Origin: Prochlorococcus marinus str. MIT 1214
GTDB lineage: Bacteria; Cyanobacteriota; Cyanobacteriia; PCC-6307; Cyanobiaceae
Assembly: GCF_027359355.1 (NCBI RefSeq)
Contig: NZ_CP114777.1
Coordinates: 62,001 to 126,000, forward strand
Reading direction: 5' to 3'
DNA length: 64,000 bases
The position numbers and the translations under genes are program-made. Shown piece by piece: positions 1-64,000 of the stretch (position 1 is its first letter; the number at the start of each line of letters is the position of its first letter). Under the pieces are notes generated by a model. It did not search any database and had not been told where the DNA came from. It saw only the letters and a list, made by a program, of their open reading frames with translations.

Positions 1-1449
1 TTTTCCTCTGAGGCTCTAAGGGACCGATTAATTAATGGAGAAGCGAAAGTAGTAATTACAGCTGATGGCGGTTTTAGAAAAGACAAAATAATTCCTCTTA
101 AGGATGCTGTTGATCAAGCATTGGAAGGTGGTGCTTGTCCCAAGGTTGAATCAGTTTTAGTTGTTCAAAGAACGAAAAAACTTGTTTCTATGGATGATGG
201 TAGAGATTATTGGTGGCATGAAATTGTAGATAGTCAATCAGAAGAATGTTTGCCAGAACAAATGGATAGTGAGGATTGCTTATTCGTTTTATATACTTCT
301 GGCTCTACAGGTAAACCAAAGGGAGTAGTTCATTCAACTGCTGGGTATAACCTTTGGTCTCATTTAACTTTTAAATGGATTTTTGATATTCGTGAAAATG
401 ATGTTTATTGGTGCACCGCTGATGTGGGTTGGATAACTGGACATAGTTATATCGTCTATGGCCCACTATCTAATGGTGCAACTACTGTTATGTATGAGGG
501 AGTTCCAAGACCATCAAATCCAGGCGCTTTTTGGGATGTAATTCAGAGGCATAAAATTTCGATTTTTTATACTGCTCCAACTGCCATAAGGGCCTTTATG
601 AAAGCAGGAGAAAAGATTCCTAATCAATACAATTTATCTAGTTTGAGACTTTTAGGAACAGTGGGTGAGCCAATTAATCCAGAGGCTTGGATCTGGTATC
701 GAGATGTTATTGGGAAAGGGAGATGCCCAATAGTTGATACATGGTGGCAAACAGAAACTGGAGGAGTAATGATTAGTCCTCTCCCAGGAGCTACTCCAAC
801 AAAACCTGGATCAGCAACGTTCCCTTTGCCTGGGATTGTTGCCGACGTGGTCAATTCAGATGGAGACTCTGTATCTAATAATGAGGGTGGATATTTGGTA
901 GTTAAAAGACCATGGCCTGGAATGATGAGAAATGTTTATGGAGATGAAAAAAGATTTAGAGAGAGTTATTGGGAGTATTTAAGACCCTCAGACGATAGCT
1001 ATATATATTTTGCTGGAGATGGGGCTCGAAGAGATGAGGAAGGTTATTTTTGGGTTATGGGACGAGTTGATGATGTTATAAATGTCTCTGGTCATAGGCT
1101 TGGAACAATGGAAATAGAATCAGCTTTAGTTAGTCATGAGCTCATCTCAGAAGCTGCAGTTGTGGGTAGACCTGATGACTTAAAAGGGGAATCAATAGTA
1201 GCCTTTGTAACTTTGAAAACAGGTGCAGAGGCAAATGAGAATATTGATGTACAATTAAAGAAACACGTCGTGAATGAAATAGGACCAATTGCCAAACCTG
1301 ATGAAATTAAATTTACTGATTCACTTCCTAAAACAAGAAGCGGAAAGATAATGCGCAGAATTTTGAGAGCACTGGCTTCGGGAGATGAAATAAGCGGAGA
1401 TACAAGTACTCTTGAAGATAGATCGGTTTTAGATAAATTAAGATGTTAA
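1..1449 (+). CDS. acs: Acetyl-CoA synthetase, 5'-truncated by window edge
   Basis: AMP-forming acetate:CoA ligase, which activates acetate to acetyl-CoA through acetyl-AMP. The reading frame is open from base 1 (FSSEALRDR...), so the N-terminal part lies outside the window and 482 residues are visible. The adenylate-forming P-loop [11 protein letters not shown] lies near visible residue 100, WWQTETGG near residue 250, and the C-terminal [11 protein letters not shown] motif carries the lysine that is regulated by acetylation in this family. The stop is 2 bases from the end of the convergent DUF1350 gene. Length and motifs fit Acs rather than a generic acyl-CoA ligase. Confidence 0.96.
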
Positions 1450-1451
1450 TG

Positions 1452-2177
1452 TTAGATTTTCCAATGAGAAACTAGATCGACTATTAAATTAATTTTCTCG
1501 TATTTTAAATAACTTTGAAAATCAGACTTTAGCAATTTTTCTCTTATTCCTAAACTTACTGGGGTTAGATGATTTCCGTCTAACAGCATAATTTTAGATT
1601 TATCAGAAGGTCTTTCTTTTAATGATTTAAGTAATAAATCATTTTGATCTAGATTATCGGTTTTGAATTTTATTAATAGATTATTTATTTGCTCATAGTG
1701 GTCTTTAACAAGAATTAATGTTTCGGAAGGGCTTGGACTAAATTCAGTTTGAAAGTTGAGCTTTTGAGACATTTTTCTAAGCAAAGGTATAGATTTATCT
1801 GCTTTGAAGTTGTTAAAGCTTATAGCTACTAACCCATCGCAATCCCTTCCACCATCCGGCGCTAGTAAATGTAATTTACATCCAAGGCTATGACCTAGTC
1901 TTATTGATTTTGGTTTTAAGCCAACTCTTTTTTGAAGGATTTTTCGAGATTGACGGAATTGTTTCCACGCATAATTTGCTTGAAGTTGATGATCAAAGTT
2001 AGGGATATAGGCCCACGAATGTACTGCAAAATTTCTTTTTAAAAAACCAGAAATAAGTCTTTTGTATGTGACTTCTGGCTTGATTGAAATATAGCTACCA
2101 CCAATTAGTTCTATAAGTCCAATTGGTCTGGATGGCCATTGACAAGAAACATCACTTATACGTCTAAAAGTGCTCAT
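1452..2177 (-). CDS. DUF1350 family alpha/beta-hydrolase-like protein
   Basis: A 241-residue protein of the DUF1350 family, found in cyanobacteria and plastids. It has an alpha/beta-hydrolase-like nucleophile-elbow region, GHSLGCKLHLL, around residue 95, and a late LLDGNHLTP segment that could supply the histidine. No signal peptide or membrane segment is seen. Substrate unknown. It converges on acs with almost no gap, so the two 3' ends share a termination region. The family call rests on remembered conserved motifs; hydrolase activity is inference. Confidence 0.8.
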   Translation of the reverse strand: MSTFRRISDVSCQWPSRPIGLIELIGGSYISIKPEVTYKRLISGFLKRNFAVHSWAYIPNFDHQLQANYAWKQFRQSRKILQKRVGLKPKSIRLGHSLGCKLHLLAPDGGRDCDGLVAISFNNFKADKSIPLLRKMSQKLNFQTEFSPSPSETLILVKDHYEQINNLLIKFKTDNLDQNDLLLKSLKERPSDKSKIMLLDGNHLTPVSLGIREKLLKSDFQSYLKYEKINLIVDLVSHWKI

Positions 2178-2318
2178 TGATAAACAATCACTCTATAAAG
2201 AGAAATCTAAAATGATTTTAAATTAAATATAATTATCTTTTATTTCTAATGTTCTACTAAGTTTTTATTCAACTCTGATTTTTTGATGATAATAAAAGTA
2301 TGACTAATTAATTTTGAA

Positions 2319-3164
2319 GTGAAAGAAAAGCAGAATCATCAGAAAGAGAGCCATCAGCTTGGCTTTCTATCTGAAACAACTAAAGAAATTGCCCATGAAA
2401 AAGCTAAAGATCTAGGAGAAACAACCTCTTTCAAATCAAAAGAAGAACGGGTTGAAATATTAGGTAAAGAACATTTTCCTAAAAATATCTTGATTTTAGA
2501 CACTGAAACTACTGGTCTTGACAGTGAAAATGATGATTGTCTTGAAGTAGGTTCGATCCTTTTTAATGTCAAAAGTAGAGCGGTGTTAGCGCAGCAATCT
2601 TTTCTTTTACCAGTTGAAATTAATAAAGCTGAAAAAATAAATAATATTCCTGCTGAAATAACTAGATTGCCTCAACCTCTATCTGAAGCAATTAAATATT
2701 TTGAATCTTTGGTTCAGGTATCAGATGTGATTGTTGCTCACAATGCAGAATTTGATATGAAATGGTTTGGTCTTAATAAATTGCCTCAGATTGAAAAACA
2801 ATGGATTTGTTCTATGGACGATATAAATTGGCCGGGTGATAAACAATTGAAGACGCGCCCATCTGTCAGAGATCTTGCATTGGCATACGGTGTACCAGTT
2901 TGGAATTTGCATAGAGCTTTGACAGATTGCATATATTTGTCAGAGGTTTTTAAAAGATGTAATGAACTCGAAAAACTATTGATTAGAGCGTTAGAACCAA
3001 AAGTTCTGTTTCGCGCTGAGATCTCTTATGAGGATAGGTATTTAGCGAAGAATGCTGGCTTTAGGTGGAACGATGCAATTAAAGGCGCTTGGTCTAGAAA
3101 AATGAGTCGTAGGGATATGCAAAAATTAGAATTCCCTGTATATGAGGTCGAATTTAATTCTTGA
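2319..3164 (+). CDS. DnaQ-like DEDDh 3'-5' exonuclease with C-terminal accessory domain
   Basis: Exonuclease of the DNA polymerase III epsilon superfamily (281 aa). The DEDDh residues are visible: ILDTETTGLD (Asp61, Glu63), VAHNAEFDMKW and HRALTDCIYLSE. About 55 charged residues precede the nuclease domain. After it, residues of about 225-275 (EISYEDRYLAKNAGFRWND...GAWSR) resemble the small 'keep-Trp' DUF5710-like module seen in DNA-metabolism proteins. The GTG at 2319 is chosen as the first start in frame. It may act in repair or proofreading; it is separate from the main replicative polymerase genes, which are not in this window. Confidence 0.85.
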   Translation: MKEKQNHQKESHQLGFLSETTKEIAHEKAKDLGETTSFKSKEERVEILGKEHFPKNILILDTETTGLDSENDDCLEVGSILFNVKSRAVLAQQSFLLPVEINKAEKINNIPAEITRLPQPLSEAIKYFESLVQVSDVIVAHNAEFDMKWFGLNKLPQIEKQWICSMDDINWPGDKQLKTRPSVRDLALAYGVPVWNLHRALTDCIYLSEVFKRCNELEKLLIRALEPKVLFRAEISYEDRYLAKNAGFRWNDAIKGAWSRKMSRRDMQKLEFPVYEVEFNS

Positions 3165-3259
3165 AATGTATTTTTCATAAAGTACTCATTTCAAATCTTT
3201 GCTATGTGTTTAATGTATTGATTAATGAGCTTTTCTAGAGTTTTCTCCATGATTGATTT

Positions 3260-3547
3260 ATGAGAAAATATTTACCCAAGAAAAATATAGTTGCTCAGGT
3301 TACCCTTGTTAAAAGTAAAACTGATGGTAGCGATTTAAAAAAGCGTTTAAGACAATGGCAGCATTCAAGAAGTTGGGCTCGTCTAATTTGTGAAGCGGAA
3401 AAATTGTGGAGTCTTGAATCAAGAGAACTAAAGAGACTTGGAGCTATGGAATTAATTCAACTCCAAAATGAAATGCCTTTTAATGTGAGAAGAAGAGTTA
3501 ATTTTTGGCTGGTTAAATATTCAGGTGCTACTCGACTAGAGGATTAA
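3260..3547 (+). CDS. Conserved small basic protein, unknown function
   Basis: A 95-residue, Arg/Lys/Trp-rich protein (RLRQWQHSRSWARLICEAEKLWSLESRELKRLG). No domain is recognised, and there is no membrane segment or signal peptide. It has an ATG start and sits between the exonuclease and hisS on the same strand, with about 95 and 130 bp gaps. Composition and helix-like spacing look like a real protein, perhaps nucleic-acid binding (inference from charge only). Confidence 0.65.
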   Translation: MRKYLPKKNIVAQVTLVKSKTDGSDLKKRLRQWQHSRSWARLICEAEKLWSLESRELKRLGAMELIQLQNEMPFNVRRRVNFWLVKYSGATRLED

Positions 3548-3675
3548 GCTTAATGAACTTTCTAGATTGAGCCTCACCAATTTAGTTTCTCAAAACTGAT
3601 CTATTGAATAATATTTTAGAGTTTACTTAAACAATTACTATTAAACAAACAACAAATAATTTTGCTGAAGCTACT

Positions 3676-4947
3676 TTGACAAATCTCAAGAATTTAAGAG
3701 GAATGGTAGATCTTTTACCTGCTCAGAGTCAGGCCTGGCAAAAGGTCGAGTCAATTGCTCTTGAACATTTTAGTCGCGCTGGGCTTCAAGAAATTAGAAC
3801 ACCGATTATTGAACAAACTGAATTATTTTCTAGGGGCATTGGCGAAAATACTGACGTTGTGGGCAAAGAAATGTACACCTTCGAGGATAGAGGTGGTCGC
3901 TCTTGCACTTTGAGACCTGAAGGGACAGCTTCTGTCGCTAGGTCAATTATTCAGCATGGCTTGTTGAATAATGGGCCTCAAAGGCTCTGGTATGGGGGAC
4001 CAATGTTTAGATACGAGCGACCTCAAGCAGGAAGACAAAGGCAGTTTCATCAAATTGGAGTTGAATTTGTTGGATTGGCTTCGGTTATAAGTGACGCTGA
4101 GGTCATTTCAATAGCTTGGGACTTTTTAAAGGATGTTGGTTTGAATGATTTGACTTTAGAAATTAATAGTCTTGGAAGTAATCAAGACAGAAATGTTTTC
4201 AAAAAAGAGTTGAAAGATTGGCTTATTCAGAAATTTGATTTGTTAGATGAAGATTCTCAGAAAAGAATCAACCTAAATCCCTTGAGAGTATTAGATAGCA
4301 AAAATGAATCTACAAAAGAACTTTTGTTTGAAGCTCCCTCTTTAAACGACTTTTTATCTGATAATAGTAAAACTAGATTTAATTATTTACAGGAGTTACT
4401 CGATAATCTTAAGATTCCATATAAAATTAATAACAACTTGGTAAGAGGACTTGATTATTATTCTCATACGGCTTTCGAAATAACAAGTGAACATTTGGGC
4501 TCTCAAGCAACTGTTTGTGGTGGGGGACGTTACGATGGTCTAATAAAAGAATTGGGGGGGGGGCAAACCCCTGCAATTGGCTGGGCTATTGGGATGGAAA
4601 GGTTGATAATTCTTGCTGGAGATAAAATTTTACAATCAAAATTTCCAGATGTTTATGTAATTCACAGAGGTGAGAATGCTGAAAAGCTTGCTTTGGAAAT
4701 TACTTGTCAGCTAAGATCATCTAACTTAACTATTGAATTGGACTACTCAGGCTCATCTTTTTCTAAACAATTCAAGCGAGCAGATAAAAGTAGCGCAAAA
4801 TGGGCCTTAGTTATAGGTGAGGATGAGGCATCCAAAGGTCAATTATTGATAAAGAAATTAAGGGATAAACATAAGGATGATGACAGTAAGGAATATATTT
4901 TCTCCAAGGAGGATTTAGATCAGTTAATTAAAAAATTGATTGATTAA
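3676..4947 (+). CDS. hisS: Histidyl-tRNA synthetase
   Basis: Class II aminoacyl-tRNA synthetase that charges tRNA-His (423 aa, normal length). Motif 1 region [16 protein letters not shown], motif 2 [19 protein letters not shown], the histidine-A loop [14 protein letters not shown] and motif 3 [17 protein letters not shown] are all present, followed by a C-terminal anticodon-binding domain ([11 protein letters not shown]...). The start is a TTG at 3676 (protein begins [15 protein letters not shown]); no ATG is available upstream in frame near the conserved N-terminus. A run of ten G bases (4554-4563) encodes the GGG of motif 3. The ugd gene follows after 21 bp. Confidence 0.97.
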
Positions 4948-4968
4948 TAAAATCATGAATTGTTTTAG

Positions 4969-6372
4969 ATGAGCTCTATTAAAATCCAAAAAATATGTTG
5001 CATTGGCGCTGGTTATGTAGGCGGACCAACTATGTCTGTTATTGCAGATAAATGTCCGGATTTAGAAGTCAAGGTAGTTGATATCAATAAAGAAAGAATT
5101 GATGCATGGAATGCTTCAGATCTAAATAAATTGCCAATATTTGAACCTGGTTTAGATCGGATAATTTCTAGAACCAGAGGGAGAAACCTTTTCTTTAGTA
5201 CTGAAATGGAAAAGTCCATTTCAGAAGCTGATATGGTTTTTATATCAGTTAACACACCAACAAAAACAAAAGGTCTTGGGGCCGGACAAGCTAGTGATCT
5301 TAGTTGGGTAGAGGCTAGTGCAAGGCAAGTAGCTAAATATGCAAAAGGACACACGATAGTAATAGAAAAAAGTACTCTTCCGGTTCGGACTGCACAAGCA
5401 ATAAAAGAGATACTTAAGACAACAAATAGAGAGAATCAAAAAAATGAAATTTCAAAAACTTTTTCTGTTTTATCTAATCCTGAATTCTTGGCTGAAGGTA
5501 CCGCAATTAATGACTTGGAAAAACCTGATAGGGTTTTAATTGGGGGAGAGGATTCTGATGCTGTAGATGCATTGGTTAATATTTATTTGAAGTGGGTGCC
5601 TAGTGAACAGATAATTTGTACGAATTTATGGAGTAGCGAGCTTTCAAAATTAGCTGCTAATGCATTCCTGGCTCAACGGATTAGTTCAATAAATTCTATT
5701 TCAGCCTTTTGTGAATCTACTGGAGCTGATGTTCAGGAAGTTGCTAAAGCAATAGGAACAGATAAAAGAATCGGCAATCAATTTCTATCTGCAGGACCTG
5801 GGTTTGGAGGGAGCTGCTTTAAAAAGGATATATTGAATTTAGTTTATTTAAGTGGACATTTTGGTTTGCCAGAGGTTGCAAATTACTGGAATCAAGTTGT
5901 GGTACTTAATACCTGGCAGCAAGATAGAATTTATAAAATTGTTCTAGAGAAGCTTTTCGGTACAGTTAATGGGAAAAATATAGCAATACTTGGTTTTTCT
6001 TTTAAGGCAAACACCAACGATACACGAGAATCCCCTGCAATAAGAATTTCCAGTGACTTACTTGAAGAAGGAGCTATTTTAACAATTTATGACCCTAAAG
6101 TTTCCTCTGAGCGAATAGAGGAAGATTTAGAAAAATTTTCATTCGATAACCAAGGGATTTGGAAAATGGCTAATTCCATCCCAGAGGCATTGAAAAACGT
6201 TGATGCCGTTTTGATCCTTACTGCATGGGATGAATTCTTTGGACTTGATTGGAATTATTTAGCTTCTTTGATGAGATCACCAGCTTGGGTTTTTGATACA
6301 AGGTCGGTTATTAGTCGAAAAGAAATCGAAAATACAGGAATAAATCTCTGGAAACTCGGTGAGGGGAGCTGA
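4969..6372 (+). CDS. ugd: UDP-glucose 6-dehydrogenase
   Basis: NAD-dependent four-electron oxidation of UDP-glucose to UDP-glucuronate, which feeds sugar nucleotides for cell-surface polysaccharide. The 467-aa protein has the N-terminal Rossmann motif CIGAGYVGGPT (residues 11-21), the central dimerisation helix with SSELSKLAANAFLAQRISSINS, the catalytic cysteine Cys283 in GPGFGGSCFKKD and the C-terminal UDP-binding domain (LGFSFKANTNDTRESPA). The GGPT form and length are closer to the animal/plant-type UGDH than to the short bacterial type. It probably follows hisS in one transcript (21-bp gap). Confidence 0.93.
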   Translation: MSSIKIQKICCIGAGYVGGPTMSVIADKCPDLEVKVVDINKERIDAWNASDLNKLPIFEPGLDRIISRTRGRNLFFSTEMEKSISEADMVFISVNTPTKTKGLGAGQASDLSWVEASARQVAKYAKGHTIVIEKSTLPVRTAQAIKEILKTTNRENQKNEISKTFSVLSNPEFLAEGTAINDLEKPDRVLIGGEDSDAVDALVNIYLKWVPSEQIICTNLWSSELSKLAANAFLAQRISSINSISAFCESTGADVQEVAKAIGTDKRIGNQFLSAGPGFGGSCFKKDILNLVYLSGHFGLPEVANYWNQVVVLNTWQQDRIYKIVLEKLFGTVNGKNIAILGFSFKANTNDTRESPAIRISSDLLEEGAILTIYDPKVSSERIEEDLEKFSFDNQGIWKMANSIPEALKNVDAVLILTAWDEFFGLDWNYLASLMRSPAWVFDTRSVISRKEIENTGINLWKLGEGS

Positions 6373-6455
6373 AATAATGTCGTCAAATAAATAATATGAC
6401 TATTATTAACATTGATGTAAACTAAGTTTCTATTTATTTGATTTTACAAAACATA

Positions 6456-6674
6456 ATGCTATTTAAATTTCTTTTCAAAAAGAAGAAGAAAAAAAAACTT
6501 CAGGATAAATCCGAAAATAAATTTGCTATGAATAATTGGATGAATTTAACAAAGGAAGAAAGAGTTAAAATAGACTTTAATGAAAAGAAAAAAATAATGA
6601 GAAAGAAGAAAGAATTATTAAAATCAATCAGAGATGAATATATTAAAATGAAAAAAGAAAATAATGAGTATTAA
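6456..6674 (+). CDS. Small lysine-rich protein, unknown
   Basis: A 72-residue, extremely basic protein: a short hydrophobic start (MLFKFLF) is followed by a run of lysines and then alternating K/E helices. The ATG at 6456 is preferred over an upstream TTG at 6438. No family is recognised. Low complexity in an A-rich stretch (aaaaagaag) means it could be a chance ORF, but it fills the gap between ugd and the next gene on the same strand. Confidence 0.4.
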   Translation: MLFKFLFKKKKKKKLQDKSENKFAMNNWMNLTKEERVKIDFNEKKKIMRKKKELLKSIRDEYIKMKKENNEY

Positions 6675-6744
6675 ATGGGTAGAATCTAAATAAAATGTTA
6701 ATAAAGGCATTTGTTGGAAGAGCTATTTTGATTTGTAATAATTT

Positions 6745-7083
6745 ATGATTTGGCCTCCAAATAAAGCATGGACTAGTAAGATAGGCATTGAAGGTCAATT
6801 CCATTTTATTGCAATAAATTATGGTGGCGAGTTACTAAAAAAATGGGTTATTTTGATGTCAGTAATTGATTCTAGTATAGTTGTAAAAGTTTCTTGGTCT
6901 AAATTATCTGATTTATCTATCTGGGAATCTGGATGGGGTGAAATAAATTATGTAGAACCTTCTAAAGTAGTTAAGAATAAAGGCATTTTAAAAACAACTG
7001 GCTGTTTGCAACCTTCTGCTGATTCTGGCTTAACAATACCCATAAATAAAAATATTATTAGACCTTGGTTCGATGAAGATTAA
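6745..7083 (+). CDS. Trp-rich DUF2389 (TIGR02450) family protein
   Basis: 112-aa protein matching the pattern of the cyanobacterial and proteobacterial tryptophan-rich family TIGR02450: KAWTS near the N-terminus, HF about ten residues later, then WSKLSDLSIWESGWGEI. Function unknown. The C-terminal 45 residues extend beyond the conserved module. No membrane segment. Alone between two hypothetical genes on the same strand. Confidence 0.6.
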   Translation: MIWPPNKAWTSKIGIEGQFHFIAINYGGELLKKWVILMSVIDSSIVVKVSWSKLSDLSIWESGWGEINYVEPSKVVKNKGILKTTGCLQPSADSGLTIPINKNIIRPWFDED

Positions 7084-7220
7084 GAAATATTTTATCTAAG
7101 ATTTTAATGCAATTAAAACAATTTAATATTACTTTCGTTTTAAGTTGTTATCTTGCGATGGCATAATGACTTTCTCTTCAAAGCTTTTTACGTTAAAAAA
7201 GGATACTGATTTATTTAAGA

Positions 7221-7463
7221 ATGATAGAAAAATCACTGTGGTTATCAGAAAAAGAAGCTAGTGAGTTTTTAAGAGTTGATGAACAATATTTAGAGTTATT
7301 GAGAGAGAAGGGGGATTTAAAGCCAGGATTTCACTGGAGAAGTTCAAATGACCCTAAGCAATTACCATGGAAGCCAAAAGTTTTCTATTCTATAATGGTA
7401 TGTCAAGAAGTTATTGAATATTTACAGAGTAATGATGCTTCTTATGATCAAATAGCGGCGTAA
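7221..7463 (+). CDS. Small HTH-like (excisionase/MerR-fold) protein
   Basis: 80-aa protein. The N-terminal LWLSEKEASEFLRVDEQYLELLREKGDLKPGFHWR has the layout of a winged-helix 'HTH_17'/excisionase-type DNA-binding module (helix, turn, recognition helix, short wing), and the C-terminus has a second short helix. No catalytic motif. It could be a small regulator; there is no mobile-element gene next to it. Function is inference from the fold-like pattern only. Confidence 0.55.
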   Translation: MIEKSLWLSEKEASEFLRVDEQYLELLREKGDLKPGFHWRSSNDPKQLPWKPKVFYSIMVCQEVIEYLQSNDASYDQIAA

Positions 7464-7511
7464 ACATAGATCAAAAATATTTTAAATATCATTCTATTTT
7501 TAGATTATTTT

Positions 7512-7676
7512 TTAGGCCACTAGATTTTCATCTTTACAATCTTTGATAGACGTCTCAAGAATTGGATAAAGAGAAATCATTTTTCCGTATTCAGGTGATG
7601 TTCTATAAACATTCGCTTTTTTTCTATAATGGTCTTCTGTCTCCATCTCTAGATTATTAAGTCGATTGAAGTTCAT
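7512..7676 (-). CDS. Small 54-aa protein, unknown
   Basis: A short gene read directly from the minus strand. ATG at 7674-7676 and TAA at 7512-7514 give a 54-residue protein beginning MNFNRLNNLEMETEDHYR and ending in DENLVA. It is hydrophilic and balanced in charged and aromatic residues (HYRKKANVYRTSPEYGKM), unlike random AT-rich translation. No Shine-Dalgarno is seen, which is common in this genome. It lies convergent to the HTH-like gene. No family recognised. Confidence 0.5.
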   Translation of the reverse strand: MNFNRLNNLEMETEDHYRKKANVYRTSPEYGKMISLYPILETSIKDCKDENLVA

Positions 7677-8050
7677 GAGTCGATATCCAAAAGGATTTAA
7701 TTATTTAATAGTTATAAATAAAGAGATCAAATTAATCTTTTATATTAATTACATATTTGCATGTATTTATATGGATTTTCAGACTTGATTGGTCTCGAAT
7801 ACCTGATATGAATTTTTTTTATGTATCAATTACTTCTTTACTTAGAAATTCTTAGTTAGGCGATTTTCTTGATTTTTTTTGTTATCTCTCCTTGGCTGTC
7901 TTTTTTTTTTGGTTTAAAACCAGCCTTTTTTGATATTTTTTATTTGCATTTCATTTAAATAATAAAAAAAATTTACAGATTCTTTCTCTTGCATGAGTAT
8001 TCGATGAAATTGCAGTATTCTCTGTTCGGTTTTGAAAAATAGCACTTCTA
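7677..8050. other. Long AT-rich leader region upstream of pcb
   Basis: No ORF supported. This 374-bp stretch should hold the pcb promoter and 5' leader on the plus strand. It has several long T tracts. A small hairpin TGGTTTAAAACCA followed by GCC and six T bases (about 7910-7935) looks like a weak intrinsic terminator or attenuator for plus-strand transcription ahead of pcb. No known riboswitch was recognised. Confidence 0.4.
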
Positions 8051-9103
8051 ATGCAGACCTATGGAAATTCAGCAGTCACCTACGGGTGGTGGGCTGGTAA
8101 CTCAGGGGTCACCAACCGTTCAGGCAAATTTATTGCTGCTCATGCCGCTCATACCGGTTTGATTGCTTTCTGGGCTGGTGCCTTCACGTTATTTGAATTG
8201 GCTCGTTTTGACCCTTCCGTACCAATGGGTCATCAGCCTTTAATTGCTCTTCCTCATTTAGCAGCTTTAGGTTTAGGCTTTGATGAGTCTGGAGCTTTTG
8301 TTGGTGGCACTGCAGTCGTTTCAATTGCTGTGGTTCATCTAGTTTTGTCCATGGTTTATGGCGCTGGTGGATTAATGCATTCATTGCTTTTTTCTAGCGA
8401 TATGCAGGAATCTTCAGTACCTCAGGCTAGGAAATTTAAACTTGAATGGGACAACCCTGACAACCAGACTTTCATACTTGGACATCATTTGATTTTCTTT
8501 GGTGTGGCTTGTATTTGGTTTGTTGAATGGGCCAGAATTCATGGAATTTATGATCCTGCTGTTGGTGCTATTCGTCAGGTTGAATATGACCTTAACTTGA
8601 GTCACATATGGGACCATCAGTTTGACTTCCTTACTATTGATAGCTTGGAAGATGTAATGGGAGGTCATGCATTTTTGGCTTTCTTGGAAATTACTGGTGG
8701 TGCTTTCCATATTGCTACAAAGCAAGTTGGAGAATACACAAAATTCAAAGGATCTGGCTTGCTTTCTGCAGAGGCTGTTCTTTCTTGGTCATTAGCAGGA
8801 ATCGGTTGGATGGCAGTTGTTGCGGCATTCTGGAGTGCAACAAACACCACTGTTTATCCTGTTGAATGGTTTGGTGAACCATTAGCACTTAAATTTGGGA
8901 TCTCTCCTTATTGGATAGATACTGTTGACCTTCCTAACGGAGCTCATACTTCACGTGCTTGGTTGGCTAACGTTCATTATTATTTTGGATTCTTCTTTAT
9001 TCAAGGTCATTTATGGCATGCTCTTAGAGCAATGGGATTCGACTTTAAACGAGTAACTGGTGCCTTAAGTAATCTTGATACTGCTTCAGTATCATTAAAA
9101 TAG
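8051..9103 (+). CDS. pcb: Divinyl chlorophyll a/b-binding antenna protein Pcb
   Basis: Six-helix thylakoid light-harvesting protein of the CP43/IsiA/Pcb family, which binds divinyl chlorophylls a and b around a photosystem in Prochlorococcus (350 aa, usual length for Pcb). The start MQTYGNSAVTYGWWAGNSGVTNRSGKFIAAH is typical, with paired His residues in the predicted membrane helices as chlorophyll ligands (AAHAAHTG, LPHLAALG, HHLIFFGV, HFYFGFFFIQGHLWHALRA-type end helix). It lacks the large lumenal loop of true CP43. Strong codon regularity and a strong terminator fit high expression. Which Pcb paralogue it is cannot be settled here. Confidence 0.96.
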   Translation: MQTYGNSAVTYGWWAGNSGVTNRSGKFIAAHAAHTGLIAFWAGAFTLFELARFDPSVPMGHQPLIALPHLAALGLGFDESGAFVGGTAVVSIAVVHLVLSMVYGAGGLMHSLLFSSDMQESSVPQARKFKLEWDNPDNQTFILGHHLIFFGVACIWFVEWARIHGIYDPAVGAIRQVEYDLNLSHIWDHQFDFLTIDSLEDVMGGHAFLAFLEITGGAFHIATKQVGEYTKFKGSGLLSAEAVLSWSLAGIGWMAVVAAFWSATNTTVYPVEWFGEPLALKFGISPYWIDTVDLPNGAHTSRAWLANVHYYFGFFFIQGHLWHALRAMGFDFKRVTGALSNLDTASVSLK

Positions 9104-9124
9104 TTAAATAAATTTAACTCAATG

Positions 9125-9152
9125 AAAGCCCCACTTGATTGGGGCTTTTTTA
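9125..9152 (+). terminator. Intrinsic terminator of pcb
   Basis: Perfect 8-bp stem AAAGCCCC / GGGGCTTT with an 8-base loop, running into TTTTTTATT, 21 bp after the pcb stop. This is the clearest Rho-independent terminator in the window. Confidence 0.93.
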
Positions 9153-9395
9153 TTGGAATTTATTTATAAATAGGTCAGTATTTAGAGTAAATGAGATTTC
9201 TTATTAGTTTATAAATTTAAAATCTTTTTTAATCGTTACCTAATTATAAATTCATTTCATCTTTATAACTAATTAGGGCTAAGTAAATGATTTGATTGAG
9301 ATATGATAAGAATCGAATTTACTTTCAATGTTAAATATTCATATGGGATATTATTTTTTAGGAATTTTCATTTACTTACATAAGCTTGTTAATAG

Positions 9396-10781
9396 ATGAG
9401 TCTGGAGTTTTTAGGTTTGGATGACCTATATAAAATTAATGCAATACCAACGTTAGCCCTTTCGTTGGGTTTGCTTGGAATTATAGGAATTCTTCTAACC
9501 CTTGGGAGAAGATTGGATACTGCGATGAAGTTGGAAAGATTTGGTATCCCCATAGCCCTTTTAGTTGGAGCATTAGGTTTTTTAATTGGTCCTTATGGAC
9601 CTTTTTCATTATTACCAGAAAGGGTTCTAAATACTTGGATGCAATTACCAACTCCATTGCTTACTTTAGTCTTTGCGACCTTAATGCTAGGAAGACCTAT
9701 TCCCAGAATTAGTGTTTTATGGAAACCAGTCGCTTCGCAGGCATTGTTAGGACTTTTACTAGGTTTCGGTCAATATGTTGTTGGCGGGATAATTGTTTTG
9801 TCATTTTTGCTTCCTTATTTAGGAGTAGATCCATTGATGGGATGCATCATTGAAGTTGGTTTTGAAGGAGGACATGGAGCAGCGGCGATAATGGGAGAAA
9901 GTTTTAGTAAGTTAGGCTTCCCTGAGGGATTAGACCTAGGGTTTGCAATGGCAACGGTAGGTTTACTAGCTTCTACTTTGTTAGGGAGCGGTTTAGTTGT
10001 TCTAGGAAGGTTTTTTGGATGGCTTGTTCCTGCTGAAAAAGAGTCCAAAGATGATTTAAATCCTACTGATTTGGAATATAAACCAATTAAACAAATTAAG
10101 TTACTTTTATATAATTTTGCTCTAGCAGGATTAGCAGTATTAGTTGGTATCTTTTTACTAAATTGCTTAAGATTATCTTCTACATACTTGGGCGATATAA
10201 GTAAGCAGGTGATATTAGCTTTCCCGGTATTTCCATTAGCTTTATTGGGTTCATTCTTTGTAAGATTTTCATTAGAAAAAACTGGAAATACAAAATTAGT
10301 CTCATCACTTTTTCAACGTGAGATTGGCATACTTTCAACAGATTTACTTATAATTACCGCAATGGCGGGATTGAATTTACCTTTATTGGTTAACTACTGG
10401 ATACCAATAGCTATTTTAGCTTTTGGTGGATTGATTTGGAATCTTGCAGGGATGTTGATTTTTTCTAGATTATTTTTTAGAGAAGAGTGGTTTGAAAGAG
10501 CAATAGCAGAGTTTGGAAATTCAACGGGGGTTGCAGCTAGTGGATTATTGCTTTTGAGATTGGCTGATCCTAGGAACTCAACTGATACCTTACCTGTGTT
10601 TTCTATTAAGCAATTATTTCTACAGCCACTTCTTTCTGGAGGCCTAATTACTGTAATAGCTCCTTTATTTATTAGTAATTTTGGGCTTAAAGGTTGGACA
10701 GAATTTTGTGGCTTAATCTCATTATCTTTATGCGCAGTTGCAATATCTTTACAGTCAAAATATCCAAATCCCTCAGCGTGA
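9396..10781 (+). CDS. gltS: Sodium/glutamate symporter family protein (GltS-like)
   Basis: Integral membrane protein of the ESS family (Na+:glutamate symport), 461 aa with about 10-12 hydrophobic segments in two inverted halves. The family signature region GFEGGHGAAAIMGESF (about residue 155) and the related later half FGNSTGVAASGLLLLRLADP (about residue 375) are visible. The family's usual length is 400-450 aa. Monocistronic by appearance, with a 292-bp upstream gap. The exact substrate (glutamate or another small acid) is not certain. Confidence 0.82.
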   Translation: MSLEFLGLDDLYKINAIPTLALSLGLLGIIGILLTLGRRLDTAMKLERFGIPIALLVGALGFLIGPYGPFSLLPERVLNTWMQLPTPLLTLVFATLMLGRPIPRISVLWKPVASQALLGLLLGFGQYVVGGIIVLSFLLPYLGVDPLMGCIIEVGFEGGHGAAAIMGESFSKLGFPEGLDLGFAMATVGLLASTLLGSGLVVLGRFFGWLVPAEKESKDDLNPTDLEYKPIKQIKLLLYNFALAGLAVLVGIFLLNCLRLSSTYLGDISKQVILAFPVFPLALLGSFFVRFSLEKTGNTKLVSSLFQREIGILSTDLLIITAMAGLNLPLLVNYWIPIAILAFGGLIWNLAGMLIFSRLFFREEWFERAIAEFGNSTGVAASGLLLLRLADPRNSTDTLPVFSIKQLFLQPLLSGGLITVIAPLFISNFGLKGWTEFCGLISLSLCAVAISLQSKYPNPSA

Positions 10782-10852
10782 CAATTAATATACTTAACTA
10801 AATTTATAATTTATGGAAATGTTAGTTTTAATAAACCATTTTCCCACTTTAC

Positions 10853-11110
10853 ATGAACCGACAAATTTACAAAGATATCCCTCCTCAAGAATTAAAGGAA
10901 AAATGGTTTAAAAGTCATCTTCTCGGAAAAGAGGTTGAATTAAGAGAACTCTATGAGTTACCTCAGGACCAGTTGGATTTAGTCATGGCAGAGACTGCAG
11001 AGTTTAGGAGTGATGTAGGAAATAGAGATAGAAATTTAGGTAAATATTGTACAGCTGGCTATTTTTTAGAGTTATCAAGAATCATTGATAAAAGAAGGGC
11101 TTCAGAATGA
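10853..11110 (+). CDS. Small conserved cyanobacterial protein, unknown
   Basis: 85-residue hydrophilic protein (PQELKEKWFKSHLLGKEVELRELYELPQDQLDLVMAETAEFRSDVGNRDRN). No domain is recognised; predicted mostly helical and soluble. ATG start, 71 bp after the symporter and convergent with the GST gene (9-bp gap). Amino-acid composition looks like a genuine protein. Confidence 0.65.
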   Translation: MNRQIYKDIPPQELKEKWFKSHLLGKEVELRELYELPQDQLDLVMAETAEFRSDVGNRDRNLGKYCTAGYFLELSRIIDKRRASE

Positions 11111-11119
11111 TTTTCTACT

Positions 11120-11788
11120 TTAGTTTCCAAAAATCAGGGGCTCATTTACCTTGTTCCAAGGTTTATTTTTATTCATAACTATTGGATATTTCTTATGAGT
11201 AAAAAAGTAATTTAACCAACGTCGTAGAAATTTAATTTCATGGTTTTGATCAAAGTCATTAATGTCCGCTATTCTAAATTGCCTTACAAATGGCCAGATA
11301 GCCCAATCAGCTAGGGTTTCTTTTGCATCAACAAGAAATAGTGGTTTCCTTCTGTTTGAAGACTCTTTTAATCTATTATTCAAAGATAAAAGTATTTTCA
11401 TGCATGCTGCTTGATGAGTTTCTAATTCTTCAGAATTAAATCTAGATGCATATTTAAACCGATCCAAATGATATTTAAATACTTTATCATTTGTTTCTAT
11501 AAGACTTAATATTTTTTTTGACTTATCATTATTATCACCAAGTAATGCATGCATATTTGATCTTTCAATACACCAGATCATTATGTCTAAGCTCTCATCA
11601 ATTACTTGATTTAAACTAGTCTTTAACACAGGTACAGTTGCTTTTTTAGAGATTTCAATTAATTCAACAGGCTTATTCTTTAGGTCGACCTCTCTTAACT
11701 CCACTACCTGATTTGTATTTAATAAAGCCCATCTAGCCCTAATTGCGTAAGGACATCGTCTAAAGCTATATAAAATATTGTGCTTCAT
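11120..11788 (-). CDS. Glutathione S-transferase family protein
   Basis: 222-aa GST-fold protein. The thioredoxin-like N-terminal domain has the YSFRRCPYAIRAR start and the cis-proline TVPVL plus DESLDIM glutathione-binding segment. The all-helical C-terminal domain begins near residue 90. The active-site-like Cys13 (RCPYA) suggests a cysteine-type GST or a disulfide reductase-like member. Likely role: thiol transfer or detoxification; substrate unknown. Confidence 0.82.
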   Translation of the reverse strand: MKHNILYSFRRCPYAIRARWALLNTNQVVELREVDLKNKPVELIEISKKATVPVLKTSLNQVIDESLDIMIWCIERSNMHALLGDNNDKSKKILSLIETNDKVFKYHLDRFKYASRFNSEELETHQAACMKILLSLNNRLKESSNRRKPLFLVDAKETLADWAIWPFVRQFRIADINDFDQNHEIKFLRRWLNYFFTHKKYPIVMNKNKPWNKVNEPLIFGN

Positions 11789-11973
11789 AATTTTCCTGTT
11801 AAAATTATCCTGTGCCCTATACCCATAGATTATTAGTCAATCCTATAAATCATAAATAGAATATGCTTTGATAGTATATACTTTATGATTTTCTTTGGCA
11901 ATTATATTTTAGTGTAAAAATATAATCCATTTTTTTATATTACAAACACTTTAGTTCTCAAGAAAATTAAATT

Positions 11974-12534
11974 ATGTCAGGATTTGTTTATTTAATGAAA
12001 AATGGTGATTTATATAAACTCGGGTGTACCACCAATTTGAAAAGTGAGGCTAATAAAATGAAACCAGGCGAAATAATTTCTTCTTTCAAAATTAATGATC
12101 CAAAATCTTTTGAGGTAAGATTGCTAAGGCTTTATAAGAAAAAAAGAATACCGGATACGAACTATTTTCGATTATCTGAATCAGAAGTTAATAATTGTAA
12201 AAAACATTTAGAAGGTAAAAGTAATTTTCCAAAAAGCTTAAATGATGAGTTGAGAATAGGATTAAATGGATCTTTGTTTTTCGCAATTATAACTTTTTTG
12301 CTTTCATTCCTTATTATAAAGATGTTTATATTTAGTTGTTTACTTTCAATTTTATTTGCCTCTCTCCCTATGTGGTCACTTGCAATTCTTGGTAGTTTTG
12401 GAGGTTATGATGCTGATGATCTTTCGCTTTTTTCGACACTTTCTAACAGATTAAAAGGACTTTTGATAGCTATATCTATGATTTCATGCGCATATGTTCT
12501 CTATACTCTTGCCCGCTTTCCCATTGCCTTTTAA
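11974..12534 (+). CDS. GIY-YIG-like domain protein with C-terminal membrane segments
   Basis: 186 aa. The first about 80 residues (GFVYLMKNGDLYKLGCTTN ... FEVRLLRLYKKKRIPDTNYFRLSE) match the layout of the MUG113/T5orf172 branch of the GIY-YIG fold: VYL, YKLG, a following basic helix and a conserved YFRL strand. Residues of about 95-185 hold three or four hydrophobic segments. A GIY-YIG-like domain joined to membrane helices is unusual; the catalytic Arg/Glu of active nucleases is not obvious, so it may bind nucleic acid without cutting. It is a lone gene between divergent or convergent neighbours. Confidence 0.55.
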   Translation: MSGFVYLMKNGDLYKLGCTTNLKSEANKMKPGEIISSFKINDPKSFEVRLLRLYKKKRIPDTNYFRLSESEVNNCKKHLEGKSNFPKSLNDELRIGLNGSLFFAIITFLLSFLIIKMFIFSCLLSILFASLPMWSLAILGSFGGYDADDLSLFSTLSNRLKGLLIAISMISCAYVLYTLARFPIAF

Positions 12535-12635
12535 TTTAAACTATTATTTTTATTTATATATATAATTTATAAATTCTTTCTTGATTTTTAAATTATAGCT
12601 GTAAAATAAATTATAGTTAATGACCTTAAGTGAGC

Positions 12636-12890
12636 ATGAACATCTCTGATTATCTTCAATTCTTAGAACCAATACAAGAACAGCTTAATAAGGTTTACTC
12701 AATTGCTTCTTTAGCTCTTACAGTTTTGGTTTGTTTGTGGCTTTTTAATTTTATAGTTGGTCTCATACAAAGAACATATTCAGTAGGTAAAGCTATAGGA
12801 AGTTTTTATAGAAATTATTTTCATAAGTATCTCCGTAAAGCAATTCTAGGTGTATTGAATATATTTAGCAAAACTACTAATCCTATTTAA
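12636..12890 (+). CDS. Small membrane protein, unknown
   Basis: 84 aa with one clear hydrophobic helix (VYSIASLALTVLVCLWLFNFIVGLI, about residues 19-43) followed by a basic cytoplasmic-looking tail (RNYFHKYLRKAI), consistent with an N-out/C-in single-pass protein. ATG at 12636 is chosen; a GTG two codons upstream is also possible. It converges on the SDR gene with a 9-bp gap. No family recognised. Confidence 0.55.
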   Translation: MNISDYLQFLEPIQEQLNKVYSIASLALTVLVCLWLFNFIVGLIQRTYSVGKAIGSFYRNYFHKYLRKAILGVLNIFSKTTNPI

Positions 12891-12899
12891 AATTTTTTT

Positions 12900-13613
12900 C
12901 TAAATGCTTGTTTCAAGTTGACAATTTAGTGAGATTTCAAAAGGAATAGAACTGTTTGGTAAATCTAGTAAATTTGAACAAATATTAGCAATGTCATTTG
13001 CCTGTATCATATCTTTTTTAGGAAAATGATTTATTTCTTTTGCCATATCTGTATTTACCCATCCTGGGCAAATAGCTGTAACTCTAATACCCTTTTCCCA
13101 TCCTTCATTTCTCATCGTTTGGCATAAACTCATTAAAGCGAATTTACTCATTGAATAGCCAGCGAAGTTACCTTTTGATCGTTTTCCACTCATAGACACC
13201 AAAACAATAATCCGTGCTGAATTGCTTATAGATAAATATTTCCATGCTTCTTTTGTTAATATCCAAGGTCCCAAGACATTAACTTTCCATAGATCTTCAA
13301 TATCTTTAATTTCATTATCATTAAATAACAAATTTGTTCTTTTGAATATCCCAGCACAATGAATAATTGTATCAATATTATTAAAAGTTTCGACGGTTTT
13401 CTCTACCCATGCCTTTGATGATTTTTGATCAGTTGCGTCATAGGAGTGTACCAAAAAACTATCAGGATTTTTTGAATTTGGATCTAAGGGTGTATTTATT
13501 AAATCTCTTGTTTCTCTTACTCCTAAGCTTAATGAATGCCCTTCTTCGGATAATTTTAATGCTACCGCTTTCCCTATTCCCCTACTTGCGCCACTTATAA
13601 GGATTTTTCTCAT
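12900..13613 (-). CDS. Short-chain dehydrogenase/reductase
   Basis: Classical SDR of 237 aa with the cofactor motif SGASRGIG (residues 6-13), HCAGIF, the catalytic Ser (SMSGKR) and YSMSK (Tyr/Lys), and the CPGWVNTDMA segment after the active site. Its ATG overlaps the stop of the lycopene cyclase gene by 4 bp, so the two are translationally coupled. Substrate unknown; the coupling makes a pigment- or lipid-related substrate possible, but that is inference. Confidence 0.88.
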   Translation of the reverse strand: MRKILISGASRGIGKAVALKLSEEGHSLSLGVRETRDLINTPLDPNSKNPDSFLVHSYDATDQKSSKAWVEKTVETFNNIDTIIHCAGIFKRTNLLFNDNEIKDIEDLWKVNVLGPWILTKEAWKYLSISNSARIIVLVSMSGKRSKGNFAGYSMSKFALMSLCQTMRNEGWEKGIRVTAICPGWVNTDMAKEINHFPKKDMIQANDIANICSNLLDLPNSSIPFEISLNCQLETSI

Positions 13614-14896
13614 TTATTATTAACTATTAGTGCTTTAAATAATAAATTTAATTCTCTACCATGCATATTCATTAAGCCTTGTTTTATAGTCCAGGGTGAT
13701 TTCCTAAACATCTTCCACATTGCGGATATTAGCTCGTTAAGGCTAAGTGTATTTGTAAGGAATCCATACCATTGTTTATTAGGTAAACTAAAAAATTCTA
13801 TGAAAAAGCCTCTTAGTAACTTTTCTTCGAATCGCATCAATTTTTCTAATCCAAATTTATAAATAGCTTGTTTTCTTCTAAGTTCTGATGGCCATAATGT
13901 TTGCCAACCTTTCTTTGCTAACGAAGCTGAGGATGCTGTTGGGTCTTTCATTGCTAATGAAAGTGCTTTGGCAACTTTAGGAGCCCTTCTTAAAAGGCTA
14001 CCAACCATGTATCCCGATGCGGGATGTACCATCCCAGCAGAACCGCCAAATCCAAGGACCGGCTGAGTTAGGTCAGGGATAGGCATGTTCATTGGCAGAT
14101 ATGAACCATGCTCTTCATGCTCAAGACTTTTTATTTCTAAACCCCGAGTCTCTAATCTTTTTTCAAGTCTTCTTTTTAACTCATCAAGAGAGACTGGAGG
14201 AAATAGCCCCAAGGATGTTTCTTCTAAGAAAAACTTTCCATTTCCCATATCCATAGCGTATAAAAATGTTGGAGCTTCTTTTCTTTCCTCTGGATTCAAG
14301 TGGTCGCAACGATAATCCATTAAAACAAATTGACCTTTCTCGACAGGGGGTGCACTGAACTCACCTACTATCCCGTAACAAGTTTGAACAGCTACTGGCC
14401 CTTGGTTAGGAGACTTGATAAATACAGGTTTGTAGCCAGTTGCGTCAATTACCACCCGAGCATTAAGTTCCTTTCCATTAGACGTTTTAACTGTGCTGGT
14501 TAATTGATTTGTTTCAAAGTTGATTGCTGATCCTTTATGCCATTCTATTTCAGCTTTATTGCATTGCTCTAACCAATAAGCTTGTAATTTGTTTTTATCA
14601 AAAAGCCCATAATCTCTATTATGTTTAGTAATTTCATTCTTTTTAGAATTTGGATCTTTGTCCCCCTCTCCAAAATAACTAATGGTGTTTACCCATCTAT
14701 GTTCAAGTAAATGACTCAGCCCAAGCTCGTCAACCTCTTCACCCCAAATCCCATAAGTGAAGGGCCAAGGTTCCTCTGGAGATTGCTCTGATAAGATTTC
14801 AACATTTAAGTTCTCAATCGCCAATGCTGCCGCTATTGATAAAGCGCCTGGGCCTGAGCCTAGTACTAGAGCATCTTTTAATGCACTAGTGCTCAT
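13610..14896 (-). CDS. crtL: Lycopene cyclase (CrtL family)
   Basis: FAD-dependent lycopene cyclase that forms ionone rings in the route to beta- or alpha-carotene and zeaxanthin. 428 aa. N-terminal dinucleotide-binding GSGPGALSIAAAL, the PFTYGIWGEEVDELGL family block, and FGGSAGMVHPASGYMVGSLL near residue 290 are diagnostic. Prochlorococcus has two related enzymes, CrtL-b (beta) and CrtL-e (epsilon/beta). The sequence alone did not let me decide; absence of gyrA or leuA next to it leans weakly to CrtL-e. First gene of a two-gene unit with the SDR. Confidence 0.88.
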   Translation of the reverse strand: MSTSALKDALVLGSGPGALSIAAALAIENLNVEILSEQSPEEPWPFTYGIWGEEVDELGLSHLLEHRWVNTISYFGEGDKDPNSKKNEITKHNRDYGLFDKNKLQAYWLEQCNKAEIEWHKGSAINFETNQLTSTVKTSNGKELNARVVIDATGYKPVFIKSPNQGPVAVQTCYGIVGEFSAPPVEKGQFVLMDYRCDHLNPEERKEAPTFLYAMDMGNGKFFLEETSLGLFPPVSLDELKRRLEKRLETRGLEIKSLEHEEHGSYLPMNMPIPDLTQPVLGFGGSAGMVHPASGYMVGSLLRRAPKVAKALSLAMKDPTASSASLAKKGWQTLWPSELRRKQAIYKFGLEKLMRFEEKLLRGFFIEFFSLPNKQWYGFLTNTLSLNELISAMWKMFRKSPWTIKQGLMNMHGRELNLLFKALIVNNK

Positions 14897-15192
14897 AGAT
14901 CCCCTTGAAGAACATAGCTATTTTCTTTTACTTGGTTTCGAAAAATAGGATTTAATTCTTTAGAATAAAGCTTAGTTATTTGATTGCCTCCCTGGATTAC
15001 CACTTTAAACACTCATGCCTATAATCAACAATAGCTCCTGATGGCATTAACAATGAATTGTATTAATGTTTTTTATCAACTTAATGAATTTATTTAGTTT
15101 TAATGTATGTATGAACAGTTTTTGATTAAAAATTGAAATAATAAACAAGTGAATTTAATTCCAAAATCATTTAATATTAAAATTAAAAATTT

Positions 15193-16215
15193 ATGAATGA
15201 AAAATCAAATATTTCAAAAAAAGATAAACCTTTAACTATCCTTATAACAGGTGGTTCGTCAGGTATTGGTTATCAAGCGGTTTTAAAATTAATTTCCCTT
15301 GGTCATAATATAATTTTACCTTGTAAAAATATATCTAGAGCAAATCAAGTATTGACTAATATATTTAATCAATCTTCATTTGAATTATCTAAGAAAGGTA
15401 AAATTTATACTCCTATAATGGATCTCTCTGATTTGAATAGCATTGATTTCCTATGTTCTGAACTTAAAATTAAACGTGTGAAAATCGATGTTTTAATTTT
15501 AAATGCCGGTCTTCAATATACAGGATCAAAAATGCCTAGAATGTCTACCCAGGGGATTGAATTAACTTTTGCAGTCAATCATTTATCACATTTCTATCTG
15601 ACACAAAGAATTTTACCTTTAATAGATAAGAACAATGATCCGAAAATAATTATTACATCTTCAGAAGTTCATAATCCTAACAGTGGTGGAGGTAAAGTAG
15701 GCGCTCAGGCAAGCTTGGGAAACTTAAAAGGCTTAGAATCTGGCGCGGGTTTTGAAATGGTTGATGGAAATAAATTTAATGCTGATAAAGCATATAAAGA
15801 TAGTAAATTATGTAATATTTTTTTTGCAAGAAAGTTAAGTAATAAATTGATTAGCAAGAAATTATCAATTCCAGTTATTGCATGGGCTCCAGGCTTGGTT
15901 ATCTCTAGAGATAACCAAGGATTTTTTAGGCACAGCAGGAAATACAATCAATTAGGACAAATATTATTTGCTTTTTTAGCTAGAGATGTTTTAAGAATAA
16001 CCACATCAAATAAAAATGCAGGTTTGCTTTTAAGCAATCTAGCTTCTTTATGTAAATATAGAAAAACTGGTTTTAATTATTATAGTAATAAAATTATTTC
16101 ATCAGGTAAATTTATTTTTGAAGAAACTGATATCAGTAAAGAGGCCCAAAGAGTAGATTTATCAGATAAGTTATGGGATCTATCTCAATCTCTAATAGAT
16201 AAGATACTTAGATAA
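15193..16215 (+). CDS. Protochlorophyllide-reductase-like SDR
   Basis: 340-aa SDR whose core resembles light-dependent protochlorophyllide oxidoreductase (POR): TGGSSGIGYQA cofactor loop, LNAG, and a MVDGNKFNADKAYKDSKLCN block that closely parallels POR's FDGAKAYKDSKVCN with catalytic Tyr and Lys. The rest is diverged: LNAGLQ replaces the POR NAA-type loop and the C-terminus differs. It is therefore best called a POR paralogue; the actual substrate is unknown. The gene is AT-rich with a 296-bp upstream gap and ends 7 bp from the convergent MscS gene. Confidence 0.75.
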   Translation: MNEKSNISKKDKPLTILITGGSSGIGYQAVLKLISLGHNIILPCKNISRANQVLTNIFNQSSFELSKKGKIYTPIMDLSDLNSIDFLCSELKIKRVKIDVLILNAGLQYTGSKMPRMSTQGIELTFAVNHLSHFYLTQRILPLIDKNNDPKIIITSSEVHNPNSGGGKVGAQASLGNLKGLESGAGFEMVDGNKFNADKAYKDSKLCNIFFARKLSNKLISKKLSIPVIAWAPGLVISRDNQGFFRHSRKYNQLGQILFAFLARDVLRITTSNKNAGLLLSNLASLCKYRKTGFNYYSNKIISSGKFIFEETDISKEAQRVDLSDKLWDLSQSLIDKILR

Positions 16216-16222
16216 ATATATC

Positions 16223-17239
16223 TTATTTATTTACATGAATTGTCTGGGTTGGATAAGCGAAGTTAATATTTTCATTTTGGAACTTCTTCATTATTTCTAG
16301 ATTAATTTCTTGCTGAGCTGACATTGCCTGAAGATAATCACTTGTAGGAATATAATAAACAAGTTCAAAATCAAGACTGCTATTTGCGAATTCGATAAAA
16401 TGACATCGGTCGAAGATCGCATTTTCAGTTTTATCAACGATATTTTTTATCATTATAGGTATGCTTTTTGTTTGTTCATATGTAGTTTCATAGACCACAC
16501 CTAATTTATGAACCAGTCTTCTTTTCTTCATCTCAGCATAATTTGAGATTACTCCATTTGTGAGCCTGCTATTGCTCATTATTATTGCTTCTCCGTTAAT
16601 ACTTCTTAAGCGTGTTGACCTGACACCTACGCTCTCAACTTTTGCCCAGATCCCATCAATATGAATAAATTGTCCACTTTGAAATGGTTTATCTAGGAGG
16701 ATCGTTATGTATTCGAAGAACTCTTGAACTGGTTCCTTTAAGGCTAGTCCAGCTCCTATACCCCCTGCACTTAAAAGTGCCCAAATGGCTGCCATTTGTA
16801 CACCCATATTTTGAAGATAAAAAATAGCTCCTAGACTCCAAACAGATGCTCCAATCATTGGACTAAGTGAACGAATCATCTCACTGATAGATTTATCATT
16901 GATTTTGCTTGCCCATCTTTGTATTATTTTGAAAAATACTCTATTTATAAATCTGACAATATAAATAAGACATAGAAACTTACTAATACCTATTAATGTC
17001 TTATCTACTATTCCACCAATTTCTAAGACTTTGCATGCAACTATGAAACTAAAGATAAATCCTAAAGGTTTAATAGTCTCAATTAAAAGAGTAGCTATGT
17101 AGTCATCAGTTTTGCTTTGTGTTGCAGAGGTTATTTTCCTTAAAATCTTTTTTAGGATTTTTGGACTCACCAGGGAAATAATGCAACCTATACTAAAAGT
17201 AAGCAAGGAACTAATTATGTTTTTATAAAAATCATCCAT
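16223..17239 (-). CDS. MscS family mechanosensitive channel
   Basis: 338-aa small-conductance mechanosensitive channel homologue. Several N-terminal hydrophobic segments are followed by the pore helix AAIWALLSAGGIGAGLALKEPVQEF (about residues 150-172) and the beta domain (DKPFQSGQFIHIDGIWAKVESVGVRSTRLRS) typical of MscS. It acts as an osmotic release valve in the inner membrane. It is convergent with the POR-like gene and upstream of the hydrolase gene on the same strand. The function call is strong at family level. Confidence 0.9.
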   Translation of the reverse strand: MDDFYKNIISSLLTFSIGCIISLVSPKILKKILRKITSATQSKTDDYIATLLIETIKPLGFIFSFIVACKVLEIGGIVDKTLIGISKFLCLIYIVRFINRVFFKIIQRWASKINDKSISEMIRSLSPMIGASVWSLGAIFYLQNMGVQMAAIWALLSAGGIGAGLALKEPVQEFFEYITILLDKPFQSGQFIHIDGIWAKVESVGVRSTRLRSINGEAIIMSNSRLTNGVISNYAEMKKRRLVHKLGVVYETTYEQTKSIPIMIKNIVDKTENAIFDRCHFIEFANSSLDFELVYYIPTSDYLQAMSAQQEINLEIMKKFQNENINFAYPTQTIHVNK

Positions 17240-17304
17240 GATGTCAGATTACTTTTCTTCAGACTGCCTGAAAAAAATGATTTGTCTAGATATTTTCTAA
17301 TTAT

Positions 17305-17913
17305 TTAATTTGAAAATGAATTTTTTAAAACTTTACTCACCTCCCTAAATTCTTTTCTATTAGAGGTCTTACATAATTCACATATTAGACTTTCAGTCGT
17401 TGAGGGAACTGCACCAGATAATACAAGCCTTAAAAAAGCGGTATCATTATCTATTTGATTTCTACTCCCAATTGCATCTCTGGGAATTAGTATGTTTAAC
17501 CCTTTTTGTAAAAGATCAATCGATGTCTGAAGAATACATATATGACTCTCGATTCCACAAACTATTATATTTTTAAAATTATATTTATTTATATAATTTA
17601 TAAAGCTATTATTCTTACTACAACTAAATTCCATTTTTTCAAATGAAGGATATTCATTATTATCTGTAATTGATTCTAGAGTCTTCCCAAGCTTTAATGG
17701 ATTTTGTTCCGTAATAGCAATACGAACTTTAAGTAGATTGGATATATCGATTAGCTTTTTTATATTAAATATTAATAGTTGATTGTCTTTAATTTTGTTT
17801 ATAAGCTTTTGTTGCATATCTACTATAAGCAGTAATGTTTCATCCTCGACTAATACTTTATTACTGATATTTACATTAAATGGGGAGGGAGTTTTTGTTG
17901 AAAATTGATCCAT
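17305..17913 (-). CDS. Isochorismatase-family cysteine hydrolase
   Basis: 202-aa protein of the isochorismatase/nicotinamidase-like fold. The triad is visible: Asp in LLIVDMQQKL (about residue 31), Lys in FEKMEFS (about residue 93) and the nucleophile Cys in VCGIESHICILQT (about residue 126). Such enzymes hydrolyse amides (nicotinamide, ureidoacrylate) or vinyl ethers; the substrate cannot be told here. About 65 bp separate it from the MscS gene downstream. Confidence 0.83.
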   Translation of the reverse strand: MDQFSTKTPSPFNVNISNKVLVEDETLLLIVDMQQKLINKIKDNQLLIFNIKKLIDISNLLKVRIAITEQNPLKLGKTLESITDNNEYPSFEKMEFSCSKNNSFINYINKYNFKNIIVCGIESHICILQTSIDLLQKGLNILIPRDAIGSRNQIDNDTAFLRLVLSGAVPSTTESLICELCKTSNRKEFREVSKVLKNSFSN

Positions 17914-18049
17914 CTTAGAATTTCTTTTTGTTTATTTAAATATAAATCACCTAATAAATTTATACACCATTTTCATGGAAAATACCCTCATAAAGTTTTC
18001 CCCTTGTTGCAGGCTGTTCTCATTACGCTAAACTATTGAGAAAATAAGG

Positions 18050-18514
18050 TTGATATTGATTCCCTCGTCTTCCTATCGTACGCATCCTTCTCCTTTTGAA
18101 TCTGGTCTTCGTTCAAATGGTAAAAGAATGACCCCTCAAAGGAAAAAGGTTCTCTCTTTGTTTGAAGAGATTGGCTCTGGAATCCATCTCAGTGCGGAGG
18201 AGGTTCATTCAAAATTGACAATTTCTGGGGAGAAGGTTTCTCTTGCGACTATTTACAGAACTTTAAGACTATTGGTCAAGATGACTTTCCTTAATGAACT
18301 TGATTTAAGTGAGGGAGGGAATAGGTTTGAATTGCTTAGTCATGATCATCCAGATCATCATCATTTGATTTGTATTCGTTGCGGCAGAACAGAAGAGTTT
18401 GAAAATAATAATGTTATCAAGGCGGGTAAAGCAGCAGCTAAAAACTTCGGATTTAAATTATTGGAGTCATCGTTAAACGTAAGAGCATTGTGCCCAATGT
18501 GTTTAAACAAATAA
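18050..18514 (+). CDS. Fur-family transcriptional regulator
   Basis: 154-aa metal-responsive repressor of the Fur/Zur/PerR family. The winged-helix part has RMTPQRKKVLSLFEE, LSAEEVHSKL and SLATIYRTLRLL; the dimerisation and metal-binding part has HDHPDHHHLICIRCGRTEEF and a final CPMC (structural zinc CxxC pairs). Which metal is sensed cannot be decided. The start is a TTG at 18050 (a second TTG is at 18056); no ATG precedes the conserved region. It faces the arsS gene tail to tail with a 9-bp gap. Confidence 0.9.
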   Translation: MILIPSSSYRTHPSPFESGLRSNGKRMTPQRKKVLSLFEEIGSGIHLSAEEVHSKLTISGEKVSLATIYRTLRLLVKMTFLNELDLSEGGNRFELLSHDHPDHHHLICIRCGRTEEFENNNVIKAGKAAAKNFGFKLLESSLNVRALCPMCLNK

Positions 18515-18523
18515 ACCTTGTTT

Positions 18524-19474
18524 TTAAGTTAATTCACCACCACAACTTGAACCAGCTCCAGCAGTACAGCCAAAACAATGATTCCCTATTGAAATAGGTT
18601 TATTCTTTAAAGAGACAAATGGAATCAATAGATCATCCAAATGTTTAACCTTACCATTTCTCTTAATTCCAAGTTGTTGGTTAAAATCACAATCATATAG
18701 GTAACCTTTCCAATCAACACTCAGAGTTGTTCTACACATTACAGAGTTAAGATTCTCTGGATTATGATTTTCTTTAAGTAATTTATTATACTCTTCTAGT
18801 TTCCCCATAACTTTTAAATAGTTTTCATATCTATTGATTGGCATATTTGCTAAAACAAATAAATTCGAGAAACAAATACCATACCTTTTTTTTAGTTCTC
18901 GTCTATAAGTATCTTCTAATTCTTTTTGGGATGGTGGAAGCTGTGGACCGCTTGGATTATAAACTAGATTTAAAAGTAGACCTTTATCTTTTATTCCGTA
19001 ACCAAAAGTGTTAAGTTTTTTAAGAGCTAATATACTTTTTTTAAAAACATTTTTTCCTCTTTGTTTGTCTACATTCTCCTCGAGATAACAAGGCAGTGAT
19101 GCAGTTATTTGTACTTTATTTGATGCTAAGAAGCTTGCTAAATGTTCATAACCTGGCTCTGTTAGTATTGTCAAATTACATCTGTCCATTACTTCAACAT
19201 TAAGACTACGAACTTCTTTTACTAATTGTATAAATTTAGGATGAAGTTCGGGGGCTCCTCCAGTAATATCTAGTAGCTTTATATTGTTAGCCTTTATTAC
19301 TTTAGGTATAAGTTCTATAATATCATCGCTCATCATTTCTGTTCTGCTTGGACTAGAATCAACGTGACAATGACTGCAGGCCTGATTGCATTTATAACCT
19401 ATATTTATTTGCAAGGTGTCAAGATTGTCTCTGTTGATTTTTGGGAATTTTGTTTTAGTTATCTCCATAGACAT
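18524..19474 (-). CDS. arsS: Radical SAM protein ArsS (arsenosugar biosynthesis type)
   Basis: 316-aa radical SAM enzyme. The cluster motif is CNQACSHC (CxxxCxxC) near residue 29, followed by the HVDSSPSRTE signature of the TIGR04167 ArsS family, and the C-terminal DUF3641-like part ends HCFGCTAGAGSSCGG with several cysteines. In this family the enzyme transfers the adenosyl moiety to dimethylated arsenic to make an arsenosugar precursor. The usual partner ArsM is not seen nearby. The neighbouring Fur regulator is convergent, so no operon. Confidence 0.85.
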   Translation of the reverse strand: MSMEITKTKFPKINRDNLDTLQINIGYKCNQACSHCHVDSSPSRTEMMSDDIIELIPKVIKANNIKLLDITGGAPELHPKFIQLVKEVRSLNVEVMDRCNLTILTEPGYEHLASFLASNKVQITASLPCYLEENVDKQRGKNVFKKSILALKKLNTFGYGIKDKGLLLNLVYNPSGPQLPPSQKELEDTYRRELKKRYGICFSNLFVLANMPINRYENYLKVMGKLEEYNKLLKENHNPENLNSVMCRTTLSVDWKGYLYDCDFNQQLGIKRNGKVKHLDDLLIPFVSLKNKPISIGNHCFGCTAGAGSSCGGELT

Positions 19475-19557
19475 TTGAATATATCTAGCATACTAAGTCA
19501 TTATAGATAGAATATTTTTTAAGTGCGAATATTTTATAATTTATTTTATTAATTAAG

Positions 19558-20760
19558 TTAAAAGTTACTAGCTAATTGTTTAAACCACTTTATATATTCT
19601 CTTGGACCATCATTGATAACCAGATTCAATTTTAAATCATCATTAGGATCACTAATACCTGTCATATCAGTTCCATTAATTCTTGGTCTTTTTACCTGAT
19701 CGTTGCAGCTGTTAACAAATACAACTTGATTCTCTTTCTTGTATGATTCTCCCAACCTTTGGATCAATGTTAAGAAACCTCTATCACTTCCACCTCTTAA
19801 CCAAGAATTATCTTTATTATCTTTAACCGAGGTTACTGTATCGCCAACCCCTATTAGCAGTGGCATTTGTGCACTTGGAATTTTATCTCTGCACAGCTCT
19901 ATTAATTTCTTATGTGTCTTTGGAGCATTCCTGACATTGAAATTTTCACCGAAAGGATAAACACCAGTTTTGTTTGATATGTATTTATTTAATAGCAGTA
20001 AAAGGCCTGCTTCTTTTATTGCACCATTGATAATGAACTGAATATCTGTTGTCCCAAATTCATTTTGAGTTGAATATTTCATTATTTCTCTGCCATCTCT
20101 TATCCCTAGATTTGGCATCAAATGAAGATAAAAAGAGTTTTCTAAGCCAATATTTTTAGCTTTTTCTAATAAAATATTCATTATTTTTTCCATAATCAAT
20201 TGCAAATCTTTCACTTTTTGAAAATCATTTTTAACGTAACTAAAAATTTCATTAAAGTTTAAAGTGGGAGTAAAGCGCGTGTCACAAACAGCTACATCAA
20301 TTAATTTGTTTCTTAACTCATTTGGAAGATCTGGTAAGTATTTTTTTAATTCATTAGTTAACATTGATCGCATCATCTTTGGAACTTTTGCTAAAAAGCT
20401 AATCTCATTATCTTTGAGCCCTGGATGGGATAAATTACTAAATCTATCTTGAAATTCAACTCCACATGCCGCAAGCCCAGGTAAGTAAAAGCCATTTTCT
20501 TTTGCTGTTGTTTTTGAATTAAGTGCTTTCTCTACTAAACGATTAACGCCTCTTCTGCCTTCATGCTCCCCGCAGGTTAGGACGGCAAATTTCTCTCTTA
20601 ATCTTGAAACGTCCTCCACATATTCTTTGTTGATCTCTCTTTTGAGTGGGTCTTGAACAAGTGGGATACAAACGCCGTCAAGATCCTGAACTATTAGGAT
20701 ATTTTGTTCATTTAGTATAGTGTTAATAACTTCTTCTTTCGTTTTAAACATTTTCATCAA
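19558..20760 (-). CDS. stpA: Glucosylglycerol-phosphate phosphatase-like HAD protein (StpA/GgpP)
   Basis: 400-aa protein matching the StpA family, which removes the phosphate from glucosylglycerol-3-phosphate in salt-tolerant cyanobacteria. Near the start LIVQDLDGVCIPLVQDPL holds the HAD-type nucleophile pair Asp26/Asp28, and LTCGEHEGRRGVNRLVE is typical of the family. Later blocks LLIGVGDTVTSVKDN and NGTDMTGISDPNDDLKLN carry conserved acidic residues. No ggpS-like synthase lies in the window, so the true substrate is open. It is divergent from the 513-aa unknown gene, with a 159-bp shared promoter region. Confidence 0.8.
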   Translation of the reverse strand: MMKMFKTKEEVINTILNEQNILIVQDLDGVCIPLVQDPLKREINKEYVEDVSRLREKFAVLTCGEHEGRRGVNRLVEKALNSKTTAKENGFYLPGLAACGVEFQDRFSNLSHPGLKDNEISFLAKVPKMMRSMLTNELKKYLPDLPNELRNKLIDVAVCDTRFTPTLNFNEIFSYVKNDFQKVKDLQLIMEKIMNILLEKAKNIGLENSFYLHLMPNLGIRDGREIMKYSTQNEFGTTDIQFIINGAIKEAGLLLLLNKYISNKTGVYPFGENFNVRNAPKTHKKLIELCRDKIPSAQMPLLIGVGDTVTSVKDNKDNSWLRGGSDRGFLTLIQRLGESYKKENQVVFVNSCNDQVKRPRINGTDMTGISDPNDDLKLNLVINDGPREYIKWFKQLASNF

Positions 20761-20919
20761 AGAAGCCTTTAAATATTAGTTTACTATGGCTCAAATTAAT
20801 ATACAAATTCTTGATACTTCTTATTCTTAAATGAGTATATAGATATATATTCAATATAATAAAAACTATTTTAAAAGTTTCATATTATTGTATATAATGT
20901 AAATGAATGCAAATACACA

Positions 20920-22461
20920 GTGTTTGATAAGAATTTAAGTAATAGCTTCTTTGCTGAGCCTTATTCAAGTGAGCCTATAGCCATAAGAATTCGAGAGGTT
21001 TTGAATGGGAATGTAGGGTTTTATAGTGTCGGCTTGTATCCTGCTTCCCTTGCCTATAACTGTGCGTTGCAAAATGAAGGTTTAAACATTCTTTTAGCCC
21101 CCAGAGAAGGTAGAGAACTTTTTGGAGCTTTCTCTGATATTGAGCTGTCTGGAATGGATAACTGTATAAAAAATAAAATTGAATCTATGGCAATTTCAAA
21201 TGATGATAAATCAGGAAGATATAATACTCTTAAGGATTTAATAATTAAATGTGAATTAGTTCTTTTGAGCTCAAATAGTAAACATATAATAAACGACGTA
21301 AATTTAGCATTTAAACTCAAAAAAGAACTTCGTAGAGATAACGTTTTAATTGCATGTTTAGTTGGTTCATTTTGTCATGATTTTAATTTGAATGAATCTT
21401 TTGTGTTGTGCGAAAAATTAAATAATCTAGCTTTCTTTTCAGGCTTTCATCGACACGGCGCTCTTCGAAATCCATTAGATAGTTTTACGGCTAATTTTTG
21501 TCATCCAGATGCTATGAATGCAATATTAGGTGCAAAATTATTAAATAAAATTTCACCAAATATTCAAGTTTCTGCAGGTATTCATAATATTGAAGGTCAA
21601 TATATAAAAGCTGCTAAAAATATATCTTCAATCTTAGCGGGTTTTGGCCATGCTTTTCATAAGAATAATCCTGGATTGTTGCCAACGTTGTTAACTCTAT
21701 TGTTAGATCAATGCCTAGATCAGGCAGCCTATGTTTCCATGCGTCGAACAGATAGGGAGAATTTATATATAAAACAACCTTTCCCTATTACTGAACTTGG
21801 ATATAGCGTCCAACGAATAGAGGCGTCCTATCTTAAGGATGGAGATTTTGTTCAGGTAAGAGATCATACTTTTACTCAATTGACAGCTATGGTTGCCGAT
21901 GTGAGAGGCAGTATGATGTTGCCTGTAAGTGGCAAACCAACTAGGAATTTTCAAGCTGGTGAAGTCCTAGCTGAGAGGATGATTGAGTATAAAAGATGTC
22001 CAAAAGGTGTAGATGAGTTTATAGAATGGTGCGAAATATCTGGTCTTAAACGAGGAGCTTTAGAAGGTATAAACTCTTTAAATTATTGGCCAGACATCTT
22101 AAGAAAATATTCAATACCGTTGAATAATTCCTCAATGATTAATCTTTTATATATGTGTATAATGGGTCCTTTCGAGATTAAAAATTATATTTATAATGTG
22201 ATGACAAGTAGCCGTGAATTAGCTAATTATTGTCAAGAATCTGTTAAGTCATGCAAGAGCAAGAAAATCTCTGAAGCACTTAATAGTTTCCATCTAAAAA
22301 CTTCTATTGATTTTTTAACAAAGGCACTAACTGATGAAGATCAATTATTTTTTGAATTAAATGAGATTGACTTTGATAATCCACTAGGACTAGAAGATCA
22401 GCCTATTTATAAGAAAGTTATTGATTACATGGAAACTTATTTGATAGAATCTAATGTATAA
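20920..22461 (+). CDS. Conserved 513-aa protein of unknown function, possibly dehydrogenase-like
   Basis: 513-aa soluble protein not recognised with confidence. The N-terminal part (NVGFYSVGLYPASLAYNCALQNEGLNILLAP) looks like a beta-alpha-beta nucleotide-binding start with a degenerate glycine motif. The middle block AAKNISSILAGFGHAFHKNN faintly resembles the substrate domain start of NAD-dependent glycerol-3-phosphate dehydrogenases. GTG start at 20920, with TATAAT at 20892-20897 about 25 bp upstream. It overlaps the NahK-like kinase by 8 bp (ATG of the kinase inside this gene's end), and diverges from stpA, so a shared pathway is likely. Confidence 0.7.
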   Translation: MFDKNLSNSFFAEPYSSEPIAIRIREVLNGNVGFYSVGLYPASLAYNCALQNEGLNILLAPREGRELFGAFSDIELSGMDNCIKNKIESMAISNDDKSGRYNTLKDLIIKCELVLLSSNSKHIINDVNLAFKLKKELRRDNVLIACLVGSFCHDFNLNESFVLCEKLNNLAFFSGFHRHGALRNPLDSFTANFCHPDAMNAILGAKLLNKISPNIQVSAGIHNIEGQYIKAAKNISSILAGFGHAFHKNNPGLLPTLLTLLLDQCLDQAAYVSMRRTDRENLYIKQPFPITELGYSVQRIEASYLKDGDFVQVRDHTFTQLTAMVADVRGSMMLPVSGKPTRNFQAGEVLAERMIEYKRCPKGVDEFIEWCEISGLKRGALEGINSLNYWPDILRKYSIPLNNSSMINLLYMCIMGPFEIKNYIYNVMTSSRELANYCQESVKSCKSKKISEALNSFHLKTSIDFLTKALTDEDQLFFELNEIDFDNPLGLEDQPIYKKVIDYMETYLIESNV

Positions 22462-23632
22462 AATAAACTCTAGGGAATGTGAAAAAATAAATTTAATTAC
22501 TTGCAAGTTTTTTGAAAAGAGTAAACTTTTAAATATAGATTTTATAGATTCTGGCCTTATAAATAAAACGTATATCATTGAACATTTAATTAATGGGACA
22601 AAGTCTAAATTTATTTTGCAGAGACTTAGTAATATATTTGAATCCTATGAAGGAATTAATATGAATCATAAATTAATAACTGAACATATTAAAAATAAAA
22701 TAAAAAAAAAAGATCTTAAATTTGATAATAAAAGGTGGGAGGTTCCATTTTTAATTAAGTGTAATTCTAATAACCTCTATTTGCTCCCATATCATTCAGA
22801 ATTTTGGCGAGCGATGAAATATATAGATCATACTCTTAGTTTTGATATTTTAGAAGATAATAAAATGGCTTATGAAACAGGACTTGGCCTTGCTAAGTTC
22901 CATAGGATTTGCTCCGATATTGACCTTACAAAATTAGAAAATACTATTAAAGATTTCCATAATACAAAGCACTATATAGCTCAATTTAATTTGATCATCA
23001 AGGATTATAACTTCATTAAATTAGACGATAAAGTAAATAAAAGAGTTCAAAATTTAATTGTTAACTTATCTAATCATATTTTATATGTTGAATATTTATT
23101 AGGATATTTAATGGGAAAATCAATACAATCTAATTTAATTCATGGCGATCCTAAGTTAAGTAATTTCCTTTTTGATATTCAAGATAAATATGTTGTCTCT
23201 TTAATTGATCTAGACACTGTTTCTTCGGGTTATTTACTTTCTGATCTGGCTGATTGTATTCGTTCCATTTGTAATATGGCAGGGGAGGATTCAGATAAGA
23301 TAGAGAATGTATACTTTGATATTAATTGTTGTCAATATTTTCTCAAAGGCTATTTCTCAATACCTAATGAAAAAGCTAATTACTTCGAGTTCCTTCCCGA
23401 ATTTATTTATTTGATAATAGTTGAATTAACTATTAGATTCCTAAATGATTTTTTGCAATCAAATAGATACTTCAAAATAAAATATCAAACTCACAATCTA
23501 TATAGAGCAGAGGTTCAATATCGATTACTTACAAGTTTCATTACTCAAATTCCTACTTTGTCAAATTCACTTCATGAAATTGGGATTTCTACAAACTCAA
23601 CTTTTGTCTCAGATGTACAAAAAATTGTTTAG
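22454..23632 (+). CDS. NahK-like sugar/aminoglycoside-fold kinase
   Basis: 392-aa phosphotransferase of the aminoglycoside-kinase fold. The catalytic loop LIHGDPKLSNFLFD (His230, Asp232, Asn237) and the metal-binding LIDLDTVSSG (Asp252) are present. FILQRLSNIFES near residue 54 and SICNMAGEDSDKI around residue 275 follow the pattern of N-acetylhexosamine 1-kinase (NahK) relatives, which phosphorylate the anomeric carbon of sugars. Very AT-rich. Start overlaps the preceding gene by 8 bp, showing translational coupling. Substrate is unknown; a sugar or polyol is inferred. Confidence 0.78.
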   Translation: MYKINSRECEKINLITCKFFEKSKLLNIDFIDSGLINKTYIIEHLINGTKSKFILQRLSNIFESYEGINMNHKLITEHIKNKIKKKDLKFDNKRWEVPFLIKCNSNNLYLLPYHSEFWRAMKYIDHTLSFDILEDNKMAYETGLGLAKFHRICSDIDLTKLENTIKDFHNTKHYIAQFNLIIKDYNFIKLDDKVNKRVQNLIVNLSNHILYVEYLLGYLMGKSIQSNLIHGDPKLSNFLFDIQDKYVVSLIDLDTVSSGYLLSDLADCIRSICNMAGEDSDKIENVYFDINCCQYFLKGYFSIPNEKANYFEFLPEFIYLIIVELTIRFLNDFLQSNRYFKIKYQTHNLYRAEVQYRLLTSFITQIPTLSNSLHEIGISTNSTFVSDVQKIV

Positions 23633-23686
23633 GGTTTCACATAGCCCAACTTGTCACTAAAGTAAAATCGATATTTATTTTTTCTT

Positions 23687-24382
23687 GTGGCAAAGGAATT
23701 AACCCATAGGGCTGATGAGCTTAAACAATTAGGTTGGAATCAGGAAGATTTGTACAAATATATTGAATTATGGGATTACAGGCAAAGGTGGGGCTCTATA
23801 AATTTAGAGAGAGAAGATAGGTTGTTTCTAAGAAAAGCAGAATCTTTATTGCCTCAAATTTCTAAAAACAAAGTTTCAATTAAAAAACCTCTTAAAGAAA
23901 AGTCATATTATTGCTGGATTCAATTTTTTTTGAATGAAATGAATGATTTTGAGTTGAATGAAAATTTAGACGATGGTAAGAGAGGGGTTTGGCCTATTTT
24001 TCTCGAGGAGGAACTTCGAGTAATTGATTATTTTGAGCCAGTTCTAGGCTTGCCGGATACGATTAAGGCTAAATTAATTGGTCCAATTAGAGAGGACTTG
24101 GTTAAAACAGCTTTGGAAATATATAAAGAATCAGTTATTACAAAGCAATTTGATTTCCAAGGAGCTTTGGCTAATGCTAAATCAAGTGGTGAAAACTCTA
24201 GTTGGCGATCTCTTAGAGATAGTGATTATGAAAGTAACCAAGATTATCAAATAATTGATCAAGAGCACGTTCTGGAATTCCGTAAAAAAGTCAACGAAAA
24301 GCTTTTGTCATTTATAAAAGAAAATTTACCATCGCTAGCTGAGTCAGATAAATCTTTACCTCCTAATGATTGGATAAATTAA
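23687..24382 (+). CDS. Conserved cyanobacterial protein, unknown function
   Basis: 231-aa hydrophilic protein, rich in charged helices (LGWNQEDLYKYIELWDYRQRWGSINLEREDRLFLRKAESLLP). It begins with a GTG (23687), 54 bp after the kinase. No domain is recognised and there is no membrane helix. It precedes metY by 53 bp on the same strand, so it could be read with it. Composition and length look like a real conserved gene of picocyanobacteria. Confidence 0.7.
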   Translation: MAKELTHRADELKQLGWNQEDLYKYIELWDYRQRWGSINLEREDRLFLRKAESLLPQISKNKVSIKKPLKEKSYYCWIQFFLNEMNDFELNENLDDGKRGVWPIFLEEELRVIDYFEPVLGLPDTIKAKLIGPIREDLVKTALEIYKESVITKQFDFQGALANAKSSGENSSWRSLRDSDYESNQDYQIIDQEHVLEFRKKVNEKLLSFIKENLPSLAESDKSLPPNDWIN

Positions 24383-24417
24383 GTAGCCAATTCTCAACTT
24401 ATGTGGCTAAAAAGTAA

Positions 24418-25761
<1,344 letters not shown>

Positions 25762-25767
25762 TTTTCC

Positions 25768-25775
25768 AAGGAGGT
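25768..25775 (+). promoter_or_regulatory. Strong Shine-Dalgarno of metA
   Basis: AAGGAGGT, 8 bases upstream of the metA ATG. Perfect Shine-Dalgarno sites are rare in this window, so it fixes the metA start and suggests high translation from a metY-metA transcript. Confidence 0.85.
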
Positions 25776-25783
25776 ATATAGAT

Positions 25784-26677
25784 ATGGCTTTAATACTTCC
25801 TCGTAGTTATCATAAGATTTCATCAATTGAAAAAAATCATATCTCATGGATTGAACCTGAACTAGCAGAAAGACAGGACATTAGACCTCTTAGAATTGGG
25901 ATATTAAATATTATGCCTTTGGGAAAATTATATGAATTTAATTTATTGCACCCGTTAGGACTTTCCCCTCTCCAAATAGAACCTATATGGATAAGATTAA
26001 AATCTCATTCATATAAAACTTGGGATATAGAGCATCTAAAAAATTTATATGTTTATTGGGAGGAGGCAATGTCTCCAACTCCTCTAGATGGCTTGATTAT
26101 TACTGGAGCACCTGTGGAGCATCTCCCGTTTGAAGCAGTGAATTATTGGAAAGAATTAGTAAATCTAATTGGGGAGGCAAAATTAAAATGTGCAAGTACC
26201 TTAGGATTGTGTTGGGCTGGTTTTGCAATGGCATATATGGCTGGGGTTGAGAAAAATAATTTCAATAAAAAACTTTTTGGTGTATATCCAATGAGAAGTC
26301 TTGTCCCTGGGCATTCTTTAATGGGAACGCAAGATGATGAGTTCCTTTGCCCCCAAAGTAGGTATGCCGGATTACCTGATATTGAAATGGAAGAAGCAGA
26401 AAAGAAAGGTAAGCTAAGATTATTGGCTCATGGGGAAAAAGTAGGTTATACAATTTTTGAAACACCTGACCAAAGGCAATTAATGCATTTAGGACATCCT
26501 GAATATAATGTTGATCGATTGAAAGCTGAGATGGAAAGAGATAAGAAAAGAGGCGATGTACCCCCTCCAGAGAACTTTGATTTGACCAAATCAAATACTT
26601 CATGGCGATCACATCGAAACTTGTTATTTCAGCAATGGTTGTGGTTCTGTTATCAACGAGTAAGCCTAAGTGTTTAA
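25784..26677 (+). CDS. metA: Homoserine O-acetyltransferase (MetA family)
   Basis: MetA-fold homoserine acyltransferase of 297 aa. The catalytic Cys143 is in STLGLCWAGFA, and HLGHPEYN holds the conserved His. In the motif GAPVEHLPFE the fifth residue is Glu112; published work on Bacillus and Escherichia MetA ties Glu at this position to acetyl-CoA and Gly to succinyl-CoA. The sequence thus predicts O-acetylhomoserine as product, the substrate of the adjacent MetY. The gene starts 22 bp after metY with a perfect ribosome-binding site. Confidence 0.93.
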   Translation: MALILPRSYHKISSIEKNHISWIEPELAERQDIRPLRIGILNIMPLGKLYEFNLLHPLGLSPLQIEPIWIRLKSHSYKTWDIEHLKNLYVYWEEAMSPTPLDGLIITGAPVEHLPFEAVNYWKELVNLIGEAKLKCASTLGLCWAGFAMAYMAGVEKNNFNKKLFGVYPMRSLVPGHSLMGTQDDEFLCPQSRYAGLPDIEMEEAEKKGKLRLLAHGEKVGYTIFETPDQRQLMHLGHPEYNVDRLKAEMERDKKRGDVPPPENFDLTKSNTSWRSHRNLLFQQWLWFCYQRVSLSV

Positions 26678-26723
26678 CTTTCTTAGATTTATCAAGTCTT
26701 ATATTTACTGGAATAAAATCAGA

Positions 26724-27929
26724 CTATCTTAAAGGTGGCATTATATTTTTTGGATCATGAATAGCTTTGAGCTCTTGTAATTTTGGAAGCCAATCTTTGA
26801 ATGCTGATGATAATTCTTTTTGATGCCATTCTAAATGAGGGTGTATTTGCGCAAGATGCACACCTGGGCATATGAATTCTAGATTATACCAACACTCCCT
26901 CATCCAATCTAGAGCTCTTTTTCTACTTGATTGATCGTAGGCTTCCCAAGCCCCATTAATCCAGGGCTTCCATACCGCATCACGATGAATAAATGAAGTT
27001 TCAAGATTATTTAAATGCGTTAAACCTCCTAATTGTTGAGAAGCTATATAACAACTTTTGTTAGGTCTTTTATTCATTAAATCTTGAAGGATTTTTAATA
27101 CTTGTCGATTATTTTCTTGCCAAGCAGGGCCTAGTAAACCCAGAACTTCGGAATGGGTTGAATTATTATTTTTATTTTTTCCTAAGCTTAAGTTTGGTAA
27201 AGAGTTCATATCCGAGAATTTATTAATGATTCGATTTCGCGAGAATGGTAATTTTTCCAATAAGTTAATCAAGACGCTCTCATCATTACTATTTTTAATT
27301 TCACCGATTGCATGTGCAAAAATATCTTCTCCGTATATCCATTGAAAGCTAAGTGAATTAGGCCAACTTTCGGCTTGATTAACACATTCAGATAGTTGAG
27401 AAAATGAAAGACTTGCTGTCCAACTTAATAGTGGTCTTAATGGCTGAGTCTTTAACTTTACTTTTGTGATTATTCCAAGAAATATTGCTGCCCCGCAAAG
27501 GGCTTTCCATTCAAAACTTGATTCTTCTTTTGTCTTTGGTCGTAATATGTGAAACTCTTTTCCATTACCCCAAAAACCTTTAATCTCCATAATTTGATCA
27601 ATAGCTAATCCTCTGCCTCTACTAAGTGGACTTATTCCACCGGTTAAGAGATATCCCATGCCTGTCTTCCCTGAAAGACCAATTGGGAAACTTCTTTTAT
27701 GCTTCTTTAAAAAAGAGGATAACTCACCCATATTTACCCCCGCCTCAATTTCTACCTGCTGTTTGTCTAAATCAAAAGATATATTTTGATAATTTTTTCT
27801 TAGGTCTAAAATCCAATGTTTATCTGCAGCTGCTCTACTTGTAGTCCCACCACTAGATACTAGAAAGGGACTATAAGTAGGCTGGGATGATTTCAATGAT
27901 TGGAAAAATTCTGAGTTGACAGAATCCAA
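26724..27929 (-). CDS. FAD-binding oxidase (PCMH/GlcD-like)
   Basis: FAD-linked oxidase of the PCMH family (GlcD/berberine-bridge relatives). At least 401 aa. The FAD pyrophosphate region is seen as SSGGTTSRAAADKHWILDLRK ... VEIEAGVNMGELSSFLKK ... KTGMGYLLTGGISPLSRGRGLA, and the C-terminus ends with the typical ELKAIHDPKNIMPPLR. The first standard start is a TTG at 27929, but the frame stays open to 28001 and a perfect AGGAGG precedes an in-frame ATT codon (27987-27989), so translation may start there (421 aa). Substrate unknown. Confidence 0.82.
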   Translation of the reverse strand: MDSVNSEFFQSLKSSQPTYSPFLVSSGGTTSRAAADKHWILDLRKNYQNISFDLDKQQVEIEAGVNMGELSSFLKKHKRSFPIGLSGKTGMGYLLTGGISPLSRGRGLAIDQIMEIKGFWGNGKEFHILRPKTKEESSFEWKALCGAAIFLGIITKVKLKTQPLRPLLSWTASLSFSQLSECVNQAESWPNSLSFQWIYGEDIFAHAIGEIKNSNDESVLINLLEKLPFSRNRIINKFSDMNSLPNLSLGKNKNNNSTHSEVLGLLGPAWQENNRQVLKILQDLMNKRPNKSCYIASQQLGGLTHLNNLETSFIHRDAVWKPWINGAWEAYDQSSRKRALDWMRECWYNLEFICPGVHLAQIHPHLEWHQKELSSAFKDWLPKLQELKAIHDPKNIMPPLR

Positions 27930-27994
27930 TACCCCAAGGACATCGCTATCATTAGAATTTCGATTTTGCAGTGATATTGAATTTTTAATAATTT

Positions 27995-28000
27995 CCTCCT
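27995..28000 (-). promoter_or_regulatory. Shine-Dalgarno AGGAGG ahead of an ATT codon
   Basis: On the minus strand TAA GAG GAG GAA ATT ATT AAA places AGGAGG five bases before the second ATT, in frame with the FAD oxidase gene and directly after an in-frame stop. It points to an unusual AUU start, or is a chance match. Confidence 0.45.
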
Positions 28001-28077
28001 CTTACTATAATGAATCTCTTAAGTTGATATTTTATAAAACTATATTCAATTAAAGTAAATTATTAGCTAAAAGCGTT

Positions 28078-29085
28078 TTGATTTCTTCGACTTCAATTAA
28101 TTATAAATTTCCATCAAATATTGGAATTGTTTTATGTGGCCATGGGAGTAGAGATCCTCAAGCAGTAGAGGAGTTTGTAAATGTAGTCAATAGGATAAAA
28201 TCCAGAATACCTAATGTTCCAGTTGCATTCGGATTCCTAGAATTCAACCGACCAATAATCAATGAGGCCTTAGATCAACTTAAAAATATGGGAGTAGAGA
28301 GAGTAATTGCTCTACCAGCTATGTTATTTGCTGCGGGACATACTAAAAATGATATACCTGCTGTTTTGAATAAATATTCTGCTGATAATGGACTTCCAAT
28401 TCAATATGGCAGAGAGCTTGGTCTGAATTCTTTGATGATTGGAGCAGCAGGAGCAAGACTCAAAGAAATAATTGATAGTAATCCAATATTTCCTATTTCT
28501 GAAACATTACTAGTAGTAGCAGGAAGGGGATCATCAGATCCAGATGCTAATTCAAATGTTTGTAAGATTACAAGGATGCTTGTTGAGGGATTTGGATTTG
28601 GATGGGGAGAAACCGTTTTTTCAGGAGTAACTTTCCCCCTTGTTGATCCTGGTTTGAGGCATGTTCTCAAATTAGGTTTTAAAAGAGTAATTTTATTGCC
28701 TTATTTTCTTTTTTCTGGAGTTTTGGTAAGTCGTGTTAGAGATCATTCTATTAGGGTTGCAAATGATAATCCTGATGTGCAGTTTTTAAACGCAAGTTAC
28801 CTATCAGACCAAGATTTAGTTATTGATACTTTTATGGAAAGAATTCATGAGGTTTTTAATGGAGAGAATTTTATGAATTGCGCTTTATGTAAATATCGCT
28901 CTAATCTATTAGGTTTTGAAAGTGAGGTTGGATATGAACAGGTCAGTCACCATCAGCATGTTGAAGGTTGTCTAGACATTCCACTAGAAAGTAAATCGCA
29001 TGAACATTCTCATGAACATATTCCTTATCCACATGCTGAGCATCCTTTAGGTCCTGTCACGCTTCGCTCTTCAAAGAAAAGCTAA
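28078..29085 (+). CDS. cbiX: Sirohydrochlorin cobaltochelatase (CbiX family)
   Basis: 335-aa chelatase with two homologous halves: VLCGHGSRDPQAVEEF near the N-terminus and VVAGRGSSDPDANSNVCK in the middle, plus ALPAMLFAAGHTKNDIP and LLPYFLFSGVLVSRVRDH. It inserts cobalt into sirohydrochlorin for cobalamin, or another metal for siroheme. The C-terminus is a His-rich tail (HEHSHEHIPYPHAEHP) that probably stores or delivers metal. TTG start at 28078. It fits with the B12-dependent ribonucleotide reductase encoded 7 kb away. Confidence 0.9.
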   Translation: MISSTSINYKFPSNIGIVLCGHGSRDPQAVEEFVNVVNRIKSRIPNVPVAFGFLEFNRPIINEALDQLKNMGVERVIALPAMLFAAGHTKNDIPAVLNKYSADNGLPIQYGRELGLNSLMIGAAGARLKEIIDSNPIFPISETLLVVAGRGSSDPDANSNVCKITRMLVEGFGFGWGETVFSGVTFPLVDPGLRHVLKLGFKRVILLPYFLFSGVLVSRVRDHSIRVANDNPDVQFLNASYLSDQDLVIDTFMERIHEVFNGENFMNCALCKYRSNLLGFESEVGYEQVSHHQHVEGCLDIPLESKSHEHSHEHIPYPHAEHPLGPVTLRSSKKS

Positions 29086-29477
29086 ATCTAAAAAAAATAA
29101 GTGTAAATCAAAGAATCAATTGTCTCTTTCTTGAATGCGACGCAAGGGACTCGTTATCTAAACATTTTTTTAACGTTTAGTTTCGGTCCTTTTCCCCAGG
29201 TGATTTCCACAGCTAATGAGTAGTTTTCCACTTTAAATAACTAAAACCCTAGTTTTCGTAAAGGGCTTGTGGGATTCAACAGATTTTTTAATAGTAATTT
29301 ACACTTAGACATCTTAGGCGAATAAAGTTATTCGGATCGAGCCTCTTCCTAGATAAAGCTTGGTATGAGATGAGTCTAGTAGTGTCTCAGATTTTTAGTA
29401 TAGCTTTTCTTTATCTTTGACGTTTTATTGAAAATTTAAGATCCTTATCTCATACATTTCGAATTTCAAAAAAGTAG
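29086..29477. other. 392-bp intergenic region with inverted repeats
   Basis: No ORF supported. Contains a TTTCCACA (29203-29210) and a TTTTCCACT (29223-29231), close to the cyanobacterial DnaA box TTTTCCACA, a hairpin CGAATAA-AGT-TATTCG near 29319-29334, and a 9-bp distant inverted pair GTATGAGAT / ATCTCATAC (29363 and 29446). The base composition is richer in GC than other gaps here. It may hold a small RNA or the promoter of the DUF2811 gene; nothing specific is recognised. Confidence 0.35.
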
Positions 29478-29747
29478 ATGGAGTTTAATCAAATTGAAAC
29501 TCGTACTGATGAGATGAAAAGTGATGAGGTTAGATGTTTTGAGAATGACTTGGAACTTATCTCTATTAGCCTAGAAGCTGAAGTGCCTGAAGCTCTTTAT
29601 GCAGGTATGAAGGATTTTATAAGTGGAAATAATAAGTGGGATCAATCCAAGCTTATTAGCTCTGCTATTGCAAATTTTCTTTTTCAAAACGGTTCTGATG
29701 ATAGAGCAGTAACTGAGAAATACTTAAATGATATTTTCAACCTTTAA
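29478..29747 (+). CDS. DUF2811 family protein
   Basis: 89-aa cyanobacterial protein of the DUF2811 family: ISLEAEVPEALYAGMKDFISGNNKWDQSKLISSAIANFLFQNG..DRAVTEKYLNDIF follows the family pattern closely. It resembles a ribbon-helix-helix-sized protein but no function is known. The 3' end overlaps the convergent GMC oxidoreductase gene by 11 bp. Confidence 0.82.
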   Translation: MEFNQIETRTDEMKSDEVRCFENDLELISISLEAEVPEALYAGMKDFISGNNKWDQSKLISSAIANFLFQNGSDDRAVTEKYLNDIFNL

Positions 29748-31380
29748 AGTCGATAATTGCCTTTTCGCAAGCCCTTTTTGTTATTGCCATCATTGTTAAC
29801 GTTGGACTTTGCCAAGATGAAGTTGGCCAGCAAGCTCCATCAACGACTAATACATTGCTGCATTCCCATAGACGATTCCATTTATCTAAAACGCTCTTTT
29901 CCTTGGTATTTCCCATTGGTGCCCCTCCTACCTCATGTATGTAATAACCAGGGGGTGGAGCATCGCTTTTAGCAGCAACAGATTTATTTAGAATTTGTTT
30001 GGTAAATGGAATATTTAGGATTTCATGCACTGGAATAATTTTTCCGTTTCCAGAATCGATAATAAGTTCAATCATTCTGTTCATCTCTGTAACCATTCTT
30101 TTTTCATTTTCACGCCAAACAATTGATATGTGTGGGATAGAAATATCATATTGATCTGTTCTTTTTGTTAGAGAAACAGTGTTTTTATTATTCGGGAGTA
30201 CTTCTCCGTGACCTATAAGGAAACCCGTTTTTGTATCTTTATAATTTTTTAAAACATCTGGTGGCTCAAATCTATCGATCCCTCCCCAGATTCCATATCC
30301 TCCGACAAAGTTATTTTTTTTTGATCGATTTCTCCCTATGGGAATAAAGAAACTACCAGCTCCTGTTAAAACATAATTATTATTATTTTTTGAATAATTA
30401 GTTAAATTTTTATCGATTGGGACAGTAAAAAATCTACATGTTGATATATGGTCCATTAAGTTCTTTCCCAATGAATGGGATGGATCAATTAGACCATTTG
30501 AATCATTACTTTCTTCGGAACTTAATAGAATTCTAATTGTTTGGATTGTTGATGAACATAATATGATTAATTTACTTTCTAATTCACTTCTTTTCCCATT
30601 ATTTTGGTTTACTATGATAACACTTTTTGCAGACTTTCTATCCTTATTTAATACTAATTTCTCTACAATATGATCTGAAAGTATTTCTACTTTCCCTAAT
30701 CTAGAGGCTTCTTTTAATGTGCTGCCCAGACTACTGGATCTTGGCCATTTTGTTTTATCTTTATTATCTCCAAAGCCTCTGGAATGTATAAAGGGAAGAT
30801 TTAATTTTTCTTTTATCTTAACGGCGAATTCTTCCTCACTTTCTGTAAATGGACTTTTGCCAATAAATTCACCATTGGGTAGTTGATTAAGATCGTCTTT
30901 GTTGCCATATATTCTTAGAAAATTCTCTATTTCTGAATAATGTGACTCAAGATCTTTATAACTAATAGGCCATTGAAGGTTGTATTCTTTATCTTTTGAG
31001 GCTTCAAAATCTTCGTTGGCTAATCTTAAGGTTATTCCACCCCAAGTAAGGCTTCTTCCCCCAACTTGATTGCCCTGCGTCCACATGAATGGAGCTTTTG
31101 GTGGGTGTGTATAAGGATTTGTTTTTTTGTTTGCGTAAAGTATAGGATTTGATTTCCAGAAACCAGGGTGCTGAGGTTGGTTTTGATAATTTCCAGTTGT
31201 TACTCCTATTAGTCTTCGAATCATATTGCAGGGCTCTGTTCCCTGTGCCTGCTTGATTTCCAGTTCAGGACCTCTTTCAATTACTAATACTCTTATGCCT
31301 GCCTTGGCCATTGTTAGAGCAGCCATCCCTCCTGTTGCGCCGGAACCAACAATTATGACTTCATATGCCTTGTTAATCAT
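29737..31380 (-). CDS. GMC-family oxidoreductase
   Basis: 547-aa FAD enzyme of the glucose-methanol-choline family. The N-terminal VIVGSGATGGMAALTMAKAGIRVLVIERG Rossmann motif, the GGRSLTWGGITLR flavin region (about residue 107), LCSSTIQTIRILLSS and the C-terminal HEVGGAPMG ... CWPTSSWQSPTLTMMAITKRACE with the His/Asn-type catalytic area are visible. It oxidises an alcohol or sugar; the substrate is unknown. Its 360-bp upstream region has two strong palindromes. Confidence 0.88.
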   Translation of the reverse strand: MINKAYEVIIVGSGATGGMAALTMAKAGIRVLVIERGPELEIKQAQGTEPCNMIRRLIGVTTGNYQNQPQHPGFWKSNPILYANKKTNPYTHPPKAPFMWTQGNQVGGRSLTWGGITLRLANEDFEASKDKEYNLQWPISYKDLESHYSEIENFLRIYGNKDDLNQLPNGEFIGKSPFTESEEEFAVKIKEKLNLPFIHSRGFGDNKDKTKWPRSSSLGSTLKEASRLGKVEILSDHIVEKLVLNKDRKSAKSVIIVNQNNGKRSELESKLIILCSSTIQTIRILLSSEESNDSNGLIDPSHSLGKNLMDHISTCRFFTVPIDKNLTNYSKNNNNYVLTGAGSFFIPIGRNRSKKNNFVGGYGIWGGIDRFEPPDVLKNYKDTKTGFLIGHGEVLPNNKNTVSLTKRTDQYDISIPHISIVWRENEKRMVTEMNRMIELIIDSGNGKIIPVHEILNIPFTKQILNKSVAAKSDAPPPGYYIHEVGGAPMGNTKEKSVLDKWNRLWECSNVLVVDGACWPTSSWQSPTLTMMAITKRACEKAIIDFKG

Positions 31381-31425
31381 TTCTAGAAAATTGTATCTTT
31401 TAAATTTGGTATAGTTAGAGAATTA

Positions 31426-31454
31426 TTTAATATATATGTAAAATATATATTAAA
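31426..31454. repeat. 12-bp inverted repeat with 5-bp centre
   Basis: TTTAATATATAT, then GTAAA, then ATATATATTAAA: a perfect 12-bp dyad, 46 bp upstream of the GMC gene start. In such AT-rich DNA a chance origin is possible, but the match is complete. Confidence 0.6.
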
Positions 31455-31565
31455 TCATAGGCTTATCTTTTAGCTAGTTAGAAAATTTGATTTACTTGTA
31501 TCGTTTTTATTCAAGGTTTGGCATGGAATCTTTTTTCATAAGATAATTTTTAAATCATTTTATAT

Positions 31566-31599
31566 AATTATTAAGATCAATATATTGATCTTAATAATT
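31566..31599. repeat. Perfect 34-bp palindrome
   Basis: AATTATTAAGATCAATA is followed directly by its exact reverse complement TATTGATCTTAATAATT, with no spacer. 17-bp half-sites without a loop suit a dimeric protein binding site or a cruciform more than a terminator hairpin. It lies between divergent genes. Confidence 0.8.
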
Positions 31600-31740
31600 T
31601 GTTTACTTTGATTTGCTTTTTATGATTTAGGAGAAATTATAATAGTACTTTTTAGGTTTTAATACATATTAGATTCAATATTTAATTTAACTGGGAGCCC
31701 CTTTTGAATTAAAATATTTATTGGTAGCTATTAGAAAGTT

Positions 31741-32211
31741 ATGTCTAAACGTCTTCTTTTTTTTGTAAGCTCGGCTCTATTTTTCTTTTATTCTCTTCCA
31801 GCTTATGCAGCCTTGGACTATGGAAAGCAAACCTTGATAGGCGCTGATTTCTCTAACATCGATTTGAAAGGTGCTACTTTCTATCTAAGTGATCTCCAAG
31901 ATGCTGATTTTTCTGGTAGTGATCTTCAAGGAGCTAGTTTTTTTGATGCAAAGCTTGAAAACGCTAATCTAAGTAATACAAATATGAGAGATGTAACAAT
32001 GGATGCTGCCATACTTAATGGTGCTAACCTTTCAAATAGTATATTAGAAGGTGCTTTTGCTTATAATGCTAAATTTGAAAACGTTATTATTGAAGGTGCC
32101 GATTTTACTGATGTATTAATCGCGAATGATGTTAAAAATAAGCTATGTATTATCGCAGATGGAATAAACAGTGTTACAAATAAGAAAACAAGTGAGTCAT
32201 TAGATTGTTAG
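31741..32211 (+). CDS. Secreted pentapeptide-repeat protein
   Basis: 156 aa. An N-terminal signal peptide (KRLLFFVSSALFFFYSLPAYA, cleavage after AYA about residue 22) is followed by tandem A(D/N)LxG-type repeats (IGADFSNIDLKGATFYLSDLQDADFSGSD...), forming a right-handed beta-helix of about 5-6 coils, then a short C-terminal part with two cysteines. It resembles the lumenal pentapeptide proteins of cyanobacteria. Likely located in the thylakoid lumen or periplasm. The glycosyltransferase gene begins at its stop codon. Confidence 0.88.
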   Translation: MSKRLLFFVSSALFFFYSLPAYAALDYGKQTLIGADFSNIDLKGATFYLSDLQDADFSGSDLQGASFFDAKLENANLSNTNMRDVTMDAAILNGANLSNSILEGAFAYNAKFENVIIEGADFTDVLIANDVKNKLCIIADGINSVTNKKTSESLDC

Positions 32212-32219
32212 AAAAAAGT

Positions 32220-34316
32220 ATGCTTATGAAGAAAAATATTAATAACCCTAAATATATTTTTTGGATTTCAGTTTTATTTATATGGATTATATCCACCTTG
32301 ATTGATCGGATTTGGTGGAATTTTTATAGCAATACCCCTTCATGGGATCAGGCTGATTACCTGAATAGTGCACTTGACCATGCTCGTGCACTTTCTTTTT
32401 TGGAGGGAGATGGAGGTTCAGACTTTCGTTCTCTGTTAGATAAATCTCCAAAGATTCCTCCCTTGGCCTCAATAATCAATGGAGCCTTAATTGCCTTTGC
32501 TGGTGATGCCCCTCATGAAGCAGCCTGGTCCTTAAGTTTTTGGAATGGATTTTTCATCTTTAACATTGCTTCTTGGGGACTTTATTTGAAAGGAAAAAAG
32601 TTTGCACTTTTTTGTGTTCTTATTAGTGCGTTTTCTCCTTTCTTATTTCATTTAAGAACTGATTATGTGTTGGAATTGCCTTTGATTTCGGCTATTACAT
32701 TTTATTTGTTTCATCTAGGAAGGTGGAGTGATAAATCAATTGGAGGTAAATGGATTCAATTGATAATCGCTATTTTTGCATGTGCTTCTTCTTTATTGAT
32801 TAAGCAGAGCTCTTTATTAATTATAATACCTTCTTTGCTATTTATCTTTATTATTTCTTTTAAAAGAGATAATAATTTTAGATTACAATTCTTATGCTTA
32901 TTCCTCATCAGTCTTTCCGCGATTTTACCTTGGTTTTATCACAATTGGATAATGATATTAAGTGGAACGTACAGAGCTGTTTTTGAATCGGCGGTTATAG
33001 AAGGCGATCCATCTATTTTAGATTTAAAAAGTATTTTTTGGTACTTTCCTTATTTAGATAATCAGTTTGGGAGTATCATTTTCTTTTCTGGATTTTCAGG
33101 AATACTATTTTTCTTTTTATCCTATTTAAGATCTTTTGGAACCTCGGCAAATTTATCGAGTATTTTTAATAAAAATAATTATAAATGGAGATGGGTTTAT
33201 ATTAATTTAATAACATGCTGGACTTTTACAACTTTCATTCCTAATAAAGATGAAAGATATATTGCATGTACGATCCCGTTAATTATTTTACTGTTAGCCC
33301 TTGGATTTTCTAAATGGACTGATTGGCTTAATACTTATTTAAAATTAAAATATTATGGATTATTCTTGATTCCTCCTATAAGCTTTTTATTTTCCAATTC
33401 TATTGAAAAATTTAACACTTTAAAAAATATTTCAAGCAGATATTATCCTGTTAAAGACATTATATCTATCGTTAAATCAGATCAGACTTTCGATCAAAAA
33501 GAAACAGTTATTGTTGTTCCCAGCACTCCTGATATGAATCAGCATAATGTAAATTATTTTGGGAGAATGCAAGGTGGAAATATTTTGGGTAGACAACTTG
33601 GGCAATCTCTTATTCACATAGAGCCTGTTCTTAAAAATTCTAATTGGATTATTTTGGCTGAGGGCGATCAAGGCTCAGTTTCAAGTAATGCAATTGCTCT
33701 AGATAAAGCGATCAGAGATAGTTCTCTTTTCATAAAAGTTCGAGAATTTCCTAGAGAAAAAAATGGGAGCTATTCTTTATGGAAAAGAGGTTCAAGTTCA
33801 CTTAAGCAAAATGAATTTCATAATAGATTTATTGAACTAGCAAATGGAATGGAACAAGGTCCATTAGGCATTAAATTGATTTTTGATGAAATTGAAATAG
33901 AACATATGCTTGATGGACATCTTAAATATCAAACTATAGTTAGAGATAAGGCGCTATCTAAAATTAGTTCAGACCCCGAAGATGTTGAATCTTTATGGTC
34001 CCTATCACTTTTGAATATATTATCGAATAGACCTTTAGAAGCAGATATTTATCTAAGAAATTTAGAAACTTTGTTGCCCAATAATCCCTGGCCAAGCGCT
34101 TACAGAACTATAGTTAACTTGGCCTCATGGAATCCTTGGAAGGCCTCTTTAATAGCAGATAGAGCTCATAATATAAACCCAAATTACTTTCTAAAAAGCT
34201 TGGGTGATACTAGTGCAATTTTTCGAGGAGCTTTGTGGCGCTTGAAGTCTGCTTCAAAAAGTGTTCCGAATGCAATAAAAATAATTGATGAAGCTTTAAA
34301 ACCATTAGAAGAGTAA
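32220..34316 (+). CDS. GT39/PMT-type membrane glycosyltransferase
   Basis: About 698 aa (703 if a TTG at 32205, overlapping the preceding stop, is used; ATG 32220 is preferred). It starts with a membrane helix, then a periplasmic acidic loop (TPSWDQADYLNSALDHARAL) with the catalytic Asp expected of ArnT/PMT glycosyltransferases, then about 10 membrane helices up to residue 410, and a soluble C-terminal part with TPR-like helices (SLWSLSLLNILSNRPLEADIYLRNLETLLPNNPWP). Such enzymes transfer a sugar from a polyprenyl phosphate to a lipid or protein. It may share a transcript with the pentapeptide gene. Confidence 0.83.
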   Translation: MLMKKNINNPKYIFWISVLFIWIISTLIDRIWWNFYSNTPSWDQADYLNSALDHARALSFLEGDGGSDFRSLLDKSPKIPPLASIINGALIAFAGDAPHEAAWSLSFWNGFFIFNIASWGLYLKGKKFALFCVLISAFSPFLFHLRTDYVLELPLISAITFYLFHLGRWSDKSIGGKWIQLIIAIFACASSLLIKQSSLLIIIPSLLFIFIISFKRDNNFRLQFLCLFLISLSAILPWFYHNWIMILSGTYRAVFESAVIEGDPSILDLKSIFWYFPYLDNQFGSIIFFSGFSGILFFFLSYLRSFGTSANLSSIFNKNNYKWRWVYINLITCWTFTTFIPNKDERYIACTIPLIILLLALGFSKWTDWLNTYLKLKYYGLFLIPPISFLFSNSIEKFNTLKNISSRYYPVKDIISIVKSDQTFDQKETVIVVPSTPDMNQHNVNYFGRMQGGNILGRQLGQSLIHIEPVLKNSNWIILAEGDQGSVSSNAIALDKAIRDSSLFIKVREFPREKNGSYSLWKRGSSSLKQNEFHNRFIELANGMEQGPLGIKLIFDEIEIEHMLDGHLKYQTIVRDKALSKISSDPEDVESLWSLSLLNILSNRPLEADIYLRNLETLLPNNPWPSAYRTIVNLASWNPWKASLIADRAHNINPNYFLKSLGDTSAIFRGALWRLKSASKSVPNAIKIIDEALKPLEE

Positions 34317-34353
34317 AAGTTTAAGACAAAATTTCAATCTCGAGCCGCAAGAT

Positions 34354-34524
34354 TTAAAGTTGGTCTCTTTCAAATGTTTTTGTTATTTCTTTTAGAAATT
34401 CCACTATTTGGATATTTGTATACCCAAGTTCAGTTCTAAGCCCTTTACATGAAGAGGTGATCTCTTTCCAGATATCAGCTCTGACAATTGCTTCTCTGTC
34501 TTTTAAGTAACGCTCTTCTTTCAT
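34354..34524 (-). CDS. Small 56-aa protein, unknown
   Basis: Read directly from the minus strand: ATG at 34522-34524, TAA at 34354-34356. The 56-residue product (starting MKEERYLKDREAIVRADIWK, ending TFERDQL) is helical, charged, and has one Cys. It has protein-like composition and is convergent with the glycosyltransferase gene. No family recognised. Confidence 0.55.
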   Translation of the reverse strand: MKEERYLKDREAIVRADIWKEITSSCKGLRTELGYTNIQIVEFLKEITKTFERDQL

Positions 34525-34569
34525 TTTGATTGAATTATGTAAGGTATGGGTTCATGAGCTTTTTAAGAA

Positions 34570-34608
34570 AATCAACCTAGTAAATCTTAAAGATTCACTA
34601 GGTTGATT
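34570..34608 (-). terminator. Long hairpin, terminator-like on the minus strand
   Basis: AATCAACCTAGTAAATCTT pairs with AAGATTCACTAGGTTGATT with one G-U wobble, giving a stem of about 17 bp. On the minus strand it is followed by TTTTCTT, so it may end leftward transcription from tRNA-Ser or from an unseen small RNA in 34610-34860. No gene is visible between the tRNA and this hairpin. Confidence 0.55.
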
Positions 34609-34859
34609 AGATTTATATCAGATCTTTATCTTAAAAATCTTAAAAAACCTATTGTTTTGATACCTTAACGAAAAAATAAAAGAATCATGAGATTTATGGC
34701 TTTCTTGTAGGTATGAAATATTTGATTTCCTTATCTTAATAGGCTCAAAAATAAATCATTTTAAAGATACTTTGATTGATTTATCTATTGTTTGAGCTTA
34801 TTTATTATATGGCAGAGGCAAGAGTATAATTAAATACCTCCAAACTCCCCTATAAAGAA

Positions 34860-34946
34860 CGGAGAGTGGGGGATTCGAACCCCCGATGGAGTTGCCCCCA
34901 TGCTAGTTTTCAAGACTAGAGCCATAAACCACTCGACCAACTCTCC
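34860..34946 (-). tRNA. tRNA-Ser(UGA)
   Basis: Complete class II tRNA on the minus strand. The 7-bp acceptor stem GGAGAGT / ACTCTCC with discriminator G, a D-arm TTGGTCGAGTGGTT, the anticodon stem-loop CTAGT-CTTGAAA-ACTAG with anticodon TGA, a long variable arm (CATGGGGGCAACTCCAT) and the T-arm CGGGGGTTCGAATCCCCC are all present. The long variable arm and G discriminator support serine. CCA is not encoded. Confidence 0.96.
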
Positions 34947-35146
34947 ACTTAAAATTTTACCTTATTAGCTTCTGAAATCTAAAAAATATTGATCAAACAA
35001 CAATTTCATCCCTAGTTGCTATTAAACCAGTTTTAAAGAGAATCCTTTTAGGCCTTTAAAAATTTCAGAACCTATAGATTCTCTGCATGTATAAATGTCA
35101 ATGAGATTATTTGTGCAATAATTTCAGACATTGGTAAATCACATTC
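34947..35146. other. Intergenic leader of the 64-aa membrane protein gene
   Basis: No ORF supported. Includes the tRNA-Ser promoter (minus) and the promoter of the 64-aa gene (plus). An 8-bp inverted pair AGAGAATC (35037-35044) / GATTCTCT (35077-35084) may form a weak leader hairpin. Confidence 0.35.
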
Positions 35147-35341
35147 ATGGCAAGCAACAAGAGCCCACAATCTCGTTTCCTTGGAGACCTTCCTATGGAG
35201 GGGGGTATTAGTCAAAAAGAGAAATATCGTTATGTAGCTCATTTGATGTTTTTTATTGGATGTGCGTTATTTTCCTTTGGGATTTGGGCGCTCTCTGGCT
35301 TTACTGCTTCAAGCGGAGCGTCAGGACCGTTTCCTTTCTAA
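35147..35341 (+). CDS. Small single-pass membrane protein
   Basis: 64-aa protein with a soluble N-terminus (SPQSRFLGDLPMEGGISQKEKYR) and one hydrophobic helix (VAHLMFFIGCALFSFGIWALSGF, about residues 29-51), ending with a short Ser/Gly tail. It has the size and shape of small photosynthetic-complex subunits but lacks the chlorophyll-binding ExxNGR motif of high-light-inducible proteins. Function not recognised. GC and codon use look more regular than its surroundings. Confidence 0.7.
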   Translation: MASNKSPQSRFLGDLPMEGGISQKEKYRYVAHLMFFIGCALFSFGIWALSGFTASSGASGPFPF

Positions 35342-35391
35342 AGTGAAAGGAATACATAATTGATTTTGAATTAGTAGAGCTAAATAAGAAA

Positions 35392-35655
35392 TTATTGAAT
35401 CGTCAATTTATTTATAGTATTTTCTCTATCTTCAATGAGTATTAGGAGCCACTTTGTTCCTAATGCTCTTGAAATACTTCTGTTTTTTAGTAATTCACAA
35501 ATTCTTTTATAAAGTTTTTCTGATTCAATATTGGAATTGAACCATTTTTCGAATTTCAGAATTTCATCTGGGTTTTTACAAGCTCTTAGTTGATCGATAA
35601 GTGCATCATTAGTACTTGTGCCACTTATCTTTAATGGTTTATTTGTTGTAGTCAT
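35392..35655 (-). CDS. Small helical protein, unknown
   Basis: 87-aa hydrophilic, helix-rich protein (NDALIDQLRACKNPDEILKFEKWFNSNIESEKLYKRICELLKNRSISRALGTKWLLILIED). No domain recognised; no membrane segment. ATG start; it lies downstream of nrdJ on the complementary side of the 64-aa gene. Probably a real picocyanobacterial orphan. Confidence 0.6.
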   Translation of the reverse strand: MTTTNKPLKISGTSTNDALIDQLRACKNPDEILKFEKWFNSNIESEKLYKRICELLKNRSISRALGTKWLLILIEDRENTINKLTIQ

Positions 35656-35821
35656 TTAAATTTTAAGTACACAAGACCTATTTAATAGTTAGCCAAATTT
35701 TCTAAATTGGACAATTATCTTTAAAACTTCTTTGAAAAAGAAAACTTATTTACTAAGTCATTGTCATTAAGTTCTTTAGATTTTTCTGAAAAAACATTTA
35801 CTTAAGTTTGAACGAATGCTC

Positions 35822-38158
35822 TTAAGATGGTTTGGCAAGAGGGAGTAAGCATTTATCAGAATCGCAACCTGCTGGTCCTGCTTCAGTAAGCTCCCCTTGA
35901 TCATATCGACTAAGAGCATCAAAGAAATCACATTTTCCCCTTCTTTTTATGACTTCTGATTGCAATTTTGTGTAGCATTCTTCGTCAATAGGTTCAAAAG
36001 GAAGTCTGGGGAAAGTCGCATTTGCATCAAACCTTGCTAACAAGGCAGCTGAAATATAACCTTTATTTTCATTAATTGAGCTATGCAAAGCTTTAGCTAA
36101 ACCTTCTATTTCATTTTCTCTGAATTCAATTGTTGCAGAGGTGTTGTGGTCTGTGTAGCTTGTTTGAACTTGCATATAAAAATCAAATTGTGCAAGAGCA
36201 GAGAAGTTATTGATATCTATTTCATCTGCACCAGGTATGGTTGCCCAACTTACCTCAGTAGGAATTTCAACTAGCCACTCAGTACATTTTGGATCAAATG
36301 GATTGTCTAGTAGTTTTCCATTTTCATCTTTATCTGACTGAGAAGGAACGATTGTGTATCCATAATCCATGCAAGCTAATGCGACTGGATCGTTCTTCCT
36401 AAAAGTAATTCTTCTAATAAAACGCTGAGCTTTTGGGGGATGCCAACCTGGCGAAGCTCCTGTTAAAAGACTTTTTGTACCAGCAGGTTGAACTGTTGTA
36501 CAACGACTTGGACGTCGAATATTATGTCTATCACAATAATCAAATACTGTTTCGTTGACAATCTTCCTCCATCGACTCAAAAAAGCAGCTTCTTTGAGTT
36601 TAAAATCCTTTCCTTGTTCTGTTTCTGGTCGTCCGGCTTCCCACCATTTTAACCATGGAGTTCCAAAGGCATGAACGAAAAAGTCAAAAAGTCCTGTGAA
36701 ACTCACCCCAACAATAGGATCCCATTCGCGACTTTTTCTGTATCGCTCTACTTCGAATCGATGATTAAGGAGGCAAGCGACTGACAAGGCTGCTGCTTTG
36801 AAAGCATCTTCTTGTTGATTTAGGTCTAATGGATCAATTTGATTAAGATGGATTTCTGCAAGATTACAGTGAAAATCTGAACCTAGAATCTCTCCGCAAG
36901 GATTAAGACCATATCTACTTAGTCTGTGAGAAAGTTCTTTCTCATTAAATGGACCGTAATTTGATTGAATCCATTCGGAGGCTTCTTCTTTCCCTTGGTC
37001 GCAATAGATATCTATAAATTCATTCCTGAGTTCTACTGTTGTAAGGATGTCAGCATTTGATCGAGCAATTGCTTCTGGTGCAAATTGGATAGCCCCCTCA
37101 CCTGAATGAAATTGTTTAGTCACGGCATCAACAAGAACTTTTAAATCAGGTTTGGTGTGGTAAACACGAGTATGGTTGGCCATTCTTAATGCATCTTTCT
37201 CTGGGTCAATACTCCAATTACCCGCTGAGTCTTGTTTCCATAAATTTTCTTTAGCACCAGCAGCTTTTAAATCTAGAGCAGAAAATTGCCTCATACCTGC
37301 ACTTCTTCTGATATTACCAGCAACGATTGTGACAGCTGCTTCGTCGATGAGTAGACAACATTCAATTGAAGTTAGTTTCCTTCCTGATGCTTTGTTTAAA
37401 AGATTTGCTACGCGTGGATATAAATCTTTGAGCTTTACAGGGTTTGCCATACCTCCGAAACCTTTGAGTGACTCACCCGCTGGCCTTACATCTCTTAGAT
37501 CAATAGAGACATTAATAACATTAGAATTAAAACTATTGTCACTGCTTAATTCAAGGATTTTTTGATAGCTATCAACCCATCCACGTCTACTATCGCCAAC
37601 TTTTATCAGTACATTATTGTCTTGTATAGAGAATGTAGTTTTTTCATTCCTTTCCCCAGAGGGAGTTAATCCAATATCTGAAACATCTTTAATATTAATT
37701 GTATTTTTAACCTCTGGCAGTTGATCAATTAAGTGAGGTTCAATTATTGCACCTGTTCCACAACCCATCATGGCTAAATCCATCATGAGTCCAAAGGCTT
37801 GCCAATCAACAAGATTTGTTGAGGTGCAATTGTAAGCTCCAGAAAAATTTTTTTCTTTCCCAATCCATTCTGTTCCACCTATCCAAAGCCATCGACCTGA
37901 GGGAAGAGCTTTTTTCTCCTGCTGCATTCTTTGCATTAAATTTATTTCTGCTTCCTTTAACCCCCCAAGATTCTTTAGACCATCAAGGTTTCTTTTATTT
38001 ACTTGCTCCCAGCTTTCACGACCTGCTGGAAGTTTCCTACTATAAGTTCTGTAAAAGACAGGATTAGCTGCAGGTGCAGTTATTGGAAAATCAGTTGTAA
38101 CATTTTTTTCCCCCGATGCTGAATTATTGGTTTCGGGCTGGCTTGTTGCGATTGTCAA
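35822..38158 (-). CDS. nrdJ: Adenosylcobalamin-dependent ribonucleoside-triphosphate reductase (class II)
   Basis: 778-aa monomeric class II ribonucleotide reductase that makes deoxynucleotides using coenzyme B12. Visible: the N-terminal substrate-site cysteine in GAYNCTSTNLVDW, the radical site area LNPCGEILGSDFHCNLAEIHL, VQPAGTKSLLTGASPGWHPP, and a C-terminal redox pair in GPAGCDSDKCLLPL. It replaces the class I enzyme and makes the cell depend on cobalamin (compare cbiX). It diverges from a methyltransferase gene, with a dyad in the 112-bp gap. Confidence 0.95.
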   Translation of the reverse strand: MTIATSQPETNNSASGEKNVTTDFPITAPAANPVFYRTYSRKLPAGRESWEQVNKRNLDGLKNLGGLKEAEINLMQRMQQEKKALPSGRWLWIGGTEWIGKEKNFSGAYNCTSTNLVDWQAFGLMMDLAMMGCGTGAIIEPHLIDQLPEVKNTINIKDVSDIGLTPSGERNEKTTFSIQDNNVLIKVGDSRRGWVDSYQKILELSSDNSFNSNVINVSIDLRDVRPAGESLKGFGGMANPVKLKDLYPRVANLLNKASGRKLTSIECCLLIDEAAVTIVAGNIRRSAGMRQFSALDLKAAGAKENLWKQDSAGNWSIDPEKDALRMANHTRVYHTKPDLKVLVDAVTKQFHSGEGAIQFAPEAIARSNADILTTVELRNEFIDIYCDQGKEEASEWIQSNYGPFNEKELSHRLSRYGLNPCGEILGSDFHCNLAEIHLNQIDPLDLNQQEDAFKAAALSVACLLNHRFEVERYRKSREWDPIVGVSFTGLFDFFVHAFGTPWLKWWEAGRPETEQGKDFKLKEAAFLSRWRKIVNETVFDYCDRHNIRRPSRCTTVQPAGTKSLLTGASPGWHPPKAQRFIRRITFRKNDPVALACMDYGYTIVPSQSDKDENGKLLDNPFDPKCTEWLVEIPTEVSWATIPGADEIDINNFSALAQFDFYMQVQTSYTDHNTSATIEFRENEIEGLAKALHSSINENKGYISAALLARFDANATFPRLPFEPIDEECYTKLQSEVIKRRGKCDFFDALSRYDQGELTEAGPAGCDSDKCLLPLAKPS

Positions 38159-38189
38159 AATCTTTGTATCTCTTTGGTAAGTACTACGG

Positions 38190-38209
38190 TAACGCCATGT
38201 ATAGCGTTA
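38190..38209. promoter_or_regulatory. Dyad in the nrdJ / methyltransferase divergent promoter region
   Basis: TAACGC and GCGTTA separated by 8 bases. It overlaps AGTACTACGGTAA (38180-38192), which partly resembles the cyanobacterial LexA site AGTACNNNNGTNC. It may be an operator; the resemblance is imperfect. Confidence 0.35.
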
Positions 38210-38270
38210 GCAAGTTTTTTTAACACCATCTACAGGGCTCCAAAGAAAAAACAAATTTTTTCTTTTAGTA

Positions 38271-38954
38271 ATGAAGAGAACACCGGAACCAGAACTCATG
38301 CAGATCCCTTCGCAGGTAAGGGCTTATGCAGATGCGGATTTCTCTAGGAGTGATTCTATGGTTGTTAAATCGCTTGAAAAATATTTAATAAAAGTAGGAA
38401 AAACTCTTAATGAAAATGATGTGATTTTTGATATGGCATGTGGGCCAGGAAATATTGCAGAGAGAATTGCCAAGAATTGGCCCTTTGTAAATGTTATGGG
38501 AATTGATGGCTCAAAGGAAATGTTGAATGAAGCAGAAAACAGACTTTCCCTCAATCCTACGAAGAACCTTTCTTATGAATTGATTGACATCAATTCGATA
38601 GCCTCAGGTGCAATACATTTTCCTTTTAAAGCTGATGTCTTAGTCAGTAATAGTGCCTTGCACCATTTTCACAACCCTTATTGTTTTTGGGATGCATTAA
38701 AAAAACTTGGTAAAACAAAGTGCATTCATATTCATCGTGATTTAATAAGGCCTGCCTCTGTTGAAAAAGCATTTGAGCTAAAAGAAAAACATCTTTCAAA
38801 TTCTCCAGAAATTCTAAAAAAGGATTTTTATGCATCTCTCAAGGCATCATTTACAGTTGAGGAAGTATCACAACAGTTAGTCGATGTAGGGTTATCTCAA
38901 TTAGAGGTTTTTCAAGTTGATGAGCTTTATTTTGAGATTATTGGGCATATTTAA
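38271..38954 (+). CDS. Class I SAM-dependent methyltransferase
   Basis: 227-aa methyltransferase. SAM motif I FDMACGPGNIAERIA (about residue 54), motif II GIDGSKEMLNEA, and SNSALHHFHNPYCFW as the motif IV region. The substrate is not evident; the layout with 'ALHHFHNP' resembles ubiquinone/menaquinone-type and small-molecule methyltransferases. prfC follows after 36 bp on the same strand. Confidence 0.85.
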   Translation: MKRTPEPELMQIPSQVRAYADADFSRSDSMVVKSLEKYLIKVGKTLNENDVIFDMACGPGNIAERIAKNWPFVNVMGIDGSKEMLNEAENRLSLNPTKNLSYELIDINSIASGAIHFPFKADVLVSNSALHHFHNPYCFWDALKKLGKTKCIHIHRDLIRPASVEKAFELKEKHLSNSPEILKKDFYASLKASFTVEEVSQQLVDVGLSQLEVFQVDELYFEIIGHI

Positions 38955-38990
38955 TCTTTTCTCTGAACAATTGAACAACCAAAAACAATA

Positions 38991-40658
38991 ATGAAATCAA
39001 CTCCCCAAGACAAAACTAATTTAGATCCAAGATTAGAAGAAGAACTAACTATATCTTTAAGTAGTGAGGTTGCTAAAAGAAGAAATTTTGCGATTATTTC
39101 CCACCCTGATGCTGGGAAAACCACTTTGACAGAAAAACTTTTACTTTATGGCGGAGCTATTCAACAAGCTGGAGCAGTAAAAGCTAGAGGAGAGCAAAGA
39201 AAAGTCACTTCTGACTGGATGGAGCTTGAAAAACAAAGAGGCATCTCAATCACATCAACTGTTTTACAATTTGCTTATAAAGATAAGACTATTAATTTAT
39301 TAGATACTCCTGGGCACCAAGATTTTTCGGAAGATACGTATCGGACACTTGCCGCTGCTGATAATGCTGTGATGCTTGAGGATGCAGCGAAAGGACTTGA
39401 ACCTCAAACAAGAAAGCTTTTTGAGGTTTGCAAAATGCGTCAAATACCAATTTTTACGTTCATCAATAAGATGGATAGGCCAGGTCAAGAGCCGCTGGAA
39501 TTATTAGATGAGATTGAGTCTGAATTAGGATTGTCAACCTTTGCAGTCAATTGGCCAATAGGAAGTGGTGAATTTTTTAGAGGTGTTGTTGAGCGTGCAA
39601 CCAAAGAAGTTGTTTTATTTTCTAGGGCGGAACGAGGAAAGCAATCTAGTGAAATAAGGTTGAAAATTAATGATCCGCAACTTAAAAATTTAGTAGAAGA
39701 AGAACTATTGACAAAAGCACTAGAAGAGATTGAGATACTTGATGAGGCTGGTTGTGACTTAAATCAAGAATTAATCTTATCTGGTGAATTAACGCCTGTG
39801 TTTTTTGGATCTGCAATGACAAACTTCGGGGTTAGGCCATTTTTAGATAATTTTCTTGAGTTATCTCAGGGACCCGTTGCTCGAAATAGCTTTGATGGAC
39901 CAATCGTTCCTACAAGAGAATCATTTAGTGGATTTGTATTTAAATTACAAGCAAATATGGATCCAAAACATAGAGATAGAGTTGCCTTCGTCAGAGTATG
40001 TAGTGGGAGGTTTAAAAAAGATATGACAGTTCAACATGCTAGGACGGGTAAACAAATCAGGCTTTCAAGGCCCCAAAAGATTTTTGGTCAAGATAGGGCC
40101 GTTGTTGATGATGCTTACCCTGGCGATGTTATTGGTTTGAATAATCCAGGGATGTTTTCTATTGGAGATACATTATTTATTGGATCTAGAGTTGAATTTG
40201 AGGGGATTCCATGTTTTAGCCCTGAGATATTTAGCTGGCTAAGGAATCCAAATCCTTCAGCTTTTAAAAACTTTAGAAAAGGTGTCAATGAATTAAGAGA
40301 GGAGGGAGCAGTTCAAATTCTTTACGATAAAGATCAAAGCAAAAGAGATCCAATTTTGGCAGCAGTTGGTCAGCTTCAGCTTGAGGTGGTACAACATCGA
40401 CTTGCTAGTGAATATGGAGTGGAAACTAGGCTTGAACCAATGGGTTTTCAAGTCGCTAGATGGGTAAAAGGGGGATGGCCAGTTTTAGAGGAGGTTGGGA
40501 GGATTTTTAATTGCAAAACTGTTCAGGATGCTTGGCTTAGACCAGTACTGCTTTTTAAAAATGAGTGGAATCTAAATCAGTTAAAGGAAGATCATCCTGA
40601 AATGGAATTAAACTCAGTTGCACCGGTTGTCAGTGGTGTTGATCCTGTTTCCCTTTGA
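38991..40658 (+). CDS. prfC: Peptide chain release factor 3
   Basis: 555-aa translational GTPase that recycles RF1/RF2 from the ribosome. G1 [16 protein letters not shown], the RF3-type insertion [36 protein letters not shown]3 [16 protein letters not shown] and G4 NKMDRPGQ are present. Somewhat long compared with Escherichia RF3 (529 aa), due to a longer N-terminus. It probably follows the methyltransferase in one transcript, and the CPP1-like gene comes 55 bp later. Confidence 0.96.
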
Positions 40659-40713
40659 AGTAGATTAATATCTAATTAATAAAGAGAGTTCATAAATCTT
40701 TTTTTGAAAATCT

Positions 40714-41403
40714 ATGGATCCTGGTACCAATTCACAATCAAATTCAAACTCACAAGATCCCTATTTGATACTTGGAATAAATGAGGGTGCAAGTTTTGAT
40801 GCTATTCAAGAAGCAAGGGACAAAAAGTTAATTGAGGCTGGAGAAGAGCAAATCACTAAAGCAAAAATAGAAGCTGCTTATGATTCATTGCTAATGGTAA
40901 GTCTTAAGTCAAGACAACTTGGTAATGCAAGTAACGAGGCAATAACTGCATCAAAGAAAGAAAATGAAGCCAAGAAAGTTGGTGAGAAAGGACCTGGTTC
41001 TCTTCTTACTAGATTGAAAAATTTAAATCTTCCTAAATATGAGGCATCAAAATCTAATTTTTTACCAAGCTTAGAGTTGCCCTCTGGACAAGAATTAAAT
41101 ATAAGAATTTCTCTTGGAATATTGGCTTTTTTACTTGTTTTAATTGTGCCTTCTGAAAGTGTTGAATTAATACTTTCATTATCAACAATAGGCCTATTCA
41201 TTAGTCAATCTCGGAGAGGTAGGCCTTTCTTTTCGTCTATCCTCTGGTGCATTCTTCTTCTGAGTATAGGACTTCTATCTGGGGCATTACTTTTGGGTGG
41301 TGCTCAATCATTTATTGATAACGCTGGATCATTGTCTTCAGACAAATTTGAAGCGATACCCGCAGTATTTTTACTTTGGTTAGGAGTGATTTTCCTTGAT
41401 TAA
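40714..41403 (+). CDS. CPP1-like (DUF3353) membrane protein
   Basis: 229 aa. The N-terminal about 70 residues (DPYLILGINEGASFDAIQEARDKKLIEAGEEQITKAKIEAAYDSLL) are a J-domain-like segment without the HPD tripeptide; residues of about 125-228 form three or four membrane helices. This is the layout of the cyanobacterial/plastid CPP1 family, whose plant member stabilises protochlorophyllide oxidoreductase. Convergent with hslO with a 4-bp gap. The role in this organism is inference. Confidence 0.82.
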   Translation: MDPGTNSQSNSNSQDPYLILGINEGASFDAIQEARDKKLIEAGEEQITKAKIEAAYDSLLMVSLKSRQLGNASNEAITASKKENEAKKVGEKGPGSLLTRLKNLNLPKYEASKSNFLPSLELPSGQELNIRISLGILAFLLVLIVPSESVELILSLSTIGLFISQSRRGRPFFSSILWCILLLSIGLLSGALLLGGAQSFIDNAGSLSSDKFEAIPAVFLLWLGVIFLD

Positions 41404-41407
41404 TCCT

Positions 41408-42307
41408 TTAATCGATTAAAGATACCAATTCATCCTCGTTAACAAGATAAACATTTTTGCAGAATTGACATGTAAGTTCTGCTTTCCCATCCTCCTTTAT
41501 CATTTCCTGAAGCTCTTTTTTTCCCAATATCTTCAATGCTGATAGGCTTCTTTCTCTTGAGCATCTACATTTAAAACGAACTTCTTGGGATGTGCTAATA
41601 ATATCTGAATGTGATTGATCAAGATCAGGAAAAATTTCTTCAATTAGAGAAATAAGGTTTGTCCCTTTTTTGTTTAATAATTCACTAAAAGAGTTAATTT
41701 CTTTACATCGATCTTCAAGTAGGGCTATCAATGAATAGTCTCGTTCTGCTTTGGGTAGTATTTGTGCTAAAAGTCCTCCGCTACAAACTATTCCATCTTG
41801 ATTAATTCTTTCTCCAACAAACACAGCTGATGGAGTTTGTTCAGAATGTAATAAATAGGAAGCTATATCTTCACCTATACCTCCATTAATTAATTCAACT
41901 GTGCTGTTGTGCGGTTCACCTTTTCCATCGTCTCTAATAACGTGAAGATAGCCAATACCTGTAGCTTTTTTAAAATCAAATGTATAGTGATTGCTTTTAT
42001 TTTTAATTAGGTCTAATTCAAGACTTGGATCGCCAACGTAACCTCTCACACTTCCATCTCTACCCGCATCAATGGTTAATCCTTTTAGTGGTCCATTTGA
42101 GCTTACCCTCAAAGTCACCCTTCCATGATTTACTTTCATTGAGCTTGCAAGCAATAGACTTGCACTCATGGCCCTACCTACAATTGCAGAAGTTAAATAT
42201 GAAAGAGAATGTCTTTTTTTTGCTTCTTTTGTTGATTCAGTTGTTGACACGGCGACTAGCCTGATCCCTCCTCTCGCAGCAGTAGCTCTCACTAGTAAAT
42301 CTGTCAT
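41408..42307 (-). CDS. hslO: Redox-regulated chaperone Hsp33
   Basis: 299-aa redox-activated holdase chaperone. The N-terminal domain is typical ([22 protein letters not shown]), and the C-terminal zinc site uses [10 protein letters not shown] (CxC) and [10 protein letters not shown] (CxxC), which form disulfides upon oxidation. It lies 16 bp downstream of an ABC ATPase gene on the same strand. Confidence 0.95.
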
Positions 42308-42323
42308 TGATTAGTTGAATTGT

Positions 42324-42971
42324 TTACTCAGGGATAAGTTGACCATTGTGCAACTCATAATTGTCAGTATTCAAATTTTTAAAAAGTTCAGGTTCATGTG
42401 TAACTATTAGAATAGTCTGCTTGTCTTTTAGCTTTGCGAGTAATTCTATAATTCCGTTTCTTACTGACCAATCTAAACCTGCTGTTGGCTCGTCTAATAA
42501 AAGTACTTTTGGACTCCTTAAGAGTTGAACAGCAATAGCTAGTCGTCGTTGTTGTCCTCCACTAAGAGATTCTGGTGGCTTTTTTAAATCTAAGTTGATC
42601 AACCCAACTTTTGTGAGGGCTGAAATTTGTTCTTCAGTGGTTAATCTCTTATGTCCAAGACGTAATTCTTGAGCCACCGATAATCCAAGAAAATATCTTT
42701 CTGGAAATTGAAAAACCAATCCACATAAACACCTGCGCTGACGTGCATTTAGAGTTTTGTTGAACCATGTTATTTCTCCTTTTTGATATCCCGAAAGACC
42801 GCTAATGATTTCTACCAATGTAGTTTTTCCACTTCCACTGGGTCCTTTAACTATGGTGATTTTTCCAGTATTTGATTTTAAACACAAATCTTGAAGGATT
42901 GGCTTCTCTGCTGTTGAGGGATGGTAATAAATATTTTTTAAACTAAGCATTTTTATTGAGGCTTTGATCAA
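42324..42971 (-). CDS. ABC transporter ATP-binding protein (ECF-like)
   Basis: 215-aa ATPase with Walker A GPSGSGKTTL, Q-loop LVFQFPERYFLG, signature LSGGQQRRLAIAVQLL, Walker B VLLLDEPTAGLDW and switch His in VTHEPE. The FPE Q-loop and small size resemble the energy-coupling-factor type A subunits and the plastid ABCI11/NAP14 group. No permease lies next to it, so it is an orphan subunit. It is likely co-transcribed with hslO. Confidence 0.88.
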   Translation of the reverse strand: MIKASIKMLSLKNIYYHPSTAEKPILQDLCLKSNTGKITIVKGPSGSGKTTLVEIISGLSGYQKGEITWFNKTLNARQRRCLCGLVFQFPERYFLGLSVAQELRLGHKRLTTEEQISALTKVGLINLDLKKPPESLSGGQQRRLAIAVQLLRSPKVLLLDEPTAGLDWSVRNGIIELLAKLKDKQTILIVTHEPELFKNLNTDNYELHNGQLIPE

Positions 42972-43061
42972 TTAAATAAAGATTTTTCAATTTTATTTAA
43001 TCAATTTACATTAGATTATGTTTGATATCTTTTGGTTTTTCTTTTTTAAGATCTATTTTTT

Positions 43062-43511
43062 ATGGAAGTTAGATTTCGTGAAGTTGATCCTTTCAATTGT
43101 TGGATATGGCTTAGATATTCAGATGTCCCAAGTAAGGGAGAAAAAGAATACGTTGATGGTATTTTTGATTCTTGGTATGTGCTAGGCAGACTTGGGGGAT
43201 TTAATTCTGAAAATTTGCAAGCGCATGAAATGGGTTCTGATGTCAGTTGGATGAGCTATGAAAATGACGATACCTCTTCTAGTCTTCCATCATTAATGCA
43301 TAATCTTGGAGAATTTGAATTTAATGAGTGTTGGGCTAGATGTTGGGTAGATTTAGGTACTTCTGACCTCATAGCAATTGATGTTTTGATAAATGTACTA
43401 AAACAAATGGATGTTGATGTTGTGAAAATAGAGGAACTAATTATCGGAGGAGTAAATCAAGATTGGCCAGTAGAAGAACATCCTGATTCAATATTTTCTT
43501 CAATAGATTAA
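43062..43511 (+). CDS. DUF3531 family protein
   Basis: 149-aa cyanobacterial and plastid protein of unknown function (DUF3531). The start MEVRFREVDPFNCWIWLRY and the later NECWARCWVDLGTSDLIAIDVLINVL are typical. Soluble. It ends 6 bp before rsmE, so the two genes are likely translated from one message. Confidence 0.85.
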   Translation: MEVRFREVDPFNCWIWLRYSDVPSKGEKEYVDGIFDSWYVLGRLGGFNSENLQAHEMGSDVSWMSYENDDTSSSLPSLMHNLGEFEFNECWARCWVDLGTSDLIAIDVLINVLKQMDVDVVKIEELIIGGVNQDWPVEEHPDSIFSSID

Positions 43512-43517
43512 TTTTCT

Positions 43518-44282
43518 ATGGCTAAGAAAATAAGATTATTTATAGATCCAAATCGATTAAGTGATGAAATCGATTCAAATGGAGAGTTGACTTTGACCTC
43601 TAATGAATCACATTATTTATCTAGGGTTATGAGGATGAGATCTGAAGATCTTTTAGAGGTTATTGATGGAAAAGGTCACCTTTGGAACGCAAAAATTGTT
43701 GAAAAAAAAACTATAAAACTTACCAATGGTTTTGATAAATCTCTTCAAGTCGTTTCAAGAGAGAGACCATTAATAGGCATTGCTGTAGTTATTCCTAAAA
43801 AGGGGTTTGAAAACTTTTTGCAAATGAGTTGTGAGATAGGAGTTGATATTATTCAACCATTGATTTCAAAACGATCAGTAGTTAAAGAATGCAATAACGA
43901 AAAAATTATTAGATATCAAAAAATTATTCATGAAGCCGTCGAGCAATCTGAAAGACTCTGGAGTCCTGAACTTATGCATGTATTGACATTTCCCAATTGG
44001 ATAAATGATTTGCCTTCCGAAGCTCAAATAGGATTTGCCACAACTCGCATTAAAGAATTACAGGATTGTGTGAATTGGCTAAAAGAAACACCACATACAG
44101 TTAATCAACTTTGGGTGGTTATTGGTCCAGAGGGAGGCTGGGATAAAGATGAAGAGGTATTGGCTCTCGACTCTGGCTTGTCTGGGGTGTCTATGGGAGA
44201 AACTATTTTGAGGACATCAACAGCTGCCGTAAGTGCCTGTCAGCTAATGACTTCATGGAGAAGACTTAAATCATCCCTTTAA
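43518..44282 (+). CDS. rsmE: 16S rRNA m3U1498 methyltransferase RsmE
   Basis: 254-aa SPOUT-class enzyme that methylates U1498 of 16S rRNA. The PUA-like N-terminal domain (LIFDPNRLS-like start, ESHYLSRVMRMRSEDLLEVIDGKGHLW) and the C-terminal knot motifs VIGPEGGWDKDEE and SMGETILRTSTAAV are present. Six bases after the DUF3531 gene; 60 bp before the DUF92 gene on the same strand. Confidence 0.95.
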   Translation: MAKKIRLFIDPNRLSDEIDSNGELTLTSNESHYLSRVMRMRSEDLLEVIDGKGHLWNAKIVEKKTIKLTNGFDKSLQVVSRERPLIGIAVVIPKKGFENFLQMSCEIGVDIIQPLISKRSVVKECNNEKIIRYQKIIHEAVEQSERLWSPELMHVLTFPNWINDLPSEAQIGFATTRIKELQDCVNWLKETPHTVNQLWVVIGPEGGWDKDEEVLALDSGLSGVSMGETILRTSTAAVSACQLMTSWRRLKSSL

Positions 44283-44342
44283 GATTGAATATTTTTGATC
44301 ATAAAACCGTCTATTGTTTAGAAACAGGCATGCTGATTAGGA

Positions 44343-45089
44343 ATGATGGCTAACTTCTCTTTTATTAGCGGTATTTGGATTAACGCTTTTTTGATAAATT
44401 TTTTATTGATATTTTTGGGACATAGACTTCCGTTTTTAACTAAGAAAGGTTGGATTCATGCTGGAATACTTGGAACATTTTTATTAGGATCTATTGGTTG
44501 GAATGGTTGGATATCAGTTTGTGTATATCTATTGTTGGGAACTTTAGTTACAAAAATTGGATATAAAAATAAGGCTTCTCGAGGGATTGCTGAATCCAGA
44601 GGTGGTAAACGTGGCCCTGAAAATGTGTGGGGGTCTGCCGCAACAGGTTGCTCACTCGCCTTATTAAGTTGTCTTTGGCCAAACTTCTTAAGTTTATTCA
44701 TGGTGGGTTTTGCTTCTAGTTTCAGCGCAAAACTTTCCGATACTTTTTCAAGTGAAATTGGCAAAAGATTTGGTAAAAGAACTTTTCTAATTACGACTTT
44801 AAAACCAGTATCACCAGGAACAGAGGGGGCAGTAAGCATCGAAGGTTCGATGGCTGGTTTGTTAGGAAGTTTTATCATGACTGTGTTTATGCTTAATCTC
44901 TCGATCATTTCTGGACTATCTGTTGCTTTTATAGTCTTCTTCTCTGGTTATGTAGCAACTTTTTTGGAAAGTTATATTGGAGCAGTGGTTCAAAATAAGA
45001 TTGATTGGATGACTAATGAATTAGTTAATTCTATCCAGACATCTATAGCCGCTATTATTTCTATCTTTTTATATTTGAAGTTTGTTTGA
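44343..45089 (+). CDS. DUF92 family membrane protein (VTE6-like phytyl-phosphate kinase candidate)
   Basis: 248-aa integral membrane protein of the TIGR00297/DUF92 family, with about six helices and the conserved SRGGKRGPENVWGSAATG and SFSAKLSDTFSSEIGKRFGK blocks, followed by LKPVSPGTEGAVSIEGS. The plant homologue VTE6 phosphorylates phytyl phosphate to phytyl diphosphate for tocopherol and chlorophyll synthesis, a sensible role in a phototroph (inference by family). The convergent SGNH hydrolase gene ends 5 bp away. Confidence 0.85.
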   Translation: MMANFSFISGIWINAFLINFLLIFLGHRLPFLTKKGWIHAGILGTFLLGSIGWNGWISVCVYLLLGTLVTKIGYKNKASRGIAESRGGKRGPENVWGSAATGCSLALLSCLWPNFLSLFMVGFASSFSAKLSDTFSSEIGKRFGKRTFLITTLKPVSPGTEGAVSIEGSMAGLLGSFIMTVFMLNLSIISGLSVAFIVFFSGYVATFLESYIGAVVQNKIDWMTNELVNSIQTSIAAIISIFLYLKFV

Positions 45090-45094
45090 AATAT

Positions 45095-45742
45095 TTATTT
45101 TAAATCAGCCCACTTCTTTAGTGCTGGCCATTCGCTAATTTGCTCATAAATCCATTTATGACCCTTAGTATTTAGATGTATTCCATCTGATGAGAGTAAT
45201 TCTTTAAATGATAATAGGTTGATCATTTTCTCATGGATAGATAAAAATGGGACATTTAATTCTAAGCAAGTTTCTTCAATTTTATTTTCATATATAGAAC
45301 AAGCTTGATTTGAATACCAAAGACATTCTGCGAAAGGCATTGAGTCTTCATTAACAGGGGTTAATCCAAGAACCATTATATGTACTTCATTCTTGATTTC
45401 GTTTACTAATTGTTTTAAGCCAAATTTAAAAGCATCTTCGGAAAGTTGGGGCCTGCCATCTTTTCTTCCAATTCTAGCTGTATCATTTAACCCAATTGAT
45501 AGCAAAATACCTTCAGGAACTTTTCTCCTTAACTCTCCCCTTGTTGCCCACTCATTCTTATATCTTATAGCAACTTTCTCTAATCCATCTCCTCTTACTC
45601 CAAGAGAATAAATGATAGGGGCACCATCTAAATTTAACCAGTTTTTTCTTAATCTCTCAGACCATCCCCCTCCCTCTAGATCTCCCCATCCGTAAACTCC
45701 ACTATCTCCTATTATGATTAATTTTTTCTGATATTTATTCAT
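45095..45742 (-). CDS. SGNH/GDSL hydrolase
   Basis: 215-aa esterase-type hydrolase. Block I IIGDSGVYGWGDLEGGGWSERL (Ser), block III SIGLNDTARIG (Asn) and block V SSDGIHLNTKGHKWI (Asp/His) are clear. No signal peptide, so cytoplasmic. It lies 24 bp downstream of phnE on the same strand and may be the last gene of that unit. Substrate unknown. Confidence 0.88.
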   Translation of the reverse strand: MNKYQKKLIIIGDSGVYGWGDLEGGGWSERLRKNWLNLDGAPIIYSLGVRGDGLEKVAIRYKNEWATRGELRRKVPEGILLSIGLNDTARIGRKDGRPQLSEDAFKFGLKQLVNEIKNEVHIMVLGLTPVNEDSMPFAECLWYSNQACSIYENKIEETCLELNVPFLSIHEKMINLLSFKELLSSDGIHLNTKGHKWIYEQISEWPALKKWADLK

Positions 45743-45766
45743 AAGTCGATATGTTGAATAAACTAA

Positions 45767-47317
45767 TTAACTAATGAAATTGTTGGTTGAATTCTTTAAC
45801 CAATAATTTTGAGAAGTGTTAAATAAAAATTCTCCTGACATTGTTAATAAAGAGAAAGTAGCAGTTATTATCATGACTTGTACCCAATCGAATGAGCTTA
45901 GTGATTCCTGTAATTGCCACCCTAATCCTACTCCTCCGACTGCACCTATAATTGCTGTTTCTTTTAGGATTACGTCACTTCTATATGCTCCATAAGCTAA
46001 GTAACTATTACTTTGAGGGGCTAATATTCCATAAAGTGTTGCTGATTTTTTGCTTGAACCATTGCTTTTAATTGCTCGATAAATACTTTTTTCTTGATTT
46101 AGTATGTTATCTGTAAGTAATCTTCCCATGACACCCATATGCGTGATTCCTAGTGATAATGCGGCTACAGATATATTAGGATTAGTAAAAAGAAGAATAA
46201 GTATAGTGGTCAATGGAGGAGGTATTAATCTCAAGAAGATCCAAATAAGATTTTGAACTTTGAGAGAGAATTTACCTGGGAATAATACTAGTAAAAGTGG
46301 AGGTGTCCCTATTGCAATCCCAGACGCGAAAAAAGTCATTAAAATTGTTGTAATGATTAGTTTAAACAGAGGTAAGGTATTAAATCCATTTCTTATCTCT
46401 AAGAATGAAGGTAAATTTAAATAAGAAAAGCTTAATGGAGTAAATATCTCAAAATTGAGATTATAAAGCCAACTAATACCTAACGATATAGATAGTGAAA
46501 ATATTGAGATTGAGATTAAGAAAGAATTTTTCAAACTAATATTTTCAGATAAATAACTTCTTGAAAATCTTATAAATTTCTCTAATAAAATCATTACTAA
46601 CCAAAGCATCCACAAACAAGTCCACATTTCATTGAATTCAAAGGATTTTAAAGTTAAATATAGTTCCGTTCCTATACCTCCTAATCCAAATATTCCAAGT
46701 AATGTTACACCTCTAATTGCACATTCAAATCTGTAACTTCCATATGTAGATACGATAGGTATTAATCTAGGTAGTAGAATAGTTATAAATGAGCTCATAA
46801 TATTAGATCCAGTTTGCTTAATTGCTATTAAAGGTTGTATGTCAAAACTATCTAGTTGTTCTGAAATTACTCTTGCTGTTAAGGCTGAATAGGGTATTAC
46901 GATAGATATAATTGCCACCCAAATATTCAAACCAAAAATTTGTATAAATAGCAAGCCCCAAACTACTTCATGTATTGATCTTGGAATTGCTAATGAGTAT
47001 TTTATGAATTTACCTAAATAAGAAAATTTAGGAATACTTTTCCAAAATAAATCTGTAGATAGTACACCTAAAAGAATTCCAATAAGCATACTTATGACCC
47101 AGCTAGTTAAAGCAGTAGCAATTGTTATTTGAAGTCCTTCCCATGCGCTTTTAATTATTTCTTGATTGAACGATGGTTTTATGGCTGATCTTATGAATAG
47201 CAATATGACATTTAGACCCCCAATATGAAATCCTTTGATGATTTCTATTAGAATGGGAATGTAGGCTATTGATGGGATTAATGTTAATAAAGTTGATACT
47301 GGTTTTATTAATTTCAT
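45767..47317 (-). CDS. phnE: Phosphonate/phosphite ABC permease, fused double PhnE
   Basis: 516-aa permease made of two BPD_transp-type halves in one chain (usual PhnE about 260-290 aa). Each half has about six membrane helices and its own EAA-type loop: TARVISEQLDSFDIQPLIAIKQTGSN in the first and MGRLLTDNILNQEKSIYRAIKSNGSSK in the second. It forms the membrane channel for PhnC and PhnD, six bases after phnC on the same strand. Confidence 0.9.
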   Translation of the reverse strand: MKLIKPVSTLLTLIPSIAYIPILIEIIKGFHIGGLNVILLFIRSAIKPSFNQEIIKSAWEGLQITIATALTSWVISMLIGILLGVLSTDLFWKSIPKFSYLGKFIKYSLAIPRSIHEVVWGLLFIQIFGLNIWVAIISIVIPYSALTARVISEQLDSFDIQPLIAIKQTGSNIMSSFITILLPRLIPIVSTYGSYRFECAIRGVTLLGIFGLGGIGTELYLTLKSFEFNEMWTCLWMLWLVMILLEKFIRFSRSYLSENISLKNSFLISISIFSLSISLGISWLYNLNFEIFTPLSFSYLNLPSFLEIRNGFNTLPLFKLIITTILMTFFASGIAIGTPPLLLVLFPGKFSLKVQNLIWIFLRLIPPPLTTILILLFTNPNISVAALSLGITHMGVMGRLLTDNILNQEKSIYRAIKSNGSSKKSATLYGILAPQSNSYLAYGAYRSDVILKETAIIGAVGGVGLGWQLQESLSSFDWVQVMIITATFSLLTMSGEFLFNTSQNYWLKNSTNNFIS

Positions 47318-47323
47318 TATGAA

Positions 47324-48058
47324 TTAAAATAGCCAATCAAACTCTGATTGATTAATATTATTAATTTCTCTATCTATTACAATTTCTCCATCTTTTAACC
47401 CAATAACTCTATTGAAATTATTTATTAAATTTATTTGGTGAAGACTTATAAGTATGGTCTCAGGGATTTTAATTCTAAGATAATTTTTTTGATTAATAAA
47501 TAAATTTAAGATATTTTTTGATAATAGAGGATCTAAATTTGAGAAAGGTTCGTCTCCAAGAAGAATCTCTGGTTCTTGTCTTAAAAGACGAGCAATTTCT
47601 ATTCTTTTTTTTTGCCCACCAGAAAGTTTATTTATATAGGAATAAATAGTTTTTTTTGGCAGAGAGACTGCGGCTAGGCATTCTTGGCATAAACCTTTAT
47701 CTAAGACTCCTAGGAGATTTTTTAAAGCCCATATGAAATTGTGTTTACCCAATGCACCGCAGTTTATATTCTGAGCGACATTTAATTCTTCTATTAAAGA
47801 TAAATCCTGCCATATAGTTCCTATTTTTGACGATTCAATATTTGAGATATTCTTAATGTGAGAACCTTTCCACATTACATCCCCTTCGTTTGGGATTAGT
47901 GATCCATTCGCGATCGAAATTAATGTACTTTTACCAGAACCACTCTTGCCAATAAGCGCAATCTTCTCACCTTTATTTATTGTTAAATTAATATCTTTTA
48001 CTCTAATACTTTCTTTACTGCTATGGCTTATATTCTTTAATTCTAGTAACTTAGTCAC
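47324..48058 (-). CDS. phnC: Phosphonate/phosphite ABC ATPase
   Basis: 244-aa ATP-binding subunit. Walker A LIGKSGSGKSTLISI, signature KLSGGQKKRIEIARLL and Walker B EILLGDEPFSNLDP (Asp-Glu) are present, with switch His in ISLHQINL. PhnC-type by its place between phnD and phnE. Its ATG overlaps the phnD stop by 4 bp, so translation is coupled. Confidence 0.9.
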   Translation of the reverse strand: MTKLLELKNISHSSKESIRVKDINLTINKGEKIALIGKSGSGKSTLISIANGSLIPNEGDVMWKGSHIKNISNIESSKIGTIWQDLSLIEELNVAQNINCGALGKHNFIWALKNLLGVLDKGLCQECLAAVSLPKKTIYSYINKLSGGQKKRIEIARLLRQEPEILLGDEPFSNLDPLLSKNILNLFINQKNYLRIKIPETILISLHQINLINNFNRVIGLKDGEIVIDREINNINQSEFDWLF

Positions 48059-48966
48059 TTAATCTTTCCAATTTTTCTACCTATCTTTTCTATTCTATTA
48101 TAATTTTCGTTTTTTGATATTATAAATTTCTTTGCGCTAAATAATTCGAGAATTTGTTTTTGTCTTTTTGACTTTTCATTGAAACGTAAAAATACATTTG
48201 TAAGCTCTTTCGTAAAACCTTTATTGAACTTTTTATCTAGGTTTCCTTGAGCAAGCCAATGATAATTATGATAAGAAGGAGTCTTCCACGTCACAAAGAC
48301 TTTTGAGGGATCCACGCGTCCTCTCTCAAGATTTCTCTTCCATACTTCTTCGCTAAGAGCACCTGCCTCATATGAACCACTTTGCACAAGTATTAATGTT
48401 GCATCGTGACTACCACTAAAGCCTGGGCTTCCACCTTTGAAATCTTTAAGTTGAACACCTGCTTTGTTTAAAAAATATTGTGGCATCAATCTTCCTGATG
48501 TTGAACTTTCAGAGCCAAAAGTAAAACGCTTGCTTTTCAGTGTTTTTAAGTCATTTATGTTATTTATTTTTTGGATTGAACTTTTCTTGTTTGCAATAAA
48601 AACACTATGGAATTTTTCATCAATATCTCTTTGTGCTATTACCTTGGATCCTTTGCGTTGAAGTCTTGCTTGTACACCCGTTAAAGCACCGAACCATACT
48701 AAATCTAAATTCCCGGTCCTAAAAGCTGTGACAGCTGCAGCATAATTAGTAACTGGTATATAACGGACTTGAACATTGAGCTGCTCGCTTAATTCAGAGG
48801 ATAATACTTTATATAAACGATTCAGGTGCTCTGGGTTTTGATCTGGTATCGCCCCAATGAGAAGTGTTTCCTCTGCTTTTAATGAATCAATATTAGATAA
48901 ATTCAATATTGATAAAAGAGCAATCGTTATTTTCGTGATTTTGATTGTTCTTGGCGCTTGATGCAT
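48055..48966 (-). CDS. phnD: Phosphonate/phosphite-binding periplasmic protein
   Basis: 303-aa type II solute-binding protein with an N-terminal signal peptide (ITIALLSILNLSNIDSLKAEE). The PhnD family pattern IGAIPDQNPEHLNRLYKVLSSEL, VTNYAAAVTAFRTGNLDLVWFGALTGVQAR and FTFGSESSTSGRLMPQYFL is visible. In Prochlorococcus such proteins have been reported to bind phosphite and phosphonates; which ligand this one prefers cannot be read off. It starts 18 bp after aspC on the same strand, so no separate phosphate-regulated promoter is evident. Confidence 0.92.
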   Translation of the reverse strand: MHQAPRTIKITKITIALLSILNLSNIDSLKAEETLLIGAIPDQNPEHLNRLYKVLSSELSEQLNVQVRYIPVTNYAAAVTAFRTGNLDLVWFGALTGVQARLQRKGSKVIAQRDIDEKFHSVFIANKKSSIQKINNINDLKTLKSKRFTFGSESSTSGRLMPQYFLNKAGVQLKDFKGGSPGFSGSHDATLILVQSGSYEAGALSEEVWKRNLERGRVDPSKVFVTWKTPSYHNYHWLAQGNLDKKFNKGFTKELTNVFLRFNEKSKRQKQILELFSAKKFIISKNENYNRIEKIGRKIGKIK

Positions 48967-48984
48967 TTTTTTTTATTTAAAAAT

Positions 48985-50163
48985 CTAAAAATCATTTAAA
49001 AGTCTTTCTAATCTATCAACTCCATCGTTAATCATTTCATTTGAAGATGCATATGAGATTCTTATGCATTTGTCATCTCCGAAAGCAATCCCTGGAACTA
49101 TTGCTAGGCCAACCCTTTCTAGTGCCAATTTACAGAAACTTATTGAATCGATATCCTCTAGATTAATTTCTGGGAAAACATAGAAAGCTCCAGTAGGAGG
49201 GACAAAAGAAATATTTTTTATTTTTTTTAGTCTTTCTATTATCAATAACCTCCTTTTGTTATAAATTTCTGCCATTTCATGAACGCAATCTTTTGAGCCC
49301 TGTAATGCGGCAATAGCTCCTTTTTGAGCAAAACTACAGACATTGCTTGTGCTTTGACTTTGTAAAGCAATGGCTTTCTTTATTACTTCTTTATTTCCTG
49401 TTAGGTATCCAATCCTCCAGCCAGTCATTGCCCATGCCTTTGCAAAACCGTTGACTGTGAAAATTCTATTTTTTAAATCTGGTGCTATTTTTGCGAAACT
49501 GTGATGAACTTGATTTGGAGAAATAAGAAATTCATAAATTTCATCACTCATTAAAAAAATTCTTGGATGTCTTCTTAAAAACTCAGAAATAGTATTCATT
49601 TCTTGCTCGGTTAAAACGCAGCCTGTTGGATTACTTGGAGAGTTAATAATTAATAACCTTGTTTTTTCAGTTACGTTTTCTTCAAGAGAATTGATATCTA
49701 TTTTGAAATTATCTTTAGTTGAAGATTTAATTTTAATTGGCTTGGCACCAGCTAAAAGGGTTATCTCTGGATAACTAAGCCAATATGGTGCAGGTATGAG
49801 GACTTCATCTCCAGGATTTAAAACTACCTGAAATAAATTGTATATTGCTTGTTTCCCTCCATTTGTTACCAAAACATTGTCTGTTTTTGTGGGAACTTTA
49901 TTAATATTTGATTGCTTTTGGGCAATGGCTTCTCTTAATTCTGGATCTCCAGCAGCAGGTCCATAACGAGTTTTTCCATCTTTTAATGCTTTTAGAGTTG
50001 CATTGATAATAAATTCTGGGGTATCGAAATCAGGTTCTCCAGCGCTTAAACTACAAATGTTTTTTCCTTCAGCTTTTAAAGCCTTAGCTTTTGCGCTGAT
50101 CTCAAGAGTTAGAGAAGGTTTTATTGAGAGAGCTCTTTTAGATATCTGTGATTTTTCAGTCAT
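48985..50163 (-). CDS. aspC: Aspartate aminotransferase (class I, AspC-like)
   Basis: 392-aa PLP aminotransferase. Motifs: SAGEPDFDTPEFI, YGPAAGDPELREAIA, the PLP lysine in NGFAKAWAMTGWRIGYL, and FYVFPEI / IRISYASSNEMI for substrate carboxylate binding. It moves amino groups between aspartate/glutamate and oxaloacetate/2-oxoglutarate. First gene of the apparent aspC-phnD-phnC-phnE-SGNH series on the minus strand. Confidence 0.93.
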   Translation of the reverse strand: MTEKSQISKRALSIKPSLTLEISAKAKALKAEGKNICSLSAGEPDFDTPEFIINATLKALKDGKTRYGPAAGDPELREAIAQKQSNINKVPTKTDNVLVTNGGKQAIYNLFQVVLNPGDEVLIPAPYWLSYPEITLLAGAKPIKIKSSTKDNFKIDINSLEENVTEKTRLLIINSPSNPTGCVLTEQEMNTISEFLRRHPRIFLMSDEIYEFLISPNQVHHSFAKIAPDLKNRIFTVNGFAKAWAMTGWRIGYLTGNKEVIKKAIALQSQSTSNVCSFAQKGAIAALQGSKDCVHEMAEIYNKRRLLIIERLKKIKNISFVPPTGAFYVFPEINLEDIDSISFCKLALERVGLAIVPGIAFGDDKCIRISYASSNEMINDGVDRLERLLNDF

Positions 50164-50254
50164 CTTCGAAGCATAACTTCAAAATGTTTTTCTTAGATTC
50201 ACTTTTAAAGTGAATTGATCTAATTACAAACTTACTACTTAATCAGATACTTGC

Positions 50255-50668
50255 ATGCCTTTGATGAACATAAACTTTGTAATTGCTTCTGAAAACCCTA
50301 AAGAATTGTCTGATTTTTATGCCAAGGTCAACTCTGACAAGGCAAATAAAGGTTTTAATGCAACTCATTATTTTATTTCAATAAATAATCGATCCAAAAT
50401 ACATTTTTATCGACCTAATGAGAATCATGAATGGCAAAGGAAAGGAAATTCAACCTCATTATGTTTTCAAGGTGAACCTTCTGAAGATCCATCTAAAATG
50501 ATTGAAAGGTGGATTTCTGAGATATTAAAAATAGGAGGTAGTGTTATGGGCATACCAAAATTGGCAAACTTTGGAGCTGAGCAATGGATTCTTGATCCAG
50601 AAGGTAATAAATTCTTGATTTTAGTGCCGTACCTTTCAAAAGGATCAGATTTGGATGTTCTGATGTGA
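50255..50668 (+). CDS. Glyoxalase/VOC-fold protein
   Basis: 137-aa protein of the vicinal-oxygen-chelate superfamily (one glyoxalase/dioxygenase-type module: INFVIASENPKELSDFYAKV ... AEQWILDPEGNKFLILVP). Catalytic metal ligands are only partly evident (Glu/His positions); reaction unknown. It overlaps the UDG gene by 4 bp (ATGTGA), so the two are translationally coupled. Confidence 0.75.
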   Translation: MPLMNINFVIASENPKELSDFYAKVNSDKANKGFNATHYFISINNRSKIHFYRPNENHEWQRKGNSTSLCFQGEPSEDPSKMIERWISEILKIGGSVMGIPKLANFGAEQWILDPEGNKFLILVPYLSKGSDLDVLM

Positions 50669-51228
50669 ATAAAAATAGCGCCCCTGATAAAGACTTTTCT
50701 GAAGTTTGTAATTTAAGCAATTCTATAAACAAAATTGTTGTATCTCGGGGCAACCCCTTAGCTAAGTTGATGATTATTGGAGAGGCCCCAGGAGCAAAGG
50801 AGGAAGAGCTGGGAGAACCTTTTGTAGGAAGGTCTGGAAAATTACTTGATAAATTGCTTCAAAATGTAGGAATTGATATCAACCAGGATGTTTATTTTTG
50901 CAACGTGGTCAAATGTAGACCACCCCAAAATAGACGCCCAACAAAGGCTGAAATTCAAGAAAATCTTCCCTGGTTGTATCAACAAATAAAACTTGTAAAT
51001 CCCAGGGTAATAGTTCTAGTTGGAGCAACAGCACTAGAAGCGATTTTGAAAATCAAGTCTCGTATTAGTATCCTCAGGGGGAAATGGATTGATTGGGAGG
51101 ACAGACTTGTTATGCCTGTTTTCCATCCATCTTATTTACTTAGGAATCCATCAAAAGAGGAAGGTAAACCGATGAGTCTGACTAAATCAGATTTTTTAAA
51201 AATCAAGGAAAAAATTGATTTTTTATAA
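50665..51228 (+). CDS. Family-4-like uracil-DNA glycosylase, two cluster cysteines missing
   Basis: 187-aa UDG of family 4. Motif A IIGEAPGAKEEELGEPFVGRSGKLLDKLL and motif B FHPSYLLRN are conserved. Family-4 enzymes hold a [4Fe-4S] cluster on four Cys. Here only Cys15 and Cys84 (VKCRPP) remain at those positions; the first site is Ser12 and the fourth is Asn100 (KAEIQEN). The cluster is therefore probably lost or altered. GTG start, coupled to the VOC gene. Function in uracil repair is inferred from the family. Confidence 0.85.
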   Translation: MNKNSAPDKDFSEVCNLSNSINKIVVSRGNPLAKLMIIGEAPGAKEEELGEPFVGRSGKLLDKLLQNVGIDINQDVYFCNVVKCRPPQNRRPTKAEIQENLPWLYQQIKLVNPRVIVLVGATALEAILKIKSRISILRGKWIDWEDRLVMPVFHPSYLLRNPSKEEGKPMSLTKSDFLKIKEKIDFL

Positions 51229-51280
51229 TAGCCCTTAAATATGTCATTCTTATTTATTAAAGAGGCTCAATTGTTAACCC

Positions 51281-52504
51281 ATGATTGCGACCCTGGAAAA
51301 GAATATGGAAGGAAATAATCTCTCTCAGCGATATAGCACCAGAATTATTCGTAGAGATACTAGACCAGTAATGGTAGGTGATATAGGTATCGGTGGAGAT
51401 AATCCAGTGCGTGTTCAATCAATGATTAATGAAGATACGATGGATATTGAGGGTTCAACGGCCGCAATAAGAAGATTGCATGAAATAGGATGTGAGATTG
51501 TTAGATTAACTGTTCCAACTCTTGCAAGTGCAAAAGCTGTTGGAGAAATAAAAAAACTTCTAGCTAGTACTTATCAACCAGTTCCATTAGTAGCGGATGT
51601 TCACCACAATGGAATGAAAATTGCTTTAGAGGTGGCTAAGCATGTAGATAAAGTGCGTATAAATCCAGGATTATTTGTTTTTGAAAAACCAGATCCTAAT
51701 AGAACTGAATTTACTCAAGATGAAATTGATGTAATTAAAGATAAGATCGTACAAAAATTCGAACCAATTGTTAATACGCTAAAAGAACAAAATAAGGCCC
51801 TCAGAATAGGAGTTAACCATGGCTCTTTGTCTGAAAGAATGTTATTTGCTTATGGAGATACTCCCTTTGGAATGGTTGAATCAGCTATGGAATTTATTCG
51901 AATATGTCATTCATTAGATTTTCATAATATTGTAATTTCGATGAAGGCTTCTCGAGCACCAGTGATGCTCGCTGCTTATAGAATGATGGCAGACACAATG
52001 GACAAAGAGGGATTTAATTATCCTCTGCATTTGGGTGTAACTGAAGCCGGAGACGGGGATTATGGAAGAATTAAAAGTACGGTAGGTATAGGTACATTAT
52101 TATCCGAGGGTATTGGAGATACCATAAGAGTTTCTTTAACAGAGGCGCCTGAAAAAGAAATACCAGTTGCATATTCAATTTTACAAGCAGTTGGTTTGAG
52201 AAAAACTATGGTTGAATATATTAGTTGTCCTAGTTGTGGTAGAACATTATTTAATTTAGAGGAAGTCGTAGCAAAAGTTAGAGATGCTACTCAACATTTA
52301 ACGGGTTTGGATATTGCTGTAATGGGGTGCATAGTTAATGGGCCTGGAGAGATGGCAGATGCTGACTATGGTTATGTAGGTAAAGGTGTTGGGACCATTG
52401 CTCTATATAGAAATAGAGATGAAATCAAGAGGGTACCTGAGGATGAAGGTGTTCAGGCCTTAGTTGATTTAATTAAAGAAGATGGCAAGTGGGTAGACCC
52501 TTAA
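51281..52504 (+). CDS. ispG: 4-hydroxy-3-methylbut-2-enyl diphosphate synthase
   Basis: 407-aa iron-sulfur enzyme of the MEP isoprenoid route, which forms HMBPP from methylerythritol cyclodiphosphate; it feeds chlorophyll, carotenoid and quinone synthesis. The TIM-barrel N-terminal part starts [25 protein letters not shown], and the C-terminal cluster Cys are in [12 protein letters not shown] (CxxC) and [11 protein letters not shown]. Cyanobacterial IspG length is about 400 aa. ctpA follows after 52 bp. Confidence 0.96.
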
Positions 52505-52556
52505 AAACAGAATATAGATTTTAATTGTTTATTATTAGAAAAATTATTTGATAATT

Positions 52557-53861
52557 ATGTTGAAGAGATTTTTAAAAATATGTTTATTAATAGCTGTTTC
52601 CCCTTTACCATCTTTTCCCTTCCAGGCCAATTCTTCTACTTTGATTACTAACAACCCAAAGGAGATTATTGATCAGGTATGGCAAATTATTTATCGCGAC
52701 TTTTTGGACTATTCAGGGAAATATAAGGCAGAAGATTGGATTAAATTAAGAAAGGAAATACTATCAAACAAATATTTTGATAATGACGATGCATATATTG
52801 CCATAAAAGACATGTTGACTGGATTAGATGATCCTTATACAAGATTTTTAGATCCTAAAGAATTCAATGAAATGAGAATAGATACAACTGGTGAATTGAT
52901 GGGAGTCGGTATTCAAATTTCTCTAGATGAAGCTACTAATCAAATTGTTGTTGTGGCACCAATAGAAGGAACACCAGCTTTTCTCGCAGGAATAAAACCT
53001 AAAGATATAATTGTATCTATAGATGATAAGCCTATCGAAGGCCTGAGTATCGATAGTACGGTTAGACTTATTCGAGGTAAGAAAGGGACGAAGGTTGAAC
53101 TAGGTATTATTAGAGAAGATGAGTTGTTAAATATCTCATTAATACGAGATAGAATTGAAATTAATGTAGTTGATAGTCGAATAAATAATACAGTTTTAGG
53201 AGCGAAAATTGGTTATCTAAGGTTGAAACAATTTAATGCAAAATCTCCAAAAGAAATGAGTTTATCGATTAATAAGTTAGAAAAACAACAACCTTTTGGT
53301 TATGTATTAGATCTTAGAAGTAATCCTGGCGGTTTGCTTGAGGCAAGCATTGAAATAGCTAGACAATGGATAAATACAGGAATTATTGTTAGTACTAAAA
53401 CAAAAGATGGTATTACAGATATTAGGAAAGCAAACAGTAGAGCCTTAACTAACAGACCAGTTGTAGTCTTAATAGATGAAGGATCTGCTAGTGCTAGTGA
53501 GATTCTCTCTGGTGCAATTAAAGATAATAAAAGAGGAGTATTAGTTGGGCAAAAGACTTTTGGTAAAGGACTAGTTCAGTCTGTAAGGTCTCTTTCTGAT
53601 GGCTCAGGTCTAACAGTTACAGTTGCTAAATATTTAACACCAAGTGGTAAAGATATTAATAAAAATGGAATTGAACCTGATATTAGAGCAGATCTTTTGT
53701 TAAATGATAAAAATAGATTAACAAATGCAGATTTAGGAACTTTAAAAGATAGTCAATATGTTGCAGCTGAAAATATATTACTTAAAAAGTATAAAATTGA
53801 AAATAATAAAAATTCTTATAACCCCTTAAAATCTAATTTAGGTTTCGCCCTGAAGAAATAG
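52557..53861 (+). CDS. ctp: C-terminal processing protease (S41, CtpA/CtpB type)
   Basis: 434 aa from the ATG at 52557 (a TTG 9 bases upstream is less likely). A signal peptide (MLKRFLKICLLIAVSPLPSFPFQANS) is followed by the PDZ domain (TGELMGVGIQISLDE ... GIKPKDIIVSIDDKPI) and the S41 catalytic domain with Ser in DEGSASASEILSGA and Lys in KTFGKGLVQS. Such thylakoid-lumen or periplasmic enzymes include CtpA, which trims the D1 C-terminus; the paralogue is not settled. Convergent with the DUF1543 gene, which begins right after the stop. Confidence 0.93.
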   Translation: MLKRFLKICLLIAVSPLPSFPFQANSSTLITNNPKEIIDQVWQIIYRDFLDYSGKYKAEDWIKLRKEILSNKYFDNDDAYIAIKDMLTGLDDPYTRFLDPKEFNEMRIDTTGELMGVGIQISLDEATNQIVVVAPIEGTPAFLAGIKPKDIIVSIDDKPIEGLSIDSTVRLIRGKKGTKVELGIIREDELLNISLIRDRIEINVVDSRINNTVLGAKIGYLRLKQFNAKSPKEMSLSINKLEKQQPFGYVLDLRSNPGGLLEASIEIARQWINTGIIVSTKTKDGITDIRKANSRALTNRPVVVLIDEGSASASEILSGAIKDNKRGVLVGQKTFGKGLVQSVRSLSDGSGLTVTVAKYLTPSGKDINKNGIEPDIRADLLLNDKNRLTNADLGTLKDSQYVAAENILLKKYKIENNKNSYNPLKSNLGFALKK

Positions 53862-54416
53862 TTACAACTTATCAATTCTCCTATATCCATACCAGTCAGG
53901 GATAAGATCTTCACTTCTTTCTTCCGGATCTGGTATTAGATTTATTTCCCAATTCTTTATTTTTATAGGATGCAAATCTTCAACTTGTTCAAAATAATTT
54001 ATAGCTGAGTAGTCATCATTATGTTTGTTTTTTAAAGCTGAATTCCAATTTTCTTTGGCTTTTTTCTTTGCCTCAATAGCTTTTTTTGCGACAATTAGAT
54101 TGAATTCATGTTCTTCATACATCCTTTTTGGATTGTAACCACCTAAATTAACAAACCAAAGTTTTAAATCTTCTATTTTTGGAATAATTAAATTATCTTT
54201 ATTTGATTTAGATAAGACTATTTCATATCCATCAACATATTTAATACACTTATAACTATCAATATGAAGTCCGCTTATCTTTCCTAACCATTGTTTTCTA
54301 AGTTCAGGGAATGTATCCTCAATTGATGCACCTAAAACCCATCTTACATCGTGTATTTCTATATTGCTTTTTAAGCTTCTTCCCCCTAAAACAACAATAA
54401 AAAGGGATAAATTCAT
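53862..54416 (-). CDS. DUF1543 family protein
   Basis: 184-aa soluble protein with the DUF1543 pattern twice: VVLGGRSLKSNIEIHDVRWVLG ... LRKQWLGKISGLHIDSY, then LWFVNLGGYNPKRMYEEHEFNLIVAKK and a basic helix. Function unknown. It is nine bases downstream of nadA on the same strand, so likely cotranscribed. Confidence 0.8.
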   Translation of the reverse strand: MNLSLFIVVLGGRSLKSNIEIHDVRWVLGASIEDTFPELRKQWLGKISGLHIDSYKCIKYVDGYEIVLSKSNKDNLIIPKIEDLKLWFVNLGGYNPKRMYEEHEFNLIVAKKAIEAKKKAKENWNSALKNKHNDDYSAINYFEQVEDLHPIKIKNWEINLIPDPEERSEDLIPDWYGYRRIDKL

Positions 54417-54424
54417 CAGAAAAG

Positions 54425-55411
54425 TTAATTACTCATATCCAACATCTTTTTGAGTGGCTTGTAGGCCATTGACCTAACTTGCTCGTCCATGTGTAACTCT
54501 GGATTCATTTCTTTTAGACAATTTAATACTTTTTCTAAGGTATTCATTCTCATGTATGGACATTCATTGCAACTACACCCATCTAGACCAGGTACTTCGA
54601 TATATGTCTTTAAAGGGTCTGTTAATCTCATTTGATGAATTATTCCTGGTTCAGTGAGAACGATAAATTTTTCATTCTCACTATTTTGAGAGTAAGTCAG
54701 CAATTTGCTTGTTGATCCTATGAAATCTGCCAGGTCTAATAGATTTTCTTGACATTCTGGGTGAGCAAGAACTTCAGCGGATGGGTTCTTTATTTTTAAC
54801 TTTATAAGAGATTCTTCATTAAAAGTCTCATGTACTAGGCATCTCCCAGGCCACAATGTTAATTTTCGACCGCTCTCACGTTCAACCCATCTACCTAGAT
54901 TCCTATCGGGTGAAAATAAAATTGGTAGATCTTTAGGTAATTTGTTTACCAGATCAACTGCGTTACTACTTGTACAAATTAGGTCGCTTTTTGCTTTTAC
55001 CGCTGCACTACAATTTATATAGCTGATAGCAAAATGATCAGGGTGTTTGTCTAAGAATTTTTGGAAGTCATCAGGTTGGCAGTCATCTGCGAGTGTGCAT
55101 CCAGCATCAAAATCTGGAAGAAGAACAGTCTTATTTGGGCACAATATCTTTGCTGTTTCAGCCATGAAATGGACGCCACAAAAAACAATAACGTCTGCTT
55201 TTGTCTCAGAGGCTTTTCTGGATAATTCGAGTGAATCTCCAATGAAATCTGCAATATCCTGTATTGCAGGCTCTTGATAGTAATGAGCAAGAATTATTGC
55301 GTTTCTTTTTTTACGCAAAAAATTTATCTCTTCGATGAGATTTTTGCTTTTATTTGAGACTGATCTATCAGTCTTGTAATAGGAAACAGTAGTAATTAGT
55401 TTCCAATTCAA
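54425..55411 (-). CDS. nadA: Quinolinate synthase A
   Basis: 328-aa [4Fe-4S] enzyme of de novo NAD synthesis (iminoaspartate plus DHAP to quinolinate). LAHYYQEPAIQDIADFIGDSLELSRKA, VFCGVHFMAETAKIL, and the C-terminal GCSCNECPYMRMN region supply ligands. The start is probably the TTG at 55411, which leaves only about 40 bp to the divergent metallophosphoesterase reading frame; no ATG occurs upstream of the conserved core. Confidence 0.94.
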   Translation of the reverse strand: MNWKLITTVSYYKTDRSVSNKSKNLIEEINFLRKKRNAIILAHYYQEPAIQDIADFIGDSLELSRKASETKADVIVFCGVHFMAETAKILCPNKTVLLPDFDAGCTLADDCQPDDFQKFLDKHPDHFAISYINCSAAVKAKSDLICTSSNAVDLVNKLPKDLPILFSPDRNLGRWVERESGRKLTLWPGRCLVHETFNEESLIKLKIKNPSAEVLAHPECQENLLDLADFIGSTSKLLTYSQNSENEKFIVLTEPGIIHQMRLTDPLKTYIEVPGLDGCSCNECPYMRMNTLEKVLNCLKEMNPELHMDEQVRSMAYKPLKKMLDMSN

Positions 55412-55449
55412 CGTGTTGGGGCAGTATAGAGGGTAATTTCCAAAAAAAT

Positions 55450-56301
55450 CTGACAGATATCCGAATTGCTATCGCTGGAGATTTACATGGGTCATGGAGT
55501 CAGGATGATCTGGATTTGCTTTTGGAACTGAATCCTGATGGTGTTTTATTTGTTGGTGACTTGTCTGATGGTGATTTAAGGATTGTTCGAGCTATAAATA
55601 AAATTTCTATTCCCACTTCAGTAATACTTGGAAATCATGATAGAGGTAGAGATGGATCTGGCGATGTTTTAAGAGCCCAATTGGATTTATTAGGTGAAAA
55701 GAATTGTTCATGGAAATTGTCAAAATGGGCACTGAATGAACTTTCTGTCGTTGGAGCTAGACCCTGCAGTGGAGGTGGAGGTTTTTTCTTAACAACAGAA
55801 GTTAAGTCTGTATTCGGGGAGGTCAGCCTTGATGAATCTGTTTTTAGGATTGTTTCTGCCGCCAAATCTGCCCCAATAGATTTCCCTTTATTAATACTTG
55901 CTCATTCGGGACCAGTTGGTCTTGGATCAGAGTCTTCAAGTCTTTGTGGCAGAGATTGGAAATTGCCATCAATGGATTGGGGAGATAAAGATCTTGGTAT
56001 CGCAATTGATCAAATTCGTAAATTTAGGGTTCCTGATTTAGTTGTTTTTGGCCACACTCATCATCAGTTAAGAATTGGGGGGAATCGAACTAGAAAAACT
56101 TTTGCTCAAGATCTATGGGGTACTTCATATTTAAATGCTGCGTGTGTTCCAAGAAGAGGTATTGATTCTGCAGGTGAGAATTTGTGCCATTTCTCTTGGG
56201 TTGAGTTTTCTAATGGCAAGCTTGTTCATGCATCACACAGATGGTTTAGGAATGATGCATCAATTGCATATAAAGAGATATTGTTAAACAAAGAAAACTA
56301 G
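55450..56301 (+). CDS. Metallophosphoesterase, non-standard start
   Basis: Calcineurin-like phosphoesterase. Motif I AGDLHGSW (metal ligands Asp, His) is encoded upstream of the first standard start (TTG at 55516), so the real start must be earlier. The frame is open from 55396 but contains no ATG, GTG or TTG there; a CTG at 55450 (giving MTDIRIAIAGDLHG, 283 aa) is the best candidate. Motif II FVGDLSDG, motif III LGNHDRG, then LAHSGPVG and FGHTHHQLR complete the metal sites. Divergent from nadA. Substrate unknown. Confidence 0.8.
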   Translation: MTDIRIAIAGDLHGSWSQDDLDLLLELNPDGVLFVGDLSDGDLRIVRAINKISIPTSVILGNHDRGRDGSGDVLRAQLDLLGEKNCSWKLSKWALNELSVVGARPCSGGGGFFLTTEVKSVFGEVSLDESVFRIVSAAKSAPIDFPLLILAHSGPVGLGSESSSLCGRDWKLPSMDWGDKDLGIAIDQIRKFRVPDLVVFGHTHHQLRIGGNRTRKTFAQDLWGTSYLNAACVPRRGIDSAGENLCHFSWVEFSNGKLVHASHRWFRNDASIAYKEILLNKEN

Positions 56302-56340
56302 TATTTAGTCGATTTTTATTTTCTTAATAATCAATTAATT

Positions 56341-57144
56341 TTAACTTTGTTTTTTTAAATCAGGATCCTTAAATTTTCTTTCTGCAATTAAATAAGCACC
56401 AATTGCAGAGCCTATAAATCCCAAAACATTTCTCATTAAAGGCAAAATGTCATTAGTTCTTGTTACCACAGGAGCAATGCCGAAAATTCCAAACAGCATT
56501 ATCCAAAGAGGGGAAAGGAGCAAAAGCCATCCTATTGAAAATGATTCATTTTCTTTTCTTGGCGAGGCTGCGAAACCTGCAATAATTCCTCCCAACAAGG
56601 AGGTCAATAATGTCCATTGCCATTGTTCCTTGGGTAAACCAGGTACAACTTCACAACCACCACGGTCTAAACAGGTCTCCACCGCTTGTATTGAAGCTAA
56701 TATTGCACCGTCCTCTCCATTATCTCTTACATAAAATTGGTTCCCAAACCTAGTTTGTAATTCCACCCAAAATATTCTGGGCATTAGTGCAAAATATGCG
56801 TCTCCAACATTAAAACTCAATAAATTCCCTCCTCTTGGATCAGCGATTATAAGTAAACTTGTCTCATCAAGATCCCAATACTCTTTAACTGCTAAACCAG
56901 GGGTTTGTTCATATTGCGACAAAACCCTTATTTTCCAGCCATTTTCTTGTTCATAAGAATTTAGCGAGTTCTCCAAGTCTAATCTTTGCTTCTCACTAAG
57001 AGTTTTTGCAAGATCAATTATTGGTGTTTGTTCTTTTGGTAATAGTTCAGGATTATCGTAAGCATATGCTCCACCTACCATTAAAAACATTATTACGAGT
57101 CCCATGCAAAAAATTATGGCTCTTTTAAATGATTTCTTCATCAT
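56341..57144 (-). CDS. psb32: TPM-domain protein, Psb32-like
   Basis: About 267 aa. A signal/anchor segment (KKSFKRAIIFCMGLVIMFLMVGGAYA) is followed by a TPM domain (TPIIDLAKTLSEKQRLDLENSLNSYEQENGWKIRVLS ... LLIIADPRGGNLLSFNVGDAYFALMPRIFWVELQTRFG) and two C-terminal membrane helices (LLTSLLGGIIAGFA, WLLLLSPLWIMLFGIFGI). This is the layout of Psb32, implicated in photosystem II repair. ATG 57144 is chosen over a GTG at 57150. Divergent from the MidA gene by about 30 bp. Confidence 0.85.
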   Translation of the reverse strand: MMKKSFKRAIIFCMGLVIMFLMVGGAYAYDNPELLPKEQTPIIDLAKTLSEKQRLDLENSLNSYEQENGWKIRVLSQYEQTPGLAVKEYWDLDETSLLIIADPRGGNLLSFNVGDAYFALMPRIFWVELQTRFGNQFYVRDNGEDGAILASIQAVETCLDRGGCEVVPGLPKEQWQWTLLTSLLGGIIAGFAASPRKENESFSIGWLLLLSPLWIMLFGIFGIAPVVTRTNDILPLMRNVLGFIGSAIGAYLIAERKFKDPDLKKQS

Positions 57145-57176
57145 GTGCACGATTTTCTCTGAGGGTATTCTCTATC

Positions 57177-58379
57177 ATGATTGACCCGAGCGCGAGATGT
57201 CCTGAATGGTTGGTCGATCGCATAATTGATGGTGGCGGTTCAATAAGTTTCTACAGTTATATGAATTTAGTTTTAAATGATCCTGAAAATGGATTTTATT
57301 CAACAGGAAGATTGAATATTGGTAGGGATGGAGACTTTTGCACCTCACCATCTTTGGGTATTGATTTCGCACGTTTATTAGCTATTCAAGTTGTTGATTG
57401 GCTTTTCGATCTAGAAAAATCAGGAATTGAATCCGAATTGCTTTCTCTTGTTGAGATTGGTCCAGGAGAAGGAACGTTATCAAGAGATTTGATAGTGGCT
57501 ATTGCGGAAATTGCACCTGCTTTAATCGGTAAAATTGAGCTTGTTTTAGTAGAATTAAATGTAGGGATGAGGGAACGACAAGAAAAAGTAGTTAATAACT
57601 TAGAGGGTACTAATTATCGCTGGAGCAATATCGAAGATCTTATTTCAAGGCCAGTAACAGGTGTAGTGATTGCTAATGAGGTTCTAGACGCTTTCCCAGT
57701 AGAGAGATTAGTTTTTACAGAAAATAAGGTTTTTAGACAGGGAGTTTCCTTGAAAAAAATAAATGATGAAAATTTTTTGGAGTTTGTTGATCTCAGCCCT
57801 ACTTCAGCGATTATGAAGTTTTTGAAAGATTCGAGTAGTCTTTTGAATATTGAGTTCCCACCAAAAGATATTTGTAATAGATGGGTCACAGAATGGCATT
57901 GTGATGTACCTAGTTGGTTTAGGAACTTGTCTAAGGCTGTAATTAATGGCTCATTATTAGTTGTCGATTATGCGATGGAATCGAAGCGCTATTACAACGC
58001 AATGAGAAAAGACGGTACTCTTATTTCCTATAGTAATCAAGAAGCAAATCCTAATATTTTAAAAGATGCTGGCTTGTGTGATCTAACAGCTCATTTATGC
58101 ATTGAATCAACCATTAATTATGCACTGAAAAACGGATGGAAGTTTATGGGTGAGACTAGGCAGGGACAAGCTCTCTTAGCATTAGGACTTTCAAGTTTTC
58201 TTTATTCTCTTCAAAATACAAAGAGTAATGATCTTTCTGCTGCATTAAATCAAAGAGAGTCATTATTGAGACTTGTTGATCCGATGGGACTGGGGGAATT
58301 TAGGTGGTTAGCTTTCCAGAAGGAAACTAGTAATAATCTAATTTTACGAAATCGTTTTCTTGAAGATCCAATTAGCTAA
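57177..58379 (+). CDS. SAM-dependent methyltransferase, MidA/NDUFAF7 family
   Basis: 400 aa from ATG 57177 (an earlier in-frame codon at 57129 would overlap the neighbouring gene). ENGFYSTGRLNIGRDGDFCTSPSLG is the family start, followed by SAM motif VEIGPGEGTLSRDL, NEVLDAFPVERLVF and VDYAMESKRYYNAMRKDGTLISY. Mitochondrial NDUFAF7 methylates an arginine of complex I; a parallel role for the NDH-1 complex in cyanobacteria is plausible but inference. The gene overlaps the convergent aroB by 8 bp. Confidence 0.9.
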   Translation: MIDPSARCPEWLVDRIIDGGGSISFYSYMNLVLNDPENGFYSTGRLNIGRDGDFCTSPSLGIDFARLLAIQVVDWLFDLEKSGIESELLSLVEIGPGEGTLSRDLIVAIAEIAPALIGKIELVLVELNVGMRERQEKVVNNLEGTNYRWSNIEDLISRPVTGVVIANEVLDAFPVERLVFTENKVFRQGVSLKKINDENFLEFVDLSPTSAIMKFLKDSSSLLNIEFPPKDICNRWVTEWHCDVPSWFRNLSKAVINGSLLVVDYAMESKRYYNAMRKDGTLISYSNQEANPNILKDAGLCDLTAHLCIESTINYALKNGWKFMGETRQGQALLALGLSSFLYSLQNTKSNDLSAALNQRESLLRLVDPMGLGEFRWLAFQKETSNNLILRNRFLEDPIS

Positions 58380-59478
58380 GTTTTTGTAAGCATTCGTGTA
58401 TCTCTTTATTAGAGATATTATTAAATAATTTTACATCACCAATTTTTAATGGCATAACAAAACTCACTTTACCATTCTTCACTTTTTTGTCTCCTTGTAG
58501 TGACTCTAGAACACTGTCTAGTTCAAGCCCTGGCCATTTGGTAGGAAGACCAGCTTTCTCTATTAATTTTTTCTGTCTTTTAGCATCAATCTCTCTCCAT
58601 AATCCCCTCTGAACCGCTAACTGACCGACTGCGATCATACCCATTGCTACTGCCTCACCATGGAGCCATTTTCCATAACCACAAAGATTTTCTATTACGT
58701 GGCCAAATGTGTGTCCGTAATTTAAAAAAGCTCTAACTCCACTCTCCTTTTCATCTTTTACGACAATTTCTGCTTTAGATGTAGTAGAACGCTTAATTAC
58801 TTCTAATAGCAGTTTCTCTTTTATTCTTGAAAGATCAGAAATATTATCTTCTCTCTCAAGAAGCTCGAAAAGTTCCAGGTCTGATATAACTCCATACTTT
58901 ATTATTTCTGCCATACCCGCATTAAATTCTCTTGTTGGGAGAGTTGATAATGTTTTGGGGTCTATTAACACCAATTTAGGTTGATGAAAAGCACCTATTA
59001 GATTTTTGCCTTTTGAGTGATTTATGCCCGTTTTACCACCAATAGAAGCATCTACCATGGCAAGTAATGTCGTAGGGATTTGGACTACATGAATTCCACG
59101 CAACCATGTAGCAGCAGCAAAACCAGTCATGTCTCCAATTACACCACCTCCAAGGGCAATCATTAATGATCCCCTCTCTAATCTGGCTTCATAAGCCGCA
59201 TTGTGAATTAAATCAATAGAAGATTGATTTTTTTGCTCTTCTCCTGCTTTTAATATTAAAAGCTTCGGAATGTAGTTACTTTTCTTCAGACTTTTAATTA
59301 TGCACTCAGAATAATGATCTGAGACTTCTTTATTGGATACGACTAAAATTTTTAGTCCTTTCTTGAAACCAATTTTACTTAGCTCATCCCCTATGCATTC
59401 AAGACTACTTTTCCCTATTACTATTTCGTATGGATTGGTGGTTAAAGAGACTTGAATATGTAGGTTGTCTTTATTCAC
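58372..59478 (-). CDS. aroB: 3-dehydroquinate synthase
   Basis: 368-aa NAD- and metal-dependent enzyme of the shikimate pathway (DAHP to 3-dehydroquinate). GGGVIGDMTGFAAATWLRGI, PTTLLAMVDASIGGKTGIN and the zinc site ...LNYGHTFGHVIENLCGYGKWLHGEAVAMGM are clear. Usual length. Shares a 282-bp divergent region with purK. Confidence 0.97.
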   Translation of the reverse strand: MNKDNLHIQVSLTTNPYEIVIGKSSLECIGDELSKIGFKKGLKILVVSNKEVSDHYSECIIKSLKKSNYIPKLLILKAGEEQKNQSSIDLIHNAAYEARLERGSLMIALGGGVIGDMTGFAAATWLRGIHVVQIPTTLLAMVDASIGGKTGINHSKGKNLIGAFHQPKLVLIDPKTLSTLPTREFNAGMAEIIKYGVISDLELFELLEREDNISDLSRIKEKLLLEVIKRSTTSKAEIVVKDEKESGVRAFLNYGHTFGHVIENLCGYGKWLHGEAVAMGMIAVGQLAVQRGLWREIDAKRQKKLIEKAGLPTKWPGLELDSVLESLQGDKKVKNGKVSFVMPLKIGDVKLFNNISNKEIHECLQKLS

Positions 59479-59760
59479 AGTTCTGAGGATATAAGGCTAT
59501 TGATGATTTTTTGCTAAATCATCAAAATAATAATGTAATTATATGGTTGATTAATACATTTCATAAACCAATGATATGTGTTCGTATACGTTCAGTATTT
59601 ATTCCAAGATCAAAATAATCATGTAGTCGAATATTCTTTAGGTTGTGCATGAAGGATGTTTTTATTAAAATTACAATTTACACTTGTTTCTGTTTGCTTG
59701 TACGAAATCTTTGTTGTGTTTTTTTCTTGTGCGAAACTCTAAAAATGAGGTTTTGAACTA

Positions 59761-60903
59761 ATGATTGGGGTCGTGGGTGGAGGACAGTTGGCAATGCTGC
59801 TAGTCGAGGCTGGGAAGAAAAGAGATATTGATGTCATTGTTCAGACCACGAGCAAAACTGATTCTGCGGCTAAAAAGGCAAAGCAAGTGATTTTGTATGA
59901 TCCTAAAAATGCAGGAGGTACAAAACTTCTTGCGGAAAAGACATGCTTGATTACCTTTGAAAATGAGTGGATTGATATCTCAAGCCTAATTGACATTCAA
60001 AATAAAGGTGTTTCTTTTTTTCCAAAGCTTCAATCTATAAGACCTTTAATTAATAAAATAAACCAAAGAGAGTTATTAAACAGTCTTGATATTCCCTGCC
60101 CTGATTGGTTGCCGATACCTCTAGTAAAGTCACCAGAAATTGATCTTCCAGCCAATTGGGGGTTTCCATTAATGGCAAAAGTCGCCAAAGGTGGATACGA
60201 CGGTAAAGGAACAAAGATTATTAAAAATATAAAACAACTGGAAGAATTTCTTGAGTCTAAAACAGAGGGGCAATGGATGTTAGAGAAATGGGTCCCTTTC
60301 GAAAAAGAATTATCTATTGTTTCTAGTAGGGATTCAAAGGGAATAGTTCGTAGTTTCCCAATCGTAGAGACTTACCAAACTAAGCAAGTATGCGATTGGG
60401 TGTTTGCTCCAGCAGAAATTAATCATGACGTTGAACTAATGGTAAAAAATATCGTATCTTCCTTGCTTTCTGAGTTGGATTATGTGGGTATTATTGCTAT
60501 CGAATTCTTTTATGGATCTGAAGGATTACTTGTGAATGAAATAGCTCCAAGAACTCATAACTCAGGTCATTTTTCTATTGATGCCTGCAACAGTAGTCAG
60601 TTTGATCAACAAATTTGTATCACATCTGGTATCGATGTCCCCAATCCTGAAATGCTTAGTAATGGAGCTTTAATGGCAAATTTGCTTGGCTTGCAAACTA
60701 ACTATCCAATATCACTCACTCAGAGGTTTAATAATTTAAGGGGTATTCCTGGCTTAAATGTTCATTGCTATGAAAAAGAAGAAAAAAAAGGAAGGAAGCT
60801 TGGTCACGTTACTTATCTATTGAATAATCAAGATACTTTGTCTAGAAAAAAAGAAGCATTAAATATTTTAAAAAAAATAAGGTCAATTTGGCCTACCTCT
60901 TGA
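59761..60903 (+). CDS. purK: N5-carboxyaminoimidazole ribonucleotide synthase
   Basis: 380-aa ATP-grasp enzyme of purine synthesis that carboxylates AIR with bicarbonate. IGVVGGGQLAMLLVEA starts the protein; the ATP-grasp parts AKVAKGGYDGKGTKII, WMLEKWVPFEKELSIV and LVNEIAPRTHNSGHFSIDAC are typical. ATG 59761 is fixed by the conserved N-terminus. It marks the end of the dense housekeeping part; the following 3 kb differ in character. Confidence 0.96.
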   Translation: MIGVVGGGQLAMLLVEAGKKRDIDVIVQTTSKTDSAAKKAKQVILYDPKNAGGTKLLAEKTCLITFENEWIDISSLIDIQNKGVSFFPKLQSIRPLINKINQRELLNSLDIPCPDWLPIPLVKSPEIDLPANWGFPLMAKVAKGGYDGKGTKIIKNIKQLEEFLESKTEGQWMLEKWVPFEKELSIVSSRDSKGIVRSFPIVETYQTKQVCDWVFAPAEINHDVELMVKNIVSSLLSELDYVGIIAIEFFYGSEGLLVNEIAPRTHNSGHFSIDACNSSQFDQQICITSGIDVPNPEMLSNGALMANLLGLQTNYPISLTQRFNNLRGIPGLNVHCYEKEEKKGRKLGHVTYLLNNQDTLSRKKEALNILKKIRSIWPTS

Positions 60904-61087
60904 TGATATCTTGTTTAAATTGTTCAGGTACTGCTTTGTTGGTATAGGCCTTTTCAAGTGCTCTGATCTGACTCTCTTTCGATATGGGGAAACTGTCGTG
61001 AAAGCAACGTAGACCAGCTTGTACTGGAAACGAAGCCTCATTTTGATTCCCCCTCTGGTTCTTCCAGGTCGATGCTTCTTGGGCCAT
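60893..61087 (-). CDS. Small 64-aa protein, unknown
   Basis: 64-residue hydrophilic protein (MAQEASTWKNQRGNQNEASFPVQAGLRC ... QIRALEKAYTNKAVPEQFKQDIIKR) on the minus strand. The C-terminal half looks like a well-formed helix pair. It overlaps the last 11 bases of purK. Protein-like composition in a GC-richer context; no family recognised. Confidence 0.5.
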   Translation of the reverse strand: MAQEASTWKNQRGNQNEASFPVQAGLRCFHDSFPISKESQIRALEKAYTNKAVPEQFKQDIIKR

Positions 61088-61604
61088 ACGGCAAGGCGGT
61101 ACTAACCCTTTAAGTCATTGCTATGACTGGGTTGGTTGATTAATAATAATCTCTTCTCTTTAGGTGGTCCTACCAAGAGGTCCTACCAAAATGTCCTACC
61201 AGTGGTCCTGCCAAATTCACTAAAATTAAACTTCTATCTCTAAAGCATTGCGAGAATTGCATACAGATAGAATTTATTTGAAAAATCCTAGAGAGAAACG
61301 CTCTGATTATTCACTTGATTGTGGTTATTCCTACGTGATCTATTCTTGCTGGTCCTACCAGGTTAACCTCTTAAATTGCCTGTAATGCAGCCTTTTGTAT
61401 TGAATGCTTGGTTGGACCACTCTCTTGCTTTGCGTGGCCTGTGATCCGTTCTGGGACTCTCTCAGGTATTCTGCCTGCCTCTTGTTCTCCTGGTGGCCCC
61501 TATGGGGGCTATTGAGTCCTGCTCGTGCACTTAATACGATTTCAGAAATGTTTGCCAAAAATCATATGCTTTCTATTAGAACCTCTTCTTGGTGGATAAT
61601 TTAG
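61088..61604. other. GC-richer intergenic region with TGGTCCTACCA repeats
   Basis: About 520 bp with no well-supported gene; short ORFs on both strands around 61355-61604 overlap each other and look doubtful. Contains five copies of a GTCCTACCA-type dyad. Composition differs from the surrounding AT-rich genome, suggesting a variable or RNA-coding segment. Confidence 0.45.
61166..61213. repeat. Cluster of four (G)GTCCTACCA repeats
   Basis: Copies at 61166-61175, 61179-61188, 61193-61201 and 61204-61213 (last with one change, GGTCCTGCCA), spaced 11-14 bp apart. With its preceding T the full unit TGGTCCTACCA is itself a dyad TGGT-CCT-ACCA. A fifth copy, with the leading T-like context GCTGGTCCTACCAGG, is at 61351-61360. 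Confidence 0.85.
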
Positions 61605-61925
61605 ATGGTCAAATCAACTCTTTACCCTGCATTAGCTGTTATTAGTACTCTTTTGTTGGGTTCGTTGGTTCTAAGACTTGGTCCTATTGAGCGTGACGCA
61701 AAGCTTAGATTTGAATGTATTCGATTATATGCAATGGTTGGAGAAACAGAGGCAAATAATTCTTCTCCTTGGTTTGGGAAAAGCACTAATCAACCCGAGC
61801 TTCAATTAAAAGAAATTTACAAGCAAGTGCAGAAAGTTGCTCGTATAAGCAATCTTCCTTGGAAACCATTACTCGAAAAGAGATCTTCAAAAGGTGTTGG
61901 TGAAGCCTGTAAGGTTTATCGTTGA
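61605..61925 (+). CDS. Small protein with N-terminal hydrophobic helix, unknown
   Basis: 106-aa protein: N-terminal hydrophobic segment (LYPALAVISTLLLGSLVLRLG, residues 5-25), then a soluble helical domain (DAKLRFECIRLYAMVGETEANN ... ELQLKEIYKQVQKVARISNLPWKPLLEKR). Probably membrane-anchored or exported. ATG start. Its end overlaps a further small reading frame in +1. No family recognised. Confidence 0.6.
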   Translation: MVKSTLYPALAVISTLLLGSLVLRLGPIERDAKLRFECIRLYAMVGETEANNSSPWFGKSTNQPELQLKEIYKQVQKVARISNLPWKPLLEKRSSKGVGEACKVYR

Positions 61926-62019
61926 CGGCAAAAACAACAAAGTGTATCGCTCACCAATGACGAATTCAGACCAAGTGATGCATACTCGGCTCAAAGAAAT
62001 TCTTTTCTACGTCAATTAA
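61894..62019 (+). CDS. Small 39-41-aa protein overlapping the previous gene
   Basis: In the +1 frame relative to the preceding ORF, starts at GTG 61894 or GTG 61900 and stops at 62017-62019. The product ends VRFIVDGKNNKVYRSPMTNSDQVMHTRLKEILFYVN, strongly protein-like, and a clear terminator follows at once. It may be a coupled small gene, or the true C-terminus of the preceding protein after a frameshift. Confidence 0.45.
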   Translation: MLVKPVRFIVDGKNNKVYRSPMTNSDQVMHTRLKEILFYVN

Positions 62020-62042
62020 AAATCTAATCACTCCTAAGTGAG

Positions 62043-62067
62043 CTCTCGTTAAGAGGGCTTTTTTTAT
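62043..62067 (+). terminator. Intrinsic terminator
   Basis: AGCTCTC / GAGGGCT stem (one G-U pair) with loop GTTAA-type, followed by TTTTTTT, 24 bp after the small ORF ending at 62019. It supports transcription of that ORF from the plus strand. Confidence 0.8.
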
Positions 62068-62119
62068 TGCCCAGTTCAAATCGTCCAAATCTAGTAGTCC
62101 ATTTAATTAGTTATTAATC

Positions 62120-62944
62120 ATGAATAAACAACAGCTCCTTGTGGATCTCAAGGAACTTGCTATTCCTCGTCATTCAAAATGGGATCCCCTTGGATTAATG
62201 AGTGTTCGTATTTATGTCAAAGACCGCCTTTCCTTTTATGGAGATGTTGTCGAACATTCATTCAAAGAAGGATCAGAAGAAGGTGTTAATTACATTCTCA
62301 AATTTCCAGGTCAAAATCCCAATGTTGATCCAATACTCATTGGTGCTCACTATGACGGACCAATTAAATCTCCCGGTGCTGATGACAATGCAAGTGGTTT
62401 AGCTGCCTTATTTGCACTGGCTGAGTATTGGACAAATAACCCTCCTATAAGACCGATATGGTTGGTTGCCTTTGATCAGGAGGAATGGGGAATGCTTGGT
62501 AGTAAAGCTCTATCCAAAGAGTTAAAAGCAGCTGGTCAAAAGCTGAAGCTAATGGTCAGTCTTGAGATGATTGCTTTTACCTCTAAGGAGCAAAATTATC
62601 CATTACCTGCAATGAAAAAACTATTTGGAGAGATAGGTGATTTCATTGCACTAGTAGCCAACACAGGTTGTGCCTTAATGCTTCCTAAGTTGTCATCAAG
62701 CATGGGAAAGTATGTCCCAACTAAAGTTCTTCCTGTCCCTTTAAAAGGAGATGTTCTCGCTGATGTACGTCTTAGTGATCACAGCCCTTTTTGGGATCAG
62801 GGGTATAACGCAATGATGATTACTGATACTTCATTCCTTAGGAATCCTCACTATCACGAACCTACCGATACTGTTGAAACTCTTGATCTGGAGTTCTTCT
62901 ATAAAGTGATTGAAGGACTACTTGAAAGTTTGTCGAGACTTTAA
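62120..62944 (+). CDS. M28-family metallopeptidase
   Basis: 274-aa zinc aminopeptidase-type enzyme. The metal ligands are visible: IGAHYDGP (His, with Asp), PGADDNASG (bridging Asp), DQEEWGMLGS (catalytic Glu and ligand Glu) and late HYHEPTDT (His). No signal peptide, so cytoplasmic. It stands alone in the repeat-rich segment. ATG start. Confidence 0.9.
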   Translation: MNKQQLLVDLKELAIPRHSKWDPLGLMSVRIYVKDRLSFYGDVVEHSFKEGSEEGVNYILKFPGQNPNVDPILIGAHYDGPIKSPGADDNASGLAALFALAEYWTNNPPIRPIWLVAFDQEEWGMLGSKALSKELKAAGQKLKLMVSLEMIAFTSKEQNYPLPAMKKLFGEIGDFIALVANTGCALMLPKLSSSMGKYVPTKVLPVPLKGDVLADVRLSDHSPFWDQGYNAMMITDTSFLRNPHYHEPTDTVETLDLEFFYKVIEGLLESLSRL

Positions 62945-63056
62945 TTAATAGATTTTCGCTAATTAATAGGAGGGGGTGATTCCCTCAAGCAATCATCAGC
63001 TTGAGCAAGCACAAAAAACTCACTAGCATTTCCGAGATTCTTTTTGCTATGAATGA

Positions 63057-63389
63057 TTATTTGTTTTTTGAATCGTATAGATCCTGCCGAACCATGCAAA
63101 ATGCCATAAACCAACACACCAAAGATTTGGCTAGAATGTATGCCAATATATTTGTATCGCTAGGGTCACCACCAGAGCCACCAGCAAAAATAAATGCACC
63201 TATCGCTCCTAACCACATGAAGTTGGTGAGATACTTTGTCGCTAGGAGTGCACACAAAAAAACAATAGAATTAGGAAAAGTTAAATTTGGAAAGTAGTAG
63301 ACGAGCATTGTCATGATGGTCATGACTAAAGCTGCTCTCAGGACAATCTTTATTTTTGGAAGTTCTAATCTCATAAACTTATTATGCAT
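63057..63389 (-). CDS. Small multi-pass membrane protein, unknown
   Basis: 110-aa protein with about three hydrophobic stretches (IVLRAALVMTIMTMLVYYFP, SIVFLCALLATKYLTNFMWLGAIGAFIFAGG, ILAKSLVCWFMAFCMV). A purine-rich AAAAGGA lies about 17 bases upstream of the ATG at 63389. It is preferred over a hydrophilic ORF on the opposite strand (63001-63297). No family recognised. Confidence 0.55.
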   Translation of the reverse strand: MHNKFMRLELPKIKIVLRAALVMTIMTMLVYYFPNLTFPNSIVFLCALLATKYLTNFMWLGAIGAFIFAGGSGGDPSDTNILAYILAKSLVCWFMAFCMVRQDLYDSKNK

Positions 63390-63530
63390 TAAACGTTTTA
63401 TATCCTTTTCTAGCTGAGCTAGTTCAATCAGGGATTAGATAAAAAAGACTGACTAACCCTTATCAATATTGTTTTTACTCAAGATACGTACTATACGTAT
63501 TTACTTCGTTAACTGATAAGTAGAAGGATG

Positions 63531-63590
63531 TGTTTTAGATATGATCTACTTCGCTTCGCTCAGATCATAAGTAAAACATAGATTTTTTGT
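63531..63590 (+). terminator. Long hairpin with T tract
   Basis: Arms 63531-63547 (TGTTTTAGATATGATCT) and 63562-63578 pair over 17 bp with two central mismatches; the loop is CTTCGCTTCGC-like. TAGATTTTTTG follows on the plus strand. Terminator-like, although no convincing plus-strand gene ends just upstream. Confidence 0.5.
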
Positions 63591-63631
63591 CTTATTTAAA
63601 CGTCTAAATTTAACTTCACTTTCCCCTCTCC

Positions 63632-63707
63632 CTGTATACATGGCCTACCGCTGCCTCCCCCTGTATAGGTGGCCTACCGTTACTTTTCCTGTATAGATGG
63701 CCTATTG
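63632..63707. repeat. Three tandem copies of a 19-bp repeat, 28-29 bp period
   Basis: CTGTATACATGGCCTACCG (63632-63650), CTGTATAGGTGGCCTACCG (63661-63679) and CTGTATAGATGGCCTATTG (63689-63707). Period of 28-29 bp, about 10 bp variable between copies. Too short and spaced too closely to be a CRISPR array. Confidence 0.88.
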
Positions 63708-63736
63708 GGTTAAATCTAATTAGAGACTAAGAATTC

Positions 63737-63889
63737 TTAGCTTTCTTCTTCAATAGGGTCCTTTAAAAAAACTTGCGAAGACGTAATAGGAATATCAAGG
63801 ACATCCCACACATCACAATCAACAGCCTGTTCTAAAACATGAATTGAGCTATCAGCATGAACAATTGTTTGAAAACCTGCAGGACCCAA
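63737..63889 (-). CDS. Small protein of at least 50 aa, start uncertain
   Basis: Minus-strand frame ending at TAA (63737-63739). With a TTG start at 63889 it gives 50 aa (MGPAGFQTIVHADSSIHVL ... DVWDVLDIPITSSQ ... DPIEEES). The frame stays open farther upstream (…ELVIEVKRLFRLLGPAGF) without a standard start. The acidic C-terminus and regular composition look real. No family recognised. Confidence 0.4.
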   Translation of the reverse strand: MGPAGFQTIVHADSSIHVLEQAVDCDVWDVLDIPITSSQVFLKDPIEEES

Positions 63890-63918
63890 TAGACGGAATA
63901 GACGTTTTACTTCTATAA

Positions 63919-64000
63919 CTAATTCCCACCTAGATACCCACCATATGCACCGGATGACGGATAAGAGGTGGAAGCGCTCCCGGCAATTCCTTGAATATTA
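63919..64000 (-). CDS. 3' end of a Gly/Ser/Tyr-rich protein, cut by the window edge
   Basis: Only the last 26 residues are visible: ...IQGIAGSASTSYPSSGAYGG, then YLGGN and the stop TAG (63919-63921). The Gly-Ser-Tyr richness suggests a flexible or surface protein tail. The rest lies beyond the window, so identity is unknown. Confidence 0.4.
   Translation of the reverse strand, partial: NIQGIAGSASTSYPSSGAYGGYLGGN

Follow-up and report, generated by a model that had tools for sequence, protein, structure and literature searches.

A divergent glycerol-3-phosphate dehydrogenase-like protein encoded beside StpA as the probable glycerol-3-phosphate source of Prochlorococcus lacking GgpS

What function, if any, is shared by an StpA-like phosphatase, a conserved 513-aa protein (hereafter UNK), and a NahK-like kinase encoded side by side in Prochlorococcus marinus str. 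MIT 1214? The initial annotation of the window (the whole 64,000-nucleotide stretch analyzed here) read the three genes as functionally tied, and the ORF coordinates bear out the arrangement it described. The StpA-like gene (19558–20760, minus strand, 400 aa) diverges from UNK (20920–22461, plus strand, GTG start), with 159 bp between the two starts at 20760 and 20920, and the kinase gene (22454–23632, plus strand, 392 aa) overlaps UNK by 8 bp (22454–22461). A comparison of 28 genomes of the genus indicates purifying selection on all three genes (median dN/dS of 0.18 for StpA, 0.16 for UNK, and 0.30 for the kinase). At least the UNK promoter lies inside the divergent intergenic region (20761–20919); in an alignment of this region from 16 loci, the best-conserved block includes a TATAAT at 20893–20898 (plus strand), the likely −10 box of UNK, which is located 21 bases 5′ of the GTG and is conserved between the window and the majority of 15 relatives. 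This conserved box supports the GTG start and, together with the ORFs and purifying selection, indicates that the three-gene observation is not due to chance. An MscS-type mechanosensitive channel gene (16223–17239, minus strand; PF00924, PF21082) is a conserved neighbor of StpA/UNK, and is also found near the glucosylglycerol (GG) cluster at two other loci (L150, L164).

The product of 19558–20760 is confirmed, at the level of sequence, as a member of the StpA/GgpP family of HAD-type GG-phosphate phosphatases, in agreement with its earlier assignment: it scores 528.6 bits against the TIGR02399 equivalog model (cut-off 365.5), matches PF09506 with an E-value of 1.2e-173, and carries the HAD DLDG motif as QDLDGVC. 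The initial annotation also held that no glucosyltransferase is nearby and that the GG route is incomplete. None is present at the locus, and GgpS (TIGR02398) has no match anywhere in the genome or in any of 17 sampled genomes of the same genus; a hidden GgpS elsewhere in the genome was rejected on these grounds. The predicted kinase contains the expected HGD..N and DLD motifs (as the APH-type HGDPKLSN and LIDLDT), matches PF01636 (E 4.8e-10), and is similar in phmmer searches to the N-acetylhexosamine 1-kinases 4ocu and 4wh1 (E about 1e-28); it is best described as a putative NahK-like sugar 1-kinase of the APH fold.

Family-model searches returned no Pfam or NCBIfam assignment for UNK, and searching the PDB sequences with a profile gave no match. 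Structure prediction had been proposed initially as a check. The AlphaFold (AF2) model of UNK (pLDDT 82.4, pTM 0.84) has the Rossmann and helical C-terminal domains of the glycerol-3-phosphate (G3P) dehydrogenase fold, and every one of its best 11 matches in the PDB is a G3P dehydrogenase (E 4e-9 to 1.4e-7), with TM scores by target mostly of 0.62–0.71 and of 0.39 and 0.43 for two Dunaliella chains; the next enzyme class follows at E 1.6e-5 with a query TM <0.3. Sequence searches recovered no significant match of UNK to PF01210, PF07479, or GpsA models. Five of 41 UNK members touched PF07479, the G3P dehydrogenase C-terminal domain, below the cut-off (best E 0.0069), and these weak matches fall in the C-terminal half as expected (residues 306–418 against profile positions 43–139). 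Alignments of UNK with cyanobacterial GpsA profiles in hhalign, at several settings, were likewise not significant (probability 0.8%, p 0.07).

UNK retains a K-N / D-x-x-x-S / T-R-N-F-x-x-G pattern that is invariant in two alignments of overlapping membership (22 and 41 rows) and comprises K233-N234, D327, S331, R342-N343, F344, and G347. In a register aligned by hand, as the fold search output carries no residue-level alignment, GpsA and UNK have identical counterparts at K194-N195/K233-N234, D247/D327, R258-N259/R342-N343, and G263/G347, and GpsA T251 corresponds to S331; the catalytic K-N and the substrate D, T/S, and R-N positions are all represented in UNK. The GxGxxG dinucleotide motif is replaced by S36-x-G38-x-x-P41, invariant or nearly so, and the position of the GpsA substrate lysine K111 (which we take to be equivalent to human K120, the second substrate lysine) is occupied by A, V, or S at UNK residue 148. 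A block unique to UNK, GFHRHGALRNPxDSFTANFCHP, in which GFHRH...D..T.N is invariant, lies beside the expected substrate site. The relationship to GpsA initially suggested by the block KNISSILAG (residues 233–241) is thus upheld for fold and active-site pattern, but does not extend to significant sequence-profile homology.

In other cyanobacteria, UNK is found within complete GG clusters. The order ggpS-ggtBCDA-[UNK]-stpA-GH13-glpD was observed at two loci (L094, L100), the same genes are present at L150, and the cluster at L164 is truncated; in an unrelated genome (G323), ggpS, a glpD-like gene, and UNK follow one another on one strand. All seven non-Cyanobiaceae genomes with UNK carry ggpS over the cut-off, a level reached in only 56 genomes of the whole 242-genome class sample. 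StpA and UNK are mostly adjacent and divergent across the loci compared, and the co-occurrence anticipated for them is borne out in 250 Cyanobiaceae genomes: 161 contain both and 81 neither, with StpA alone in 6 and UNK alone in 2. Across the same genomes, 141 have UNK without canonical GpsA, 83 have GpsA without UNK, 22 have both, and 4 have neither; these are not 250 independent events, and the StpA profile nearly equals that of UNK. Judged from the UNK tree, losses of GpsA were few, numbering at least two. Since there are genomes with both enzymes, and a complete genome (G124) with ggpS and StpA and without UNK, GG does not strictly depend on UNK. A search for phage- or plasmid-borne copies found none.

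G3P is the backbone of membrane glycerolipids in these cells. PlsY was found in all 15 genomes tested, 12 of which are among 16 sampled genomes of ggpS-lacking Prochlorococcus-type lineages. GlpD and GlpK were considered as other G3P sources in this clade, and neither was detected in those 16 genomes. Among the sampled complete genomes that have no ggpS, nearly all keep UNK. As a metabolite, G3P has been measured in axenic cultures of the HL Prochlorococcus strain VOL29 (PMC6392094). That most Prochlorococcus have no recognized G3P-making enzyme is already in print: EC 1.1.1.94 has been noted as unannotated in Prochlorococcus and Syc7803 (PMC3369817), and gpsA has been described in freshwater and brackish strains, with an FAD-dependent version in marine strains (PMC9361551). 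The main text examined from published Prochlorococcus metabolic reconstructions names no G3P dehydrogenase gene, and no proposed replacement for the missing enzyme was found in the open-access literature searched.

We consider it likely that UNK is a divergent G3P dehydrogenase that first fed GG synthesis and is now the probable sole source of G3P in lineages without ggpS. UNK would be a highly divergent, soluble, NAD(P)-dependent enzyme converting DHAP and NAD(P)H to sn-glycerol-3-phosphate. It may have originated in the GG module of marine cyanobacteria as the supplier of G3P to GgpS, such that DHAP would be converted to G3P by UNK, to GG-phosphate by GgpS, and to GG by StpA. GpsA, the housekeeping enzyme, would have been lost in the ancestry of marine Synechococcus and Prochlorococcus, and UNK would have taken over the supply of G3P to membrane lipids through the PlsY route. 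Prochlorococcus-type lineages would later have lost GgpS, GlpD, and GlpK, and UNK, as the sole G3P source there, would be essential. StpA would have been kept beside UNK after the loss of GgpS. In the genome examined here, UNK is a predicted G3P dehydrogenase and probably the only G3P-forming enzyme. We infer the reaction, cofactor, essentiality, and order of events; the account draws on the predicted fold, the invariant active-site pattern, linkage to GG genes, the lack of a recognized G3P source, and the presence of PlsY in sampled genomes. The glycosylated-polyol pathway initially envisaged is not needed for UNK, as G3P supply to GG synthesis and lipids would suffice. A broader claim, that the UNK-type family took the place of GpsA in all marine Synechococcus and Prochlorococcus, is the sole glycerolipid entry in GgpS-less Prochlorococcus, and there, with StpA, additionally produces glycerol or a solute derived from it, seems unlikely to hold in full.

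It is also unlikely that UNK has a G3P dehydrogenase fold and another substrate, such as a keto-phosphate or glycosylated ketone, and makes a non-GG solute with StpA, lipid G3P coming from another unrecognized enzyme. The SxGxxP motif and missing K120 equivalent do depart from canonical G3P dehydrogenases, the unique GFHRH...D..T.N block adjoins the expected substrate site, and the UNK/StpA pairing outlasts the loss of ggpS. However, an essential metabolite would then depend on a second unrecognized enzyme, the residues invariant at the catalytic and substrate positions match those of G3P dehydrogenases, and the ggpS and glpD-like neighbors in G323 point to G3P. It is improbable, though compatible with the conserved divergent pairing, the HAD fold of StpA, and the presence of Dunaliella salina GPDH (6iuy) among the best fold matches, that StpA and UNK form a two-protein, Dunaliella-type glycerol enzyme in Prochlorococcus (DHAP to G3P to glycerol, as osmolyte or overflow). 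Genomes that have lost ggpS, glpD, and glpK still carry both genes; yet GG-phosphate is the substrate of characterized StpA, the literature searched yielded no report of Prochlorococcus using glycerol as a solute, and glycerol would not be reusable without GlpK. Such an activity would add to UNK as a G3P dehydrogenase rather than replace it.

The constraint on UNK (dN/dS 0.16), its near-universal retention in sampled complete genomes without ggpS, and the failure to find another G3P source there make it quite improbable that UNK merely tops up G3P for GG, or is a GG-operon remnant, with StpA/UNK in Prochlorococcus as leftovers, even though the GG cluster is the original context of UNK. A single sugar-phosphate pathway uniting phosphatase, UNK, and kinase is very improbable. 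The 8-bp overlap characterizes the window's clade, and the genes adjoin in many other clades, but the kinase is missing beside the pair in sampled HL loci and in one other lineage (G060), and it evolves faster (dN/dS 0.30). Elsewhere it can be kilobases distant from the pair; in many Synechococcus, SbcCD-like genes separate it from UNK, and other genes follow it. Of the trio first proposed, StpA and UNK remain linked by co-occurrence and gene order; the kinase, rejected as an obligatory partner on gene-neighborhood data, is probably a neighbor and not a functional part of the unit.

Prochlorococcus and marine Synechococcus outnumber all other photosynthetic cells in the ocean. If correct, the identification of UNK as a G3P dehydrogenase would explain what a conserved "unknown" gene does in the most numerous phototrophs on Earth, fill a gap in metabolic models, and provide a case in which an enzyme of osmolyte synthesis came to perform a housekeeping step. 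It would also isolate the question of why cells unable to make the known substrate of StpA keep StpA.

Among known systems, GpsA (PF01210 and PF07479; EC 1.1.1.94/1.1.1.8) is the best match to UNK among solved structures and shares its K-N, D, S/T, R-N, and G active-site positions, and UNK stands in its genomic place. UNK differs in being about 170–200 residues longer, in lacking a significant sequence-profile match, and in its SxGxxP motif, unconserved substrate lysine, and unique block. The Synechocystis-type GgpS-StpA pathway (with ggtBCDA, glpD, and glpK) shares an StpA family member with this genome, and UNK occurs in such clusters elsewhere, whereas GgpS, GlpD, and GlpK were not found here; the Synechocystis GG literature examined names GlpD and GlpK and no UNK-like protein. 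The kinase resembles NahK (E 8e-29; HGD..N and DLD motifs) and differs in the unstable linkage of its gene to StpA/UNK. Dunaliella salina DsGPDH (6iuy), an enzyme that forms glycerol in osmotic adjustment, like StpA/UNK brings a G3P dehydrogenase fold close to HAD phosphatase activity in an osmoregulatory setting. Phosphatase and dehydrogenase are presumably fused there in a single chain, whereas here they are encoded by two divergent genes, and the known substrate of StpA is GG-phosphate.

The open reading frames of the StpA-like phosphatase (19558-20760, minus strand), an unannotated 513-aa protein (20920-22461, plus strand) and a kinase (22454-23632, plus strand) lie exactly where the initial annotation placed them, with the 8-bp overlap of the latter two and the 159-bp gap between the former two as described. 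The closed genome (1.93 Mb), whose positions 62001-126000 make up the window, is, by inference, that of a low-light NATL-type Prochlorococcus, the nearest loci coming from genomes filed as Prochlorococcus sp. The three genes had been proposed to form a single solute or sugar-phosphate pathway. StpA and the 513-aa protein nearly always occur together: among 250 Cyanobiaceae genomes, StpA is present in 167, the 513-aa protein in 163, and both in 161. In the first genus search the two are divergent neighbors at 29/29 full-length loci (one further contig was cut), as they are in most other genera examined; several Synechococcus have intervening genes, and a few genomes carry the two at separate sites. 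The kinase, NahK-like by sequence search and under weaker constraint, does not keep its place in the trio: it is missing beside the pair in HL loci and genome G060, lies past SbcCD-like genes in many Synechococcus, and is treated here as a neighbor. In the latter arrangement (loci L106, L153), SbcC/SbcD-like genes separate the 513-aa gene from the kinase, and beyond the kinase lie a small unknown gene and then a gene resembling lytic transglycosylases. An ArsS-type radical SAM gene (18524-19474; TIGR04167, arsenosugar synthesis) is a conserved StpA neighbor, and an SDR gene (15193-16215; top NCBIfam match protochlorophyllide reductase, well under cut-off) holds a position conserved across much of the family. 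The StpA/513-aa locus, typically cyanobacterial, also turns up on four contigs filed as Gammaproteobacteria MAGs (L138, L157, L165, L175), probably binning errors; two matches to the 513-aa gene (L019 in G010; L188) contain one in-frame stop, possibly close to the C-terminus.

StpA is a full member of the glucosylglycerol (GG)-phosphate phosphatase family (TIGR02399, 528.6 bits, cut-off 365.5; PF09506, E = 1.2e-173). The GG route is incomplete here, as first claimed: genome-wide profile search (TIGR02398) found no GG-phosphate synthase (GgpS) in this genome or in any of 17 sampled genomes of its genus, and in the large genus g32 GgpS is absent except from G265. Reviews describe GG synthesis genes as missing from most Prochlorococcus (PMC6753628, PMC4390839). 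StpA is present in 17/17 genomes of the window's genus and nearly all of g32, and is thus retained without its known synthase; it is under purifying selection in GgpS-less Prochlorococcus. Any specific role for StpA in this genome is proposed with much lower confidence than the dehydrogenase function discussed below.

Profile searches gave the 513-aa protein no Pfam or NCBIfam assignment. The suspected relation to the canonical glycerol-3-phosphate (G3P) dehydrogenase, GpsA, gained support from its predicted structure (AlphaFold2, 41 homologues; pLDDT 82.4, pTM 0.84), which best matched the G3P dehydrogenase fold: Foldseek ranks 1-11 against the PDB were all G3P dehydrogenases (E 4e-9 to 1.4e-7), including human GPD1, GPD1-like, and Archaeoglobus, Leishmania, and Dunaliella enzymes. 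The next class, pyrroline-5-carboxylate reductase, reached E 1.6e-5, with a query TM of ~0.27 versus 0.44-0.48 for the dehydrogenases. Sequence-only methods barely detect the relation: PF07479 reaches E 0.0069 in the best of five members, aligning to residues 306-418, the region expected, and hhalign against cyanobacterial GpsA gave p 0.07.

GpsA (PF07479, all over cut-off) was found in 105/250 genomes and in none sampled from the window's genus. The 513-aa protein occurs without GpsA in 141 genomes and GpsA without it in 83; 22 have both and four neither, three of the latter being G066 (90% complete), G104 (94%), and G247 (99%, in ~30 contigs). The Fisher value of 6e-40 applies to genomes that are not independent and to GpsA losses that are few, since GpsA-less genomes occupy few places on the protein's tree (at least two: the marine Synechococcus/Prochlorococcus assemblage and G090). 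StpA has an almost identical profile; it is therefore the fold that singles out the 513-aa protein. GlpD (PF16901) and GlpK (TIGR01311) are absent from 16 genomes (G000, the genome under study, and G025, G019, G060, G065, G097, G118, G067, G098, G150, G269, G226, G074, G102, G081, G108); both occur in the tested marine Synechococcus and in ggpS-bearing G265. PlsY, a G3P consumer, is present in 15/15 genomes tested, 12 of them among these 16, and G3P has been measured in an axenic culture of the HL-I strain Prochlorococcus VOL29 (PMC6392094). The gap is already noted by independent annotation surveys: EC 1.1.1.94 is unannotated in Prochlorococcus and Syc7803 (PMC3369817), and gpsA is reported from freshwater and brackish strains, with an FAD-dependent version in marine strains (PMC9361551). 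A search of the open-access literature turned up no paper naming a replacement. We consider it probable that the 513-aa protein acts as a G3P dehydrogenase in vivo.

Elsewhere the gene sits in GG clusters. Genera g29 and g36 share the order htpG, ggpS, ggtB, ggtC, ggtD, ggtA, the 513-aa gene (opposite strand), stpA, a GH13 enzyme, glpD, and a glycerol kinase gene (GlpK search); L150 has the same set with mscS nearby, and the contig of L164 ends inside it. Outside Cyanobiaceae, the protein occurs in seven genomes of the class sample, with ggpS over cut-off in 7/7 (56/242 across that sample); one, G323, carries ggpS, a glpD-like gene, and the 513-aa gene in that order on one strand. It is also present in CH-040 and ATX 6A2 (L187, L189), the sole freshwater strains reported with ggpSP and with glycerol kinase (PMC9361551). 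In G265, ggpS, glpD, and glpK lie inside ~16 kb (C1:1417899-1433945, L230 in part), apparently an acquired GG module resembling that of the Red Sea isolate of the reviews. The three genes are also carried by G069 (L098), G073, G076, G088, G089, and G091 (genera g34, g38, g41, g53, g54, g56). The g34 genome, G069, is apparently a single-cell genome classified under Prochlorococcus, and a lack of GG synthesis may thus hold for only some Prochlorococcus lineages.

In the order we infer, the 513-aa protein would have originated within, or been drafted into, the GG module of marine cyanobacteria that also retained GpsA; both enzymes are present in 5/5 such genomes tested from other families. Marine picocyanobacteria would then have lost GpsA, the GG-linked protein taking over, and in GgpS-less Prochlorococcus the module would have been reduced to this protein and StpA.

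Comparison with GpsA relies on an active-site register aligned by hand, in which GpsA LKNVMAIAVG pairs with AKNISSILAG, and a 26-letter GpsA segment with TFTQLTAMVADVRGSMMLPVSGKPTRNFQAG. Both alignments show residues K233, N234, D327, S331 (T in GpsA), R342, N343, and G347 unchanged in every row, including the very divergent HL sequences, whose stem branch measures 2.05 changes per site. The second GpsA lysine, K111, has no conserved counterpart, GxGxxG is replaced by SxGxxP, and the protein has its own invariant block, GFHRH...D..T.N; on this comparison the protein is G3P dehydrogenase-like but lies outside GpsA proper.
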